Shown here: positions 1 to 64,000 of the stretch, one piece after another
Layout: each line of letters begins with the position of its first letter
Position numbering within the stretch: position 1 is the first letter of the stretch
Origin: a virus
DNA length: 64,000 nt
Direction: 5' to 3' (one strand)
Virus record (IMG/VR): IMGVR_UViG_3300022841_000014
Location: 1-64,000 of that record
The notes under the pieces: model-generated
Told to the model about the DNA's origin: nothing
The model's database searches: none
Seen by the model: only the letters and a program-made list of their open reading frames with translations
Translations under genes and position numbers: made by a program

Positions 1-255
1 ATGAAAAAAATTACTAGAAATACACGTAGAAAAATAGAAAGAGAAACTATTAAAATGAACATTGATATTGATGTATTTTATCATAAATTTTATGATCTTA
101 TTTTTAATGCAAATAAACATTATACTTACAATGATATATTTAATTATGTAAAAAGTGAGTTTATAAGATTTGCAAAATGGGCTAATATTTACAAATACAA
201 ACATGTTCAAATAGACACAATGTCTTTTCATGAAAATTTCAAATCAGTAATATAA
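1..255 (+). CDS. hypothetical protein, 84 aa
   Basis: The frame begins with ATG at the first base of the window and ends in TAA, so the true start could lie further left. The product is basic and Lys/Asn/Tyr-rich, with no membrane segment and no motif I recognise. It is followed directly by a structured RNA resembling a group I intron, so it might be a 5' exon. I found no matching 3' exon, so I treat it as a separate small early gene of unknown function. Confidence 0.5.
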   Translation: MKKITRNTRRKIERETIKMNIDIDVFYHKFYDLIFNANKHYTYNDIFNYVKSEFIRFAKWANIYKYKHVQIDTMSFHENFKSVI

Positions 256-560
256 TAATTAATTTAGAGATGATTTCTATCGTAAAGAAACTTAAACTTA
301 TTGTAGTAAAAAGTAAAACTCGTTGGGTTACTACCCCAAAATTGTAGGTGCAAATCCTAGTGGCTGTAAAGTTATAGAGTTAAATTACAATAAAAAATGT
401 TAGGAGATAAATTAAAAGGCGTAGTCTGATATAGCCCAGACTAAATAAGATATAATAAAATAATTATAAATATAAAAATCCTTTATGTTTTAAATATAAA
501 GGATTTTAATGCAGCCAAAGACAGTCACAAGCCTGTAAATGCAGAGTGTAAATTATTAAT
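256..560 (+). ncRNA. structured RNA resembling a group I intron core
   Basis: This gene-free stretch contains an AAATTGTAGG block (P4-like), a later GTGGCTGT block and a GATATAGCC block. GGCTGT and ATAGCC can pair, as the two strands of P7 do, and the flanking words (AAATTGTAGG, then ACTAAATAAGATATA) resemble those of T-even phage group I introns as I remember them. A 10-bp hairpin with arms AATCCTTTAT and ATAAAGGATT (near 477-505) fits a peripheral P9-type stem. There is no homing endonuclease frame. Exon boundaries are unclear because neither flanking reading frame obviously joins across it. Group I introns are common in crAss-like phages. The limits given are approximate. Confidence 0.4.
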
Positions 561-576
561 ACAAAAAAACAAAAAT

Positions 577-810
577 ATGAACAATTTTCAATTAATAACA
601 ATAATATTCGTTGTAATATTATTAATAACAGGTTATTTCATATATCAACTTGAAAGAAGTTGTAAAATAGATAGAATAATACATAAATGGATTAATAATA
701 GAAGTCTTAAACGTTTTGTACATTCACATTCTACAATGATGAAACCTAGTAAGCTTAATTGGTATACGTTTAAGTATCCAAACATAGAAGATTATAATAT
801 GAAGAGATAA
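577..810 (+). CDS. small membrane protein, single N-terminal TM
   Basis: This 77-aa protein starts with a hydrophobic stretch at about residues 4-24, rich in Ile, Leu and Val, followed by a basic Lys/Arg/His-rich tail. That fits a single-pass inner-membrane protein with a cytoplasmic basic domain. The start is the first ATG after the structured RNA and the stop is TAA. No family is recognised. A long hairpin follows 23 nt after the stop. Confidence 0.5.
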   Translation: MNNFQLITIIFVVILLITGYFIYQLERSCKIDRIIHKWINNRSLKRFVHSHSTMMKPSKLNWYTFKYPNIEDYNMKR

Positions 811-833
811 TATTGGTTAGTGGTTAAACTGAG

Positions 834-872
834 AAAGGGTTAGAGGAGACTACAAAGTTTCCCTAACCCTTT
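834..872 (+). terminator. 17-bp hairpin, possible terminator or structured leader
   Basis: Arms AAAGGGTTAG (834-843) and CTAACCCTTT (863-872) pair perfectly. Past a bulged A, GGAGACT (845-851) pairs with AGTTTCC (856-862), closing on an ACAA tetraloop. The stem is unusually stable for this AT-rich genome. It is followed by TATAAATA rather than a long T run, so it may be a terminator for the small gene upstream or the first element of a structured RNA. Confidence 0.5.
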
Positions 873-939
873 TATAAATACCCGTTACCCTTCAAATATT
901 ATCCTATTAACAAAGACGAATGTAGAGGATGTCAATTCA

Positions 940-1002
940 TTGTAACTTAACAATACACAAAGTTACAAGAAATAAATGACATATGCAAGTTTTTAAGCAT
1001 AT
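940..1002 (+). repeat. two consecutive inverted repeats in an intergenic region
   Basis: TTGTAACTT (940-948) pairs with AAGTTACAA (960-968), and ATATGC (981-986) pairs with GCATAT (997-1002). With the stem at 834-872 they make three successive hairpins in a 236-nt stretch that holds no convincing gene. A short open stretch at about 879-950 contains a CxxC pair but has no start codon. The region may be an untranslated RNA or the decayed remains of a small gene. Confidence 0.35.
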
Positions 1003-1046
1003 ACTTTATATTTAATTAAAAATTAACTATACTAAATAATAATAGA

Positions 1047-1190
1047 ATGGATGAAAAAGTAATTTCAATGACATATATTGGCTCAAATGCTGATGATGTT
1101 GTTGTACAAAATCTTATTAAAAATAACTATTTAATAATTAATAGTGTTACTTATAATAAAAGTATACATTATATTTTTTTAAAAGAGTAA
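1047..1190 (+). CDS. hypothetical small protein, 47 aa
   Basis: An ATG-to-TAA frame of 47 codons, with residues such as TYIGSNADDVV near the N-terminus and a beta-rich remainder. There is no membrane segment or recognised motif. An overlapping ATG at 1051 gives only three codons, so 1047 is the reasonable start. Composition and position fit the run of small early genes. Confidence 0.4.
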   Translation: MDEKVISMTYIGSNADDVVVQNLIKNNYLIINSVTYNKSIHYIFLKE

Positions 1191-1249
1191 CATAAATGAA
1201 AATATAATATAATATATTATATAAACATAAACAATTAAAACACAACAAC

Positions 1250-1315
1250 ATGGAAGCTTATTGGTTCATAGTAATATTAGGATTTATTATTTTTGCGTGT
1301 AGCAATAGAGATTAA
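1250..1315 (+). CDS. possible 21-aa hydrophobic micropeptide
   Basis: The frame encodes an almost entirely hydrophobic stretch ending in CSNRD, with TAA as stop. It sits between two small genes and just before a hairpin that looks like its terminator. The spacing supports a real transcript, but the length is too small to be sure of translation. Confidence 0.25.
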   Translation: MEAYWFIVILGFIIFACSNRD

Positions 1316-1336
1316 TATATCTTATAATAATATAGT

Positions 1337-1367
1337 ATACTGTTAAATAATATAACAGTATATTTTT
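1337..1367 (+). terminator. rho-independent terminator
   Basis: ATACTGTTA and TAACAGTAT form a 9-bp stem around a 7-nt loop, followed by ATTTTT. It separates the micropeptide region from the membrane protein at 1398. Confidence 0.6.
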
Positions 1368-1397
1368 AAATAATATAATCAATTTAAATAAAATACA

Positions 1398-1784
1398 ATG
1401 AAACACAAACAAAAATTAATAATATTAATAATATCATTTTTATTATTAGTACCATTTAGATTACCTATTAGTATATTGTTAATAGAGCTCTTTAACAACT
1501 TAGCACAATTAACTGGACATACATTAGATAAAAATATATTACTAGCAAACGTAACGCTTACTAAGCTTATATACAACGTAAGTTTAAGTTTATTAATGCT
1601 TTATAATTTTGAAAGATTAATAATAGGTATTAAAGAAAGAAAAGGTCAATATAGAGAATATTCTCATACTCCATATGAAGATAGAGTATGGTATCACACT
1701 TTTATTTTAGCAGCTTTCTTACTTAGTTATCTTTGTTTTGATGTATATTGGACAGTAGAATTATTTAATAGTATAATATTATAA
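1398..1784 (+). CDS. multi-pass membrane protein, 128 aa
   Basis: About three hydrophobic segments are visible: residues 7-32, 50-68 and 100-125. A charged loop lies between the second and third (around ERLIIGIKERKGQYRE). The short basic N-terminus suggests it faces the cytoplasm. No family is recognised. It is immediately followed, 2 nt after its stop, by the 266-aa gene, so the two probably share a transcript. A role in membrane modification or superinfection control is possible but is only inference from topology. Confidence 0.6.
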   Translation: MKHKQKLIILIISFLLLVPFRLPISILLIELFNNLAQLTGHTLDKNILLANVTLTKLIYNVSLSLLMLYNFERLIIGIKERKGQYREYSHTPYEDRVWYHTFILAAFLLSYLCFDVYWTVELFNSIIL

Positions 1785-1786
1785 TT

Positions 1787-2587
1787 ATGAAAAAATACAA
1801 ATTAATTAAAGAATATTCTGGTAGCCCTGATATAAATACTATTATTGAAAAAATTACTGACAATAATCATTTTTTTTGTCCTAAAAATTGTTATTTTACA
1901 AAAGGTTTTATTATTGATACTAATATTATAGAAAATTATTCTGAATATTGGGAAGAAATAATTGAAAAAGATTATGAAATATTGTCTTTTAAACAAAAAT
2001 CTTTAATTGATGATTTATGGATTATAGGTAATAAAGGTGGGTGGCAAAGAAATGGTATAGACACTACACCTCAATCTACTTTTACAATGTTAGAAAGAAC
2101 AGAAATGTATTATATACATTCAGTAAAAAGATTAAATGATGGTGAAGTGTTTACTGTTGGTGATGAAGTAATTTTTAATAATAGTGTATCTTTTACTATT
2201 AAAACTTTTCATATTTCTGAAGGAAATAGAATAGCTTGTGGAGATATGGAAATAAATTATATTAAACATATTAAAAAACCTTTATTTACAACAGAAGATG
2301 GTGTTGATGTCTTTGAAGGTGATGAATTTTATAATACATGGGATTTACTTGTGCCTAATAAAGAAATAGCTGAAAGTAGAAAAAAAGATTTTTACAGAGA
2401 AAAACCTGTAAATAAGTATTGCATTTATTTTTCAAATAAAGAAAAAGCTGATGAATTTATATTATTAAATAAAAAATGTTTATCTATTAATGATGTTAGT
2501 AATTTTTACACAAGTGCTTCTAATAATTTATCTAAAAATAGTAAAGGTTTAATAGAGTTAGTAAAAGATAGATTAACAAAATATTAA
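1787..2587 (+). CDS. hypothetical protein, paralogue of the gene at 32952
   Basis: A soluble 266-aa protein. Its N-terminus (KYKLIKEYSGSP) and its blocks VKRLNDGEVFTVGD, EDGVDVFEGDEFY and the YFSNKEKADEFIL region recur in order in the 324-aa protein at 32952-33926. The GDE-type blocks are repeated SH3-like short beta units, as seen in many uncharacterised proteins of crAss-like and flavobacterial phages. No catalytic residues stand out. The stop TAA lies 7 nt before the tmRNA, so transcription may continue into it. Confidence 0.6.
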   Translation: MKKYKLIKEYSGSPDINTIIEKITDNNHFFCPKNCYFTKGFIIDTNIIENYSEYWEEIIEKDYEILSFKQKSLIDDLWIIGNKGGWQRNGIDTTPQSTFTMLERTEMYYIHSVKRLNDGEVFTVGDEVIFNNSVSFTIKTFHISEGNRIACGDMEINYIKHIKKPLFTTEDGVDVFEGDEFYNTWDLLVPNKEIAESRKKDFYREKPVNKYCIYFSNKEKADEFILLNKKCLSINDVSNFYTSASNNLSKNSKGLIELVKDRLTKY

Positions 2588-2594
2588 CATTAAC

Positions 2595-3038
2595 GGGGCT
2601 GACTGGTTTTGACCGCAGTGTAAATATTAATAAACAGTAGTGAGTGATCACTTTAAATATCGTAGGTGAAATTTCTAAACGGAAATACAATGAGTACGCA
2701 GGAAACTGCACAGGAAGTAGCTAACATGAGTGTTGTTCACAACATTCTTAACGGATCTGACGATCTAGTTGCACCAGTTGCAACAGTTAAGTTAGCAATG
2801 GCAGCATAATGCCAATGGTGAAAAAAGCATCGTAGTAACCATTATGTAGTAACTTATCACAGGATGCTTGATATTCTGGTATGTCCAGATAGACCCGAAG
2901 TACATTAGTATAGTGAAGCTGTATGATAAGTTAATTTAGTATGAGTAACTAGTGTAGAAGAAAACTATAAATTGAAAAACTGTATAATTTATTAATAATC
3001 AAATTGTTGGGACAGGGGTTCGACTCCCCTCAGCTCCA
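2595..3038 (+). ncRNA. ssrA: transfer-messenger RNA (tmRNA)
   Basis: The 5' end GGGGCTGACTGGTTTTGAC is the canonical tmRNA start, and it pairs with the 3' end CAGCTCC over 7 bp, including the G3-U70 pair that specifies alanine. The T arm AGGGG-TTCGACT-CCCCT and discriminator A (3038) are intact; CCA is not encoded. A tag frame ends at TAA 2807-2809. If the resume codon is GCA at 2771, preceded by CTAGTT much as GTAGTC precedes it in E. coli, the tag is APVATVKLAMAA. An upstream resume point near GTAGCT (about 2721) would give a much longer tag. At 444 nt it is longer than usual. A weak hairpin (AGAC/GTCT) follows at 3040-3053. It would act with host SmpB and ribosomes to rescue stalled translation. 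Confidence 0.92.
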
Positions 3039-3107
3039 CAGACTTCGCCGTCTAAAAAGCTGCGCCAGCAGGATATCTGGCAAATATAACATCATCCAAA
3101 GTTTTTA

Positions 3108-3148
3108 ACACTTTTATAGATTTGGGAAAGGTTATGTATCAAAAGTGT
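3108..3148 (+). repeat. 8-bp inverted repeat between tmRNA and tRNA
   Basis: ACACTTTT (3108-3115) is complementary to AAAAGTGT (3141-3148). It lies in the 178-nt spacer between the tmRNA and the interrupted tRNA. I see no T-arm motif or reading frame in this spacer, so it may simply be part of the precursor RNA. Confidence 0.3.
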
Positions 3149-3216
3149 AGTACATTGCAATTGATAAGGCTTGCATATATTATGTGAGCTTTTATCTAAA
3201 TAAAAAATAAAATAAA

Positions 3217-3368
3217 TATTCATTAGCTCAGTCAGGTAGAGTACTTGTATCAAATAACGCTACCAATGATTACTATAAGGAACTTTTTTATTTAAAGTTG
3301 CTAGATTTAATTTATTATAGATAATAGTGAATCACAAGAAGACACTGGTTCAAATCCAGTATGAATAT
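3217..3368 (+). tRNA. tRNA with about 78-nt insertion in the anticodon loop
   Basis: Both halves of a tRNA are present. The acceptor stem TATTCAT/ATGAATA is perfect, followed by T8-A9, the D arm GCTC-AGTCAGGTA-GAGT, the anticodon stem CTTGT (3244-3248)/ACAAG (3334-3338), a 5-nt variable loop and the T arm ACTGG-TTCAAAT-CCAGT. The loop region is 85 nt instead of 7, so about 78 nt are extra. Depending on the splice point the anticodon would be CAA (Leu) or GAA (Phe). No splice choice gives UCA, the anticodon needed for TGA-Trp. The insertion has its own nested pairing (CTATAA/TTATAG around AACTTT/AAAGTT). It is much shorter than a known group I intron. Confidence 0.7.
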
Positions 3369-3398
3369 TTTTTAACAATTAACTTAAACAATTTAACC

Positions 3399-3596
3399 AT
3401 GAATCAATCAACAATAGCTGTAATGGCAGAAAAAAGAAGAGAAAGATTAGCTAAAGTAGCTAAAATGACTTACATAGGAACTAGACCTACTTGCAAATCA
3501 GTAAGAGTAATAGCTAGTAATGTAAGATGGAATAGAATAAATAACAGAATGAGAGCAGAAACTATTTCAGATATTTCTTTGTTTGAAACAATTTAA
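3399..3596 (+). CDS. small basic hypothetical protein, 65 aa
   Basis: The protein is rich in Arg and Lys (AEKRRERLAKVAK near the N-terminus, NRINNRMR later), so nucleic-acid binding is plausible. I chose the ATG at 3399 because the same frame stays open upstream into the tRNA, where a GTG/ATG-type start would lie inside the tRNA body. The gene is preceded by the AT-rich leader TTAACAATTAACTTAAAC, which resembles leaders of other early genes here. No domain is recognised. Confidence 0.6.
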   Translation: MNQSTIAVMAEKRRERLAKVAKMTYIGTRPTCKSVRVIASNVRWNRINNRMRAETISDISLFETI

Positions 3597-3610
3597 ATTC
3601 TATTTTTAAT

Positions 3611-3706
3611 AACAATATAAAAACTATAACATCGGGATTTCTATCTATCTATCCCACTTCTTTAAATCAAGTTCATACTTGAAAGGTGTTATAGTTTGAT
3701 ATTGTT
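3611..3706 (+). ncRNA. structured three-way-junction RNA element
   Basis: A long outer stem is formed by 3611-3631 and 3687-3706 (AACAATAT and CTATAACA match TGTTATAG and ATATTGTT, with a small mismatch between). It encloses two inner hairpins: GGGAT/ATCCC (3634-3655) and TCAAGT-TCAT-ACTTGA (3667-3682). This makes a clean three-way junction just upstream of the gene at 3726. I do not see a hammerhead core or a known riboswitch signature. It could be a leader sensor, a processed small RNA or a terminator-like element. Confidence 0.55.
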
Positions 3707-3725
3707 AATAATTAAAATTAAAAAC

Positions 3726-4019
3726 ATGAAAAATGAAATAGAAATATTAAATAAAATTAATATTGTTAAACCAGTATTAAATGAATTATCAGAAAATATT
3801 GATTTTATATTTTATGAAACAATTAGAATATTTACTGACAGTACAATAGTTATGTTTTCAATTACTATTACCTATTTAAATATGGCTAATAATGCTCAAA
3901 TAGTTTATGATAAATTTATTATTAATTCTTTTATTAAAAGAAATAAAATAGATGGTATTACAATAACTAAAAGTAACGAAGAAGGTAGAAATTTTATTGA
4001 AATAATAATAAATACGTAA
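3726..4019 (+). CDS. hypothetical protein, 97 aa
   Basis: A soluble protein predicted to mix a helix with beta strands. I prefer the ATG at 3726 (MKNEIEILNK) over an in-frame start at 3696, which would lie inside the three-way-junction stem. Its plan (short helical N-terminus, then alternating strands ending in an IEIIINT strand) resembles the 108-aa protein at 4529, so the pair may be divergent duplicates. The next gene starts 1 nt after its stop. Confidence 0.55.
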   Translation: MKNEIEILNKINIVKPVLNELSENIDFIFYETIRIFTDSTIVMFSITITYLNMANNAQIVYDKFIINSFIKRNKIDGITITKSNEEGRNFIEIIINT

Positions 4020-4020
4020 T

Positions 4021-4239
4021 ATGGATTTAATAAAAGCTTGTTTAAAAACAAAATTTGATGGTCCTAAAATAGAAACTGTTAAAAAAGAAAAAAAAACAAT
4101 AACAGAAAATACTAATTTAGATGATAAATGTTGTGATGCATGTATTAATTTAACATTTCCATTTACAACGTGTGGTATAGACGGTGAAATAGTACAACCT
4201 TATAATGTATGTAATCTTTTTCAAAGCGTTTATATATAA
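4021..4239 (+). CDS. Cys-rich small protein, 72 aa
   Basis: The C-terminal half has a CCDAC cluster, a later CG and a final C (VCNLF). That is four or more cysteines, which could bind one metal ion as a small zinc-finger-like unit. The N-terminal half is Lys-rich and probably disordered. It directly abuts the preceding gene. Function unknown. Confidence 0.5.
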   Translation: MDLIKACLKTKFDGPKIETVKKEKKTITENTNLDDKCCDACINLTFPFTTCGIDGEIVQPYNVCNLFQSVYI

Positions 4240-4268
4240 ATTTTAAAATTAACTTAAATAATTAAATT

Positions 4269-4565
4269 ATGGGATTATTAAAATCAGGAACTCAAATAGG
4301 TTCTTTAACAGTAAGATATTCATCAGGAATGGTTAATATTGGTAATAAAGGAAAACAAATAAAAGAAACTACTTGTTTTATAAAAGATATAAAAGGTAAA
4401 GTTGTTTCTCAAGCAACTGTTAAAAAATTTTCAAAAGATCAAGATGTTACTGATGTAGCTAGAAATTATGCAACAGAAACAGCTTTAAGTTTAGTAGAAA
4501 ACAAAAAAATTAAAAAAGAATTATACTCATGGTGGATACCTTTAAAAAATCAAATAAAGAATTAA
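4269..4565 (+). CDS. hypothetical protein, 98 aa
   Basis: The N-terminus looks beta-rich (IGSLTVRYSSGMVNIGNKG) and the C-terminal half helical and basic. No family is recognised. The AT-rich leader AACTTAAATAATTAAATT precedes the ATG. Its last 37 nt overlap the next gene in another frame, a sign of translational coupling. Confidence 0.5.
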   Translation: MGLLKSGTQIGSLTVRYSSGMVNIGNKGKQIKETTCFIKDIKGKVVSQATVKKFSKDQDVTDVARNYATETALSLVENKKIKKELYSWWIPLKNQIKN

Positions 4566-4855
4566 AATTAGAAATACCTATACTTGGATTTCTAAACAAC
4601 ATAAAACCTATTTTTAATTTATTAATAGGTTTTGATATTGAAATAGATTATGACAATAGTGATGATTATAGATATTTAAGTATAGAAATAAAAGCTGATA
4701 AAAATAGTGAAAATTTAATATTAGCTAATTCATTTTCTAATATGGCAACATCTTTGTTAGATCTTAATTATACTAATGTATATACTTCTAATACAATTAA
4801 TAAAAAAGATGAAATTGAAATTGTAATACATTATGACTTAGGAGTTCGTGTTTAA
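4529..4855 (+). CDS. hypothetical protein, 108 aa
   Basis: A soluble acidic protein whose strand-rich core (FDIEIDYDN, YLSIEIKADK, DEIEIVIHYD) resembles the 97-aa protein at 3726. The start ATG lies inside the previous gene. Its TAA stop is within the loop of a strong terminator, so this gene closes the small-gene transcript. Confidence 0.5.
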   Translation: MVDTFKKSNKELKLEIPILGFLNNIKPIFNLLIGFDIEIDYDNSDDYRYLSIEIKADKNSENLILANSFSNMATSLLDLNYTNVYTSNTINKKDEIEIVIHYDLGVRV

Positions 4856-4870
4856 TCACGAACTTTTTGT
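4844..4870 (+). terminator. terminator overlapping a stop codon
   Basis: GTTCGTG and CACGAAC form a 7-bp stem with the loop TTTAAT, followed by TTTTTGTT. The last codons and the TAA of the upstream gene lie within the hairpin, so terminating ribosomes would cover it. Confidence 0.8.
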
Positions 4871-4893
4871 TAGACTTTATAAAAATAAAAAAT

Positions 4894-6822
4894 ATGAAAA
4901 AACAATGAAGTAACAAAACTTACATATACGATTTAGAAACATATAAAGATTTATTTCTTGCTGTGTTTAAGAATATAGAAACTAATGAGTTTTGAAGATT
5001 TGAAATTAACAAATACAAAACAGACATAGTAAAACTTTACGAGTTTCTTAATCAAAGAAACATGACTTTAATAGGTTATAATAATGTTAATTTTGACTAC
5101 CCAGTCTTACATAACACTATACTTAAAGTTAAAAGAAAATGAACATCTGAAGAGATATACAATGAAGCACAAAATGTAATACAAGCTGATTATTCTGCAA
5201 TATGGGATAATCAAGTTAAGATATCTCAAGTAGATCTTTTTAGGATTAAACATTACGATAACAAAGCACGTAGAACGTCTCTTAAATGGCTTGAATATGC
5301 CATGAGAATGGATAATATACGTGATCTTCCTTATCCACCAGACAGTGATCTTACAAAAGACATGATGTCTGAAATAATATCTTATTGTGACCATGATGTA
5401 AATGCTACACATTTATTTTATAACAAATGTCAAAAAGAAATTGAGCTAAGGCTTCAGTTATCTGAGGAATATGGTTTAAATTTAATAAATGCTAATGACC
5501 CTAAAATTGGTAGTGAAATATTCTTAGATTTATTATCTAAAGAAATGAATATTAAAAAGAAAGAATTATCAGAGAAAAGAACTTATAGAAAATCAGTTAT
5601 ATTTAATGATATAATACTTGACTATATTAAGTTTGATTCAAAAGAAATGCAAAAAGTTCTTTTTAATTTTAAATCATATGTATCAAAAGATACTAAAGGT
5701 GAATTTAAATTTAGTGGTAAGATAGGTAACATTATTAATGATTTTGGTCAAGGTGGTATACATGGTTGTACTAAACCTGGAGTGTATGTAAGTGATAAAA
5801 CTCATGTAATCATAGACATTGACGTAGCAAGTTACTATCCTAACTTAGCTATTAACAATGAATTTAGACCAAAACACTTAGGAGAAGCTTTTAGTAAAAT
5901 TTATAAAAGTATATATGAATTAAGAAAGACATTTCCTAAATCAGATCCACGTAATGCAGCTTGTAAATTAATGCTCAATGGTTCATTTGGTAAAATGAAT
6001 GATATGTATAGTTTTTTGTATGATCCCAAATGTCTGTTAAGTATTACTCTTAATGGTCAATTACTTTTAGCTATGCTTATGGAGAAAATATTTAAACATG
6101 TTAATGATATTACATTTTTGCAATCAAACACTGACGGTTTTACTTTTATTATAAAGAGAACTGATGTAGATTACATGAAAAAGATAGTTACATCCTGGGA
6201 AAATAAAACTAATCTTGTAATGGAATATGCTGTTTATGACAAAATGATAATACGAGATGTTAATAATTACATGAGTATTACTGATACAGGTTATACTAAA
6301 TACAAAGGTGCTTTTGAAATGGATAGGGATTATAACAAAAATCATAGTAAAAGAATTGTAGCTATTGCTTTAGCTAATTATTTTGCAAACAATGTTAGTC
6401 CTGAAGATACTATTTATAATCATTTGTCAAATCATTCAACATCAGAGAATTATACTTTTTGTGAAAACTACGGTATTCACGATTTTTGCTTAGGTGTAAA
6501 GATGACAGGTGATAATAAACTCGTTGAAAGGATTGTAAAAGACTATGAGCCAGAAGATCATGAATTAGGTAAGGTAACTAGATATTTCGTTTCTAACGAT
6601 GGTGAAATGCTTGTTAAAAAGTTACCACCATTGCCTGATAAAATACCTACATTACAAATAAACATATTTGGTGAGATAGATATGGGTGATAGAGAATCAA
6701 GTATTGAAGCTGGTTATAAAACAACAGTTTTTAATCAGTATTACAACAATGATAATTATAATATAGATTATAACTATTATTTAAGAGAAGTTAATAAAAT
6801 TATTAACGTAATTAAAAATTAA
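4894..6822 (+). CDS. DNA polymerase family B with 3'-5' exonuclease
   Basis: The replicative polymerase, 642 aa when TGA is read as Trp at codons 5, 34 and 83 (4906, 4993, 5140). Without recoding only a fragment from about 5302 would be made and the exonuclease would be lost. Exo I is YDLET near the N-terminus, Exo II is NNVNFDYP, and Exo III is YCDHDV. Polymerase motif A is DVASYYP, motif B is KLMLNGSFG and motif C is NTDG. It is compact for family B, similar to other crAss-like polymerases. It follows the 4844 terminator, so it probably has its own promoter. Downstream genes are closely spaced. Confidence 0.93.
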
Positions 6823-6837
6823 AAATAATAAAAAAAA

Positions 6838-7335
6838 ATGATTAAATCAGTAAATATAAATAAACAAAACATAAAATTTTCAAATAATAAAGGTCAATTT
6901 TTGACTTTAAATAAATCTACAGATAATTGTAAATTTGGAACATTAGAAAATTTAAATTGTGCAAGTAGAGATTTAAAAAACCTTGTTGATACTGTATTAA
7001 AAACAGAAAAATCAATGAGAGTTTTAATGGCTCATGTTAATCAAAAATCATTAGTAGAAAAACTTAAAAAAGATTTTGAAATAATATCTGTTTTAGAATT
7101 ACCTATTGGATATAATATTGGTAAACAATATCATGTTCACATTAGAAACACTTATGATGAAACTTATAAACAAAGATTTATAAGAGAAGGTGCTAAATCT
7201 TCTCTTAACTCTATGCTAGACGTTAATACTAAAATTTTAATGGAAACTTTTAAAGCAGGTAAAGCTGACAAAACTTACCACACAACAAACGGATTTAAAA
7301 AATTCATAAAAAAAAACAATTATGGAACTATGTAA
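6838..7335 (+). CDS. hypothetical protein, 165 aa, member of a phage-internal paralogue family
   Basis: Function unknown. The central order CKFGTLENLN, then a helix, then KSMRVLMAHVN and a Lys-rich helix ending in a final strand is also seen, with divergence, in the proteins at 32367 and 34187. The three probably descend from one ancestor. No catalytic residues are obvious. Its end overlaps the next small gene by 14 nt. Confidence 0.5.
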   Translation: MIKSVNINKQNIKFSNNKGQFLTLNKSTDNCKFGTLENLNCASRDLKNLVDTVLKTEKSMRVLMAHVNQKSLVEKLKKDFEIISVLELPIGYNIGKQYHVHIRNTYDETYKQRFIREGAKSSLNSMLDVNTKILMETFKAGKADKTYHTTNGFKKFIKKNNYGTM

Positions 7336-7474
7336 TATATGCTTAGGAGAAAAACAATATATGAAAGAAAAAGCTAACAAAGGTGGTTTTGTACATATTA
7401 ATTGTAATATTTGTGATGATGAAGGTTTAATAGATAACAATTTGTTTATAGACAAAACAGATATGGATTATTAA
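7322..7474 (+). CDS. small zinc-ribbon-like protein, 50 aa
   Basis: Two CxxC pairs, CNIC at residues 4-7 and CNIC at 28-31, are spaced like a zinc ribbon. The start ATG lies within the end of the 165-aa gene and the stop is TAA. Two paired cysteine knuckles in 50 residues make a real metal-binding mini-protein likely. Its partner (DNA, RNA or protein) cannot be told from the sequence. Confidence 0.55.
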   Translation: MELCNICLGEKQYMKEKANKGGFVHINCNICDDEGLIDNNLFIDKTDMDY

Positions 7475-7503
7475 ATCTAAACAAAATTAATGAAAATATT
7501 AAA

Positions 7504-8091
7504 ATGAAATTATGAGATATAGAAAATTTATCATTTAATTTTAAAGACATTAAGTTACTTGATATAAATATTAATCAATTAATGTGTATTATAAAAATAT
7601 ATTTAAGCTCAAATAAAATTTATTTTGATTATGACATGAACAAAGCTTACATTAATGACCTTATTGAAAAACAGTATTTAATATCTGATTCAAAAGGATT
7701 GTATCTTAGAGATAAAGGTAAGAAAGTTATTAAAGTATTTGTCAAAATAAAAGAAGATAGTAGAAAAGAAGAAGAATTAGATAATCAATTAAAAACATAT
7801 AGATCTTTATTTAAAGATATAAAAGTTGGTTCAATGGGTTCAGGTCTTTCTACTAGAAAAAAATTACAAAGGTTTATGGATTCAAATCCAGACGTAACTT
7901 TTGATGAATTAATAAATGCAACTGAAATGTATATTGAAAATTTCAATGGTAATTTTAAATTCATACAAAGAGCAGATTATTTTATATACAAACAGAATTA
8001 CAAAGGAGAAGAAACTTCTAATTTGGAAATATGGGTAGAGCAATCTAAAAAAGAACCAGAAAATTCAGATTGGACAACAGAATTAAAATAA
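7504..8091 (+). CDS. hypothetical protein with TGA-Trp at codon 4
   Basis: With TGA read as Trp the gene starts at the ATG at 7504 and codes 195 aa; read normally, it would be cut after three residues. The middle has a Lys/Glu-rich linker, and the C-terminal 90 residues (STRKKLQRFMDSNP through ADYFIYKQ) look like a small helical domain of the kind found in replisome organiser or DnaD-like proteins. That similarity is weak. Its place between PolB and the DnaB-like helicase supports a replication accessory role. Confidence 0.6.
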
Positions 8092-8101
8092 TTACAAAAA
8101 A

Positions 8102-8275
8102 ATGAGTACAAAATGGAAAGTTTCAATTAACGGAGAATTAAATACAATTGGTTCAGAAGAAATTAATGAAAAAGATCAATTTATTGATATTAGAAAAAAA
8201 GTTCATAAAAAAATGAACATTAATAAAAAAACATTGGTAAGACCAGAAATATACATTATTAATAAAATAAAATAG
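8102..8275 (+). CDS. hypothetical protein, 57 aa
   Basis: A short Lys-rich protein starting MSTKWKVSING and ending in TAG, one of the few TAG stops here. That shows TAG is still a stop in this genome. It is tightly packed between neighbours (10 nt and 6 nt), which supports it as a real gene. No domain is recognised. Confidence 0.5.
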   Translation: MSTKWKVSINGELNTIGSEEINEKDQFIDIRKKVHKKMNINKKTLVRPEIYIINKIK

Positions 8276-8281
8276 CATAAA

Positions 8282-9124
8282 ATGCAAACTAAAAAACAAA
8301 TTAAAGAATTACCAGAACAAATTAATTGTCGAACTTTTAAACATAGTATTACTTATCCTGTTATTATAACAGAAAAAGACAAATTAAGAAATTCTGTTTG
8401 CTGGGATGGTTTATTTTTTAGATCACAAGATAAAAATTTAAATTCTTATTCATGTTACATTAAATTAATAAATGGACAAGTTAATTATAATTTAGAAGAT
8501 TTTGTAATATTAAAAAATTTACTTGATCGTTTAAAAGATATATGTTCTTATTCTAAAACAGTAGATGAAGATGGTTTTATTGAAATTACAACTAAAACTA
8601 TAGCTCAAAGAATATTAGTTTTAAGAACAATAAGATGTTTATATGGAGCTACTGGTAGAAAATTTATTCAAGATGCTATGGATTATAGTAGTTCAAAAAG
8701 AAAAAATTTCATATATTGTTTGTTTTTTATAAGCAGGTATAATTCAATATTAAATATGTGTAGACCTGAATTGTTAATTAATGGTAAAGTTCATTCTAGA
8801 TCTTTTTTTCCTGATTCAAGAGGGTATGAAACGTATTATAATATTAAATCAAAAGTTCTTAAGTTATCAAGAATTTGGTTTTACAGAGGTAATACTAAAA
8901 AAGAAATTTTAAAAATTTTATCTGTTAATACAAATATATATCATGTAGATACTAAAAATAGTATTTCTCATTTTTCATTATTAGAATATGAAGTAGCACA
9001 AAAAAATAATTCAATTTTTTTTGCTCTTAATAAAGAATTTTGGGAAATTAAAAAGTATGATATTGCAGCTTTTGAAAAAATATATCAAAAAGATAGAAAA
9101 GAATCAATAAAACTTAAAAATTAA
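8282..9124 (+). CDS. hypothetical protein, 280 aa
   Basis: A soluble Lys/Ile-rich protein with no motif I recognise. It has a beta-rich N-terminus (to about residue 80) and a helical, basic C-terminal two thirds with Cys scattered rather than paired. All Trp codons are TGG. It sits in the replication block, 6 nt after the preceding gene and 4 nt before the next, so it is probably co-transcribed with the helicase region. Confidence 0.55.
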   Translation: MQTKKQIKELPEQINCRTFKHSITYPVIITEKDKLRNSVCWDGLFFRSQDKNLNSYSCYIKLINGQVNYNLEDFVILKNLLDRLKDICSYSKTVDEDGFIEITTKTIAQRILVLRTIRCLYGATGRKFIQDAMDYSSSKRKNFIYCLFFISRYNSILNMCRPELLINGKVHSRSFFPDSRGYETYYNIKSKVLKLSRIWFYRGNTKKEILKILSVNTNIYHVDTKNSISHFSLLEYEVAQKNNSIFFALNKEFWEIKKYDIAAFEKIYQKDRKESIKLKN

Positions 9125-9128
9125 AAAA

Positions 9129-9830
9129 ATGTCAAAATTAGTAAAATGCGTAAGAGAAAACAATTATAATCTTACATTAAACAAAGAATACGAAGCAACA
9201 GTTGATGTTAATAACGGAAACCGTTATAATTTAATAAATGATCGTAATATTGTAGGTAGATATGGTACAAACATATTTGAAGATGTAATAGAAGAAGTGA
9301 TTCCAGTAGCACCGCCTGCACCTGTTAAAAATACAATTGAACATATTTTACATAATATTAATAATGTTAATGGTTCTTTTGTTGTTGAAATTTTTCAAGG
9401 TCAAACTGCTAATATTCATAAAGGTATATTTAATACACATGCTTGTGATATAAGTTGCGGTTTAACTTCATTTAGTGGAATTACAAATATATATAGAGGA
9501 ATTTCTGACAATGTTGGTGTTTTAGAGTTAACTCAAGCTGAAAAAATTGCTTTAACTAATAGATTATATTTATTAATGTTAACTGAATTTTTAGACACTA
9601 TTACTGTAGGTGGTGCAATAGCATCTACAAATACTAATTGTCAAGGTTTTGAAAATATGGATGAAATTATATCAACTTTTAATGTTAGCTCTTCTAGAAT
9701 GGATAATCCTAATAGTGGTAATGAAATCATTGTTTATGTTTTTAATTTAGAACAAGATTTAGATGAAGAAGATGAAGAAGATTTTGATATGGTTGAAGAA
9801 AATGATGATTTTGAAGATGTACTTGAATAA
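9129..9830 (+). CDS. hypothetical protein with acidic tail, 233 aa
   Basis: Residues 1-50 (KCVRENNYNLTLNKEYEATV onward) look like the small SH3-like beta unit common in phage proteins. A Pro-rich linker (APPAPVK) leads to a central domain with several Cys and Gly, and the last 25 residues are strongly acidic (DEEDEEDFDM region). Acidic tails are typical of DNA mimics and of proteins recruiting replication partners. The gene directly precedes the DnaB-like helicase. Function is otherwise unknown. Confidence 0.55.
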   Translation: MSKLVKCVRENNYNLTLNKEYEATVDVNNGNRYNLINDRNIVGRYGTNIFEDVIEEVIPVAPPAPVKNTIEHILHNINNVNGSFVVEIFQGQTANIHKGIFNTHACDISCGLTSFSGITNIYRGISDNVGVLELTQAEKIALTNRLYLLMLTEFLDTITVGGAIASTNTNCQGFENMDEIISTFNVSSSRMDNPNSGNEIIVYVFNLEQDLDEEDEEDFDMVEENDDFEDVLE

Positions 9831-9860
9831 TTTTAAAAACTTAATTAACAATTAATTTAA

Positions 9861-10991
9861 ATGCAAAAAGAAGAATTAGACAATTATGGTAGATTAAAAA
9901 AACATTTATGAAATAGAAGAGAAAATATAATATCTGGAAAAGCAAATTGTATACCCTTTGGACTACCTCGTTTTGAAGAAGTGGTTCCTGGTATACAACA
10001 AGGTAAAATGACTCTTGTTACAGCTAGTACTAAAGTTGGTAAAACAAAAGTTACAGATAATTTGTATATGTATAATCCTATTAAATGAAAGTTACAAAAT
10101 CCTGAAAGTCCTATTACATTAAAAATAGTGTATTTTACATTAGAAATGTCTGAACGTCAAAAAATGACACAGGCTGCTTGTAATAGGCTTTTTACTACAT
10201 CAAAAGGTAATATAAGAATAGATCCTGTTAAATTACAATCTACTCGTGGTGCTGTTAGTGAAGAAATACTGTTAGAAATAGAAAAACAAAATGAATATTT
10301 TGAATTTTTTAATAAAACTGTAACATTTATAGACAACATTAAACATGCTTACGGTATAATGAGGTATATGGATGATTACGCTAAGGCTAATGGTACTACT
10401 TATTATAAAACAGTTACTTTTAAAGATAATAAAACAGGTGAATCTAAAGATCATGAAGTATTTGATTATTACAAAGCAGATAGACCTGACGAGTATGTTA
10501 TTATAATAGTTGATCACATATCTCTTTTATATCCAAAAAAAGGTAGTACTTTACATCAAGAAATATCAGATCTTTCTTCTAAATATTTTATACAACTTAG
10601 AAATAGATATAATTATAGTCCAGTTATTGTGCAGCAACAATCCGCAGCTTCAGAATCTCTTGATAATATGAAAGCTAACAGGTTAAAACCTAGTTTAGTA
10701 GATATAGCTGATAATAAGTTAACTAGTAGAGATGTAGATTTAGCATTAGGTTTATTTAGTCCTTACAGACATGGTATAAGAAAATATCCTGAAAAAGACG
10801 GCTATAACATTGAAAAATTCAAAGACAATATAAGATTTTTAGAAATTTTAGCATGTAGAGATGGTGGTGGTAACACTGTTTGCCCTTTGTATTTTGATGG
10901 TGCAGTTGATTTTTTTAAAGAATTACCTTTAACTAATGATGAAAAAGGAATAAAATCAGTATATAATATGCTTAACAAAATTAGAGAATAA
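9861..10991 (+). CDS. DnaB-like replicative helicase
   Basis: 376 aa with TGA read as Trp at codons 17 and 76 (9909, 10086). The P-loop is TASTKVGKTK. It is followed by FTLEMSERQ (the RecA-fold motif after strand 2 in DnaB), a Walker B IVDHISLL, and VIVQQQSAA, the glutamine-rich sensor segment. It lacks the DnaB N-terminal domain, as in many phage helicases. The TGA at 10086 lies between the P-loop and the rest of the ATPase core, so decoding it is essential for function. It would unwind the fork ahead of PolB. A leader with TTAACAATTAATTTAA precedes the ATG. Confidence 0.9.
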
Positions 10992-11056
10992 ATAATAAAG
11001 AATGGAATTATGAAGATTATTAAAAATAATTTCAACTATAACAACTAGAGATTGAT

Positions 11057-11449
11057 ATGTTTACAAAAGAATTATTAGGAAAAGTGTTTAATACAACTAG
11101 TATTGAAAATGAAAAAACAACTGAAAGTTTTTTTCAAAATAATGATAATATACTTGAAAAAGGTAGTATAAGACATACTATTACAGAAAATGATGACGAC
11201 GACATTCCAGTTACTATAATAACTAGAGAATACAGTGCTTTTGATGGTAGTCTTAATTACAAAGAACAAGTAACAGTTGCTTCAAGTGTTTTTAATGAAA
11301 GAAAAAAAATGATTGTTGGTGATATGAATATATTATCAAGAGTAAATTATTTAAAAAGACAAATTAGACATTATTCTGAAAAAGAAAGTTATGAAATATG
11401 TCAAGGAATGAAAGTTGAACTTGAAAAACTAGAAGAATTATTAAAATAA
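11057..11449 (+). CDS. hypothetical protein, 130 aa
   Basis: The protein has a low-complexity acidic middle (ENDDDD) and a helical C-terminus with Lys/Glu heptad-like spacing (ILSRVNYLKRQIRHYSEKESYEI), possibly a short coiled coil. It lies between the helicase and thymidylate synthase, 6 nt before the latter. No family recognised. Confidence 0.5.
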   Translation: MFTKELLGKVFNTTSIENEKTTESFFQNNDNILEKGSIRHTITENDDDDIPVTIITREYSAFDGSLNYKEQVTVASSVFNERKKMIVGDMNILSRVNYLKRQIRHYSEKESYEICQGMKVELEKLEELLK

Positions 11450-11455
11450 AAACAA

Positions 11456-12535
11456 ATGGCAAAAATAGATATTGAATATCACAAATTATTGCAAAAAATA
11501 AGAAATGAAGGTTTCAGATATGAAGATCCTAATCGCAAGAATGTATTTAGGTATCAGATACCAAGTTACACGTTGGTACACAATTTTGATGATGGTTTTC
11601 CCGCAATAACTACTAAAAAGTTATATTGGAAAGGAGTTGTTGGAGAATTATTATGGTTTTTACGTGGTGATACTAATATTAAATATCTTGTAGATAATGG
11701 TATTAATATTTGGAATAAAGATGCTTATAACTGGTTAATTAAAAATTATTCTATATCTGAAGGGGAAACTCCAACTATTAAAGAAATATTTAAAAACCCA
11801 GACAGTTGGAATTTAGATTTAGGTAGAGTATATGGTGCTCAATGGAGAAATTGGTTTATTTCAGATAATAATCCAGGAGGTTTAGATCAAATATCCAATC
11901 TTATAAAAGGATTAAAAGAAACACCTATGGGTACAAAGCACATAGTTACAGCTTGGAATCCTGCTGAGTTAGATGATATGGCTTTACCACCTTGTCATTG
12001 GAGTTTTGAAATATTAGTTGAACCTTTAAATTGGTTTGAAAGAACTGGTTTAGTTAAACCTTCTGATCATATTAAACAAAAATTAAATGTAAAAGCTATT
12101 AAAAATGGCAAATGTAGTAAAGAATTAGATATGGAATATTATAATTCTTTAGATACACCTAAATACCAATTTACTTTAAAATGGCATCAACGTTCAGTTG
12201 ATACATTCTTAGGTTTACCTTTTAATATTGCAAGTTATGCATTATTAGCAAAGCTAATTGGTAAAATGACTAATATGATACCTAAAGGTATTATTGGAGA
12301 TTTGTCTAATGTACATATTTATGAAGCACATATAGATGCTGTTAAAGAACAGTTATCTAGAGATGTTAATAAATATAATAATTGTGATTTAACTATTAGT
12401 ACTAAAGCACAAGCTGAATTAATAGATGGATTAAAATATATTAATAATAATAATATAGAAATTAAAGATCTTATGTTATTAGATTACGAATCATACCCAT
12501 CTATAAAAGCAGAAATGCTAGCTTATAACAAATAA
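11456..12535 (+). CDS. thyA: thymidylate synthase
   Basis: Converts dUMP and methylene-tetrahydrofolate to dTMP. Family signatures in order: the N-terminal GELLWFLRGDTN segment, GRVYGAQWR, the active-site Cys in LPPCHW, and QRSVDTFLGLPFNIASYALL. Its 359 aa exceed the usual 264 or so. The extra length is mostly in two inserts, one after the NWLIKNYS region and one of about 45 residues between the active-site Cys and the QRS motif. It fits an AT-rich phage with its own RNR and MazG-like proteins. All Trp codons are TGG. Confidence 0.93.
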   Translation: MAKIDIEYHKLLQKIRNEGFRYEDPNRKNVFRYQIPSYTLVHNFDDGFPAITTKKLYWKGVVGELLWFLRGDTNIKYLVDNGINIWNKDAYNWLIKNYSISEGETPTIKEIFKNPDSWNLDLGRVYGAQWRNWFISDNNPGGLDQISNLIKGLKETPMGTKHIVTAWNPAELDDMALPPCHWSFEILVEPLNWFERTGLVKPSDHIKQKLNVKAIKNGKCSKELDMEYYNSLDTPKYQFTLKWHQRSVDTFLGLPFNIASYALLAKLIGKMTNMIPKGIIGDLSNVHIYEAHIDAVKEQLSRDVNKYNNCDLTISTKAQAELIDGLKYINNNNIEIKDLMLLDYESYPSIKAEMLAYNK

Positions 12536-12536
12536 T

Positions 12537-12653
12537 ATGAAAAAAAATAGATTAACATTTTTAGAAATTATACTTTTAAGTAGTATTCTTATTATAATGT
12601 TTTTAACATCTTTAACAGTTTCTTTTTATATTTGTAAATTAATTTTAGAATAA
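12537..12653 (+). CDS. single-pass membrane micropeptide, 38 aa
   Basis: A basic N-terminus (KKNRL) followed by one hydrophobic helix of about 25 residues. It starts 1 nt after thyA ends, and its stop overlaps the next start (TAATG), which suggests coupled translation. Function unknown. Confidence 0.45.
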   Translation: MKKNRLTFLEIILLSSILIIMFLTSLTVSFYICKLILE

Positions 12654-12787
12654 TGAATCAAAATAAAAATAGCAGTCAATTAAACACTGTAAGAGATACT
12701 TTAAATGAAAAAGTAAGTAAATATTCTATTGTTGGAAACAGTAAAAGAGTATTTTGGAATGCTAAACGTAGATTTAGAACTATTTAA
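12653..12787 (+). CDS. hypothetical small basic protein, 44 aa
   Basis: The start codon shares its first A with the previous stop. The protein is polar and basic, especially at the C-terminus (WNAKRRFRTI), and could bind nucleic acid. It ends just before the first GTCAAC repeat element. Confidence 0.45.
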   Translation: MNQNKNSSQLNTVRDTLNEKVSKYSIVGNSKRVFWNAKRRFRTI

Positions 12788-12791
12788 TTAA

Positions 12792-12814
12792 ATAAGTCAA
12801 CAGTGTCAACTTAA
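12792..12814 (+). promoter_or_regulatory. GTCAAC direct-repeat element, copy 1
   Basis: ATAAGTCAACAGTGTCAACT followed by TAA: two GTCAAC hexamers 9 nt apart, ending 17 nt before the start codon of the Sak4-like ATPase. The same 23-nt element with one change occurs at 13523. A conserved distance to the ATG suggests an operator or leader-RNA site. Confidence 0.65.
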
Positions 12815-12831
12815 CTTATTAATTTAAATAT

Positions 12832-13506
12832 ATGGCACATTTAGTATTTATAGTTGGTGAATCAGGTACTGGTAAATCAACAAGTCTCAGGAAATTAAAT
12901 CCTGATGAAACCGTAATCATTAATACGGATCAAAAAGCACTACCTTTTAGAAAGTACAAAGACGTTTATAATCAAGAAAAAGGAAATTATATGCAGTCTA
13001 GTAATATAAAAGATGTGGTTAAATCACTTTCTGAAGCTAACGCTAATGAAAGCATTAAAACTGTAATTGTAGATACATGGTCTCGTATTATGACAGATTC
13101 TGTCATGAGCAATGAATTTAACAATGCTAAGAATGGTATGCAAGCATGGGCTAACATGGCAAGAAATCAATACAAATTGATTAATTTTGTTAATGATACC
13201 ATGCGTGACGACATTATTGTTTATTTTTTTTGTCATCCAGAAAAAATATATGATGATATGGGAACCTTAAATCAAAGAATTGCAGTTCAAGGTAAGCAAT
13301 TAGCTAAATTAAGCCCTGAAAGCTTTAGTAGTATGGTGTTATTTACAGATGTAAAAAAAGAGCCAGGAAAACCAGCTAGATATTTGTTTAGAACACAAAA
13401 CGATGCTACAGATACTTGCAAGACACCAATGGATATGTTTCAAGAAGAACATGTTGAAAATGATCTTGTAGAAGTAAATAAAGTAATTAGAGACTATTAT
13501 GAGTAA
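12832..13506 (+). CDS. Sak4-like RecA-fold recombination ATPase
   Basis: A 224-aa single-domain P-loop ATPase: Walker A GESGTGKST at residues 8-16, Walker B VIVDTWS, and a later FFCHPE strand like the sensor region. Size and motifs match phage Sak4-type single-strand annealing or recombination ATPases, which act with an SSB. The next gene is an SSB-like protein with the same upstream element, which supports the pair. It may load or anneal single strands during replication-coupled recombination. All Trp codons are TGG. Confidence 0.8.
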   Translation: MAHLVFIVGESGTGKSTSLRKLNPDETVIINTDQKALPFRKYKDVYNQEKGNYMQSSNIKDVVKSLSEANANESIKTVIVDTWSRIMTDSVMSNEFNNAKNGMQAWANMARNQYKLINFVNDTMRDDIIVYFFCHPEKIYDDMGTLNQRIAVQGKQLAKLSPESFSSMVLFTDVKKEPGKPARYLFRTQNDATDTCKTPMDMFQEEHVENDLVEVNKVIRDYYE

Positions 13507-13522
13507 TTATTAGTTTGTATGT

Positions 13523-13545
13523 ATAAGTCAACAATGTCAACTTAA
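13523..13545 (+). promoter_or_regulatory. GTCAAC direct-repeat element, copy 2
   Basis: ATAAGTCAACAATGTCAACT followed by TAA differs from copy 1 at one base. It ends 18 nt before the SSB-like start. Paired use before two partner genes suggests co-regulation. Confidence 0.65.
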
Positions 13546-13563
13546 TTTATATATATAAAAATA

Positions 13564-14175
13564 ATGATTGATTTAAATAGTTTTTCAGACAATGGTTCTG
13601 ATGTAGTAATTTTTAACGAAGGTAATGCAGGTAAAGTAAATAATGTAGCAATTTCTGTTAAGAAAAAAAGTGCAGAAGACAATGCCAATGCACCTGATTA
13701 TAAAATACATTACACACAAGAAAATGGTTCTGATGTAAACGATGGTATTTATTACCCTCAAGATTCAGATAACAACCCAGCTTTTGTATTACAAAGGCTT
13801 GTTACAACGTTACACGCTGTAGATGCAGAATCTATAGGTGTAGCTTTACCAACTCTTCCTAATTACCCAGCAGCTGTAGATTTTCTAATGAAGAAAATTA
13901 ACGAAGCAGGTAAAAAAGGACATAAAGTAAATGTATTTGTTAATTATGGAACACAAGGTTATCCTAAGAGTTTTTTAACTGTTAGAAAAATTAATTTTGT
14001 AGAACCTTTTAACAAAGATGAAAATACAACTAGATTAAAACCAGCTAAAAGCACAGACGCAAATAAGTTAATGTATAATGACTTAATGTCTAGACCTCAG
14101 CCAGATAATGATGACGATGCTTTTGACACAGAGTCTACTGACTCTAAAGACGAAGCTAGTAATGATTTTTTCTAG
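13564..14175 (+). CDS. single-stranded DNA-binding protein-like
   Basis: A 203-aa protein with a beta-rich body and a long acidic, Asp/Ser-rich tail ending in NDFF. That is the arrangement of SSB proteins, whose acidic tip recruits partners. I cannot point to OB-fold residues with certainty, so the call rests on the tail, size and neighbourhood (Sak4-like ATPase before, primase after). It ends in TAG and is followed by a strong terminator. Confidence 0.65.
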   Translation: MIDLNSFSDNGSDVVIFNEGNAGKVNNVAISVKKKSAEDNANAPDYKIHYTQENGSDVNDGIYYPQDSDNNPAFVLQRLVTTLHAVDAESIGVALPTLPNYPAAVDFLMKKINEAGKKGHKVNVFVNYGTQGYPKSFLTVRKINFVEPFNKDENTTRLKPAKSTDANKLMYNDLMSRPQPDNDDDAFDTESTDSKDEASNDFF

Positions 14176-14189
14176 TAGGTCATAAATAT

Positions 14190-14212
14190 AGAGGGGGAAA
14201 CCCCTCTTTTTT
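14190..14212 (+). terminator. rho-independent terminator
   Basis: AGAGGGG-GAAA-CCCCTCT with a six-T run gives a textbook terminator with a GNRA tetraloop. It separates the recombination pair from the primase gene. Confidence 0.9.
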
Positions 14213-14225
14213 ATTAAAAACAAAA

Positions 14226-15263
14226 ATGGTAGATTTAAATAAACACGTATCTAAACCATTAGTAACTAAAGCGGTATTAGATATAGAATTAAAAGACAGT
14301 GAAATATATTGTTTTTACATGAATACTGATAGTATTAACTTAAATTCAGCTATGAGTTCACCTCTAAGAGAAGATCCAACACCATCGTTTGGTTTTTTTT
14401 TAAATAAAAGAGGTAATATTATATATAATGATTTTGTAAATGGAGGTGGTGATTGTTATAAATTCGTAAAAGAATTTTTTGCATATTCACAATGGTATGA
14501 TGTTTACAGTCAAATTGCAATTGATTTTAATTTAGATAAAAAGTACAAATGTAGTAATAATTTATTAAACAATGAAAATAAAAATAAAGTAAAGTATGAC
14601 GCTAACATACAAATACTTAAAAAAAAGAAATGTAAAATATCAGTAAACAAAAGAATTTGGGAAGTTCACGATTTAAATTATTGGAATAAATTTAACATAA
14701 ATAAAGTTATGTTAATAAAATACAGAGTTTTTCCATTAAAATATATTTTTATAAATAATAAACCTATAGCAGCAGATAAAAATGCATATGTTTATATAGA
14801 AAGTAAAGATGGTTTAATAACACATAAGATATATCAACCTTATAGTAAATTTAAATGGATAACAGACAATGATAATTCAGTATGGCAAGGTTGGGAACAA
14901 CTTTCTTTAAATGGTAACATTTTAATCATAACAAAATCACTTAAAGATGTAATGTCTATAAAAAGTACAACAGGTTATGATGCAATAGCTTTACAAAATG
15001 AAAAAGCTAAACCAAAAGATAATATAATTGAACAATTAAAAGGTAGATTTACTAAAATTTTTATATTATTTGATAATGATTATGATAAAAAAGAAAACTG
15101 GGGTCAAATAAACGCCAAAGAAATATCTAGAAATCATATGATTACTAATATAGTAATAAATAAAGAATATAAATCTAAGGATTTTTCTGATTTAGTTAAT
15201 AATCATGGTAAAGATTTAGCAAAAGAAATATTAAATTCTAAAATAAATAAAAAAGATGAGTAA
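14226..15263 (+). CDS. DnaG-type DNA primase
   Basis: 345 aa. The N-terminal part has the CHC2-like layout SPLREDPTPSF, a strand, then NDFVNGGGDCYKFV, but lacks the zinc-binding Cys/His set. The C-terminal part is a toprim domain: ILIITKSLKDVMSI where the Glu-containing motif is expected, and FILFDNDYD carrying the DxD metal ligands. The Glu to Lys/Ser change in the first toprim motif is notable and may reflect how far the family has drifted. It would make RNA primers for PolB at the fork. Its last 8 nt overlap the next gene. Confidence 0.8.
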   Translation: MVDLNKHVSKPLVTKAVLDIELKDSEIYCFYMNTDSINLNSAMSSPLREDPTPSFGFFLNKRGNIIYNDFVNGGGDCYKFVKEFFAYSQWYDVYSQIAIDFNLDKKYKCSNNLLNNENKNKVKYDANIQILKKKKCKISVNKRIWEVHDLNYWNKFNINKVMLIKYRVFPLKYIFINNKPIAADKNAYVYIESKDGLITHKIYQPYSKFKWITDNDNSVWQGWEQLSLNGNILIITKSLKDVMSIKSTTGYDAIALQNEKAKPKDNIIEQLKGRFTKIFILFDNDYDKKENWGQINAKEISRNHMITNIVINKEYKSKDFSDLVNNHGKDLAKEILNSKINKKDE

Positions 15264-15642
15264 AAATATAAACATTAGTGTTTACGGAACATTAAGAACT
15301 GGTTATGGAAATCACAGAGTATTGGGTAATTCAAAATTAATTGGTGCTGGATGGACTAAAAATAAATATAAATTGACAGCAAATGGTATTCCTTTTGTTA
15401 ATCCTAACGAGCAAGTTAGTAAAATTAGAGTAGAAGTTTATTCAGTTACACCTGATCAATTACCTACAGTAGATAGATTAGAAGGTTATGATCCTAGAGA
15501 TCATGAAGGTTCTTGGTATAAAAGAACACCTATTGAAATAACTCTTGATACAGGAGAAGATGTAAAAGCTTCTATTTACTTTGGTGAAAACGAAGGTAAA
15601 ACATTAATTGAATCTGGAGATTATGCCGATTATAGAAACTAA
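15256..15642 (+). CDS. gamma-glutamylcyclotransferase-like (AIG2 fold) protein
   Basis: 128 aa with the family start SVYGTLRTGYGNH, a Gly-rich loop that binds gamma-glutamyl groups, and RLEGY carrying the expected catalytic Glu. Enzymes of this fold release 5-oxoproline from gamma-glutamyl amines or remove gamma-glutamyl groups from amides. It opens a run of peptide and amide chemistry genes, where it could trim or cyclise a gamma-glutamyl product. It overlaps both neighbours by a few nucleotides, so it is part of one operon. Confidence 0.85.
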   Translation: MSKNINISVYGTLRTGYGNHRVLGNSKLIGAGWTKNKYKLTANGIPFVNPNEQVSKIRVEVYSVTPDQLPTVDRLEGYDPRDHEGSWYKRTPIEITLDTGEDVKASIYFGENEGKTLIESGDYADYRN

Positions 15643-16084
15643 ATTAATATATTCTCGTTCTAAAAGAAGAAAATCTGCTAAATCTTATATAATTGATCTT
15701 TTAAAAAATAGACCTAATACTTATAACGATAAAAAATTTACAGAAATTCAATGTCGCAGAAGTAAATATAGAACTATTTATGAAGTTTATTGTATTCTTA
15801 AAACTGAATATACATCTTTAACTTGGAAACGTTATTTAAGTATAGTTTTTAGTTTAGTTGATTGTGAAGAAACAGCTATTAATTTATGGTATTGTTTTCA
15901 TGTATCAGGTATAGTTTTTAATAGTAGTGTGTCAACAGATAAAGATGAAAATTTTCCTTTTTTAAAAAGAATAGGTAGTACATCATGGCATTCAGCGGAA
16001 AGAATTGAACAAACTGGTTTTAAACACAAATTTGCAAATTTAGAAAATTTAAACAAATATTATAAAAAATATAATGAAAAATAA
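15623..16084 (+). CDS. hypothetical protein in amide-ligation cassette, 153 aa
   Basis: I chose the ATG at 15623 (MPIIETKLIY) rather than a TTG at 15608. It overlaps the cyclotransferase-like gene by 20 nt. The N-terminus is basic, the middle has Cys/Trp-rich strands, and residues near HSAERIEQTG look helical. No family is recognised. Tight overlap on both sides (11 nt with the ATP-grasp gene) makes it a fixed member of the cassette, so it may be its target protein or an accessory. Confidence 0.55.
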   Translation: MPIIETKLIYSRSKRRKSAKSYIIDLLKNRPNTYNDKKFTEIQCRRSKYRTIYEVYCILKTEYTSLTWKRYLSIVFSLVDCEETAINLWYCFHVSGIVFNSSVSTDKDENFPFLKRIGSTSWHSAERIEQTGFKHKFANLENLNKYYKKYNEK

Positions 16085-16958
16085 ATATACAAAATTTCGT
16101 CCTGTAATATACAGTAGGCATCCTTCTCACACTAATCTTAGAAGAAATAATAAGACAATTGAATTATTACCATTTCGTTCAGTAGTAAGATTAGGTTCTA
16201 GTACTGAATGTAAAGACACTATTGCAAATGGAGGTGATAGATTAGAATTAAATACTGTTGATGCAATTCGTAATAGTAGTAGTAAACTTCGCATGAAAAA
16301 TTGTTTTCAAAACGCACAACCAAGTGTTAAATCAGCAGATTGGTATAGATGTAGTAATGATAATAATAATTTTTTATTGCAAACAAAAGCTGAAATAATA
16401 ACAGTTTCTTTAGAAGATATGCCATTACCATTAGTTGCTAAATCATTATATGGTAGTAGAGGTCAAGGTAATACTTTACTTAAAACTATTGATGAAATTA
16501 GAAATTATTTACGTTCAGGTGTCAATTTAGAAAATCGCATTTTTGAACGTTATTATAATTACTCAAGAGAATATAGACTTCACGTTGATGCAAATGGATG
16601 TTTTTATACTTGTCGTAAAATGATGAAAAGAGATACTCCTGAAGAAAATAAGTGGTATAGAAATGATGATAATTGTGTATGGATTCTTGAAAATAACGAA
16701 GCTTTTGATAAGCCTAGTAATTGGCAATCTATAATTGATGAATGCGTAAAAGCTCTTAATTCAACAGGTTTAGATTTTGGTGCAATTGATCTTAGAATAC
16801 AAAGTTCTACAGATAGAAATGGTAATATTAATGAAAATCCAGATTTTATTATTGTAGAAATTAATTCTGCTCCATCATTTGGAGATATAACAGAAGAAAC
16901 TTATATTAAACATATACCAGTAATGCTTAAAAATAAATATAAAACTTTAAATAAATAA
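16074..16958 (+). CDS. ATP-grasp ligase, RimK-like
   Basis: 294 aa with ATP-grasp landmarks in order: PLVAKSLYGSRGQG (nucleotide-binding lysine and Gly-rich loop), EYRLHVDANG, FGAIDLRIQ, and VEINSAPSFGD (E-x-N metal ligands). Family members join a carboxyl group to an amine or thiol with ATP, for example adding Glu residues to a protein tail. Substrate cannot be read from the sequence. Beside two glutamine amidotransferases and two amidoligases it most likely forms a peptide or amide bond on a cell-wall, protein or small-molecule substrate. Confidence 0.85.
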   Translation: MKNKYTKFRPVIYSRHPSHTNLRRNNKTIELLPFRSVVRLGSSTECKDTIANGGDRLELNTVDAIRNSSSKLRMKNCFQNAQPSVKSADWYRCSNDNNNFLLQTKAEIITVSLEDMPLPLVAKSLYGSRGQGNTLLKTIDEIRNYLRSGVNLENRIFERYYNYSREYRLHVDANGCFYTCRKMMKRDTPEENKWYRNDDNCVWILENNEAFDKPSNWQSIIDECVKALNSTGLDFGAIDLRIQSSTDRNGNINENPDFIIVEINSAPSFGDITEETYIKHIPVMLKNKYKTLNK

Positions 16959-16960
16959 AA

Positions 16961-17731
16961 ATGTCAAAAACAAAAACGTTAATTGGAATATTAGGTCATA
17001 ATCATACTGGTAAATATCAACCAGGTTATGGTCAAAATGCAGCTTACGTACACTTTGCAAGAAGTTTTGATGCAGATGTAGTTATAATAGATGCTGCAAA
17101 TGAAACTATATTACCAGTAGATTTATTAATATTACCAGGTGGACGTGACGTTAATCCTTTACGATATGGTCAAAAACCACATTATATGACTGATAATCCT
17201 GATATGGAATATGAATCATTTTATGATGTAAATCTTGGTGCTATTAATGGGTATATTGAACGTGCTAAACAAAATAAAACAGCAATTTATGGTATTTGTG
17301 CAGGTTTTCAAAATTTAAATGTCCACTTTGGTGGAAGTTTAAATCAACATGTTCACAATGATAGATCTACTACTTGGAGAGGTGAATTAGTAGATGATTT
17401 AGAAACAGTTATTGATAATTTTCCAAAAGATTATTTAGGTGAAATACTTATTTCTTCTAAAAAAGATAGATTAAATTATGTAAATAATGTTCCACGAAAA
17501 TTTAAAACAAATTCTATACATCATCAAGCTATTTTTATAGACAATTTATCTAATGATTTTTTACCATTAGCTTATGATGTCAAACATAAAAATATAGAAT
17601 TTATGATTCACAAAGAATTACCTATTGCTGCAGAACAATCTCACCCAGAAGAAAGATTTAACCCATTTGTTGCAATTGGAATTATTAACACATTATTAAA
17701 TAGAATAGAAAATGAAAAAAGAAAAAATTAA
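16961..17731 (+). CDS. class I glutamine amidotransferase (peptidase C26-like), copy 1
   Basis: 256 aa. ILPGGRDVNP, the nucleophile elbow GICAGFQ (Cys113), NSIHHQAI and the C-terminal QSHPEE supply a Cys-His-Glu triad. This pattern matches gamma-glutamyl-GABA hydrolase (PuuD)-like enzymes, which cleave gamma-glutamyl amides, rather than synthetase-bound subunits. It starts 2 nt after the ATP-grasp gene. It might hydrolyse or transfer gamma-glutamyl groups formed by that ligase. Confidence 0.85.
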   Translation: MSKTKTLIGILGHNHTGKYQPGYGQNAAYVHFARSFDADVVIIDAANETILPVDLLILPGGRDVNPLRYGQKPHYMTDNPDMEYESFYDVNLGAINGYIERAKQNKTAIYGICAGFQNLNVHFGGSLNQHVHNDRSTTWRGELVDDLETVIDNFPKDYLGEILISSKKDRLNYVNNVPRKFKTNSIHHQAIFIDNLSNDFLPLAYDVKHKNIEFMIHKELPIAAEQSHPEERFNPFVAIGIINTLLNRIENEKRKN

Positions 17732-18359
17732 AATATTTACATTATATGCATATCTTACTAATCAATATTTAGAATTTTTTAGTAATAAATATGAAATTGT
17801 AATAACAGAAGATTCTTCTGAAGAAGATATAAGCATTGCTTTATTTACTGGTGGAGAAGATGTTAACCCTATTTATTATGATGAACAATTAGGTTCTAAT
17901 ACTTATATTAACGCTAAAAGAGATACGTTAGAAGAAGAAGCATTTAATTCTTTAGCTCCTCATGTATTAAAAGTTGGTATATGTAGAGGTTCACAGTTTT
18001 TAACTGTAATGAGTGGTGGTAAATTAATACAACATATTACTGGTCACAGTAGAAGTCACAATGTTGTTGATATTGAAAATAATATTTTTGAAGTAACTTC
18101 TACCCATCATCAAATGATGTATCCATTTAATCTTAATAAAGATAATTATGATATAATAGGAATTTCTCAAGATATTTTATCTGAAAAATATCTTAATGGT
18201 AATGATCAAGAAATTTTATTAGATAAAAATTTTAAAGAGTGTGAAATAGTGTATTATAAAAATACAAATAGCCTTGCTATACAAGGACATCCAGAGTTTA
18301 ATCATTCAACATTAGAATTTAAAAACTATTGTTATAATTTAATAGACAAATTACTATAA
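17712..18359 (+). CDS. class I glutamine amidotransferase, copy 2
   Basis: 215 aa, with TGGEDVNP, nucleophile GICRGSQ (Cys91), TSTHHQMM and QGHPEF: a complete triad. It overlaps copy 1 by 20 nt, and both share the GG-x-DVNP motif, so they are probably a tandem duplication that has diverged strongly. Two adjacent copies suggest either two substrates or a heteromeric enzyme. Confidence 0.85.
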   Translation: MKKEKIKIFTLYAYLTNQYLEFFSNKYEIVITEDSSEEDISIALFTGGEDVNPIYYDEQLGSNTYINAKRDTLEEEAFNSLAPHVLKVGICRGSQFLTVMSGGKLIQHITGHSRSHNVVDIENNIFEVTSTHHQMMYPFNLNKDNYDIIGISQDILSEKYLNGNDQEILLDKNFKECEIVYYKNTNSLAIQGHPEFNHSTLEFKNYCYNLIDKLL

Positions 18360-18360
18360 T

Positions 18361-19188
18361 ATGAATAATAAATATAATTACAATAATCTTACTATTGGAT
18401 CTGATCCAGAAGTATTTGTTAGAGATTTTGAAACTAAAGAATTAGCTTCTATTATTGGAGTTTTTAATGCAGGTAAAAACGATCCTCTTGATATAGGAAC
18501 AGGTTGTTTTGTTCAAGAAGATAATATACTTGCTGAATTTAATATTCCACCTTGTAAAACAAGAGAAGAATTTTTAAATTCAATAAATTATGCTAAATCT
18601 TACATTGAAATGTTTGTAGCACCTTTAGGTATGGAACTTCATTATTCAAGTAGTGAAATTGCTACTGAAGAATTACTTCTTGATCCTAAAGCTCATGTTT
18701 TTGGATGTTCACCTTCTTATAACGCAATAACTGAATGTTCTTCAGATATTGCAGAAGAAGACACATCAGAATTAACTATGAGATCTTCTGGTTTTCACAT
18801 TCATTATGGGTGGGACAACCCAACAGAAGATGAAAGAGATAGATTATGTATGATGTTTGAATTAGCTGTATCATTACCTTTAATATTAGAAGATAATGAT
18901 GATCATAATCGCAGATCATTATATGGTAAAATCGGGGATTGTAGAGATAAAGATTACGGAATAGAATGTAGGTCTTTAGGTGGTTACTTTTTAAAAAGTG
19001 ATGATAGTATATTAAACGTATGGGATCGTTCCGTTATGGCTGTCAAAATGGCAGAAGAACTTGAAATTTCTAATGAAGATTTAAGAAAAGATATATTAAA
19101 TTATATTAATCCTGAATCAGATTTAGAAATTGAAAACGTAAATGAATTAATTGAAAAATACAAAATAAAAGAATATGTTAATATTTAA
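18361..19188 (+). CDS. putative COOH-NH2 ligase (amidoligase family)
   Basis: 275 aa with GSDPEVFV at the N-terminus, QEDNILAEFNIPP, SSGFHIHYGW and a later ECRSLGGYF. These are hallmarks of phage COOH-NH2 ligases, distant relatives of glutamine synthetase that join carboxyl and amino groups with ATP. The Glu, His and Arg residues in these blocks are the expected metal and nucleotide ligands. It starts 1 nt after the second amidotransferase and overlaps the next gene, so it is in the same operon. Confidence 0.8.
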   Translation: MNNKYNYNNLTIGSDPEVFVRDFETKELASIIGVFNAGKNDPLDIGTGCFVQEDNILAEFNIPPCKTREEFLNSINYAKSYIEMFVAPLGMELHYSSSEIATEELLLDPKAHVFGCSPSYNAITECSSDIAEEDTSELTMRSSGFHIHYGWDNPTEDERDRLCMMFELAVSLPLILEDNDDHNRRSLYGKIGDCRDKDYGIECRSLGGYFLKSDDSILNVWDRSVMAVKMAEELEISNEDLRKDILNYINPESDLEIENVNELIEKYKIKEYVNI

Positions 19189-21295
19189 TATAGTAATTAT
19201 AATGTTAATTATGCAAATGCTATTAAACATTTTTAGTAAAACACAAAAAAAAGATGTTTTTAGTTGTGGATTATTTGGATGGACTGGTGAAAATCCATCT
19301 TCATTTGATATGGATAAACTTAAAATATTAGGTGTTTTAAATGAAGAAAGAGGTACTAATTCTTGTGGTTTATATATAAATGAAAAATTACATAAAGGTG
19401 ACAGTATTGGTACAAACAATGAAGCTTTATTTAGAAATTTATTTATTAATGAAAGTATCCAAAAGTACAAAAAAAAAGTAGGTAACGTAATTATAGGTCA
19501 CACTAGAAATGCATCAAGAGGAGGTATTAAAAGTGTAAATAATACACATCCTTTTATGTTTGATATTGGTGATGGTTTTAATTTTATAGGTGCTCATAAC
19601 GGAACTTTAGATAATCACAAATTTTTAGCTGAAAAATATGAAGTAAATCTTAAAGATGATAAACATAGAGAAAAAGTAGATAGTGAAATTTTATTAGAAA
19701 TAATATCTAAAGCTAATGTAAAAAAACCTGATTATATAAAAGTTTTACAAGATTACAAAGGTGCTGCTGCATTGGTTTTACATTCACAAAAAGAAAAAGA
19801 AACTGTTTTTGTATTTAGAGGTAAATCTAAAAAATGGGAATATAATACTAGTGTTGCTGAAGAAGAAAGACCATTGCATTATTGGCAAGAATCTAAAAAT
19901 AGTATATATTATTCTTCTACAGTAGCTCCTTTAGAGCTTATATCAGGTAAAAGACATACTGAAAAAGATTCTAATATATATACTTTTGAAACAAATATAC
20001 TTTATAAAATAAAAAATGGTGTAATTGAAGCTTTGTTTAATATTGATAGAACTAAAAATGAAAAATACGATTCAATGTATGAATTTAATCGTAAAAAAGA
20101 AGAAAAAAACAGAAAAAATGTTGATAAAACTAAAAATAACAATAAATCAGTAAAAAATTTAGTTGTTTATAAATCAAAACAACCACCTGTTAATTCTAAA
20201 TTATTTATTAGTGCAAATAAAATACCAAATGATATTCAAAATGTTATTTCACCTTTAGAAAGTAAAATTGGAAAAAGTATTTTTTATGAGAAAATAATTA
20301 GGAGCAAAGAAATGGTTAATTATAATAAAGTTATTTTTGAAAATTTTAGATATAAACAAAACAACGAGCTTGTTAAAGATGGTATTTATGTTTATAGTGA
20401 AAATAATGGTTTTATATATGTTAGTAATTTAATACATGAAGCTAAAAATTTAATTAATAATTTTTCATTTTTTGATAAAGTTAATTCTAAAAATATTGTT
20501 TTAGGAAAAGTTGATTTAACTTTGTTTTACATAGTTAATGGTATTATGTTACTTACTGAATTAGATTATGAAACTATTAATTATAAAGGATCAGAAAACT
20601 TTACTCTTGAAGAATATTCGCACATGAGTGTTTATCCTATAACTTCTTATTATGAAAATTCATTTTTAAAAAATAAAAAAGAAGATTTATTAGAATTTAA
20701 TGCTCATTTATTTAAAAATAAAATTTTAAGAAAAGGAAAAGTAGTACAAAGTGAATCTGTACAAGCAATAGGTTCTACTTATATTTATAGTATAAGAAAA
20801 GGTATTTGTGTTGCTAGTTTTTATAATCATATTTTTAATAGTATAAAAAATAATAAAATAATTTTAAGTAATAAAAAAGTTATTGACAATGCTTATTTTG
20901 AAGACAAAAGTTTTGAAAAAAATATAAATAAACTTGTTAATAAAAATAATAAATTTGAAGAAGATTTTCAAGATTATGAATCAGGTATAGATTATTCAAA
21001 TGTTGACGAATTTGAAGACGAAAATGACGACATGAAAGTTGCATTAGATGATTTTAACACTTCAATAAAAGAATCTTTAGATTTAGGAATAGATTTTGTT
21101 AGTAAATATTCTGATAACAATGAATTAGCAACTAATGTTTTTAATTTTTGCGAAAATTTAGAAGGTGTTTATAATCCGTTAAGTAAATGGATTGATAATA
21201 TTTTAAATTCAAAAGAAATAAAAAATGATGATGATGAATATTTTGATGAAGATGAAATGGAATTTATTAATAGAAACAACAAATTTAACCAATAG
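19175..21295 (+). CDS. class II glutamine amidotransferase with long C-terminal region
   Basis: 706 aa. Residues 31 to about 260 form an Ntn-hydrolase amidotransferase: CGLFGW (Cys31 nucleophile), GHTRNASRGG, THPF, HNGTLDNH and DSEILLE. Such domains release ammonia from glutamine. The Cys must become N-terminal, yet about 30 hydrophobic residues precede it and no Met lies next to it. So either the leader is a membrane anchor or signal cleaved before Cys31, or the start is wrong. The C-terminal 400 residues are Lys/Asn-rich, ending in a strongly acidic stretch (DDDEYFDEDEMEF), with no known domain. It ends in TAG. Confidence 0.75.
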   Translation: MLIFNIVIIMLIMQMLLNIFSKTQKKDVFSCGLFGWTGENPSSFDMDKLKILGVLNEERGTNSCGLYINEKLHKGDSIGTNNEALFRNLFINESIQKYKKKVGNVIIGHTRNASRGGIKSVNNTHPFMFDIGDGFNFIGAHNGTLDNHKFLAEKYEVNLKDDKHREKVDSEILLEIISKANVKKPDYIKVLQDYKGAAALVLHSQKEKETVFVFRGKSKKWEYNTSVAEEERPLHYWQESKNSIYYSSTVAPLELISGKRHTEKDSNIYTFETNILYKIKNGVIEALFNIDRTKNEKYDSMYEFNRKKEEKNRKNVDKTKNNNKSVKNLVVYKSKQPPVNSKLFISANKIPNDIQNVISPLESKIGKSIFYEKIIRSKEMVNYNKVIFENFRYKQNNELVKDGIYVYSENNGFIYVSNLIHEAKNLINNFSFFDKVNSKNIVLGKVDLTLFYIVNGIMLLTELDYETINYKGSENFTLEEYSHMSVYPITSYYENSFLKNKKEDLLEFNAHLFKNKILRKGKVVQSESVQAIGSTYIYSIRKGICVASFYNHIFNSIKNNKIILSNKKVIDNAYFEDKSFEKNINKLVNKNNKFEEDFQDYESGIDYSNVDEFEDENDDMKVALDDFNTSIKESLDLGIDFVSKYSDNNELATNVFNFCENLEGVYNPLSKWIDNILNSKEIKNDDDEYFDEDEMEFINRNNKFNQ

Positions 21296-21321
21296 AGTTA
21301 ACATTAAAAAAATAAAATGAA

Positions 21322-22836
21322 ATGATAGTTAAAACTTACAAAGGTAAGAATTTAGAAAAAAGTAAATGTCGTAAAATACAAAATGATTATTACGAAATAG
21401 GTGATAACAACATAGAAGGAAGTGGTGGATGTTACAAAGTAAACGGTAGATATCATAGATTTAATAATGGTCTTATTGAATTTGATCATGAAAATAAATC
21501 TTACGTTTTAGTAAATAAACAACTTTTAACAAGGGGTATAGTAAGTATAAATAAAGATGATTCTTTTATATTAGGATTTTTTTCACCTAATCCTACTAAA
21601 AACATAAAAGTTGTTGTAGACAATTTTAATGTAACTAATTGTATAGATGAAGAAACATTAGGTAGTAAGTATTCTGAACATTTAAATACAGGTAATTTTT
21701 ATAAAAAAGATGAAATGTCAAAATCTTCTTTTAATAAAATAGGAAAAGCACCTGTAGATAAAAATTCGTTAAACTACGATAGTAGATTTGTAACTAAAAT
21801 GATTGAAAAATCATATAATCAGTATTACAAAGTTCCTAGTGTTAAAAATCAAATGGTAGAAGAATTAGGTATTTTATTAGAAAAAAATAAAATAACTTTT
21901 GGTCTTGAATTTGAAACTTCAAAAGGTTATTTACCTGATAGATTGTGTTATAAACACGGTATAGTAGCATTAAGAGATGGTAGTATATCAGGTTTAGAAT
22001 ATGTTACAGTTCCTTTAGATGGTAGAAAAGGTTTATATAATGTAATGGAAATATGTAAATTATTAAAAAAAAGAACTGATTATGATTTTACATGTGCTTT
22101 ACATTTACATTTAGGAGGTCTTAAAAGAGATGTTGACAATATTTTATCTATAAATAATATAGCAAATATGCTAGAAGAAGATATGTATTCTTTACAACCA
22201 TTGTCTAAAAAAATTTCTACTGATTACGGTAAAAATAAAAATTACAGTGGTCCAATGAATTGTACTCCTTTAAGTATTATGATGTCTGACACAGATAAAC
22301 CTTTACCTAAACTTAAAAAATTAGCTTTTGATAGTTTATTTAAGCATTTATCTGGTGGATATTCATTTTCAGATTTTGGTAATGATTTAGAAAAAATACA
22401 AAATCATCCTAAAGACCCTAATGGTACATCTAAATGGAACATTAGAAGTCGTTACGTATGGTTTAACATGATTCCTATTATATTTACTAACAAACAAACT
22501 GTAGAATTTAGACAACATAATAATACTTTTGACTTTTTTAAAATTTACAATTTTATGTTAAGTTCAGCAATAATGGTTATGGCAGCTAACAAATTAGAAG
22601 ATAAATTTAATAATCCTAAATTTTTAAAATCTTTTAGTAAATTAAATAGTAAATATGAAACATTAGTAAAACTTACTAAAAGTGAATTCCCAGAACTTAC
22701 AGATTCTCTTTGTGAAAATAATATAAAATATTTTAAAGAAAGAGTTAAAGTTATGAAAAAAATGAATATTAATGACCCTAAAGGTCTTAATGAACATAAA
22801 TTTTATGATGATTTTACAAATACTGTAGATGAATAA
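21322..22836 (+). CDS. putative amidoligase enzyme
   Basis: 504 aa. The N-terminal 180 residues are beta-rich and unknown. From about residue 190 the amidoligase core appears: TFGLEFET, LRDGSISGLEYVT, a C-x-LHLHLGG block and TVEFRQHNNT, with the Glu, His and Arg residues used for metal and ATP binding. Amidoligases form amide bonds from a carboxylate and an amine. It closes the cassette, 26 nt after the class II amidotransferase, whose ammonia it could use. Its end overlaps the UDG-like gene by 8 nt. Confidence 0.8.
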   Translation: MIVKTYKGKNLEKSKCRKIQNDYYEIGDNNIEGSGGCYKVNGRYHRFNNGLIEFDHENKSYVLVNKQLLTRGIVSINKDDSFILGFFSPNPTKNIKVVVDNFNVTNCIDEETLGSKYSEHLNTGNFYKKDEMSKSSFNKIGKAPVDKNSLNYDSRFVTKMIEKSYNQYYKVPSVKNQMVEELGILLEKNKITFGLEFETSKGYLPDRLCYKHGIVALRDGSISGLEYVTVPLDGRKGLYNVMEICKLLKKRTDYDFTCALHLHLGGLKRDVDNILSINNIANMLEEDMYSLQPLSKKISTDYGKNKNYSGPMNCTPLSIMMSDTDKPLPKLKKLAFDSLFKHLSGGYSFSDFGNDLEKIQNHPKDPNGTSKWNIRSRYVWFNMIPIIFTNKQTVEFRQHNNTFDFFKIYNFMLSSAIMVMAANKLEDKFNNPKFLKSFSKLNSKYETLVKLTKSEFPELTDSLCENNIKYFKERVKVMKKMNINDPKGLNEHKFYDDFTNTVDE

Positions 22837-23533
22837 GGATATTATTAATTTTAAAAAAACTTTTGGTAACTGGGTTAATGATGAAAGTTTTCTATATATA
22901 ATTAAATCAGATTATTTTAGAAAACTTATTGTTTTTTTAAACCAAGTTTATAATAAAAGACAAATATTTCCTTTAAAAAAAGATATATTTAAAGTTTTTA
23001 GATATGTCCCTTATAATAATATTAAAGTGGTGATATTAGGAGATTCTCCTTACCCTAATGAATCAGCAAACGGCTTTGCTGTAGCAAATACAGTTGATAC
23101 ACTTAGGGTGTCACCTTCTTTATTTAAAATAAGAGAATGTATAGAAAAAACTACTAATACTTTAATTGTTGATTTTGATGTAACTTTGCAAAATTGGGCT
23201 TTACAAAATGTTTTATTGTTAAATACATCATTAACTATTCAAGCAGGTATGGTAAATCCACACAAGCATATTTGGGATGAATTTATTAAAGTTACTATTA
23301 ATACTATTATAGATAATAATCCAGGTGTAATATTTTGTTTATGGGGAAACGATGTTATGAGAACTTTTCACAAAGTTGTTCCAGAAAACAAATTAAAATT
23401 TTGTTATGCTTTAAAATGTATACATCCTGAACTTGCTGCAAAACGAAATGAAGAATGGAATTGTAATCATTTTAAACAAATTAACGAATTAATAAAAGAA
23501 AACAATGGAAAAGAATTTTGTATTAAATGGTAA
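22829..23533 (+). CDS. uracil-DNA glycosylase-like protein with altered catalytic motif
   Basis: 234 aa with the UNG fold order: VVILGDSPYP, NGFAVAN, SPSLFKI, LQNWALQNVLLLNTSLTI and CLWGN, then a final HPELAAKR. In active UNG the first block is GQDPYH with catalytic Asp. Here Q-D is D-S and His is Pro, so the Asp is shifted by one or lost. The second motif keeps the His but not the usual Ser-Pro. The protein may be inactive, may use a different base, or may bind uracil DNA without cutting. Its last 29 nt overlap the next gene. Confidence 0.75.
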   Translation: MNKDIINFKKTFGNWVNDESFLYIIKSDYFRKLIVFLNQVYNKRQIFPLKKDIFKVFRYVPYNNIKVVILGDSPYPNESANGFAVANTVDTLRVSPSLFKIRECIEKTTNTLIVDFDVTLQNWALQNVLLLNTSLTIQAGMVNPHKHIWDEFIKVTINTIIDNNPGVIFCLWGNDVMRTFHKVVPENKLKFCYALKCIHPELAAKRNEEWNCNHFKQINELIKENNGKEFCIKW

Positions 23534-23857
23534 TAAGTTAATTGCTGAATTTATGGGTTGGGAAAAAAAGGATTAGTTTATACTACTCCTCACAATAGAC
23601 CTTATTTAGCTGTAGATAGTAACATGTATGAAACAAATAAAGCTAGACTAGATGATTTTAAATTTCATGAATCATGGGATTGGTTAATGCCTATAATTCA
23701 AAAAATTGAAAGGTTAGATACACTAGATAAAGATAAGGATTTCAATAAACAATTGGATAGAGTTATATGTAAATTTATTTATACAGATATTAAAACAATG
23801 TATAAAGCAGTAATTAAATTTATTAAATGGTATAATGAAAACAACAAAAGTAACTAG
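23505..23857 (+). CDS. hypothetical protein made through a -1 frameshift
   Basis: Frame 0 starts at ATG 23505 inside the UDG-like gene and reads MEKNFVLNGNKLIAEFMGWE then KKD-stop (TAG 23574). In the -1 frame the sequence continues GLVYTTPHNRPYL and on to TAG 23855. The two parts join at A AAA AAG (23564-23570), the slippery heptamer used by dnaX, in the correct phase. The fused product (about 117 aa) resembles, as I recall, small phage proteins in which LIAEFMGW and a WDWLMP block sit in one frame. No stimulatory hairpin is obvious. A missed or extra A in this run of seven would look the same. Confidence 0.6.
23564..23570 (+). other. A AAA AAG slippery heptamer
   Basis: In frame 0 the codons are GAA AAA AAG GAT TAG. 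The last three A-rich units form X-XXY-YYZ in the right phase for a -1 slip, and the stop lies one codon later, which would cap unshifted product. Confidence 0.55.
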
Positions 23858-23975
23858 AGTAGAAATAATAGATCATAATGGTAGAAGTTATGTAAATATG
23901 AATTGTAGTATTGATGAAATACAATTACAAGATAATAATAGAACTATGAAAATATTTCTAACTAAACAAAAATAA
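23835..23975 (+). CDS. hypothetical protein, 46 aa
   Basis: A small strand-rich protein (KVTRVEIIDHNGRSYVNMN) starting inside the end of the previous gene. Its TAA lies just before the resolvase gene. Its length and tight packing fit a real gene of unknown function. Confidence 0.4.
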   Translation: MKTTKVTRVEIIDHNGRSYVNMNCSIDEIQLQDNNRTMKIFLTKQK

Positions 23976-23987
23976 AAATGAAATAAT

Positions 23988-24365
23988 ATGATGTTATTTT
24001 GCGATGGCTCAGTGCCATCAAGTAAAAATGGACGCAGATGAACTGGTAGACATTTTATAGCTTCTAAAGCTACTAAAAAATGAAAAACAAACACTGCAGA
24101 ATGGTGGAAAGATAATAAAGATGCTTTCCACCAGATGATAGAAGGTAAAGAAAAACCTTATAAAATAGGGGTACATTTCATAAGAGGTACTCATCATAAA
24201 TATGATTGGGTAAATCCTATTCAAACAATTCAAGATGAGATGACTCATGCTGGATGGATAGATGATGACAACATTACAGAAATGGTTCCCTTTCCTTTTA
24301 AAATTAAAGGAAAATACACTGGGTATAATAAAGAAAAACCTGGTTTTTATTTAAAAGTATATTAA
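23988..24365 (+). CDS. RusA-like Holliday junction resolvase
   Basis: 125 aa when TGA is Trp at codons 18 and 32 (24039, 24081). A start at the in-frame ATG at 24135 would lose the N-terminal 49 residues. Residues such as DWVNPIQTIQDEM, GWIDDDNI and a final GFYLKVY match the RusA plan, where acidic residues bind metal at the junction. It would resolve branched DNA before packaging. It follows the small gene at 23835 and is followed directly by a nuclease. Confidence 0.75.
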
Positions 24366-25709
24366 ATGTTAAACAAAGATAAAGATTATCATTCATATAG
24401 TTCTATCTTAAATTTTAAACAAGAAGGACCTTCTTCTCTTATAACAGAAAGAAAAAAGAGTACTAAAGGTTTATCAAAAGGTAAAATGTTAGATAATTAT
24501 ATTTATGAAAATTTTGATGATTTATATTATGTAAGTGAAAATCCAATAAAGCTTACATCAATGGAAAATGCTTTTTTAGATATGGTTACTAAAGAGTTAG
24601 AAGGTACTATAAACGAAGAATCTCTTAATAGTGATGATTTTAAAGATATATGCATGGAGTTATGTATAGAAAATGGTTTATTTAAAAGTGATATTAAAAC
24701 TCCTGCTAAAATATATGAAAGAATAGATAAAATAAAAGATTCTTTAATTGATACATTAGAAGCTGGTAATAGAATTGTAATTACATCTGAAGATTATATT
24801 AGTGTTACTAATATGAACAATAAAATTAAAAAAAATAAATATACAAGTAAATTTTTTAATAATACTAATTCAAGTGATTTTCAGAATTTAAATCAAATTT
24901 TAATTGAATTTGAATATGAAGGTAATAAATTTAAATGTTATATTGATACTATTCATATTGATCATAAAAATAAAACAATTCAAGAAATAGATTTAAAATT
25001 TACTTCATTTAAAATGAATGATTTTAAAAATAGTTATTACAAATATAGATATGATATACAAGCTTGTATTTACACTCTTGCTATTAATCAATATAAAGAT
25101 GATAATTTATCAATAAGTAAATATAATGTTTTAGAACCTTGTATAGTTGCTGTTAATGATTTTGAAGAACCTTTATTATTTAAAATAAATAATGAAAATG
25201 TTTATGGGGCATATTATGGTTTTCACACAGATTTAGGTGTTTATATTGAAGGTATTCGTGAAACTATAACTAAAATTAAATATCACATAGATAATAAACT
25301 TTTTGAATATAGTTACGATTATTATAAAAAAGGATATGAATCATTAGGAAATAACAGAAAAAGTGGTAACGGTTTTAATTTTATTAGGAGATTTACTAAT
25401 AATAGGAATTTTGATAATTTAATAAATGAAGAAGTTGAAACAGCTCCTGGATTTGAAGAATATGTAAAAAAATATAAAAAATTATCTAATAGTAAAGAAA
25501 AAGTATCATATTATAATAAAAAAGATACTGCAAAAAAAGTTACTAAAGAAAAAGTTATTGAAGAAAAATCTATTCAAGGTTTAGATGCAGCTTTTTTGGA
25601 TCTATTAAGTAAACAATCAAATAACGAAATTGTTAATTCAGCTCCAAAAGAAAATGATAATTTTATACAAAAATATTATGAAGATTTAAATAATATAAAT
25701 TCTAAATAA
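24366..25709 (+). CDS. PD-(D/E)XK nuclease, RecB/RecE-like
   Basis: 447 aa. An early KGKMLDNYIYE helix, then Asp194 in CYIDTIHID, Glu207-x-Asp209-x-Lys211 in TIQEIDLK, and YRYDIQACIYT give the PD-(D/E)XK layout with the Q-x-x-x-Y helix of RecB-type exonucleases. The C-terminal 90 residues are Lys-rich and probably disordered. Beside the RusA-like protein and upstream Sak4-like and SSB-like proteins it completes a recombination set, possibly as the 5'-3' exonuclease. All Trp codons are TGG. Confidence 0.75.
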   Translation: MLNKDKDYHSYSSILNFKQEGPSSLITERKKSTKGLSKGKMLDNYIYENFDDLYYVSENPIKLTSMENAFLDMVTKELEGTINEESLNSDDFKDICMELCIENGLFKSDIKTPAKIYERIDKIKDSLIDTLEAGNRIVITSEDYISVTNMNNKIKKNKYTSKFFNNTNSSDFQNLNQILIEFEYEGNKFKCYIDTIHIDHKNKTIQEIDLKFTSFKMNDFKNSYYKYRYDIQACIYTLAINQYKDDNLSISKYNVLEPCIVAVNDFEEPLLFKINNENVYGAYYGFHTDLGVYIEGIRETITKIKYHIDNKLFEYSYDYYKKGYESLGNNRKSGNGFNFIRRFTNNRNFDNLINEEVETAPGFEEYVKKYKKLSNSKEKVSYYNKKDTAKKVTKEKVIEEKSIQGLDAAFLDLLSKQSNNEIVNSAPKENDNFIQKYYEDLNNINSK

Positions 25710-25710
25710 T

Positions 25711-26286
25711 ATGAAAAAAAATATTAGTCATGGTTATGTTTTACCTATAATAACACAATGAGTTGATATAAATTCAAATATACAATCTCATATAATAAAC
25801 ACTTATTTATTTTCTAATTTAGATTCTAAAATAGGTAAGTTTTATATTGAATGTAATTTTAATTACAGAGATGTTAAATTTACAGAAAAAGAAAATATAC
25901 TTACTGACAATGATGTATATGTAAAATCTTATTCTGTTAATGCTAATGTTATTTATGAATATAAAATACCAGAAGAATATCATGAAGATATACTTAAATT
26001 GATAAAAGGTAATTATTCTAAACTTTCAGATGATTACAAAATGCAAATTAAGAAATACTGAATAGAATTATATGGTAAAATACCAGGTTTTGTAAATTCA
26101 ACTATTAAAAGATTTGATGATATATTTAACAAAAATGACAAGTTAAGAGAAAAAATGGAAAAAGATTTAAATGTCAAATTATCTAAAAATAGTGAACTTG
26201 GTCAATTGTTAAATATTAACAATGAAACTTATGAGTTTCAAAACAATAAACAAATAAATTTAGAAAATATTTCTGATATATTCTAA
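25711..26286 (+). CDS. hypothetical protein with two TGA-Trp codons, 191 aa
   Basis: Open only if TGA at codons 17 and 117 (25759, 26059) is Trp. It starts 1 nt after the nuclease stop, so it may be a partner of that enzyme. The N-terminal half is strand-rich and the C-terminal half is helical and Lys-rich. No family recognised. Confidence 0.6.
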
Positions 26287-26314
26287 AAAACAAAAACTTA
26301 ATTCTAATAAAGAT

Positions 26315-26617
26315 ATGGAATATAGTAAATTACAACCGTTAGTAGTAAAATGAGGAGCAGACAAAGGTATTCTTGAAAAAGCAACACCTATGGCTCAGGC
26401 TATCAAAACATTAGAGGAAGTTAATGAACTTCTTGATGCAATAAACAAAAATGATAAAGAAGAAATCAATGACGCCCTTGGTGATATTTTGGTAACAATC
26501 ATTTTACAAGCAGAATTACAAAATGTAAATTTAACAGATTGCCTTGAAGGTGCTTATAATATTATAAGTAAAAGAACTGGTAAAATGCAAAATGGAGTAT
26601 TTGTAAAAGATGCTTAA
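26315..26617 (+). CDS. MazG-like nucleotide pyrophosphohydrolase
   Basis: 100 aa with TGA-Trp at codon 13 (26351). The EEVNELLDAI helix and DALGDILVTII helix carry the EExxE and ExxD-type metal-binding residues of all-alpha NTP pyrophosphatases. It would hydrolyse certain (d)NTPs to monophosphates, adjusting the pool or lowering ppGpp. It lies next to the RNR genes. Confidence 0.8.
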
Positions 26618-26822
26618 CAAAACGGTAAAAGATAGAAAAATGAATAAAATTAAAACAAACACTGGATTTAAAGGAATTACTAAAAGAACAAACACTGGTA
26701 ATTTTGAAATTAGAGTCAATGTAAAAGATAATTCTAAAGCAACAAGCTTTTATGTAGGTATAGGAAAAACTCTACAAGAAGCAGTAACAAGAAGAAATAA
26801 CTTTATTAAAAATCTAATTTAA
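26610..26822 (+). CDS. small AP2-like DNA-binding protein
   Basis: 70 aa. NTGFKGITKRTNTGNFEIRV and the following GKTLQEAVTRRNNFI match the three-strand-plus-helix AP2-type fold found in phage and homing-endonuclease proteins. The gene overlaps MazG by 8 nt and shares its last base with the RNR beta start. An internal ATG at 26640 is also possible as the start. Confidence 0.55.
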   Translation: MLNKTVKDRKMNKIKTNTGFKGITKRTNTGNFEIRVNVKDNSKATSFYVGIGKTLQEAVTRRNNFIKNLI

Positions 26823-27796
26823 TGAATATATTTAAAAAAAGAAAAAACGTGTTACCTTATGAGTATCCCGAATTACTTAAATATAAAAATGCAATAAGGC
26901 ATTCATACTGAATTCATACTGAGTTTAATATTACAGAAGACATTTCTGATTTTATGACTAAAGTTACAGACAGTCAACGTGAAGCAATCAAGCGATCCAT
27001 GCTTGCAATTGCTCAGATAGAAGTTAACGTGAAAGCGTTTTGGGGTGATCTGTATAAACGTCTACCAAAATATGAAATTCAATCAGTAGGAGCTACATTT
27101 AGTGAGAGTGAAGCTAGGCACTTTGATGCTTATAAACACTTACTTGAAGTTCTTGGCTTAGAAAGTGAATTTGAAACAATTACCGATGTACCAGCTATTA
27201 AAGATAGGATTTCTTATCTTAGTAAATACCTTGATGGAACTAGAAGTAAAAGTGATAAGATGTATACAAAATCTATCCTTTTATTTAGTCTATTTATAGA
27301 ACACGTTTCTTTATTTAGCCAGTTTCTGATAATGATGTCATTTAATAAAGAATTAAATTTATTTAAAGGAGTGTCAAATATAGTAGAAGCAACCAGCAAG
27401 GAAGAAGATGTACATGGTAATTTTGGTATTGAATTAATTAATATTATTAAAAAAGAAAACCCTGAATGGTTTGATAAAGAATTTGAAGAAATAATTAAAT
27501 CTGCATGCGTTAAGGCTCTTGAAGCCGAGTGTAAAGTTTTGGATTGGATTTTTGAAAAAGGTGAACTAGATTTCTTATCAAAGGAAACAATTACTGAATT
27601 TATTAAAAACAGGTTTAATAACAGTTTAGAAAGCATTGGAATGAGTAAAGCTTTTGAGGTCCAAACTCAAAAGTTAGAAAGTACAATGTGGTTTGACGTT
27701 GAAATTAAATCAACCAAAGAAAGTGATTTCTTTTATAAAAAAAGTATTGATTATAACAAAAAATCAGAAAGTATAACAGAGGACGACTTGTTCTAA
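26822..27796 (+). CDS. ribonucleotide reductase class I beta subunit
   Basis: 324 aa with TGA-Trp at codon 30 (26909). Metal ligands are visible: QIEVNVKAFW, SESEARHFDAY (Glu, His, and Tyr seven residues after the Glu, the radical position), a later FIEHVSLF and EDVHGNFG. The full set points to an active di-iron or di-manganese protein. It supplies the radical for the alpha subunit encoded just downstream, giving dNTPs for replication. Confidence 0.85.
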
Positions 27797-27849
27797 CAAA
27801 ACTATTAATGGTTATGTTAATATAGTCATTAATGTTATATAAAAATTAA

Positions 27850-29484
27850 ATGAATAAAACAGATAGATATTATTGGCTTAACGAAGAGTCAAGAAAATTT
27901 CTTTCTCGTGGATACTTAAGAGAAGGGGTATCTCCAGAGCAAAGAATTAAAGACATAGCAAATCACGCAGAAAGAATACTAGGAGTAAAAGGCTGAGCTG
28001 AAAAATTTGAAAACTATATGGCTTTAGGTTATTATAGTTTGTCAACTCCTGTATGGTGTAATTTTGGATATGAAAAAACTTTACCTATAAGTTGTTACGG
28101 ATCTGACATTGATGATACGATGGATAGTATTCTAAATGGAGCAAGAGAAATAGGTATGATGTCTAAATACGGTGGTGGAACATCCATGTACTTAGGTAAC
28201 ATTAGAAAACGCGGTTCGTCAATCTCAGGTGGTGGGAATGCGGATGGACCTGTTCACTATGCAAAAATCTATGATACAATTATAGATAAATGTAAACAAG
28301 GTGAATCAAGAAGAGGAGCTTGTGCTTTATACCTACCAGTAGAGCATGAAGACATAATGGAGTTCCTTAGAATTGGTGACGAAGGAAATCCAATTCAGAA
28401 TCTTCAATTTGGAGTCACGGTCACGGATGCGTGGATGAATTCTATGAAAGAAAGTGATACTGATAAAAGAAAAATATGGGCTAAAATTATACAGAAACGT
28501 AAAGATTTTGGTTTTCCATATATTATGTTTAAAGACAATTCCAATAACAATAGTCCATACAAAGAATTAGGACTAGATATTAAAGCTAGTAATCTTTGTT
28601 CGGAAATACAGCTACCACAGGACAGTTACAACAGTTTTGTTTGTTGTTTAGGTAGTATCAATTTACTTCATTGGAAAGAAATTGAGAAGACTGATGCTGT
28701 AGAAACTTATATTCAATTCCTTAATGCAGTAATAGATGACTTTATCATAAAATCTGAGCACCTTCCTGGTATGAAGAGAGCTTGGAGATTTGCTAAAAAC
28801 CATAGAGCCATCGGGCTTGGCGTACTAGGTTGGCATTCATTTCTGCAAAGTGAATTATTAGAAGTTGATAGTATAAAGGCTAAATATTGGAATAATGTAA
28901 TATTTAAAGAAATAAATGAAAGATCACAAAAAGCAAGTAAATGGTGTCATGATTTTTTAGGAAAAAAATCTATACGAGAAGGATATGCTAATACAACGGT
29001 AATGGCAATTGCACCAACTAAAAGCTCATCATATATATTAGGACAGGTTAGTATGGGTATTGAACCAATAAAATCTAATTATTTTATAAAAGATTTAGCT
29101 AAAGCTAAAACTGTATACAAGAACGAAATGTTGAGAGCGCAACTCCAACAGTACAATCTTGATACACCAGAAACATGGAATAGTATTCTTGATAATGATG
29201 GTAGTGTTCAACATTTAGATTTTCCTACAAAGGAAGTATTTAAATCGTTTATTGAAATTTCACCAAGAGAACTTGTGTTACAAGCAGCACAAAGACAAAA
29301 ATATATTGATCAATCACAATCATTAAATTTAATGATACACCCTTCAGTACCAGCAAAAGAGATAAATAAACTCTATATGTATGCTTGGGAATCAGGAGTA
29401 AAGACCTTGTATTATCAATTTAGTCAAAGCGCAGCACAAAGTTTTGCAAGAGAAATAAATGACTGTGATTCATGTCATAGTTAA
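27850..29484 (+). CDS. ribonucleotide reductase class I alpha subunit
   Basis: 544 aa with TGA-Trp at codon 49 (27994). STPVWCNFG and LPISCYGSD hold the N-terminal active-site Cys, SNLCSEIQLP the N-x-C-x-E active site, FVCCLGSINL the partner Cys, and CDSCHS the C-terminal redox tail. It is short and lacks an ATP-cone domain, so it probably escapes dATP inhibition. A start at 28018 (without recoding) would drop 56 residues. It would make dNDPs with the beta subunit. Confidence 0.9.
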
Positions 29485-29531
29485 TAAATTAAATTAGCTT
29501 AAAGGCTGGGTGGGATGGTGGTAATTAGATT

Positions 29532-29705
29532 ATGGAAAAAAAGGAAATAGTTGAAAAACTAAAACAACACAATTTATTATGGATAGATTTTTACAAATGG
29601 GTAACGAATCAAAAATCAGAATCAGAAAAAGTTTTGTATTATATTCACGATGTAGATCAATTTATAGCTTTAAAAACAGTAGGCTTAAACAGTTACTGAA
29701 ATTAA
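29532..29705 (+). CDS. hypothetical small protein, 57 aa
   Basis: A helical, Lys/Gln-rich protein. Its last codons are TAC TGA AAT TAA, so TGA could be Trp two codons before TAA, or the stop. Every other gene here ends in TAA or TAG, so Trp is more likely. It lies between RNR and the helicase. Function unknown. Confidence 0.5.
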
Positions 29706-29741
29706 TTATAAATTTTCATATTAAAATTAATAAGCATAAAC

Positions 29742-30929
29742 ATGGATAAAAGAGATAAAATCCAAAAAGAAGCTTTAATAAAATGAATTGTTAATAAAAA
29801 AGGAACTGTTTGTCTTGCAACATCATTAGGTAAAATGTTTGTATTTTTACATGCATTACATACGATGAATGTTAATGATGATATTCATTTGTTTTTAGCA
29901 GAAACAACAGCAAGAAAAATAGATTTACTAAATTCTATTAAAGCTTTTGATGAAAAATTTAATAAAGAAACAATGAATACTTATAATCTTAAGTTTTATT
30001 GTTATCAAACAGTTTACAAATGAAGAAATAAATCATTTGGATTAGTAGGTTGTGACGAAATTCACATGCAACTTACTTCTTCTTATGTGCAGTTTCATAA
30101 ATTTAACAAAGCAAAAGCAGTTTTAGGTTTATCTGCTACTATTGATAGAACAGTTGAATACGAAGATGGAGGTATAATTGTTACTAAAGGTCAATATTTA
30201 GATAAATATGCACCTGTATGTTACACGTATAGCTTAGATAAAGCTCGTATAAACGATATTAATAGAGAAGTGGACATACATATCATTTACAATGAATTAG
30301 ACATTGTAAAGAAGTCTGTTAAGAGCGGTAATAAAGCTAAACCTTTTTATCAAACAGAAGAAGAATCTTACAAATACTGAAATAAAAAATTAGGACAAAG
30401 CATGTTTGCTGGTCCTGAAAAAAAAGATTTATTTGCTAGATTAGCTATTGGAGGTAGAAGTAGATTACTATATAATTTACCTAGTAAAACTGTATTAATT
30501 AATAAATTATTACCTCATCTTAATAATGTATTAATTTTTGGTAATTCTATTGATAGTTTATTAACTGTTACTAATAATGTTATTTCTTCACGTAATAATG
30601 AAAAGAAAAATAACTTTATTAGAAATCAGTTTGAAACAGGTAAGGAAAATGTAATTGCTAGTTTTAAAATGCTAGAACAAGGTGCTACTATTCAAGGTAT
30701 GGAAAACCTTATTATGATGTCTTATTATAGTAAATCATTAGGTGCTGTACAAAAAATGGGTAGACATAGACGTATAGGTGACACTAAAGGTAAAGCTTTT
30801 ATAATAGTTACAAAAAACACACAAGAAGAAAAATGGTTAGCTAAATTTATAGGAAATTTTAAATCTTATAATATTATTAATCATGAAAATGTAAATGAAT
30901 GCATAAAATACTTAAAAAATGAAAATTAA
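29742..30929 (+). CDS. superfamily 2 helicase
   Basis: 395 aa with TGA-Trp at codons 15, 94 and 213 (29784, 30021, 30378). Read normally it would be four fragments. Motif I is CLATSLGKM (a degenerate P-loop), motif II CDEIH, motif III LSAT and motif VI QKMGRHRRIG. The P-loop ends in Met instead of Thr/Ser, which may weaken ATP binding. It would act on forks or branched DNA. The next gene overlaps its end. Confidence 0.85.
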
Positions 30930-31209
30930 AGATTTAATAAAAAAATACCCTAATGCAGAATTATTTTTAACTGGCTTTTTGCAAGTTATACTAGTATGTT
31001 TAAATACATATCAAATAGCAGCATTTGTTAAAAAACAAGATTTTATAATTCTAATAGGAATATTTATTATAGGATTTTTAATATCTTTATTATGGTCTTT
31101 TAATGTAAAAAAAGTGGCATTCGGAAGTTTGCTAAACAGAATTTGGTATGCTAGTGGTGCTGCATGTGGTAGTGTTATTGGTGTTATCATAGGTTATATA
31201 TTATATTAA
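30919..31209 (+). CDS. small membrane protein, about three TMs
   Basis: 96 aa with hydrophobic stretches at about residues 15-36, 40-60 and 72-95, short Lys-rich ends, and a Gly-rich last helix (GAACGSVIGVIIGYILY). It overlaps the helicase stop by 11 nt, and its stop shares a base with the next start. Function unknown. Confidence 0.55.
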   Translation: MKIKDLIKKYPNAELFLTGFLQVILVCLNTYQIAAFVKKQDFIILIGIFIIGFLISLLWSFNVKKVAFGSLLNRIWYASGAACGSVIGVIIGYILY

Positions 31210-31526
31210 TGATAAAAGGAACACAAATTAAATTAATAAGAGAACTTGATGCTAAAACATTAAGTATTATGAGCTCTAAAGGTAAAGATTATGCAGATGA
31301 AGATGTATTATCTAACTTTAAACAAGTATCATCAGTAGTTAATACGTTAAATATTAATGTTGGTACTCCAGAAGGATATGCAATGTTAATGATTATACTT
31401 AAATTATCAAGAATTAACAATCTTAAAAAAGATAACAAAGATCCAACTAACGAAAGTTTACTTGATTCATATGAAGATATGATAAATTATGCTAAATTAG
31501 CTTATCTTTGTGAATACGAAAATTAA
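31209..31526 (+). CDS. DUF1599-like nucleotide-modification-associated protein
   Basis: 105 aa, all helical. The KGKDYADEDVLSNFKQ block, a long KLSRINNL helix and a final SYEDMINYAKLAYL helix match the DUF1599 (Nmad1) family found with phage base-modification and nucleotide-pool genes. Its exact reaction is not established. With two MazG-like genes and ThyA nearby it probably acts on nucleotides. A terminator follows. Confidence 0.65.
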   Translation: MIKGTQIKLIRELDAKTLSIMSSKGKDYADEDVLSNFKQVSSVVNTLNINVGTPEGYAMLMIILKLSRINNLKKDNKDPTNESLLDSYEDMINYAKLAYLCEYEN

Positions 31527-31533
31527 ACAAAAC

Positions 31534-31559
31534 AACCCATCTAGAAATAGGTGGGTTTT
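31534..31559 (+). terminator. rho-independent terminator
   Basis: AACCCATCT and AGGTGGGTT form a 9-bp stem (one G-T pair) around AGAAAT, followed by TTTTA. It ends the helicase-DUF1599 transcript. Confidence 0.75.
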
Positions 31560-31570
31560 AAAAACAAACT

Positions 31571-31897
31571 ATGAAAAAATTTATAATAATCTTAATTTTA
31601 GGATTAACACTATCATCATGTAATGATTCAACAGCACCATTTACATCAGGTCATTTTAATGAACAACAAAGAAAAAATGTTGCAGAAAGAATTAATCAAA
31701 TAGAAACTATAGGTGATACAATTATTGCTTATGAAGAAGGTAATACTTTGTATTATAAAACAAAAAAAAATCAATATTATAATGCTCAAATAACTTCAGG
31801 CACAGATTTAGTTACTATTAATTTTTTTGTGTATTTAATAACTGGTGTAATATGTATTTTTATTGGTATAATTTTTGGAATGGCATGTCAAGTGTAA
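31571..31897 (+). CDS. phage lipoprotein with C-terminal TM segment
   Basis: 108 aa. The N-terminus is a type II signal peptide: KK, a hydrophobic run, then lipobox LSSC with the Cys at residue 17. A polar middle contains short repeats of charged residues, and the C-terminal 28 residues are a hydrophobic helix ending in AC. The protein would be anchored at both ends. Such envelope lipoproteins in phages often block superinfection, but this is inference. It is the first gene after a terminator, so it may be transcribed separately. Confidence 0.6.
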   Translation: MKKFIIILILGLTLSSCNDSTAPFTSGHFNEQQRKNVAERINQIETIGDTIIAYEEGNTLYYKTKKNQYYNAQITSGTDLVTINFFVYLITGVICIFIGIIFGMACQV

Positions 31898-32382
31898 TAA
31901 GATATATATCTGATCCACATTTTGGTCATAAAAGTATGGCTACAATGAGAGGTTTTCATGATGAATTTTATCATGATGAGCATATAATAGAAGAGTGGAA
32001 TAAAACAGTAAGAAAACATGATACAACATGGATACTTGGTGACATAACAATGGAAAAAGCTAATTATGAAATATTAAATAGGTTAAATGGAATAAAACGT
32101 ATTGTATTAGGTAATCATGATATGGGAAATCATGTGAAATCAACTCTTGTAAATTATGTAAACTCTATTCACGGCATGGTTAAATTACGTCATAAAAAAT
32201 ATGGCAACATATGGCTTACTCATTGCCCTGTACACCCACAGGAACTTGAACATAGAATTAATTATAACATTCATGGTCATGTTCATAAAAATACTTTAAA
32301 AGATAAAAGATATATTAATGTATGTGCTGAAAACATAAATTACATACCTAAAACAATAGAAGAATTATGGAAAAATTTATAA
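31885..32382 (+). CDS. metallophosphoesterase
   Basis: 165 aa from the ATG at 31885, 13 nt into the end of the lipoprotein gene; a longer start at 31852 would add 11 aromatic residues. Calcineurin-like motifs: ISDPHFGH, WILGDITME, VLGNHDMG, LTHCPVHP and IHGHVH, all metal ligands in place. Relatives act on phosphoesters such as cyclic nucleotides or phosphoproteins. The substrate is unknown. Confidence 0.85.
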   Translation: MSSVIRYISDPHFGHKSMATMRGFHDEFYHDEHIIEEWNKTVRKHDTTWILGDITMEKANYEILNRLNGIKRIVLGNHDMGNHVKSTLVNYVNSIHGMVKLRHKKYGNIWLTHCPVHPQELEHRINYNIHGHVHKNTLKDKRYINVCAENINYIPKTIEELWKNL

Positions 32383-32909
32383 AATGGTTAATTAGAATTT
32401 TTGCAAAAGATTGCATTTTAATTAAAAAATCTTCACATGAAAAAGATTGTCAAAAAATAGAAATACTTAGTATGAAACTAAATAAATTAACTTCCAATAG
32501 AGGAGATTCTATTTATAAAGAAATAGAAACTAGAGGTGGTGTAATTAGAATAATTAAATCACCTACTAAAAATTGTCAATGGGGAAGTATATTTAATAGT
32601 CAAATCTTATTAAATTGTGATGACATTTTTGTTAGTAAATTTCTTGATACTTGTTGTTCTTATTTAAGTAAAAAAATGATATTAGTAGATATTAATTCTA
32701 GATATTATGACAGAATAGTAGAATTATTTAGCAAAAATTATATTGTTAACTTTAAACTTAAATATAAAAACAGTAATGCTTCAGACATGACTTTAATAAT
32801 GTTTTCTATGAATATGAAATCTCTAAATAAATTTTCAGTAAATGATGATAATGCTCCTCTTATTAATAGAGTAATGTTTGGTAGTTTTGATAGAGATTAT
32901 AATTTATAA
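32367..32909 (+). CDS. hypothetical protein, 180 aa, paralogue of genes at 6838 and 34187
   Basis: A short hydrophobic, basic N-terminus (KFIKWLIRIF), then the CQWGSIFN block, a helix, MILVDINSRYYDRIVELFSK and a strand with SDMTLIMF. The same plan, including VDINS and GSDMILIKF, recurs at 34187 and more loosely at 6838. Function unknown. It overlaps the phosphoesterase by 16 nt. Confidence 0.55.
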   Translation: MEKFIKWLIRIFAKDCILIKKSSHEKDCQKIEILSMKLNKLTSNRGDSIYKEIETRGGVIRIIKSPTKNCQWGSIFNSQILLNCDDIFVSKFLDTCCSYLSKKMILVDINSRYYDRIVELFSKNYIVNFKLKYKNSNASDMTLIMFSMNMKSLNKFSVNDDNAPLINRVMFGSFDRDYNL

Positions 32910-32951
32910 TTTTTAATAGTTTTTAAATATTAATAATAAAAAAATAAAATA

Positions 32952-33926
32952 ATGAAAAGATATAAATTAAAACAATGGTATCCAGGTTGTGGAAAGCTTG
33001 AAATAGGTTCAATAATAAGTAATAAAAGAGATAATTTAGTTTACTTTCCAGAAGGTTTTTTTTATCTTTTGTATTTTGGTAAATCATCTATTGAAAATAA
33101 TCCATTATATTGGGAATTAATAAATTCTGAAATTAAACAAGAAAAAATAAAAAGTTATGAGATAATATGCGTTAAACATAAAGAAAATAAATTTTTTTAT
33201 ACAAAAGTAATTGATTTAAGAACTTTACATTTATATGATATACAATCAATTAAAAGGTTATCTGATGGTGAAATATTTACTGTTGGAGATGACATTAAAG
33301 GTCATATAGCTAATGGAAAAATAGAAAAATTTAAAACAAACAATAATTTAGATATTATAATATTTTTTGATTACTATACACAAGGGTTAAGTAATATTTC
33401 TCATATTAAAAAATCATTGTTTAAAACTGAAGATGGAGTTGATATATATAAAGATGATAAATGTTGTTGGATTAATAAAGGTATAGTTACATCTATGTTT
33501 AAATGGAAAGGTGATTTAAATAATGTTAAATATTTTTCAACTAAAAAAGCTGCTTTTAAATATATTGAAGATAATAAACCTAAATTATTGTTTACTACAG
33601 AAGACAGTTTTAAAATTTATTCAAATTCTAATGATTTAACTTTATATGGTGTAGCTCCACAATCTAATGGTGCTGATTGTATAATTGCTAAAACATATCA
33701 AGTAAGTTATGAAACTCAACTACCTAAAAATAGATTATGGTTTTATGACACAGGTAAAGCAGAAGAATATCTTTTGTATAATAAACCTGTACTTTCATTA
33801 ATGGATATTGCTAAAGTTTATATTACAGCAAATCCTAATTATGGAAAACGATCAACAAGCACAGATACTCAATATAAAAAACTTATAAAAATAATTAAAG
33901 AAAAAATTTACAATGATAAAAATTAG
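32952..33926 (+). CDS. hypothetical protein, 324 aa, paralogue of gene at 1787
   Basis: It carries the same blocks as the 266-aa protein at 1787: the KRYKLKQWYPG start, IKRLSDGEIFTVGD, EDGVDIYKDDK, and a YFSTKKAAFKYI unit. A second TTEDSFKIY unit and KPVLSLMDIAKVY follow. It looks like repeated beta units plus a helical tail. It ends in TAG and overlaps the MazG-like gene by 14 nt. Its role is unknown. Confidence 0.6.
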   Translation: MKRYKLKQWYPGCGKLEIGSIISNKRDNLVYFPEGFFYLLYFGKSSIENNPLYWELINSEIKQEKIKSYEIICVKHKENKFFYTKVIDLRTLHLYDIQSIKRLSDGEIFTVGDDIKGHIANGKIEKFKTNNNLDIIIFFDYYTQGLSNISHIKKSLFKTEDGVDIYKDDKCCWINKGIVTSMFKWKGDLNNVKYFSTKKAAFKYIEDNKPKLLFTTEDSFKIYSNSNDLTLYGVAPQSNGADCIIAKTYQVSYETQLPKNRLWFYDTGKAEEYLLYNKPVLSLMDIAKVYITANPNYGKRSTSTDTQYKKLIKIIKEKIYNDKN

Positions 33927-34185
33927 TAAAGTACTTAGAGATTTATTAATTAAAAAAAATAAACCTAAGTTTAATCATACTAAAGCTGCTGAAGAACTTT
34001 CTGAACTTAATACAGTTCTTTTACAACGTGTTAATAAAGGCAATGGAGTAAGTGATGATAAAATTTATGAAGAACTTGCTCATGTTTTAATACGATGTAA
34101 TTTACTTGTAAAAATATACGGTAAACACAATATTCAAAAAGAAATTAATAAAAAAGAAAAAGAATTATTTAAAAAATATTCATAA
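33913..34185 (+). CDS. second MazG-like protein, 90 aa
   Basis: AAEELSELNTVLLQ and EELAHVLIRCNLL carry the ExxE and ExxH-type positions of all-alpha NTP pyrophosphatases, though the second helix has His where Asp is usual. It may be active on other nucleotides or be a regulator. It overlaps the 324-aa gene and ends 1 nt before the next. Confidence 0.65.
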   Translation: MIKISKVLRDLLIKKNKPKFNHTKAAEELSELNTVLLQRVNKGNGVSDDKIYEELAHVLIRCNLLVKIYGKHNIQKEINKKEKELFKKYS

Positions 34186-34186
34186 T

Positions 34187-34810
34187 ATGAAAAATATAAA
34201 TCAAATAATGCAAAATGATGATCATAATTTTAAAATTGGATTATTTTTAACACTGTTTTTATTTTTAACAATGCTTATAACAATACCTTTTTTAACAATA
34301 TTATTTATTTTTTTATTAATTTTTATAATAACATTATATAACATAACAGATAAAGAACATTATCAAACTCTTATAAATGAAGACATAATACCTGAATGGT
34401 ATTTAGTTTATAAAAGAAAAAAAGTTCTTGATAATTTTAAAAAATACCAAATTAAAACACCTGTTGTAAAAGTTTCATCACTTAATAATTGTCAAATTAA
34501 AACATATCATAATAGATCAGGTAAACTTAATGTAATATCAAATCCTTTTGATAATTGCCAAAATGTTTCTATAAGTAATTTTCAATCTTTATTAAATTCT
34601 TATTCTAAAAAAAATGAAATTAATAAAATATTAGAAGACATAAAATTATATTATAATAAAAATATAATTGTTGTAGACATAAATAGTTATAAAGATTGTG
34701 ATTTTGAAATATTTAAAAAAGAATTTAATTTAAAAAATGTTAAAAAAATGCCATACGTTAGTACAAACGGTAGTGATATGATATTAATAAAATTTGAATT
34801 CTATATATAA
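34187..34810 (+). CDS. membrane-anchored paralogue of the 32367 protein
   Basis: 207 aa. Residues 17-50 form one or two hydrophobic helices very rich in Phe, Leu and Ile, and the rest is soluble. The C-terminal IIVVDINSYKD and GSDMILIKF blocks match the 32367 protein, so this is the same fold with a stronger anchor. It is the last rightward gene before the convergent terminator. Confidence 0.55.
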   Translation: MKNINQIMQNDDHNFKIGLFLTLFLFLTMLITIPFLTILFIFLLIFIITLYNITDKEHYQTLINEDIIPEWYLVYKRKKVLDNFKKYQIKTPVVKVSSLNNCQIKTYHNRSGKLNVISNPFDNCQNVSISNFQSLLNSYSKKNEINKILEDIKLYYNKNIIVVDINSYKDCDFEIFKKEFNLKNVKKMPYVSTNGSDMILIKFEFYI

Positions 34811-34811
34811 T

Positions 34812-34852
34812 AAAAAAACCTTTACTGCATTTAAGCGATAAAGGTTTTTTTT
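34812..34852. terminator. bidirectional terminator at the convergence of early and late genes
   Basis: AAAAAAACCTTTA and TAAAGGTTTTTTTT form an 11-13 bp stem with a 14-nt loop. An A run lies on one side and a T run on the other, so it can stop transcripts from both strands. The 3' ends of the rightward and leftward blocks meet here. Confidence 0.85.
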
Positions 34853-34868
34853 AGACTTTTTAATATGG

Positions 34869-37800
34869 TTATTTAGCAGAATTTTCAAGAAAATTATAAA
34901 GTTCTTTTGGGTCACGTTCTGTTTGTGCAATCATTGGTATTAACTTTTTAAATTTAATCCAAGATTTTAATTCACCTCTATTTTTACCATTTTCATATTC
35001 TTCATCAATACTCCAAGGCATTATTTGAGTCATAAAAGAATAAGTTTTTTCTAAAGTGTTAAGTGAAACTGCAGGTGATCTAAACACTCTAAGATTTTCA
35101 CGTATATCGTAAAATTGCATAAATTCTGATTGTTGTCTTCTAAATATGTAAGCTAATGTAAATAATAGATCATCATCATCTTCTTCAGCTGCTGCATATG
35201 TTAACATTGCTGCTGCTGCCATTATACCTGTTATCATAAGTTCAGTTACTGTTTTTCTAACGTTAGATCTTTCCATATCAGACATTTCTTTCCAGTTTTC
35301 AGTAGCTAATTGTAATTTAAAACTAGATACAGCTGGAAAGACAGAATGTCTCATAAATCTAATAAAGCTAGTGTAAGTACCTTCATCAAATCTTTTCATT
35401 TCATAATCATAAATTTTTTGTTCATCTGTTAAATCTTTTGATTCAATTGTAGAATGCATAACACCTGCGTACCTACGTTTATAAGAACTTATCATCCATT
35501 TTCTAAACATCATAAATAGTTTACCCCACCATGCTCTTTCTATATGTGCTTGCAATTTAGAATCATATTGACCGTGTAATTTAATAATTAATTTTCTTAT
35601 TAATTGTTGATGATGTATTTCACCAACTTCTCTTATTGGCTTAGAACTATGGGAACTAAATTCAGCATGTTTGTTTATTTCAACACTTGATACACCGTCT
35701 TTATCAGTTTTCATTTCATAAGCTTCATACAAAGACATTGCTTCTTTTTTAGTAACTACTTTACCATTTTTGTTTATAAATTTACCATCTTTGTTTTTAA
35801 CTTTAGTAGCAGTCATTATAGCAATCATTAATGTTGATTGAGCTTCATGTTCCCCCATTGCATTTAAAGAATGCATTGTTCCAGAATGAGCTAATGATCT
35901 TAATTTACTTTTATTTTCAAAAGCATTTTTAATAATGTTAAAATCACCCATTGTATCAAAAAGTTCATTTAATATATTAATTTTACTAGTATTAATAGTA
36001 CTACCTACATCGTTTAATATTTTAGGTAATTCTTTCATATATATACCTTGTGCTTTTACTAAATCTTTTAAAGTAAATATATCAGCACCAGCTGCTTCAA
36101 TCATATTTTGAAGTTTAGCTTGTACAACGTTAGGTACAGCAGTCATTGCATTTAAAGCAAGTTGTAAATCAGCTGTATAACCAGCTATAGAATTTGAAAC
36201 TTGATTTATACTAACTCCCATAAATTTACCTGCATATACATCACTTATACCATAAATTCTGTTTTCAATCATTGATTGAACTTTTTTGTATAAATTAGAA
36301 TCTTTACCAGGCATTTTTACAAGATCTTCTTCTGATATAGTACCATCTTTTTTAAACATTGCAACAAATGCTTTTGTAGTAGAATTTCTTTTAATAACTT
36401 GTGAACCACTTATTACATGTAACAACACATCAGCTTCTGCTTCTATTTCTTTTTTGTTATGATAATTTTCGGACATCATAGTGTCCATAGCAAGCATAGT
36501 ACCCAAATCATATGATTGATCTTTTGCTTCTAATTTATTTCTATAGTAAACTGGAATAGAATGAATAGGTTTATTATTAAGATCAGTACGAGTACGTTCG
36601 TACATTGTATCTTCTTCTTCATTAATTACATTACCATATGTATCTTCATCTTTTCTTGATTTAAATACGTCACCAACGTTAGTTTTAATTGCGTTTAAAG
36701 CTTGACCACTTAATATTTTATCACTAGTTGATTGGGTTATACCTCCCATTTTAATAAATATAGGACCTTTTTCTATTGGTTGATTAAATAAACTATTTAT
36801 ACCTACTGTTTTTTTATTATTTTCTTTTAACTGTTGAACATAAGAATCATAATATTCTTTTTGAACACCTGTTAAACTTTTATATTTAGGATTTAACCAT
36901 TTAGAAATAGGTATTCCTTTTTTAAAGTTAGCTTTAATCCAATCTTTCTTTTCTTTTGAAACTTTTTTATGTTCTTTTTCTCCGTATTCTAACTTACTTA
37001 ATTTATTTTGAAAATTTTCAAGTATATCATTAAATTCACCTTTGTATTTAGTTATAAAATATTGATTATCTTTAGTAATATCAAGCATAAAATCATAACG
37101 TTTTTTATTAGAAGAACCTTGAAAATTAGCTTTTCTTTCTCTTACTGCTATTTTATTACGTTGAATAATAGAAGCTTTTCTTGTTTTTGCTTCTACAGTG
37201 TCTATTTTTTCGCTTAATATGCTAATTAAAGGATGGTCTATTAGTTTTTCACTTGAAAGTTGTAAATCAAGACTGCTGATATCCATATTAATAATGTCAA
37301 GACCTTTTCTTATTCTACTTCTTTTTTCAGCTTCTATAACTTCCATGTTTTCATTCATTTTATTGAAAACATATTCATCTTTAGTTATACCATAAGGCAT
37401 TTCATTTCTATAATCAATTTTATATTGATCTTGATATTCAGTATTTACTCTATCAAATTTTATAGCTAATGGTTCAGTTAAAGCATCTCTCATTTTATTA
37501 TCTAATGCTTTACTAACTTTTTTATATTTTCCTACTACAAAAGTTAAAGTTTTATCTATTTTATTATAATCTTCTTGTGTAATTTTATCATACTTTTTTA
37601 AATTTATAAGTACGTTAGCAATAGCATCATTATTAGAAAATACAGCCATATAAGCTTTAAATCTACTTAAATAATTAAAATCAGGATTTTCTTTATTTTC
37701 TAAACCTTTTTCTAAACCTATTAATTCAGTTACTGAAAATTCAAGATATTCAAGTATTGCTTTTTCTTTAGATTTATCTTGTAATTCTTTAAGTCTTTCT

Positions 37801-40391
37801 TGAATTTCTCTATATTTTTCTTTATATTTACCACCTTTAGCATCTGCTGATTTAATTTTAACATCTTCAAGAGTTGCATAAATTCTAGTAATAAGACTTT
37901 TTACATTTGTTAAATTATCTATTAAATTTAATTCAATTTCTTCTTTAGTTCTAGTTTCTTTTTTACTACTTGTTCTTTTTTCAAAAGTCATGTTAAGAGA
38001 TGACTGATTATTATCAGTATATTCTTCTGATGCAATGTCTATAATAGAATTTATAATTTGATCAACTTTAATAGAGTCGTATTTTTCAATATTTAATCCT
38101 AAAAATTGTTTAATTGCATTTATAAATTGTTTCCATACAGATTCTTGACTTTCAACAGCTTTTAATTTACTTCTAAAAGCAGTGTTAGTCATTATTTCTG
38201 ATGCAAATTCATTTATATCAGTAAAACCATAATTATCACCTTTTAAATCTTTATATTCAACAGCTTTAGTATAATAATCGTAAGCTTTTTGTATACTATT
38301 TCTAAAAGCAATTTGTTTATCAGTTTTAGGTTGATTAAGAGCTACAGCTGTTATGTCATGCGTTCCTTCATGTAATATAGACTCTATAGCATAATAAAGA
38401 TTAGAGTCTCCTATAATGTCTTTATTTATTAATATAGTACGAGTTAAACTATCATATCTACCAAAAACTTCATCTGTTAAAACTGCAGATGTTACAAATT
38501 TAATTTTAGATCTACTAGGTAATAAAGCTTTCATTAAAGCTAAACCTTCTTCATTCATATTTATATTAGGATTAGAATATAAATTTCTAAGAAAATCATT
38601 TAATGTTGTAGGTTTAAATGTACCATCAAACAATTGATTTAATACATCTGATTTGTTTTTATTTGTTTCTTCTTCTGATATGTTAGCAGGAGCTATTGAA
38701 ACTTTTGTTTTGTCAAACGCAAAAGATTTGTATTCTTTTTTTTCAGATTGCTGACGTTCTAACTTTAAAGTAAATGATTGATTTGCATCTTCTAATTTTG
38801 TAGTAACTTCATTCCAAGTATTTCCAAATTCATCAGTAATTTCTTGAACACGTCCTTTGTATAATTTATTAAGAACACTAGTTAGTTTATTAGTATAAAA
38901 AGCTTCAACAGGTTTATTTTTTTCTAAACTTTCAGTTTCTAATTCTTGTCTTTTTTCTTTTGCTTTTTTAATAAAACCTTCTTTTGTTTTACTATATAAA
39001 ATATAATCATTATTAATTTCTGCAGTATATCCTCCTGGTAATCTTTCATTACCTTTATTATAATATTTATCTGCATTATTAATTAAATCATCATATTTTA
39101 TTAATTCTTGCATCAAGGTTTTATGCTTTTGTACTTTAGCAGCAGTTTCACCTGTAGGAAATAATACTTTTGTATAACCTTTTTTAACACTATCTTGTAC
39201 AATAGATTTTACAAAGAAATTAACCCAATTACCTTCTTTGTTTAATAATTGTAAAAATTGATTATTATTATTTGAATTATTGTTTTTACTAGAAGATTCT
39301 AAATATTCTTCGTATTCTTCAACCGTATCAAAGTTTTCAGAAATTAATTTTGTGTCTAAACTAGCATCATTAATAATTAAATCTTTTTTATCTCTATTTT
39401 TTTGAAATAAGTCAGATTGTAATTCTAATATTCTACGTACTCCAGATTTTTCAACTTTTTCTAACTCAGATATTTCATATTCAGACATACCCTCATCTCT
39501 AAGAGCATCTTTACCCATCTCTGTTAGTTTATTTCTATTTTTAGATTGTTGTTCATCACTTCTAAACCATCCAATCATATTAGCAATTCCATTACTAAAC
39601 TCATTAATATGAGCTATTGATTTGTTTATAATATTAGGAGTTTTTATAGCATTTTCTGTATAATTACTACCACCTGGAACTGTTAAAGTAGAATGATATG
39701 ATGTGTTAGGAAGTACTTCATTATATATTTTATCAAATTCTTTTTTTGTTATTTCAACTTTTCCCCCTCCATCATCAACACTTTTAAATTGATAATATAT
39801 ATTTCTATCACTATAATATTTATATAAACTATTATTAGCTTCAAATTCTACATCTTTAGAGTTATTTCTAGTTTGAGTTTTTTTAGCAATTTTAATTTCA
39901 ACAGCAAAACTATTATCAGCTAATAAAGATGTAATAATTTCTTCTCTATCAGTAATATTTTTATCTAATATAAGTTGTTTTTGCGCTTTAGGTATTTGAA
40001 GTTTTGTTAAAGTCTCATTAATATCCCAACCATTCTTTTTACCTTTAGCAAATACTTGTATAGCTTTATCAGTATTAAGAATTTCTACAGCTGACAATTT
40101 ATAATTAACATTATTACTGTTCCTAAACTTGTCAATAGCAATCATGTAACGATTATAAAGTTTATCTGATATTGTTATATTAACAGTACCAGGAAGATCA
40201 GTTACGTCGTTTCTTACGTAACTAATCATTTTTTCGTTTACTTTATCATTAATTCTTTTAATAGAATCTAAATCACTTTTATCAAATTTTTGAGTAACAG
40301 TTGCTACACCGTTAGTAATTTTACTTATATTTTTTACTTCTCTTTGTACAAGATTTTGTACAGTTACATCTACGTCTAATTTACACGCCAT
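34869..40391 (-). CDS. giant virion (cargo) protein with zincin domain, 1840 aa
   Basis: A huge, Lys/Glu/Asn-rich protein. HEGTH at residues 674-678 (38358-38372), with a downstream DINEFASEI Glu (about residue 728), forms an HExxH zinc metallopeptidase site like those in phage polyvalent proteins. Other regions are helical and probably unfold for ejection. Near the C-terminus a hydrophobic MITGIMAAAAMLTYAAA stretch could insert in a membrane. It is the promoter-distal gene of the virion operon, 11 nt after the RNA polymerase gene, and is likely packaged with it and injected. The peptidase could mature virion proteins or act in the host. All Trp codons are TGG. Confidence 0.75.
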   Translation of the reverse strand: MACKLDVDVTVQNLVQREVKNISKITNGVATVTQKFDKSDLDSIKRINDKVNEKMISYVRNDVTDLPGTVNITISDKLYNRYMIAIDKFRNSNNVNYKLSAVEILNTDKAIQVFAKGKKNGWDINETLTKLQIPKAQKQLILDKNITDREEIITSLLADNSFAVEIKIAKKTQTRNNSKDVEFEANNSLYKYYSDRNIYYQFKSVDDGGGKVEITKKEFDKIYNEVLPNTSYHSTLTVPGGSNYTENAIKTPNIINKSIAHINEFSNGIANMIGWFRSDEQQSKNRNKLTEMGKDALRDEGMSEYEISELEKVEKSGVRRILELQSDLFQKNRDKKDLIINDASLDTKLISENFDTVEEYEEYLESSSKNNNSNNNNQFLQLLNKEGNWVNFFVKSIVQDSVKKGYTKVLFPTGETAAKVQKHKTLMQELIKYDDLINNADKYYNKGNERLPGGYTAEINNDYILYSKTKEGFIKKAKEKRQELETESLEKNKPVEAFYTNKLTSVLNKLYKGRVQEITDEFGNTWNEVTTKLEDANQSFTLKLERQQSEKKEYKSFAFDKTKVSIAPANISEEETNKNKSDVLNQLFDGTFKPTTLNDFLRNLYSNPNINMNEEGLALMKALLPSRSKIKFVTSAVLTDEVFGRYDSLTRTILINKDIIGDSNLYYAIESILHEGTHDITAVALNQPKTDKQIAFRNSIQKAYDYYTKAVEYKDLKGDNYGFTDINEFASEIMTNTAFRSKLKAVESQESVWKQFINAIKQFLGLNIEKYDSIKVDQIINSIIDIASEEYTDNNQSSLNMTFEKRTSSKKETRTKEEIELNLIDNLTNVKSLITRIYATLEDVKIKSADAKGGKYKEKYREIQERLKELQDKSKEKAILEYLEFSVTELIGLEKGLENKENPDFNYLSRFKAYMAVFSNNDAIANVLINLKKYDKITQEDYNKIDKTLTFVVGKYKKVSKALDNKMRDALTEPLAIKFDRVNTEYQDQYKIDYRNEMPYGITKDEYVFNKMNENMEVIEAEKRSRIRKGLDIINMDISSLDLQLSSEKLIDHPLISILSEKIDTVEAKTRKASIIQRNKIAVRERKANFQGSSNKKRYDFMLDITKDNQYFITKYKGEFNDILENFQNKLSKLEYGEKEHKKVSKEKKDWIKANFKKGIPISKWLNPKYKSLTGVQKEYYDSYVQQLKENNKKTVGINSLFNQPIEKGPIFIKMGGITQSTSDKILSGQALNAIKTNVGDVFKSRKDEDTYGNVINEEEDTMYERTRTDLNNKPIHSIPVYYRNKLEAKDQSYDLGTMLAMDTMMSENYHNKKEIEAEADVLLHVISGSQVIKRNSTTKAFVAMFKKDGTISEEDLVKMPGKDSNLYKKVQSMIENRIYGISDVYAGKFMGVSINQVSNSIAGYTADLQLALNAMTAVPNVVQAKLQNMIEAAGADIFTLKDLVKAQGIYMKELPKILNDVGSTINTSKINILNELFDTMGDFNIIKNAFENKSKLRSLAHSGTMHSLNAMGEHEAQSTLMIAIMTATKVKNKDGKFINKNGKVVTKKEAMSLYEAYEMKTDKDGVSSVEINKHAEFSSHSSKPIREVGEIHHQQLIRKLIIKLHGQYDSKLQAHIERAWWGKLFMMFRKWMISSYKRRYAGVMHSTIESKDLTDEQKIYDYEMKRFDEGTYTSFIRFMRHSVFPAVSSFKLQLATENWKEMSDMERSNVRKTVTELMITGIMAAAAMLTYAAAEEDDDDLLFTLAYIFRRQQSEFMQFYDIRENLRVFRSPAVSLNTLEKTYSFMTQIMPWSIDEEYENGKNRGELKSWIKFKKLIPMIAQTERDPKELYNFLENSAK

Positions 40392-40402
40392 AATTTATTT
40401 TT

Positions 40403-43400
40403 TTAACATTGTGGTTCATTTGGTACATCATTTTCACCAAATAAATCTAATTGTTCTCCTTCTTTTTGTTCATTATTAACGTTTAATAATTCTTTTTGTG
40501 CAAGATATAAACCTTTTAAAAAAGCTTTATCTATTAATTGATTAGTATTATGAGTAAATTTATTATATTCTAAAAGTTTTATAGCTGCTTCAGAATTTTT
40601 ATTTTGTAAAAAGCTTTCTACAACTAAATCTTTCATTATTTCTAAATTACCTTTTTTACCTTTTTCTGTTAATTTAGTTGTTATTTTTTTACCATAACCT
40701 CCTATTTTTACATAATTATCGTAAATAGTTTTATTAAAATTTCCATTTTTATTAGTTTGATAAGCATGTTCTACACTTCCATATTCTCTAAATATACCAT
40801 CTACACTTTCATATGTAAATTTACGAGATGCTAAATTAGATAATATCTTTGTAGATTTTTCAGATTCAGCTTGACCATAGTACACATTTATAGTTTTATT
40901 AGGAATTAATTTATCATTAGATTCTTGTAAAGATACAATATTTTCATCAGTTTTATTATTAATTAAATAATCCAATGCTGTAGCATGAGAAGGTTCTCCA
41001 AGTTCTTTATAATAAACAATAGCTTTATCTTTTAAAACACCTGATTTAAGTTGTTCTTGAATCCATTCTTTTCTTTCATTTAATTTATTATATATAGTAC
41101 CATCAAGATTATTTAAATATTTTTCAGCAAAAGCATTGTTAACATCACCATTATCAAAAATCCAACTGATATAAGCTTTAACACTTTCTTTAGTAGATTT
41201 AGTAGCTATTAAACCTTTAGCTATTTCAGTAGGTACAGAACTAAATGGATTGCCAAAATGAGTATTAGAATTATTAACTCTCATACTAAACACACCATCA
41301 ATAGATTTAGCATAAGCTACACCTGCTTTTTGATATACAGATTTAAGAACTACATTATCAGTAGCAGTTTTATTTCCTAACTGTGAATAAATTTTAATAG
41401 TTTCTACATTTACATTTTGTAAAGATACATTATTTTCTTGACTTTCTACTGTTTCTTCAGATTCTTTTATCTCATTATTAAATATAAGATCTTTTAATTG
41501 ATTTGTATTTTTATATTCTTGAGTTTCTAAAAAATGAGAAGTTTTACTCATATCAACAAATTCAAAGATTGCAAGCTGTTTATTTGCATTATCTTTAATT
41601 GGATTAACTCCAAAATTATTAATTTCAAAACTACTATTTTCTTTACCGTATTCTTTATAATTTACTTTAGAAGATTTATTTTTATAACCTTTTAATTCTA
41701 TTTGCTCATAGACAGGTCTATATTCTTTGTTAAATTTCATATTACCTTTATATTCATATAAAAAGGTTGTATTTGCATCTAAATTTTTAGAATTAGTTTC
41801 TGTTTTAATATAAGGAGTGTAAGATATTGTAGATTTATCAACTACCCCAAATTCATCTTCTCTACTGGATACTTGATAAGATTTTTGTGCACCTAATTCT
41901 TTAATAAAAACTAAATTATTAGTATTATTTCCAATTTTTTGAATTAAATCACTATTAATTTGTCTTACAAGTTTATTATCATCATAATTATTCTGAGCAT
42001 ATTCTTTATGAAAACTTTGAGCATAACTAGAGTTTCCCATTTCATTCATTTTTTCTTTAATAAATGCTTGAACTGATTGAAACTTAGTATTATTTATTTT
42101 ATGATAATTTAAAAAGAATTCATGGGGAATCATTTCATTAAAATCAATTAATGATTGATTAAATCCATTCATTAAAAATGATGCTTTAATAATATCTTTA
42201 GCTAATTTAAAATCTTGTTTATAAATATCATAAAAAGCATTTGATATATCATTTTTTTGATTTACTTCAAGTCTACCAATGTCAATACCAAAAGATTCAT
42301 TATAAAAAGTTAAAGAATTAACAAAAGCATTGTCTGAATTTTCATTTTTATTATCTTTATATGCAACTAATCTTTCTTTTACATTTTTAACAAACTCAAC
42401 AGGATTTCCTTCAACTTCTAATACTTCATATTTAGACATTAAAGAAGTGTAAAGTTCTTTACTTAATTTAGATATCATTTTCTTATCACTAGATCTACCC
42501 ATTGAACCACCATAAGAACCTGCTGTTGTCATTGAAATATTGTCTATAACATTTAAAAATTCTTTATTAGCACTAAGAAATATACTTGGATTAGCATTTA
42601 AAACATCAGATGCAAAAAATACAGAATTTTTTAATTGACTACCTAATGAAGTTAATACACCATCTCTAATGTATTTATCCATATGACCATTAATTTCACC
42701 TTTAGTTTCTTGTTTGTTAAATAACTTTAATAAATTATTTTGATAAACTAACATATCTGAAAAATTTCTACCTGATCCTAATGTATCAAATCTAGAAAGG
42801 TTAACAGAAGCATCTAGTTTTTTAGATTGGTCTTGATATTCTTTAAATGTCATTAATAATTCTACATTTTTTCTTTTATCATCTTTTTCATTATAATTAT
42901 TAGCAAGATCTTCATAAGAATATACTATTCTTTTTTGATTTTTAAGTTTTTCTATTTCTGCAATTATTAGTTTTTTATTATTTGTATTAATTAAATTAGC
43001 AACTGCATCATATAACATTGCATCATAAGAAGACATTGATTTATATTTATCATCTTTTTTAACAGATATAGATTCAAAATCTTTTGTAAATTTAGTAAGC
43101 TCTTTTAATATTGGTTGACCCATAAAAGCATCAGTCCAATAAGGATGTACACCCGCTCTAGTAAGCATAAATGCTACACCAGATGTGTATGTATTATAAT
43201 TACCTAATTCTATGTAAGGATCTTTAGCATTATCAACAAAAGCATTCATAAAAGCAGATATAGTATCTCCTATTTTAAATGACATTAATGTTTCATAATT
43301 AACACTTTTGCCTGTTTTTTCTTTTATTCTTGCAGCAGCTATTTTAGCTTGATTTACAGTAAGTTTTACAGAATTAGAATTTCCTGTATCTGGATTATTA

Positions 43401-46400
43401 TCAAATACAGTTTCATTATTTTCATTTATAAAACCTACTCCTAAATTATAACCATTAAATCTAAGATTAACCATGTTTTTAGATATATTATGATCAACAG
43501 CCATGTTTGCTGATATACCAACACCTGATTTACCTAACATGTAAGTATTTTTAAGTTCTACTTGGTATATACCATCATAAAACTTAAAATTTTCATTAAC
43601 TTGTTTATCGCTATTTAAAGATTTAATGTGATTTTGTAAATAATCAAAATCAATAGGTTTAATAATTTCTGAATATGTAGATTTATTAGTTAATATAGAC
43701 CAATACGAGTCAAATAACATATTGTTAAGACCTTTTGTAGAATCTCTATTAGATTCACTTTTAATTATTTTTCTAACACCACCTTCGTTTATACTTTCAC
43801 TTAATGCTTTTGCTCCTTCTGATTCACCTTTAACTAAATGATCTACTATTATATTAAAATAATCATTATTTAAAAGAGTTTCATCAGTAGCAGAAAACAA
43901 TTTTACCATTTCTTCTTGTGATAAATCAATACCAGTATTTTCTACAAGTGCATCATAAAAATCAGTAATATTAAATACATCCGTAGTATCAGATACATTA
44001 TCTTTTACTAATGTTTTTAAATATTCTTTAGCAGCTTTATAAGTTTTTTTAGTATATAAAGTTTTAAGTTCAGGTAACATTACAAACATTTTGTCAATAT
44101 CAAAGTCACTACCTGTCTTAGTAGTGATTTCAGTATAAGCTACAATGGTATCATTCATATGAGGAGGTAATATACCAACTATTTCTAAAGCGTCGTTAGA
44201 ACTCATCCCTTGGTTTGGTATACGATATCCAATTGCTTTTAAAACATCTTTACCAAGCATGTCTTTTAATTTTCCTTCTTTAGCTAACTGTCTATAGTTA
44301 GGAATAGCCTTAGCTATATCAGAATGTGAAATAAATATTTGACCTGGTCTTTGTTTTATTGTAGTTATTTTAGTCCCATCTTCATTTGTTACTATATCTT
44401 CATATAATGTAGGTGGTTTTAATTCATTCTTTTCAGCTAACCAAGTTACACCTTGTTCATCAGCTGTAACAATATCTAAACCATAGTTAGACATTTGTAT
44501 AAATGATCCACCGTTTGTTTTAATATTACTTGCTGCTTTTCTTATTTTAGAAAATAATATAGAATACATTTTATCCCTCATTGAAGGCATTGCTTCAATT
44601 AACATTTTCTTATTTACAGCATCTTTCATGTTATCTGTATAATCTTCAGGGTTGTCATTAATTTCACCCTGTATGATATCATACATTTTATCAGAATTTA
44701 TTTTATTATCAGCACCTTTTTCTAATAATTTAGAAAGTTTGTTTATACCATTGTTAGAAAGATCTGATAAAATACTATTTATATGATCTATAATACCAAA
44801 ACCTTGATAGTCAACACCATCAACATCATACACTTCATCTTTTTTTACTGTTGAGTATATGTTTTTTTGTATTTGAGAACCAAGTAATGTTTGTTTCATT
44901 AATTTAACTGGAAGATCTTGTTGAAGTTTCCATTCAAAATTATTTAAAACTTGAATATTAAAATTTATTTTATCACCAGATATATCAGTTGGTATATCGG
45001 CTCCTACTTTTACACCATCAAGAGTAACAGCTTCATCAATTTTTTGCTCAATCATTTGATTATAAAAAGACTCTAATTTAGAACCTTTAACAAGCATTGG
45101 TGTAAGAACCGCTTGTGAATATTTCATATAAGTAGGAGCTCCATTTACTACACCGTAATAAACACCTTTTAATGGTTGTGCTGATAACTTAAGTTCAGAA
45201 GATGTAAAAGGTTCTTTATTTTTTTCAATCATTTTATCATAAACTACATTATGAGCATCTGTCCATTTACCTGTTCTTTCAAGAATAAATTTCCATCTCA
45301 TAGGTGTAATCCATGCTTGTGCATCTGTTTGATTTACCCCTTCTTTGTAAGCACCTATTATAGATTTTCTTTCTGATTCTTTTTCTATACCAGCTAGTTT
45401 TAATGAATCATCTAAATTATCGTAAAATTTAGAATCAACTATTTGATTTTCAACTACTGACATATTAAAAGTTTCATCACCTTCTGTTAAACCTAATCTT
45501 AAATATGTACCATCTGTATAAGTTGCAGGTACACGCTTAAAGAAATCTACCATATTTTTATAATAAGCAGGATCTCCAGTAAATAATTTAGTATACTCTA
45601 CATTTGCTATAATAGTATTGATAGCATAATCAGATACCATTTGATACAAAGAAGCTCTTGTAAACACACCGTTTTCTGCACCATAACTTCTTCTTATTTG
45701 ATTATCAATAGCAGCAAAAGTATAAGCGTTTTCACCAGTTTTTTTAATTATACCTTTAGACATTAAATCGGTTACATTATCACCAACTCTATTTGTCATC
45801 ATTTTATTTAAAATATTAGTTATAACATCTTTATGATCTTCATTTAATGAATCTTTTTCTAAATAACTAGGTGAACCATCTTTATTAAATATATTAGAAC
45901 CAACTAATTTAGATTGTAAAGTATTATAGTTAATTTCAGGTGATATTTGAGAAACAAAAGCTTGACCTAATAATTTTTTAGAAGTTTCTTTGCTATTTTC
46001 ATATTCTTCAAATGTTTTTAAAAATATATCTTTACCATTATTATCCTTGTAAGAACCTATATTACCTCCTTTATCTGTGTGATAATGTATTTTTAATTTA
46101 CTATATTCTTTGTTTTTTAAATCATCATAAGCTTCAACCATTCTATTGTATTCATCTGTAAAATAATTGTAAAAAATGTCTTTAGTTTTTTTAGAAAAAT
46201 CCATATCTTCAAAACTTTTCATTTCAGCTAATGTTTCATTCATAAACAAGCCTATTTTAATTTCATAAGCAGTGTTTTTATCAGCAGGTAATATAGTAGA
46301 ATAAATAGGCTTTACAGATTGAGTTAATTCATTTGTATTAAGATTAGTTACACTAGCACCCATTACACCACCAAATCTACTTATTATTTGATCTATTACC

Positions 46401-48379
46401 GATACAGATTTATTATCAACAGCATCTTTACTTTTAAATTCTTCTTGATATTGTAAAAATCTAGTAGCAGAAAACTCTTCTAATCTTTTATTAGATTCAA
46501 TTTCTCTATTTTTTTCTGAATAAACATATGTACCATCTGCACGTAAGTCTTCAGCAAGTAAATAGTCAGCAAATAATGTATGACCGTTTATTGCATTTTT
46601 TTTAAGATTTCTTAATAAATCTTTATTTTCTTTAAATAAATTAATTGTATTTGATAAAAAAGAAGCATTACCATAAACCCAAAACATTTTATTCATACTG
46701 TAAACAGTAGAATCTTTTACATCATTTTGAGTTTTAGCAGTATAAACAGCTAAGTCATTAAATAATCTAGATTTATTGTTTTCAATAAAAGAATAATCTT
46801 CGTTATTTTGATTTTTAGTAAAGTCTTTTAATGCTAAATTTAAAGCACCATAAAGATCAGTAATTTGTATTTTAACATCACTTTTAAAAGTGTCAGTATT
46901 TGCATTTTCAATAAGCATTGAATGCATTACAAAATCATCTATATTATTAATTCCTAATTTATTAAATATAGAAATTAAACCTTTTTTCTTATTTAAAACA
47001 CTTCTACTGTAAGCAAGTGAAAAATCATCATCAGTCATAATTGATAAATCTTCCCCAGAAAAAATATCATTAAATCTTTTAAATGAATCTTTAAATTCAT
47101 TACTTAAAGATTGTAAAAGTGCTGTATCTATTTTACCATTTTTAATAAAAACTTTATTAATTTTTTCTTGCCAGTTTTTAAGAATTTTAGATTCTACACT
47201 AGATTGTTTAGCAGCGTCAAATGCTTTAAAAACACCTTTAATTATATTATTTTCATAAACCATGTGTTGGTTTTTGAAATGAGTCATTGCTACTACAAAT
47301 TCACTTTTTTTATTTTGATTATATTCTTCACTTTCAAGTAAATTAATAAGATCTTCATAATGAGGTTTTATTTTAATTTCATTTTTAATAAGACTTATCA
47401 TCTTTACAAAAACGTCTTCTATTTTACCACCTACCATATTAGGTACAACATTTGCCAATAATCTTAATAAATCTTCATGTACTGCATTACCTTCTATAAA
47501 TTTACTTTGTTCAAATACATCTGTAAGCATGGGAATAAACATGCTATTACCTTGTGTTATATTATAATTGGGATCTATTTCATAAGCACGTAAAAAAGAC
47601 AAAAGAAGTTTTACATTAGCTCCTGCTTTATTTTTACTGTTTTTTTCTACAGAATTAACTGCTTCACCCCTATCAGAATTATCATCCTTTTCTTTTTCTT
47701 CTTCTATTTCATTAGTTTTATCATTAATAGTCAAACCTTTAGATATAAAATAAGAAATTATTTCATTTTTAAGATCAGCTTTACCATGTTCTAAACCTTC
47801 TGATATTCTTATTCTTTCATCATTTAAAATTATTTCAGAATTTATTTCGTCTTTGTTAGTGTCAAAATCTTCAAGAAGTTGTTTATCTGAAAAAGTAAGA
47901 AGATTTTCAAGACCTGTTTTTAAATCTTTTGCAGAACTTAAAGTAGATTGTATAAAATTATTTATATATTTTTCTATATTAATATTTTTAATAGATTCTA
48001 AATCATTAAAATTGTTTTTAATATTTTCATTAAATATTTCAGCTGCAATAATATTTACAACTTCTTTTATTTTAGTACTTCTATTATCTACATTAAGATA
48101 TTCAAAATTTCTAGGTGTTATATCAATATGATTATTTTCTTTATCTAAAAAATAATGTATAGACTTACCATTTCTAATTTCAGTATATAACAATGGTTCA
48201 CCTTGATCGTTAAGTCTTTTACCTTCTGGATCAAAGTTATTACTGTCAATATTTTTCCAATCACCAAAAACTTTTAAAAAATTAAGCGAACTTAATTTAT
48301 TATATTTTTCTTTAGCAACAGTAGGGTTTTTAAATACTTTAACTAATTTATTGTATGTTTTACTTATTGTGCAGTTCAT
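40403..48379 (-). CDS. virion-packaged DNA-dependent RNA polymerase, 2658 aa
   Basis: The catalytic loop GSDFDIDKM lies at about residues 1423-1431 (DFDID coded at 44093-44107). Its three Asp residues match the two-barrel RNA polymerases of crAss-like phages such as phi14:2 gp66, which travel in the capsid and transcribe early genes on entry. The rest of the large helical protein fits a single-chain enzyme. The C-terminal 310 residues are distinct: a DUF4326-like part at about 2348-2496 (MRVNNSNTHFGNPF, later GEPSHATALDYLI) and a NADAR-like part at about 2497-2640 (YYGQAES, LSNLASRKF, GSVEHAYQ). That suggests added NAD or ADP-ribose chemistry. All Trp codons are TGG. Confidence 0.85.
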   Translation of the reverse strand: MNCTISKTYNKLVKVFKNPTVAKEKYNKLSSLNFLKVFGDWKNIDSNNFDPEGKRLNDQGEPLLYTEIRNGKSIHYFLDKENNHIDITPRNFEYLNVDNRSTKIKEVVNIIAAEIFNENIKNNFNDLESIKNINIEKYINNFIQSTLSSAKDLKTGLENLLTFSDKQLLEDFDTNKDEINSEIILNDERIRISEGLEHGKADLKNEIISYFISKGLTINDKTNEIEEEKEKDDNSDRGEAVNSVEKNSKNKAGANVKLLLSFLRAYEIDPNYNITQGNSMFIPMLTDVFEQSKFIEGNAVHEDLLRLLANVVPNMVGGKIEDVFVKMISLIKNEIKIKPHYEDLINLLESEEYNQNKKSEFVVAMTHFKNQHMVYENNIIKGVFKAFDAAKQSSVESKILKNWQEKINKVFIKNGKIDTALLQSLSNEFKDSFKRFNDIFSGEDLSIMTDDDFSLAYSRSVLNKKKGLISIFNKLGINNIDDFVMHSMLIENANTDTFKSDVKIQITDLYGALNLALKDFTKNQNNEDYSFIENNKSRLFNDLAVYTAKTQNDVKDSTVYSMNKMFWVYGNASFLSNTINLFKENKDLLRNLKKNAINGHTLFADYLLAEDLRADGTYVYSEKNREIESNKRLEEFSATRFLQYQEEFKSKDAVDNKSVSVIDQIISRFGGVMGASVTNLNTNELTQSVKPIYSTILPADKNTAYEIKIGLFMNETLAEMKSFEDMDFSKKTKDIFYNYFTDEYNRMVEAYDDLKNKEYSKLKIHYHTDKGGNIGSYKDNNGKDIFLKTFEEYENSKETSKKLLGQAFVSQISPEINYNTLQSKLVGSNIFNKDGSPSYLEKDSLNEDHKDVITNILNKMMTNRVGDNVTDLMSKGIIKKTGENAYTFAAIDNQIRRSYGAENGVFTRASLYQMVSDYAINTIIANVEYTKLFTGDPAYYKNMVDFFKRVPATYTDGTYLRLGLTEGDETFNMSVVENQIVDSKFYDNLDDSLKLAGIEKESERKSIIGAYKEGVNQTDAQAWITPMRWKFILERTGKWTDAHNVVYDKMIEKNKEPFTSSELKLSAQPLKGVYYGVVNGAPTYMKYSQAVLTPMLVKGSKLESFYNQMIEQKIDEAVTLDGVKVGADIPTDISGDKINFNIQVLNNFEWKLQQDLPVKLMKQTLLGSQIQKNIYSTVKKDEVYDVDGVDYQGFGIIDHINSILSDLSNNGINKLSKLLEKGADNKINSDKMYDIIQGEINDNPEDYTDNMKDAVNKKMLIEAMPSMRDKMYSILFSKIRKAASNIKTNGGSFIQMSNYGLDIVTADEQGVTWLAEKNELKPPTLYEDIVTNEDGTKITTIKQRPGQIFISHSDIAKAIPNYRQLAKEGKLKDMLGKDVLKAIGYRIPNQGMSSNDALEIVGILPPHMNDTIVAYTEITTKTGSDFDIDKMFVMLPELKTLYTKKTYKAAKEYLKTLVKDNVSDTTDVFNITDFYDALVENTGIDLSQEEMVKLFSATDETLLNNDYFNIIVDHLVKGESEGAKALSESINEGGVRKIIKSESNRDSTKGLNNMLFDSYWSILTNKSTYSEIIKPIDFDYLQNHIKSLNSDKQVNENFKFYDGIYQVELKNTYMLGKSGVGISANMAVDHNISKNMVNLRFNGYNLGVGFINENNETVFDNNPDTGNSNSVKLTVNQAKIAAARIKEKTGKSVNYETLMSFKIGDTISAFMNAFVDNAKDPYIELGNYNTYTSGVAFMLTRAGVHPYWTDAFMGQPILKELTKFTKDFESISVKKDDKYKSMSSYDAMLYDAVANLINTNNKKLIIAEIEKLKNQKRIVYSYEDLANNYNEKDDKRKNVELLMTFKEYQDQSKKLDASVNLSRFDTLGSGRNFSDMLVYQNNLLKLFNKQETKGEINGHMDKYIRDGVLTSLGSQLKNSVFFASDVLNANPSIFLSANKEFLNVIDNISMTTAGSYGGSMGRSSDKKMISKLSKELYTSLMSKYEVLEVEGNPVEFVKNVKERLVAYKDNKNENSDNAFVNSLTFYNESFGIDIGRLEVNQKNDISNAFYDIYKQDFKLAKDIIKASFLMNGFNQSLIDFNEMIPHEFFLNYHKINNTKFQSVQAFIKEKMNEMGNSSYAQSFHKEYAQNNYDDNKLVRQINSDLIQKIGNNTNNLVFIKELGAQKSYQVSSREDEFGVVDKSTISYTPYIKTETNSKNLDANTTFLYEYKGNMKFNKEYRPVYEQIELKGYKNKSSKVNYKEYGKENSSFEINNFGVNPIKDNANKQLAIFEFVDMSKTSHFLETQEYKNTNQLKDLIFNNEIKESEETVESQENNVSLQNVNVETIKIYSQLGNKTATDNVVLKSVYQKAGVAYAKSIDGVFSMRVNNSNTHFGNPFSSVPTEIAKGLIATKSTKESVKAYISWIFDNGDVNNAFAEKYLNNLDGTIYNKLNERKEWIQEQLKSGVLKDKAIVYYKELGEPSHATALDYLINNKTDENIVSLQESNDKLIPNKTINVYYGQAESEKSTKILSNLASRKFTYESVDGIFREYGSVEHAYQTNKNGNFNKTIYDNYVKIGGYGKKITTKLTEKGKKGNLEIMKDLVVESFLQNKNSEAAIKLLEYNKFTHNTNQLIDKAFLKGLYLAQKELLNVNNEQKEGEQLDLFGENDVPNEPQC

Positions 48380-48382
48380 ATA

Positions 48383-51300
48383 TTATTTATTACAACCTGG
48401 ATCAAGGTCATCTTTTTGTTCGTCTTCTTTATTAATTTTATTAACTTTACTTACTATATTTACAAATTTAGATTTATTTCTAGAATTACTTTTTACCTTA
48501 ACTACAGGTTTAATTACATCTTCAAGTTTTTCAGCTTTATCTTTTGTTTCTTTTGCTTCTTTATCATTTTCAGCCATTGTAATTTGATTTTCTAAATTAT
48601 CTAAAAATATTTTTTCTTCAGCACTAATTTGATTAGCATCATCTTCTAATGTTTCTTTTTTAGACTTTTTATTTTCTTTTAAAATTTTAATAGGTGTTTT
48701 TTCAATCTTTTCTTTTAAATCACTCTTTGCTTTTTTCTTTTTATTAGCTTTAACTTGTAATGGATCTATTCCCAAATTAGGATCTATATAAATTGCAGTA
48801 GAATCTTGAAACATAGCTTGTCCTAATTTAGAATCAGTACTTAATATGCTATTAAATAAATGTTTTTTGTAAGCAACTGTGTTAGAAGCTTTTTTATTTA
48901 TTTGTCTATTTTTTTCAGTAGTAAGCCATTCAATTATTCTAGGTTTAGCATCTTTAAAATTTTCTGAAGATATTAATTCATCTTGCATTCTTAAACTACT
49001 ACCTTCTATACTAAATGCATTTTTATCACTTTGACCTTCATATACTAAATTATTGACTAAATCAATAATAGTTGTATTTTTAGTGTTTTTATCTAAAGCT
49101 TTTAATTCAGTATTTATATATTCTAATTCAAGTTCTGTAAAGATACTATTTTTTATTAACATATCCAAACTATCTTTATATGTTAATTTAATAGAAGAGC
49201 CTATCATTACTTCTACAATCTTATATAGTAATTCAGCTTCTATATTGTTTATACGTCTTTGGTTAAGCTTTAAAGGCATTTTACGACCATTAGCCATTGG
49301 TACTGATATATATATTTGACCAGCATTTTTAACAGTTCCAAAACTTTCTGTTGTTTTATTACTGCTATTTTTAAGAACACCTATTGAATCAGAAAACAAA
49401 ACTTCTACTTTGTCAATAGATTCTACTCCAAATAAATTAGATTTACCATTTTCATCAAATATTTTATTTGCAGCTGGTTTACCATCAACCCTATCCATTT
49501 GTATTCTACCAGGTTTTTGAAACATTATAATACTTTTAGGTTTTTTACCTTCTAGCATTTGCATAATAACATTTCTTTTTATAGTAGCTGCAGCAGCAAA
49601 TACTTCAATACCAAGTTCTTCGTTTGCAAATGATAAATGACTAAATCCACCGTTTGCAACGTTAACTTTAATTGGTAAAAACTGAACTAAAGAATCAATT
49701 TCTTCTTCTGTTAATGTGCCGTTATTATCTAACACATCTCTAAATAAAAATAAAGCTTCATTTGCTCTATCATTAGTTTGACCGTTACCTAATTCAAAAG
49801 TAACTTCTTCTCCTTTTTTATCACGTTGTTCTTCTGAATATTGAAAAAACAATGGGTCTGCAGATAAGTTACCTTTAGAATCTACTAATTTAGCATGACT
49901 TTCACTACTTCTATTAACAGTGTTTTCAGGTAATCTATTTATATCATTAGATGTACCTTCATTAATAGTACCTCCTGTTGAAATATTATCACTATTAGTA
50001 AATTCATTACCAGGTTGTTGTGAAGAACTACTTGACTTATTTTTTTTAGTTTGTAGATAATTTACACCTCTTTGAAACCAATTTCTTATTTTCCCATTTA
50101 AACCAGGTATTGCTGCTTTAGCTTGTTCTAATGTAACTTTATTTGCACTAAATGATTCTGATACTTCAAGTCCACTAGCATTTATAGGAAAAAACAACTT
50201 ACCTCCAGAATAAACAGATATTAATTCTTTTACACCAGCACTTCTTTCTCCTTCATTAGTTTTATTTAAAGCGTCTCTGTCAGCCTGATATTTAGCTTTA
50301 ATTTTAGAAACTAAGCCAGTGTAAGTTTTATCTTTTATAGTACTTACTTTTTTTGAAAAGCTGTTTGACTCCTCACCAGCTTTAACATCGTACAATACTA
50401 TAAAATCAGTATCATCTATTATAGAAGTTTCTTTAAATTTTTCATCTCTATAATCTTTAATATCTAAAGCTTCTTTTAAAAGAATCTTTTCTTCTTCATT
50501 AATCTCTTTAAGATTAGAGTTTTCTTCTTCTACGTTATCAACTTCTTCTTGTTGATCATTTGTAGTAACTGTAGGATTAGTTTTAGGATTAGGCTTACTT
50601 TCTTTAGGAACTTCTTTCCTACTTACTTCTAATTCAACAATACTTTTATAATTTTCATTAAGTATTTCTACTACTAAAGTTGATTCATTAGCTTTATTAT
50701 ATTTAATTTGATTAGAAATATTTAAATCTTTTAACTCAGGATTAGACATAACTATAATATCAATTAATTCTTGAGTTAATGGTTCTAATATAAGATCTTC
50801 ACTTGTTTTTGAAAGTTTAGTTGTTAAAATATCAAATAAAGCATTATTATTATCAACTTGTTTAACTAAATTAACTTTTTTAGATCTAACTTTTTTTCTT
50901 TCTTGAGTTTTCTTTTCTTTATTATCTTTTTTAATTATTTCTTTTTCAGAGTCTTCTTTTTTTGTTACTTCTTCTTCTTGTTTTTTAACAGTTTCTTCTT
51001 TAATAGTTTTTTCAGCTTCTATGTCTTGTTCTACTTTAAGATCAAATAAATTTTGAAGTTGTGTAGGATCATAAAGCATATCTAAGATTGCATTTTGTTG
51101 AATTATAGAATTACTAATATCAGATTGTTCTCTTAATTTATTACCATAAATATTATTACCTTTATTTTTTTTATTAGCAAAATTAAGAAATTCTTCACTT
51201 GTACCATATCCTAAATTTTTTGCATTAAATTCTTCTAAAGTTAAAGATAACCCTACGTCATCTTTAAATTTATTATAACCTTTAGTTGATTGTTCAGTTT

Positions 51301-53224
51301 GTAATGCATATTCTTTTAATAATTCAAGTTCTTGTAATGTTACTTCATTTTCTACTTCAATTTTGTTAGATTCAAGAAATCTTTTACGTTGTTTTGTAAA
51401 AGTTTCAAATGCATTCATTTGATTATAAAAAGCTGAAACTTTTTCAGTGTCTTCACCTTTTATTGGATTAAAATATTTAAGATATTCAGAAGATTTTTCA
51501 TAATCTTTCTGCATAGATTTAGCTTGTTCTACAATATTAGTTACAACAGATTTTTTTGTTTGATTTTCACCTGTTACTTCATTAGAAGCATTTACTTTAT
51601 CTATAATATCTTCATTTTGACTAAGAGCTTTTTCAAGTATTTCAACACCCATTTCACCATTAGTTATAAAAGGCATTAAAAAAGACGATGTAAAATCATT
51701 TTGAGCCACTTTAAGACGTGCTTTTTGTGGAGCTGGTAATACACCATCATTAGCTTCTTTTATTGCATTCATTTCATCAAAAACCTTATCAAGAGCTTCT
51801 AATTTTTTTACTTCATTACCATATTCAGTAACATATTTATCATTAATTTCTCTTTTACCGTTTTCATCAACTGTATATAATTTATCTGTACCCATTGTAT
51901 ACAAATTTATCATAGACTCCATATGTGGAGCTAATTCAGCTTTTCTTTTTTTAGTAGCTTTATTATTAGATATTTGACTATATACATTCATTGGACCACC
52001 AAGTATACCACCTAATGCAATAGCTTTTTGACCTTCTACAGATGTTAAAGTGTGTAAATAAGAATCTAGTAAGCCAGTTTCTTTTCCTTCTGCTTTGTCC
52101 ATAAACTTATGTTCAACAGAACTTTGCATAGCTTCTTCCCAAAAACCTTCTCTTGCAAAACCTTTACCAAATTCACCAGCATATTCTTCTATTCTTCCTT
52201 TTGTAAGTAAAGATTTAGGATCTTTTATAAACTTACCAGCATCATCTAAATATTGAGAAGCTACTTTAGAACCACCTTTTGCTCCAAATAATATTTTATT
52301 ACTAATTGCATTAGGTCCTACTAGTATAGCTACGTTAGACCAAAATATATTTCTACCAAGGTCAGCTTTATTTTCAGTAAAAAGTTTTTCAGCTTCTTCT
52401 TCAGTTAATCCTTTTTCTAATTGTTTATTTATAAAGTTTTCTTTTTTATTTTCAAAAGCTCTCATTGCGCCTCCTGATTCAGCACCTGCTTCAAAAAAAG
52501 TATTAGCTACAGTTGCGTTAAACACATCCATACCTTTATCAGTTGCTTTAATAGTTTTTAAAGCATTCTGAGCAGCTTCTGCTGATTTATACATGCTATT
52601 AGCTCCTTTAGTAACACTATTCATCATGATTTTACCAAGACCTAGTGACTTAAGAGCTGCTCCTGGAACAAACATACTTGCAATATAACCAACTCCATCA
52701 GCACCTTCTGTAGCCCAAAAATCTATAGAAGTTAAATTATCCATTAAACTACCATTCTTTACAGAATTTTTAACATAAACAGGTAAAGCTTCATTATTTA
52801 TATATTGATTAGCGTCTTCTATAGTTCTTATCCAAGCATTGTCAAATATAGTTTCAACAGCAGGGTCATCACCAAAAGGTGTTGCAATTGCGGCAACTAA
52901 ACCACCAATCATACCTGGCATTTTAGCAACTTCAGCAAGTACTTTAACTCCAACTCTACCAACACCTGTCATAGTTTTGTCAAAATTAGATTGACGATAT
53001 GCTCTTATTTCATCTAAGTCTTGACGAAGAGGATCTTCCTTACCTGTTAAATAATCTTGATTAGTAAAATCAATTTCATGTTCTCTTTCTTCTAAGTTAT
53101 TAAATAAATTATCAGATAAAGTTTCGGTTTTTACATTTGGATCAAATATATCACTATTTGAATTTTCCATTTTATTAAGATTATCCTTTTTGGTAGGATC
53201 AAATATGTCTGAATTATTTTGCAT
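48383..53224 (-). CDS. giant virion cargo protein, 1613 aa
   Basis: The N-terminus repeats NSDIFDP twice within 30 residues. Residues 85-200 contain hydrophobic amphipathic segments (MIGGLVAAIATPFG, IASMFVPGAALKSLG, VAILVGPNA) that might cross the host membrane. The middle is highly charged (KKQEEEVTKKED region), and the C-terminus is Lys-rich and disordered. No enzyme motif is visible. Position beside the RNA polymerase suggests a channel or accessory part of the ejected complex. It overlaps the upstream gene by 11 nt. Confidence 0.65.
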   Translation of the reverse strand: MQNNSDIFDPTKKDNLNKMENSNSDIFDPNVKTETLSDNLFNNLEEREHEIDFTNQDYLTGKEDPLRQDLDEIRAYRQSNFDKTMTGVGRVGVKVLAEVAKMPGMIGGLVAAIATPFGDDPAVETIFDNAWIRTIEDANQYINNEALPVYVKNSVKNGSLMDNLTSIDFWATEGADGVGYIASMFVPGAALKSLGLGKIMMNSVTKGANSMYKSAEAAQNALKTIKATDKGMDVFNATVANTFFEAGAESGGAMRAFENKKENFINKQLEKGLTEEEAEKLFTENKADLGRNIFWSNVAILVGPNAISNKILFGAKGGSKVASQYLDDAGKFIKDPKSLLTKGRIEEYAGEFGKGFAREGFWEEAMQSSVEHKFMDKAEGKETGLLDSYLHTLTSVEGQKAIALGGILGGPMNVYSQISNNKATKKRKAELAPHMESMINLYTMGTDKLYTVDENGKREINDKYVTEYGNEVKKLEALDKVFDEMNAIKEANDGVLPAPQKARLKVAQNDFTSSFLMPFITNGEMGVEILEKALSQNEDIIDKVNASNEVTGENQTKKSVVTNIVEQAKSMQKDYEKSSEYLKYFNPIKGEDTEKVSAFYNQMNAFETFTKQRKRFLESNKIEVENEVTLQELELLKEYALQTEQSTKGYNKFKDDVGLSLTLEEFNAKNLGYGTSEEFLNFANKKNKGNNIYGNKLREQSDISNSIIQQNAILDMLYDPTQLQNLFDLKVEQDIEAEKTIKEETVKKQEEEVTKKEDSEKEIIKKDNKEKKTQERKKVRSKKVNLVKQVDNNNALFDILTTKLSKTSEDLILEPLTQELIDIIVMSNPELKDLNISNQIKYNKANESTLVVEILNENYKSIVELEVSRKEVPKESKPNPKTNPTVTTNDQQEEVDNVEEENSNLKEINEEEKILLKEALDIKDYRDEKFKETSIIDDTDFIVLYDVKAGEESNSFSKKVSTIKDKTYTGLVSKIKAKYQADRDALNKTNEGERSAGVKELISVYSGGKLFFPINASGLEVSESFSANKVTLEQAKAAIPGLNGKIRNWFQRGVNYLQTKKNKSSSSSQQPGNEFTNSDNISTGGTINEGTSNDINRLPENTVNRSSESHAKLVDSKGNLSADPLFFQYSEEQRDKKGEEVTFELGNGQTNDRANEALFLFRDVLDNNGTLTEEEIDSLVQFLPIKVNVANGGFSHLSFANEELGIEVFAAAATIKRNVIMQMLEGKKPKSIIMFQKPGRIQMDRVDGKPAANKIFDENGKSNLFGVESIDKVEVLFSDSIGVLKNSSNKTTESFGTVKNAGQIYISVPMANGRKMPLKLNQRRINNIEAELLYKIVEVMIGSSIKLTYKDSLDMLIKNSIFTELELEYINTELKALDKNTKNTTIIDLVNNLVYEGQSDKNAFSIEGSSLRMQDELISSENFKDAKPRIIEWLTTEKNRQINKKASNTVAYKKHLFNSILSTDSKLGQAMFQDSTAIYIDPNLGIDPLQVKANKKKKAKSDLKEKIEKTPIKILKENKKSKKETLEDDANQISAEEKIFLDNLENQITMAENDKEAKETKDKAEKLEDVIKPVVKVKSNSRNKSKFVNIVSKVNKINKEDEQKDDLDPGCNK

Positions 53225-55334
53225 AGAATCTATTATTTTCTTTAAAGTAATCTTTTAATGCGTTATTTATCTCATCATCAGTTGGTTTAGTTTTTAAAAA
53301 CATACCTTTTTTTCTAAATTCAACAGCTAATTTTTGTAATACAAAAGGTGAAATGTCATTATAATCAGGATTAGTTACATCAAGTTTTATATTAGGATTT
53401 CTTACACTTCTCATTTCTGAAAATTTTGTACCGTTTAAAAGACTTAATTGTCTATTATTTTGCATGTCCATTTGCATTTGTTTACCTATATTAGATACTT
53501 CACCTGTCATTGGATTAATTATACCTTCACCACTAGCAGCTATATAATCTTCTAAATAACCGTTTACAGTATTTACTATACCATTATCAACTTCATTAAA
53601 AGAAACTCTTAAATCTATAGGTTTTCCTTCTCCTATATTTATATCTCCAAACATACCAGTTCCATCAAGGTCATTTTTAAAATTTTTATCTGGAGTTATT
53701 CTAAGTACATATTCAGGTTTTTGACTAAAACCTTCTGGTATAACTGAAACTAATTTCATACTTTTAGGAGGCGAATTATATATAGCTTGAGATATTACGT
53801 CTTGATGTTGTGGTGTTAATGAATTTAGCATTTCATTATCTGCAAATACGCTTTCAATATTAACCATTGTATTTATATTTACAGGATTTGCTTTAAATAC
53901 ATTTTCCATGGTTTCATTTAGTAAGTCTAAACTAGTATTTTGTTTTGGAGTTGATGGAACTAACTGATATCCTGTAAATTGTAAAGTAACAGCTTTAGTT
54001 TTTTCATCTACATAATCTCTATTACTTTCATAACTTTCAATTAATTTATATTGAGCTGGTGTAATTTCTTCACCTACAGTATTTGTTTGATCAGCTCCAC
54101 TACCTGTAGTAAAAGTTTTAGACATTTGATAATTACCATTATCTAATTTATCATAAGAATATCTTTCACCTGTACTTATTTTACCAATAATTCTACTTGC
54201 TCCAGTACCTTTTTTACCTTCTAGTCCTCCTAGTTCTTCAGCAGCTTTAAAATCTTTATATATTGGATCGTCTTTTAATGTTTCATCAATTTTATTTTTA
54301 AAAATTTCAAGTTGTTTATATTCTTTATATTCTTCTCTATTTAAATCTAATTTTTTATTATCAAGTTCTTTAAATCTACTTGAAACAGCTTCATATCCTT
54401 GTTCTGATAATTGATGTGGAGAATATTCTCTATTGTTTAATATAATACCCATTGGAGTATCTGGTTTTTTACTTGTACCACTTTTATAACTAGGGTTTGT
54501 CATATAACCAGTTTTCATAGTTTCACTAATTCCACCAAAACTAGTGTTTGCTTGTGAAATCATTCCTTGTACTTTACTTTCTATATCAGATTCTGGATTG
54601 TATCTTTTTTGATGAGCAATATCTGCTTGAATTTCATTATCTTGACTAACCATACTTGCAATATGTTGTTCTAAAAGATTATCCATAGTTATTCCTTTAC
54701 CTTCATTAAAATCTAAATTATTTCTAGATTCAAAACTACCACTGGCGTAAGTTAATACACCATCTACTTCAGATTCAATTAGTCCGTAATTAGCTGCTAC
54801 TTTATTTCTATCAAGGTCTTTAGCGTATTTAGTTATTTTTTCACCTATGTTTACATCCTTAGCACCCATGTAAGATTCATAAGGTCCATTTTTATGACCT
54901 TTATATTCTCTTTCCGCTACTTCTAATATTTCATCATAACGATTTCCTGTTATTTCATTTCTAGCTAATTTAGCATCTAAAACTTTTTTATTTTCTTGAA
55001 AGCCTTGATAATTTTTTATAATATCTCTACCTTCATTTTTAAGAAAACTATCTCTTTTGCGTTTTAATTTCATAACATCACGCATACTTTGACTATTTAC
55101 ACCACCTGCCATTATAGCATCAGCTTGTGCATTTACTTCATCTGTATAGTTATTAATATAGTCACTTGTAAAATTTTCATCTTGTTTTAACCTTTCTATA
55201 TCAAAAAGACCTAATTCATCAAGTCTTTGCATTGATGTATCATGAATTTGTTGTTTGGCTAAAGCTGGAGCCATTATTTCAGAAAGAGATAATGGATTAA
55301 ATTGACTAGGTGTTACTCTTGAATATCTGTTCAT
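53214..55334 (-). CDS. virion protein, 706 aa
   Basis: A polar protein with the N-terminal SRVTPSQFNPLSLSEIMAPA and a helical first third, then beta-rich segments. It lies at the position of crAss-like phage capsid cargo or tail proteins (between the giant proteins and the lysozyme-like gene). No catalytic motif. The 11-nt overlap with the following gene indicates coupled translation. Confidence 0.6.
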   Translation of the reverse strand: MNRYSRVTPSQFNPLSLSEIMAPALAKQQIHDTSMQRLDELGLFDIERLKQDENFTSDYINNYTDEVNAQADAIMAGGVNSQSMRDVMKLKRKRDSFLKNEGRDIIKNYQGFQENKKVLDAKLARNEITGNRYDEILEVAEREYKGHKNGPYESYMGAKDVNIGEKITKYAKDLDRNKVAANYGLIESEVDGVLTYASGSFESRNNLDFNEGKGITMDNLLEQHIASMVSQDNEIQADIAHQKRYNPESDIESKVQGMISQANTSFGGISETMKTGYMTNPSYKSGTSKKPDTPMGIILNNREYSPHQLSEQGYEAVSSRFKELDNKKLDLNREEYKEYKQLEIFKNKIDETLKDDPIYKDFKAAEELGGLEGKKGTGASRIIGKISTGERYSYDKLDNGNYQMSKTFTTGSGADQTNTVGEEITPAQYKLIESYESNRDYVDEKTKAVTLQFTGYQLVPSTPKQNTSLDLLNETMENVFKANPVNINTMVNIESVFADNEMLNSLTPQHQDVISQAIYNSPPKSMKLVSVIPEGFSQKPEYVLRITPDKNFKNDLDGTGMFGDINIGEGKPIDLRVSFNEVDNGIVNTVNGYLEDYIAASGEGIINPMTGEVSNIGKQMQMDMQNNRQLSLLNGTKFSEMRSVRNPNIKLDVTNPDYNDISPFVLQKLAVEFRKKGMFLKTKPTDDEINNALKDYFKENNRFYAK

Positions 55335-55335
55335 T

Positions 55336-57018
55336 TTATTTCTTTTTTGGCATTAAGCTATTCATATGTGAACTGTAAGAAGATTGATAACCTCCCATTG
55401 AACTATCATTAGTTTCTTCAGATTTACCGTCTTCTTTTAATGGTTTTCCGTCTTTACCTAATTTAAAAGTTGTACCATCTTTCATTTCAATATTATAATT
55501 ACCATTTGCATCATAAGTCATACCCATCATTTCAGGATATTTTTTAAACAATTGTTCTTTTCCTAAGTTACCTAAATCATTACCCATTTGAGTAAGTAAT
55601 GCAGCTCTGTTAGTATCGTAAGTTCCTTTGTTTCTATCGGTTAATTCTTGCTCAAGATTATTTTGTTGAATATTAAAATTTTCATTTGCATTATCAAATT
55701 GTTGACCAAATTGAGTTTGTGAATTATTCTGAGCTTGTGCGTTTACAGATGCTTGACCTATAGCTTTAGATGTATTAAGATCGGAACCAAGCATGTTAGC
55801 AGCTACAAATCCTTTAGAACCATTAGCAGCATTTTGCAAAGCTCTATTTGTATTACTTTGGTTAGCTAAAATATCTCTTTGAGCTCTATTTTCATCTATT
55901 AATGCAGGATCAAATTTTCTATTGTTTTTTTGTCTAACTTCTACTTCAGGATCTTCCATAGTGGCAAGTTGAAAAGCATTCATTGCTACTGGAGCTAATC
56001 TCATTGCGTTTTCTAAATAATTACTATTTTTTTTATCATTATTATTTTTGTCAGTAGATAAATCAGTTTTATTAGCATTATTATTACCTATAATACCTAC
56101 TTTTGATTGCTTAGATTGATCTGCAGCTTCTTGAGTTGTTAATTTTTTTACTGAACTATTTAGAGCTATTTGATTAGGTTCAGCTAAAGATTTATAAGCA
56201 GGTACTTCACCAGGAATACCCATAACTTTTGTCATTGAACCAAATCCATTAGCACCGTTATTTTCATTTGGATTATCTGGATCTATGTATTCAAAAAATT
56301 TACCTTCTGAATTAGTGTAACCAGGTTTTTTAGGATTAATATCTAACAAACTACCTTTTGCATATTTATTTTGATTAACATAACCACCTTTTTTAAAACT
56401 GTTTAAATCTTTGTTAACACTAGCAATGTCAAAGTTTTGATTAGCTTTTGATATGTCTTTATTTTTACGACTAGTTCCTATTAAAGAACCTGTTCCTCCT
56501 ACAACTCCTCCTATGGCAGCTCCCCATGGACCTGCTATTTGAGCACCTGCACTTACTCCTTTTGCAGTTGCAGCTATTGCAGGCATTGTTGCATCTTTTT
56601 TTTGCATGTTACCTACTGCGCCAGATGTATCAACATCAGTATTACCAAACATACCATCTGCTGATTCAAAAATAGTTTCTGCTCCTGCTAAATAAGCACC
56701 TGGACCAGCTTTACTGTTTGCTTGACCTGAAGCTTCTGACATTGATGCTCCTTCTTCTCCACCAAACATACCACCAAGAAAAGCTTGATTTTGTTGCATT
56801 GGATTTTGATATTGTTCAGCAGGTGCTTCTTGTTCTTTAATATATTCTTGCATATTAGCAAGACGCTGCATAAGAGCTTGTTCAGTATCTTTTGCAGCTT
56901 TATCGTTAAGTCCTTCAAATTTTGCACTTATAGCTTTACTTGCATCAGCAAAACTTTTTCCTTTTATATACTTAGGTAAATTAAATTTCTTACATAAGTC
57001 TTCGTTGTATTTTTTCAT
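55336..57018 (-). CDS. virion protein with Gly/Ala-rich hydrophobic segment, 560 aa
   Basis: Gln/Asn-rich and low-complexity. At about residues 150-180 a Gly/Ala-rich stretch (AGAQIAGPWGAAIGGVVGG) looks membrane-active, followed by FKKGGYVNQNKY, a Lys-Gly-Gly block seen in crAss-like structural proteins. The last 60 residues are hydrophilic. It may help form the ejection pore. Its ATG shares a base with the upstream stop. Confidence 0.6.
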   Translation of the reverse strand: MKKYNEDLCKKFNLPKYIKGKSFADASKAISAKFEGLNDKAAKDTEQALMQRLANMQEYIKEQEAPAEQYQNPMQQNQAFLGGMFGGEEGASMSEASGQANSKAGPGAYLAGAETIFESADGMFGNTDVDTSGAVGNMQKKDATMPAIAATAKGVSAGAQIAGPWGAAIGGVVGGTGSLIGTSRKNKDISKANQNFDIASVNKDLNSFKKGGYVNQNKYAKGSLLDINPKKPGYTNSEGKFFEYIDPDNPNENNGANGFGSMTKVMGIPGEVPAYKSLAEPNQIALNSSVKKLTTQEAADQSKQSKVGIIGNNNANKTDLSTDKNNNDKKNSNYLENAMRLAPVAMNAFQLATMEDPEVEVRQKNNRKFDPALIDENRAQRDILANQSNTNRALQNAANGSKGFVAANMLGSDLNTSKAIGQASVNAQAQNNSQTQFGQQFDNANENFNIQQNNLEQELTDRNKGTYDTNRAALLTQMGNDLGNLGKEQLFKKYPEMMGMTYDANGNYNIEMKDGTTFKLGKDGKPLKEDGKSEETNDSSMGGYQSSYSSHMNSLMPKKK

Positions 57019-58037
57019 TATTTGTATATTTTTACTCTATTACTAAATATAAACTTACCTTCTGGAAAATCAAAAGAAGTTTCATCTTCTTCAACTGTGT
57101 TACGTTTACCATTAGAACCCATTCCTTGATCTATTCCACCCATTGGATTTTGTTCATGTGTACCACCACCTTTAAAATGATTTAACATTCCACCATCTGC
57201 ATTTTCATTAGTCATTGTATTAACAGCAGAAGATGTTTCAGCTTGCATAGGTTCACTTTGTATTGGCTGACCATCTATTGGCTGTATTTGAGATTGAGCT
57301 TGAAATTTTTTTTGATTTTCTTCTCTTCTTTTAGATAAAAAATTATCAAAATCTCCTTTAGAAAATCCTTTATCTGATTTTTTATTATAAATAGGAGTTT
57401 GATCAACTCGTCTTTCTAAAGGTTGTTGTCTAAACTCGTTAGATTTTGAATTACCAGACATACCTAAATCTTCTCTAGGTGTAAAATCTTCATCATAAGC
57501 ATTATCCCAACGATCATTTAATTTTTTTCTATGATCTTTATCTTTACCCGCCCACCAATTATCTAAGTATATATCTTTACCTTTTATAGTACCTTCTGCA
57601 TAATCTTTTAAATTAACAGGACCCATTCTAAGGTCACCTAATGCAAGTATATCTTGTTGTTTTTCAGTAAGAATGCTTGCGTCACCTGTTTCATTGTCTA
57701 TAATATCAGTTATATATTGAGGTATTTTTTTACCTAAAGTTTTTAAATAATTTTTAGTACGAACAGCTGAGTAATATATTCTATTACTTGTTCCTTTGAA
57801 ATGACCAGTTTGATGTTTACCATCTTCACCATACATTTTACTGTAACCAACACCAGTTTCAAATTGATATTTACCTCGACCTGGACCACCACTACGTTGT
57901 TTAATAGTAGGGTCTCCTCCTGATTCTAAATTACTAATTTGATACAAAAGATTTTCATAGGTTTCTCTTGTACCACCTTTCTCTTTAACAATGTTATTTA
58001 AAACATCATCATATAAATCTTTTGTTTTATCTGGCAT
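57018..58037 (-). CDS. virion protein with lysozyme-like (transglycosylase) domain, 339 aa
   Basis: Residues 28-50 read YQISNLESGGDPTIK then GRGKYQFE, the pattern of a lytic transglycosylase or goose-type lysozyme with catalytic Glu in LESGG and the Gly-Lys-Tyr-Gln-Phe substrate loop. The C-terminal half is Gln/Asn-rich with a HFKGGGTHEQN block and a FDFPEGKFIFSNR end. It would open peptidoglycan during entry. Confidence 0.65.
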   Translation of the reverse strand: MPDKTKDLYDDVLNNIVKEKGGTRETYENLLYQISNLESGGDPTIKQRSGGPGRGKYQFETGVGYSKMYGEDGKHQTGHFKGTSNRIYYSAVRTKNYLKTLGKKIPQYITDIIDNETGDASILTEKQQDILALGDLRMGPVNLKDYAEGTIKGKDIYLDNWWAGKDKDHRKKLNDRWDNAYDEDFTPREDLGMSGNSKSNEFRQQPLERRVDQTPIYNKKSDKGFSKGDFDNFLSKRREENQKKFQAQSQIQPIDGQPIQSEPMQAETSSAVNTMTNENADGGMLNHFKGGGTHEQNPMGGIDQGMGSNGKRNTVEEDETSFDFPEGKFIFSNRVKIYK

Positions 58038-58098
58038 AATTACAAATATATTATTTTTATTTTTCTTAAACTAATTTTAATTGATTTATTTTATACTA

Positions 58099-61000
58099 TT
58101 ATATAGTATACAAAACGTTAATGTCATGCAATACTAATTTTTTATTGTCATTACTTTCAAATCCTAGTTCTAAATACATCCACGGATTTCTAATTCTATC
58201 TCTACCAACTCTTGGTACTAAAGCTTTCCAATCTCTAAATTTTCTAGCTATGTTAACACTATATTGATAAGGAACAGTACTAGTTTCTTGATGTTCATTA
58301 TAAGCTCTACTGTAAGTAAGAGTTTGATATTGTTGATCTATACCATCTATAGTAACTTCTGATTTATATACTATATTGTTAAATATACAATCTAAATCTG
58401 GTTCTGGGTTTACTAATAATGTTATAATGCTACGAATTATATAACCGTAATAATTATTGTAAAGACCTTTTCCGTGTTCATATACATATATACCATTAAC
58501 TGTTCCAAAGAATTTATGAGATGAATCTATATATATTCTAGGTACATAAAATTTAGTGTCAACAAACTGATCAATTTTTTCATTAAAAACTCTAGTTTTA
58601 TTTACTTTACCTGAAAGTGTTATATAAACGTCTTTATTATAAGTATCATATCCTAATAAAACACCTTGATCTATTAAAGGATTGTCAATTTTAAAACCTG
58701 TATAATCATGATTATTATGAAACCAAGATCTTAAACCTTTAGAGTCAGACAAACTCATTTCCATATTATCTTGAACTCTAAACAAAGATTTATTAAGAGT
58801 ATCATAATAATAAATACCTCTAGCACCTGCTACTATTCCCCATTTATTAATAGATCCCGATTTAGTAGTAATATATTTGTAATCTTGCAATACTCTACCT
58901 GTACCTAATTCTAAACTTAAACCGTCTGAAGCTTGAGTTTGTACTCTAGGATTAATAGATATTGCACACACTGCCTTGTCTTGAAATGTATATATTTGAT
59001 CTTTAAAATTTATAGTTCCATTAATTGAACCATATTTACCATCAAGATCTATTGTTTCGTTAACAAGATTATCTGTCCAACTGTCTATAAATTCACCTGC
59101 TATCTTTTTTTTACTTGCTACAATTGTTGTACCAAAATCATTTATTTCTTTAAAGTTAGCGTCTACATTTCTACGTTTTAAAATACTTTGTTTTTGTGAA
59201 TATATTTTATTATATTTTTGAAAACTTTCATAAGTAGGTTGGAATGTAGAATCCCAATCTTGTATAGAATTATCATTTCTATTTTTAAGATCTACAGTAG
59301 TTTCCACTTTAAAAGAAATTATTTCAGTAAGTTGATTAACTCCAGCTGATGCTATTGTAGTATTAATTTTAGAACTTTTTGTAAATGTATAATCACTTAC
59401 AAAAGTATCCCCAGGTGAATCAATTACATTAATGTTAACACTAATGTCTTTATAATCACCTACTCCTATATAACTTGTACGAAGTTTAGATTCATAATTG
59501 TTACCACCATATATATTTCCTATATATTTATAAGAATCAGGTTTAACAAATTCAGAAACTATTAAACCATTAGTAGTTGAAAAGCCACCTTGTTCATGTA
59601 GTTTTTCAATAGTAGGTCTTAAATAACTAGGAAGAGAAAAATTTTCATCACCTAATACAAAAGTAATAGAATTTATTGAATTTGAATTATAACCTCTACC
59701 TGCTGGTTTGTCCTTATCTAATTTTTGACTTAAATCTTGAAGTATAGTAGTATAATTATTACTATATCTAAAATCAGAATCATTATTATAAGTTCTTACA
59801 CCTTGACCTAAAACTTGAACTTCTGGAGAACCATATACAGAATAGTTATAGTATTGAGAAATAGAAACGTTAGGTTCATATGCACCTTTAAATTCTCTAT
59901 AGAATTGATGTAAATTAGCTACTCCACTTGCTCCAGGTGGTGCAAATATACCAGCAGTCAAAGGTACTCTTGCATCTCCTGAGATTGTTACAGTGTTTGC
60001 ATTTGGTGCATATGGAGATAGAGCACCACTAATTTTACCTGAATGCCCTATTACTTGAGTTACATAATTTATTTCACTAGCTTGAGTTTGTTGATTTGAT
60101 TGTTCAATCATACCTTTAATTCTAAGTTCATGAGTAGAATCTGGTATTAATGAATCAAACAATACATCAGGTGTATACATTTGCATCATGTTATTAAATT
60201 GAAATAACTGACCTCTAAATTCACTACTTGACGAAGCTTTATATCCTTCGCTATCTGAGTTACCTGTTAATTGATTCGAATCTAAACCTAAAGAGTTATT
60301 AGCTAAAGGTGCGTTGTTAGCACATTGAAGCATTGGGTAATTGAATTCAAAAGTTCTTATAAGACTTGGGTATTTAACAACTTGTTGATCGTATTGATAA
60401 CCTGTATTTTTTACTTGTCCATAATTTTTCTTATCAGCTCCAATTTTATTACCTATCATTGGGTTAATAATTCCTTGACATAGTATAGTACGATCAGAAA
60501 CTTTTCTATCAGCTCTTAATATTTTATAACCAATAGGTTTTTCGTTTTTTGGTAATAAATTTATTAAATCATAAAATTCACTTTTAAGTTCTACAGTTAA
60601 TGTATTATACAAACCATTAAGATTATTGTCAGGAGCTATAAAATCACCAATCCATTTAGGTAATGCTTTTTGACCTCTACTATTATAAAACTCTACAGAT
60701 ATTCTATATATTTCATTAGATTTAAAGTATTGACTATCTTTATTGTATACATCTGTTGTAGATAATTCATATTTTAAATATTTACCTTCACCACCTAATG
60801 TACTTCCATCTTTTTGATACTTGTATATATTATAATCTGGATTAATTGAATCATGAGTTTTAGACAATACATAATTTAATGGTATGTTTGTAAATGGAGT
60901 AGCAGGTTTATTATTTATAATATTTCCTGTATTACTCCATACACTAGCTGCATTTAAACTATTAAAACTATAAGCTCTTGCATCAAAATTTTCTAATTGA

Positions 61001-62076
61001 TAAAAATCTTCTCTAATGTTAAATTTAAATAATTGATTATCTTTTGATTCTATATGTTTAGGTACAGTAACTTCAGATCCTAAAAATGCAAATTGCTCTA
61101 AAGATATATCAGAAATAGTATTACCATCATCATATATAGTTAAACTACCATTATCAGGTATAGACCTATCAGAAATAATAGAAACTTTAGGTGTTTCATT
61201 AATTGAATTATATTTTAAAGCGTATACTCTAATATTAGTATATGAAAGATCTAAATTATTTAATTCTATTATAGGTATAGAGCTTACTACATCGTTTACA
61301 TTACCTCCTTCACTTGTTATGTTGGAACTTAAAGGTGTTAAACTAGTAAGTGGACTAATTACACTTTGATTTAAATTTGTTTTATATAAATTATAACCGT
61401 ATTGTACTAACCCAGATGTATGTATACCACCTTGGCTAAATCTTGTTATTTTTGGTTGAGATAAAGTTATGTTACTAACTGAATTAATTAAATCTGCATT
61501 TAAGTCAATTAAATTTTCTTTATCACCATTTTCTATTGAATGACGTAAATTTAAAAATCTCAATTGATTTTTGCCATCTACCCAATATATTTTTTCATTT
61601 TTTTCATTTTCATAATTATATATAAGTTGTATAGGATTATTTATAGATAAATTTAAATTTCTAATATATAATAATTCTATATTATAAGCAGTATTATCAT
61701 TATAAATATCTTTAACTTCCCATACTACATTAGTTGTACCAGAACCTGTAATTAATATTACACTATCTTTAGTGTTTACATGACCTAATATATCAGGATA
61801 ATTAGTAATATTCATATCACTAATTTCAGTATTTTCGTATGTTAAAACACTAGATCCATAAGATATTAATTTTGTAGTAGTATCTACAGATATATTATTA
61901 GGAATAATAAAAGCTAACTCAGTTCCTTTTTCATTTGTAACAGCACCTGTAGTCTGAGAATCTTCAGATATAATTCTAATATGTTGTGCTTCATAATAAA
62001 ACTGAGGTTGATGTTTTGATTTACTTGTATCTTGGTTAATACCACCATACGTATATTTTGCGCTTTTAATTGGCAT
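58099..62076 (-). CDS. tail stabilisation protein (P22 gp10-like), 1325 aa
   Basis: The first residues (MPIKSAKYTYGGINQDTSK, then ARIIS-type strands and TTGAVTNEKGTEL) match the conserved N-terminus of crAss-like tail proteins related to P22 gp10. The protein is rich in Ser, Asn, Ile and Tyr, as expected of a large beta structure. A 61-nt spacer separates it from the lysozyme-like gene, with no clear hairpin. It would form the tail knob or hub beneath the adaptor. Confidence 0.8.
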   Translation of the reverse strand: MPIKSAKYTYGGINQDTSKSKHQPQFYYEAQHIRIISEDSQTTGAVTNEKGTELAFIIPNNISVDTTTKLISYGSSVLTYENTEISDMNITNYPDILGHVNTKDSVILITGSGTTNVVWEVKDIYNDNTAYNIELLYIRNLNLSINNPIQLIYNYENEKNEKIYWVDGKNQLRFLNLRHSIENGDKENLIDLNADLINSVSNITLSQPKITRFSQGGIHTSGLVQYGYNLYKTNLNQSVISPLTSLTPLSSNITSEGGNVNDVVSSIPIIELNNLDLSYTNIRVYALKYNSINETPKVSIISDRSIPDNGSLTIYDDGNTISDISLEQFAFLGSEVTVPKHIESKDNQLFKFNIREDFYQLENFDARAYSFNSLNAASVWSNTGNIINNKPATPFTNIPLNYVLSKTHDSINPDYNIYKYQKDGSTLGGEGKYLKYELSTTDVYNKDSQYFKSNEIYRISVEFYNSRGQKALPKWIGDFIAPDNNLNGLYNTLTVELKSEFYDLINLLPKNEKPIGYKILRADRKVSDRTILCQGIINPMIGNKIGADKKNYGQVKNTGYQYDQQVVKYPSLIRTFEFNYPMLQCANNAPLANNSLGLDSNQLTGNSDSEGYKASSSSEFRGQLFQFNNMMQMYTPDVLFDSLIPDSTHELRIKGMIEQSNQQTQASEINYVTQVIGHSGKISGALSPYAPNANTVTISGDARVPLTAGIFAPPGASGVANLHQFYREFKGAYEPNVSISQYYNYSVYGSPEVQVLGQGVRTYNNDSDFRYSNNYTTILQDLSQKLDKDKPAGRGYNSNSINSITFVLGDENFSLPSYLRPTIEKLHEQGGFSTTNGLIVSEFVKPDSYKYIGNIYGGNNYESKLRTSYIGVGDYKDISVNINVIDSPGDTFVSDYTFTKSSKINTTIASAGVNQLTEIISFKVETTVDLKNRNDNSIQDWDSTFQPTYESFQKYNKIYSQKQSILKRRNVDANFKEINDFGTTIVASKKKIAGEFIDSWTDNLVNETIDLDGKYGSINGTINFKDQIYTFQDKAVCAISINPRVQTQASDGLSLELGTGRVLQDYKYITTKSGSINKWGIVAGARGIYYYDTLNKSLFRVQDNMEMSLSDSKGLRSWFHNNHDYTGFKIDNPLIDQGVLLGYDTYNKDVYITLSGKVNKTRVFNEKIDQFVDTKFYVPRIYIDSSHKFFGTVNGIYVYEHGKGLYNNYYGYIIRSIITLLVNPEPDLDCIFNNIVYKSEVTIDGIDQQYQTLTYSRAYNEHQETSTVPYQYSVNIARKFRDWKALVPRVGRDRIRNPWMYLELGFESNDNKKLVLHDINVLYTI

Positions 62077-62080
62077 ATTA

Positions 62081-62833
62081 TTATATGTGATTTAAATTAT
62101 TAGTAGTGTTATCGTTATGTCTTTTCTTTATTTTTTCTTGTTGATGGAGACCTTTAAAACCTTGAGCGTTCATACTTGAATCATGTATCATTCTATTAAT
62201 ACCTTTCATAGTAGTATCCCAATGATCCATACCTGCTAATTTAAGACTACTTGTAGCCTGTCCAATAGCCCAAGCATATTCTTGTTCCACTTTGCTGTAA
62301 AAACGATCTGTAACCTTTCCTATTGCCATTAAACCAAATAGATGTTCTTTCATCATATAGTAATACAAAGCGTCTATAAAAGATTGATCATCTGGAAGTT
62401 TAGGATATCCATCTTCATCTAATAATATACCATAATAAGATATTTCTAAAAACCCATTTGGAGTGTTAATGTCTATATAATTATCATTCATAGTATAAAG
62501 AACATCACAACTTACATCTTGATTGTATTCATTACAATGAAAACCACTAGAAAATATATCACCATTATATCTTACTGGTTGATACATTGAATCATCAAAA
62601 TTTGTTTTATATCTCATACCTCTCATTGTAAGTAAATCAGATGGTATTTTAGCTTTATAATTAGATATTTCAATTATCTCAGTAGTTTGATTTAATATAA
62701 AACCCATTTTAATTCTTCTAATCAATTCATAAGCATAATCTGCAGCTTGTTCTTCTGATAAATCAGACATAAATGAATGATTCATTACTTTCCATAAGAC
62801 AGTTTGAAATGATCTAGTTTTTCCGTTGTACAT
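62081..62833 (-). CDS. tail adaptor or ring protein, 250 aa
   Basis: Starts MYNGKTRSFQTVLWKVMNH, with a helical N-terminus, then strands and a helical tail (EEQAADYAYELIRRIK early, DALYYYMMKEHLFGLM in the middle). This is typical of P22 gp4-like head-to-tail adaptor proteins in crAss-like phages. It lies 4 nt before the gp10-like gene. The C-terminal 20 residues are basic and probably flexible. Confidence 0.65.
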   Translation of the reverse strand: MYNGKTRSFQTVLWKVMNHSFMSDLSEEQAADYAYELIRRIKMGFILNQTTEIIEISNYKAKIPSDLLTMRGMRYKTNFDDSMYQPVRYNGDIFSSGFHCNEYNQDVSCDVLYTMNDNYIDINTPNGFLEISYYGILLDEDGYPKLPDDQSFIDALYYYMMKEHLFGLMAIGKVTDRFYSKVEQEYAWAIGQATSSLKLAGMDHWDTTMKGINRMIHDSSMNAQGFKGLHQQEKIKKRHNDNTTNNLNHI

Positions 62834-62835
62834 AG

Positions 62836-63336
62836 TTATTGTTTTATTTGAGCGTCATATTTGCTCTTAGAATAATCATTAATTCTTTTAGTTATACTTC
62901 TTGAGAAATCTCTTACTGGTTTAAAAAAATAAACAGTTTTGTTTTTATATTTACCTATATTTTTATTATAAAATATTCTAAATACAAAACCACCAGTATG
63001 TTTATTATTATGTCTTATTAATATTTTGTTAATTTTAGCTTCTTTATTTTCTTTCCATAAATCTTTAGTAGCTTTCCAATTGATAGGTTTATTATTAATA
63101 ACTACACCTTCTTTATTTATATAAACTTTTCTTTCTTTTTTAATAATTTCTATTTGACCAAATCTCTTAGGTAATTTAATTTGACCTTTTTCAATTACTT
63201 CTTTTACTAATTCTATATTAAATAAACTATATATATTTTTAAATTCTTTTTTTGTTATATCTCTGTTAGGATATTTTTCTTTATAATATTTATAGTAATC
63301 ATTTATTCCGTAATGAGATATTATTTTATTGGTCAT
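62836..63336 (-). CDS. IHF/HU-like structural DNA-binding protein
   Basis: The region KLPKRFGQIEIIKKERKVY followed by INWKATKDLWKEN resembles the HU/IHF-like proteins present in the virion operon of crAss-like phages. I prefer the ATG at 63336 (MTNKIISHYG), which overlaps the upstream gene by 11 nt. A start at 63384 would add 16 residues with a 59-nt overlap. The many Lys residues fit DNA binding, perhaps at the portal or in genome compaction. Confidence 0.65.
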   Translation of the reverse strand: MTNKIISHYGINDYYKYYKEKYPNRDITKKEFKNIYSLFNIELVKEVIEKGQIKLPKRFGQIEIIKKERKVYINKEGVVINNKPINWKATKDLWKENKEAKINKILIRHNNKHTGGFVFRIFYNKNIGKYKNKTVYFFKPVRDFSRSITKRINDYSKSKYDAQIKQ

Positions 63337-64000
63337 CGTCTGAGTTGTTTGATCTGTCTTGTAGTCTTGGATCTTTTCTTCCAAGTAATTCGTTAATTAT
63401 TTCCATTCTTATTATATCAAGTAAATCTGGACTTAAAGGATAATCAGTTTTCATTTCATCAAAACATGGAATTGAATCATCACAACTACAACAATTTTTA
63501 TATTCTTTTAATTCTAATGGATTTTCAAAAACACCACTAATACTAATACAATCAGTAAAAATAGGTTTAGATGATATTAAATATATATGACCATCATCAT
63601 GTAAATAAGATTTTATTTTATTTGCAAAGTTACTTTTTAAATAATAAGGAGCTTTTTCTCTTGGTATGTTATTAAATTTTTTACTTAATTGATCAGAAGG
63701 AGAAACTCTTTCAATTGCATCTTTATCACTTAATTGTAAAAGCTTAGGTATAGGTCTTTTAGTAGTCATTATTTTATCACAACCATCTAATCCACACATA
63801 TCTGAACTTACTTCATGTAATTCAAGACATAAAGATTGTAATACTCTATTATCAAACTTACGACCAAATCTATCTAAACGTTGTTTTAAATACTTAGCTC
63901 TTTTAATATTATACAAATACAATATGTATTCATTTGAAAACTCACTATCATCTGAGTATTCTTTAATTCCTTCACGAACATCGTAAACAATTTCTTCAAT
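63326..64000 (-). CDS. virion structural protein, 5' end outside the window
   Basis: The frame stays open to the right edge (codons for IEEIVYDVREG are at 64000-63968), so the start is missing; the apparent TTG at 63922 is not the true start. The visible 225 residues are mostly helical (YNIKRAKYLKQRLDRFG), with a Cys-rich CCSCDD block and a Pro-rich loop. Position fits the crAss-like genes between the major capsid region and the tail adaptor. It may be a neck or ring protein. Confidence 0.6.
   Translation of the reverse strand: MEEIVYDVREGIKEYSDDSEFSNEYILYLYNIKRAKYLKQRLDRFGRKFDNRVLQSLCLELHEVSSDMCGLDGCDKIMTTKRPIPKLLQLSDKDAIERVSPSDQLSKKFNNIPREKAPYYLKSNFANKIKSYLHDDGHIYLISSKPIFTDCISISGVFENPLELKEYKNCCSCDDSIPCFDEMKTDYPLSPDLLDIIRMEIINELLGRKDPRLQDRSNNSDDDQ

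Follow-up and report, generated by a model that had tools for sequence, protein, structure and literature searches.

The closest described counterparts of the locus studied here are the amidoligase cassettes of the phiEco32 and LUZ24 types of phage, in which a COOH-NH2 ligase, an amidoligase, a class II glutamine amidotransferase (GATase), an ATP-grasp ligase and a gamma-glutamyl cyclotransferase (GGCT) are encoded in one cluster. A cell-wall role in phiEco32, credited to Iyer et al. (2009) in PMC10580990, is a prediction. In LUZ24 the order is ligase, unknown, amidoligase, class II GATase, ATP-grasp and GGCT, with a phrog_4877 gene between the two ligases. Similar sets are annotated in ECBP2 and Vibrio phage Vp_R1, in Salmonella phage 7-11, whose fetched stretch has no annotated GGCT, and in cr108_1 (no GGCT detected in the cassette), and a cyanobacterial phage carries GGCT, ATP-grasp and a relative of the class II GATase. 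Cellulophaga phage phi14:2 (Crassvirales, Steigviridae) shows, at g037-g041, the order primase, GGCT, ATP-grasp, COOH-NH2 ligase, class II GATase, amidoligase and uracil-DNA glycosylase (UDG).

The window analysed here comprises 64,000 nucleotides of IMGVR_UViG_3300022841_000014, an AT-rich, crAss-like viral record of 66.7 kb. The sequence-only reading had described an eight-gene amide and peptide ligation cassette at 15256-22836, with nearly all genes overlapping or abutting; an ORF check confirmed the eight ORFs, their coordinates and their location on the + strand (Table 1). The family assignments made at that stage were upheld by Pfam, PHROGs and profile matches, seven of the eight genes being amide-bond enzymes by Pfam and PHROGs and the remaining one a small unrelated gene. 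The cassette runs GGCT, small protein, ATPG, C26a, C26b, CNL, GAT2 and AML, between genes for a DNA primase and a UDG. The right flanking gene belongs to phrog_12143, a function-less label in PHROGs, yet matches Pfam uracil-DNA glycosylase. Further along, at ~34500, both GC skew and gene direction switch and three very large - strand ORFs (1613-2658 aa) lie beyond, as is expected for the late region of crAss-like phages.

Table 1. Features of the cassette and its flanks in the window, with the support for each assignment.
Feature	Description	Coordinates	Strand	Support
DNA primase	Left flank marker	14226..15263	+	phrog_12622 DNA primase 4.7e-70
GGCT	Gamma-glutamyl cyclotransferase-like; catalytic Glu in LEGY motif	15256..15642	+	Pfam GGACT 3.1e-20; phrog_2520 1.1e-27; alignment
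Small protein	152-153 aa, not dedicated to the cassette; alternative ORF opening at TTG 15608	15626..16084	+	Multi-copy family of crAss-like early proteins
ATPG	RimK-like ATP-grasp carboxylate-amine ligase	16074..16958	+	phrog_2599 9.5e-34; profile matches
C26a	Class I GATase fold / peptidase C26; Cys-His-Glu triad present	16961..17731	+	Peptidase_C26 1.9e-21; alignment
C26b	Second C26/class I GATase-fold protein; triad C91-H193-E195	17712..18359	+	Peptidase_C26 4.1e-13; phrog_7218 1.9e-36
CNL	phiEco32-like COOH-NH2 ligase type 2, glutamine-synthetase-like	18361..19188	+	PF14395 5.1e-6; phrog_3815 1.3e-60
GAT2 prepeptide	Transmembrane prepeptide, 30 codons, MLIFNIVIIMLIMQMLLNIFSKTQKKDVFS	19175..19264	+	Ends directly before catalytic Cys codon 19265-19267
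GAT2	Class II (Ntn) glutamine amidotransferase with C-terminal extension	19175..21295	+	GATase_6 4.2e-11
AML	Amidoligase_2, glutamine-synthetase-like ligase	21322..22836	+	PF12224; phrog_2443 2.7e-56
UDG	Uracil-DNA glycosylase, right flank marker	22829..23533	+	Pfam UDG 2.9e-9

The window has the gene content of the phiEco32/LUZ24 type: the COOH-NH2_lig (PF14395) and Amidoligase_2 (PF12224) matches score 26.4 and 25.6 bits, above their curated cut-offs of 25 and 22, and class II GATase, ATP-grasp and GGCT genes are clustered with them. The gene order is not that of LUZ24 and the phrog_4877 gene is missing; order was treated as a variant mark of the cassette type and not as a defining one. Because similar sets are annotated in phi14:2, cr108_1, LUZ24, ECBP2, 7-11 and Vp_R1, the cassette is of a known kind, namely the crAss-like form of the phiEco32/LUZ24-type amidoligase cassette. 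It differs from that type in the C26 genes inside the crAss block and in the prepeptide of GAT2. Phage phi14:2 shares the order of the window and also has a GAT2 with a transmembrane prepeptide, but lacks the C26 genes and the small protein and has a more divergent GGCT.

Viral contigs were scanned with COOH-NH2 ligase, ATP-grasp and amidoligase baits, which yielded 163 non-redundant loci, among them a few named phages. Linkage was assessed on distinct viral loci fetched with a single bait gene and extending 7 kb or more to either side of it, counting core enzymes within 9 kb. The core four (COOH-NH2 ligase, ATP-grasp, class II GATase and amidoligase) occurred together in 33/37 loci with the COOH-NH2 ligase as bait, 44/45 with ATP-grasp and 44/54 with the amidoligase, counts that are biased as frequencies over all phages because the baits came from crAss-like proteins and the sets were picked for crAss-like relatives. 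Chance clustering of the cassette genes was ruled out by these single-bait values. Among 131 cassettes, GGCT was present in 87 and the CNL-GAT2-AML order of the window in 72, and the placement between primase (before GGCT) and UDG (after AML), which the sequence-only reading had missed, was shared by the window genome and many crAss-like relatives; linkage and order are thus conserved in related phages, and the genes are not scattered. Catalytic residues were intact in the window and almost everywhere among relatives, being kept in 144/151 class II GATases, 137/147 amidoligases, 132/151 COOH-NH2 ligases and, for the Cys-His-Glu triad, 154/160 C26 family members, while ATP-grasp R168, D239 and E262 were each found in 141/141. 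Neither of the two outcomes named beforehand as refuting the sequence-only reading, scattered genes and loss of catalytic residues, was thus observed. Linkage and catalytic residues both agree with its view that these amide-bond enzymes work as a unit of the kind that Iyer and Aravind predicted for phages. The same reading had called the presence of class I and class II amidotransferases in one operon striking; the pairing proved common, 107/131 cassettes having a C26/class I-like gene in the vicinity of the class II one and 39 having two.

Several features of individual loci were recorded alongside. A second IMG/VR contig (IMGVR_UViG_3300035698_010570, locus L002) carries the cassette with COOH-NH2 ligase, ATP-grasp and amidoligase at 100% protein identity. 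In L071, L151, L161 and L125, CNL or AML is split around an extra ORF resembling a homing endonuclease, which suggests introns or inteins in the cassette genes of several crAss-like relatives. The thymidylate synthase gene, whole in the window, is split in two in relatives of it (L003 1790-3299, L005 2055-3564 and L004), and in L004 the thymidylate synthase and Sak4-like genes are both split (937-3364 and 4048-5784). Downstream of AML, the loci L127, L134, L062, L146, L132 and L160 encode a further class II GATase-like protein, which is divergent and begins with MCLI... A scan of bacterial and archaeal genomes for a cellular source operon, which was of limited sensitivity, returned only 3 COOH-NH2 ligase relatives, all on MAG contigs.

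ATPG had no Pfam match and was identified through PHROGs; its profile matches RimK, alpha-L-glutamate ligases and cyanophycin synthase in the PDB, and both its ATP-grasp residues and its sequence relation to RimK place it among RimK-like ATP-grasp enzymes. In CNL the conserved residues are E17, E59, H146, R184 and E202. C26a and C26b had been read as two class I amidotransferases, and the class I GATase fold with its Cys-His-Glu triad bears this out as far as the fold is concerned. The role is another matter, since both proteins score best as Peptidase C26 and the nearest solved relatives of the C26 profile are stand-alone proteins, so that trimming of gamma-glutamyl bonds appears at least as likely as ammonia supply. 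These relatives are Lin1909 and the entries 7d4r/7d50/7d53 ('probable glutamine amidotransferase'), which we take to be the gamma-glutamyl-polyamine hydrolase SpuA, with PuuD matching more weakly. In the C26 tree the two copies group by gene position.

The small protein of 153 residues had been suggested as a possible target. Relatives, most of them encoded upstream of the primase and away from the cassette, were detected in more than 30 loci with a family profile built from the four members occupying its slot, and define a multi-copy crAss-like early-gene family. The slot between GGCT and ATP-grasp holds the protein in only four non-redundant loci and lacks it in most cassettes. Because the family is multi-copy, mostly distant and missing from the slot in most cassettes, the protein is unlikely to be a target, and it was rejected as the peptide target. 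Its AlphaFold model is of high confidence (mean pLDDT 94.8) and gave no significant PDB match.

GAT2 has the Ntn glutaminase domain of PurF, GFAT and AsnB, with a conserved catalytic Cys and the glutamine-pocket residues R111, N142-G143 and D169. Its nearest solved relatives are PurF/GFAT; PDB matches span only part of the protein, and the predicted model (mean pLDDT 74, pTM 0.47) is poor beyond the Ntn domain. The propeptide of PurF and of glutamate synthase is cleaved. GAT2 differs from PurF, GFAT and AsnB in that its prepeptide is a membrane helix that has been gained and lost repeatedly and in that no acceptor domain is recognised in its C-terminal part. Residue 31 is the catalytic Cys, and the 30-residue prepeptide before it consists of a hydrophobic helix (predicted at 2-20) and a basic linker; a start at one of the in-frame ATGs, at 19202 or 19211, would truncate the helix. 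The Cys could be placed in 140 GAT2s, of which 93 begin with Met-Cys and 46 have an extension. A transmembrane-like helix was found in 45/46 extended forms (the window and 44 other loci), compared with 1% when the first 28 residues of the other genes in and beside the cassettes are taken. The prepeptide is mostly 24-33 residues long (43-54 in three), and the residue preceding the Cys is mostly Asn, Ser or Gly. A lipoprotein signal was considered and rejected, with a lipobox before the Cys in 0/46 and basic residues separating it from the helix. A quick Ntn-domain tree requires 24 changes of the trait, at least 15 of which are forced by well-supported branches, and the anchored and Met-Cys states differ between near neighbours (e.g. 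L152 and L158).

It is very improbable that the prepeptide is an annotation artefact, with translation beginning near the Cys. Its opening in the window does lie over the 3' end of CNL, and a pN/pS of ~0.5, pooled over few and non-independent pairs, indicates modest constraint. However, the helix recurs in 45/46 extended forms against 1% of controls, the codon directly before the Cys is never a start codon (0/46), and an extended GAT2 starting only at the Cys would leave ~100 bases empty, whereas Met-Cys forms begin a median of ~3 bases after the upstream stop (~14 for the extended forms). Together with the frequency of the helix and the pN/pS value, the lack of a start codon at this point is consistent with a membrane tether. 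The prepeptide is a new detail, overlooked in the sequence-only reading, in a cassette type that has been described before; a literature search of titles and abstracts found no earlier report of it.

The combination of three amide-forming ligases with a glutaminase and with two types of gamma-glutamyl-opening enzyme suggests a pathway in which gamma-glutamyl or amide groups are added, used and removed. Gene set, conserved linkage, catalytic residues and the prepeptide as a sequence feature are established; the order of reactions, the cleavage, the substrate and what the phage gains are put forward as a proposal. The RimK-like ATP-grasp enzyme and the two glutamine-synthetase-like ligases, all ATP-dependent, would activate carboxylates and couple them to amines, the result most likely being a small molecule or stem peptide that bears glutamate or gamma-glutamyl groups. 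Ammonia for a ligase would come from glutamine split by the class II GATase, and the C26 proteins and GGCT would later remove the gamma-glutamyl groups or reset the product. GAT2 would be synthesised as a pro-enzyme that its N-terminal helix keeps in the membrane, and cleavage before Cys31 would free the nucleophile; ammonia would thus be released at the inner membrane, so that an envelope substrate, e.g. peptidoglycan precursors, would be favoured. In the PuuA-PuuD and BtrJ-BtrG pairs a ligase adds a gamma-glutamyl group that a C26 enzyme (PuuD) or a GGCT (BtrG) takes off again, a pairing of ligase and hydrolase that the cassette resembles in enzyme classes only. This analogy, the family matches, the single-bait linkage, the conserved order and the intact catalytic residues argue for a gamma-glutamyl/amide-forming pathway with a membrane-tethered ammonia-supplying step and a putative envelope substrate, to which slightly less than an even chance is given. 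Against it, glutamine-synthetase-like ligases may take free ammonia or amines without a GATase, and sequence searches of the PDB returned no solved relative of the COOH-NH2 ligase or the amidoligase. For the crAss-like class II glutaminase it is tentatively suggested, as a real possibility short of an even chance, that it is a membrane-tethered pro-enzyme, in which an interchangeable transmembrane prepeptide would block the nucleophile until clipped at the membrane and would couple ammonia supply to envelope-modifying ligases. A membrane location is unnecessary for the core reaction, because 93 of the 140 GAT2s have no anchor.

Other functions were weighed against the same data. The RimK-like ligase and the amidoligases could instead put glutamate or other amino acids on a host or phage protein such as the ribosome, RNA polymerase or capsid, with the C26 proteins and GGCT trimming the tags; the S6 glutamate ligase RimK is indeed among the nearest solved relatives of the ATP-grasp enzyme, and protein targets have been proposed for other phage ATP-grasp ligases, those of the R2K clade (Burroughs 2015, PMC4431377). 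Such modification is nevertheless unlikely here, as glutamylation needs no ammonia-supplying GATase and the cassette has no dedicated target gene, the small protein being unlinked to it. Still less probable is nitrogen salvage, in which gamma-glutamyl polyamines or similar compounds would be processed and their nitrogen fed to the phage. PuuD and probable SpuA entries do occur among the C26 relatives, and a Planctomycetes phage with amidoligase, GATase and GGCT is reported to aid nitrogen use by its host, the link to these genes being inferred by its authors (PMC10945688); but three ATP-consuming ligases fit such a role poorly, and the Pfam and PHROGs matches of the eight cassette genes include none to an aminotransferase or dehydrogenase of the Puu route. 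A role linked to replication, e.g. modification of DNA or of a replication protein, is highly doubtful. It would account for the primase-UDG placement in many crAss-like loci and for the primase/helicase adjoining the GGCT end in LUZ24 and ECBP2, yet no base-modifying enzyme is encoded among the cassette genes, 7-11 and Vp_R1 have no primase in the fetched neighbourhood, and the placement may reflect early expression only.

The locus is therefore a real and conserved cassette of an already recognised kind in a crAss-like layout, one enzyme of which has a new and testable feature. Many members of the abundant crAss-like group carry it, and comparable sets are present in phages infecting E. coli, Pseudomonas, Vibrio and a cyanobacterium; no report of the product was found. 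The prepeptide is the first clue to localisation and offers a natural comparison of close enzymes with and without a membrane anchor. As phi14:2, with Cellulophaga baltica #14 as its recorded host, has an anchored GAT2, the question can be tested directly.
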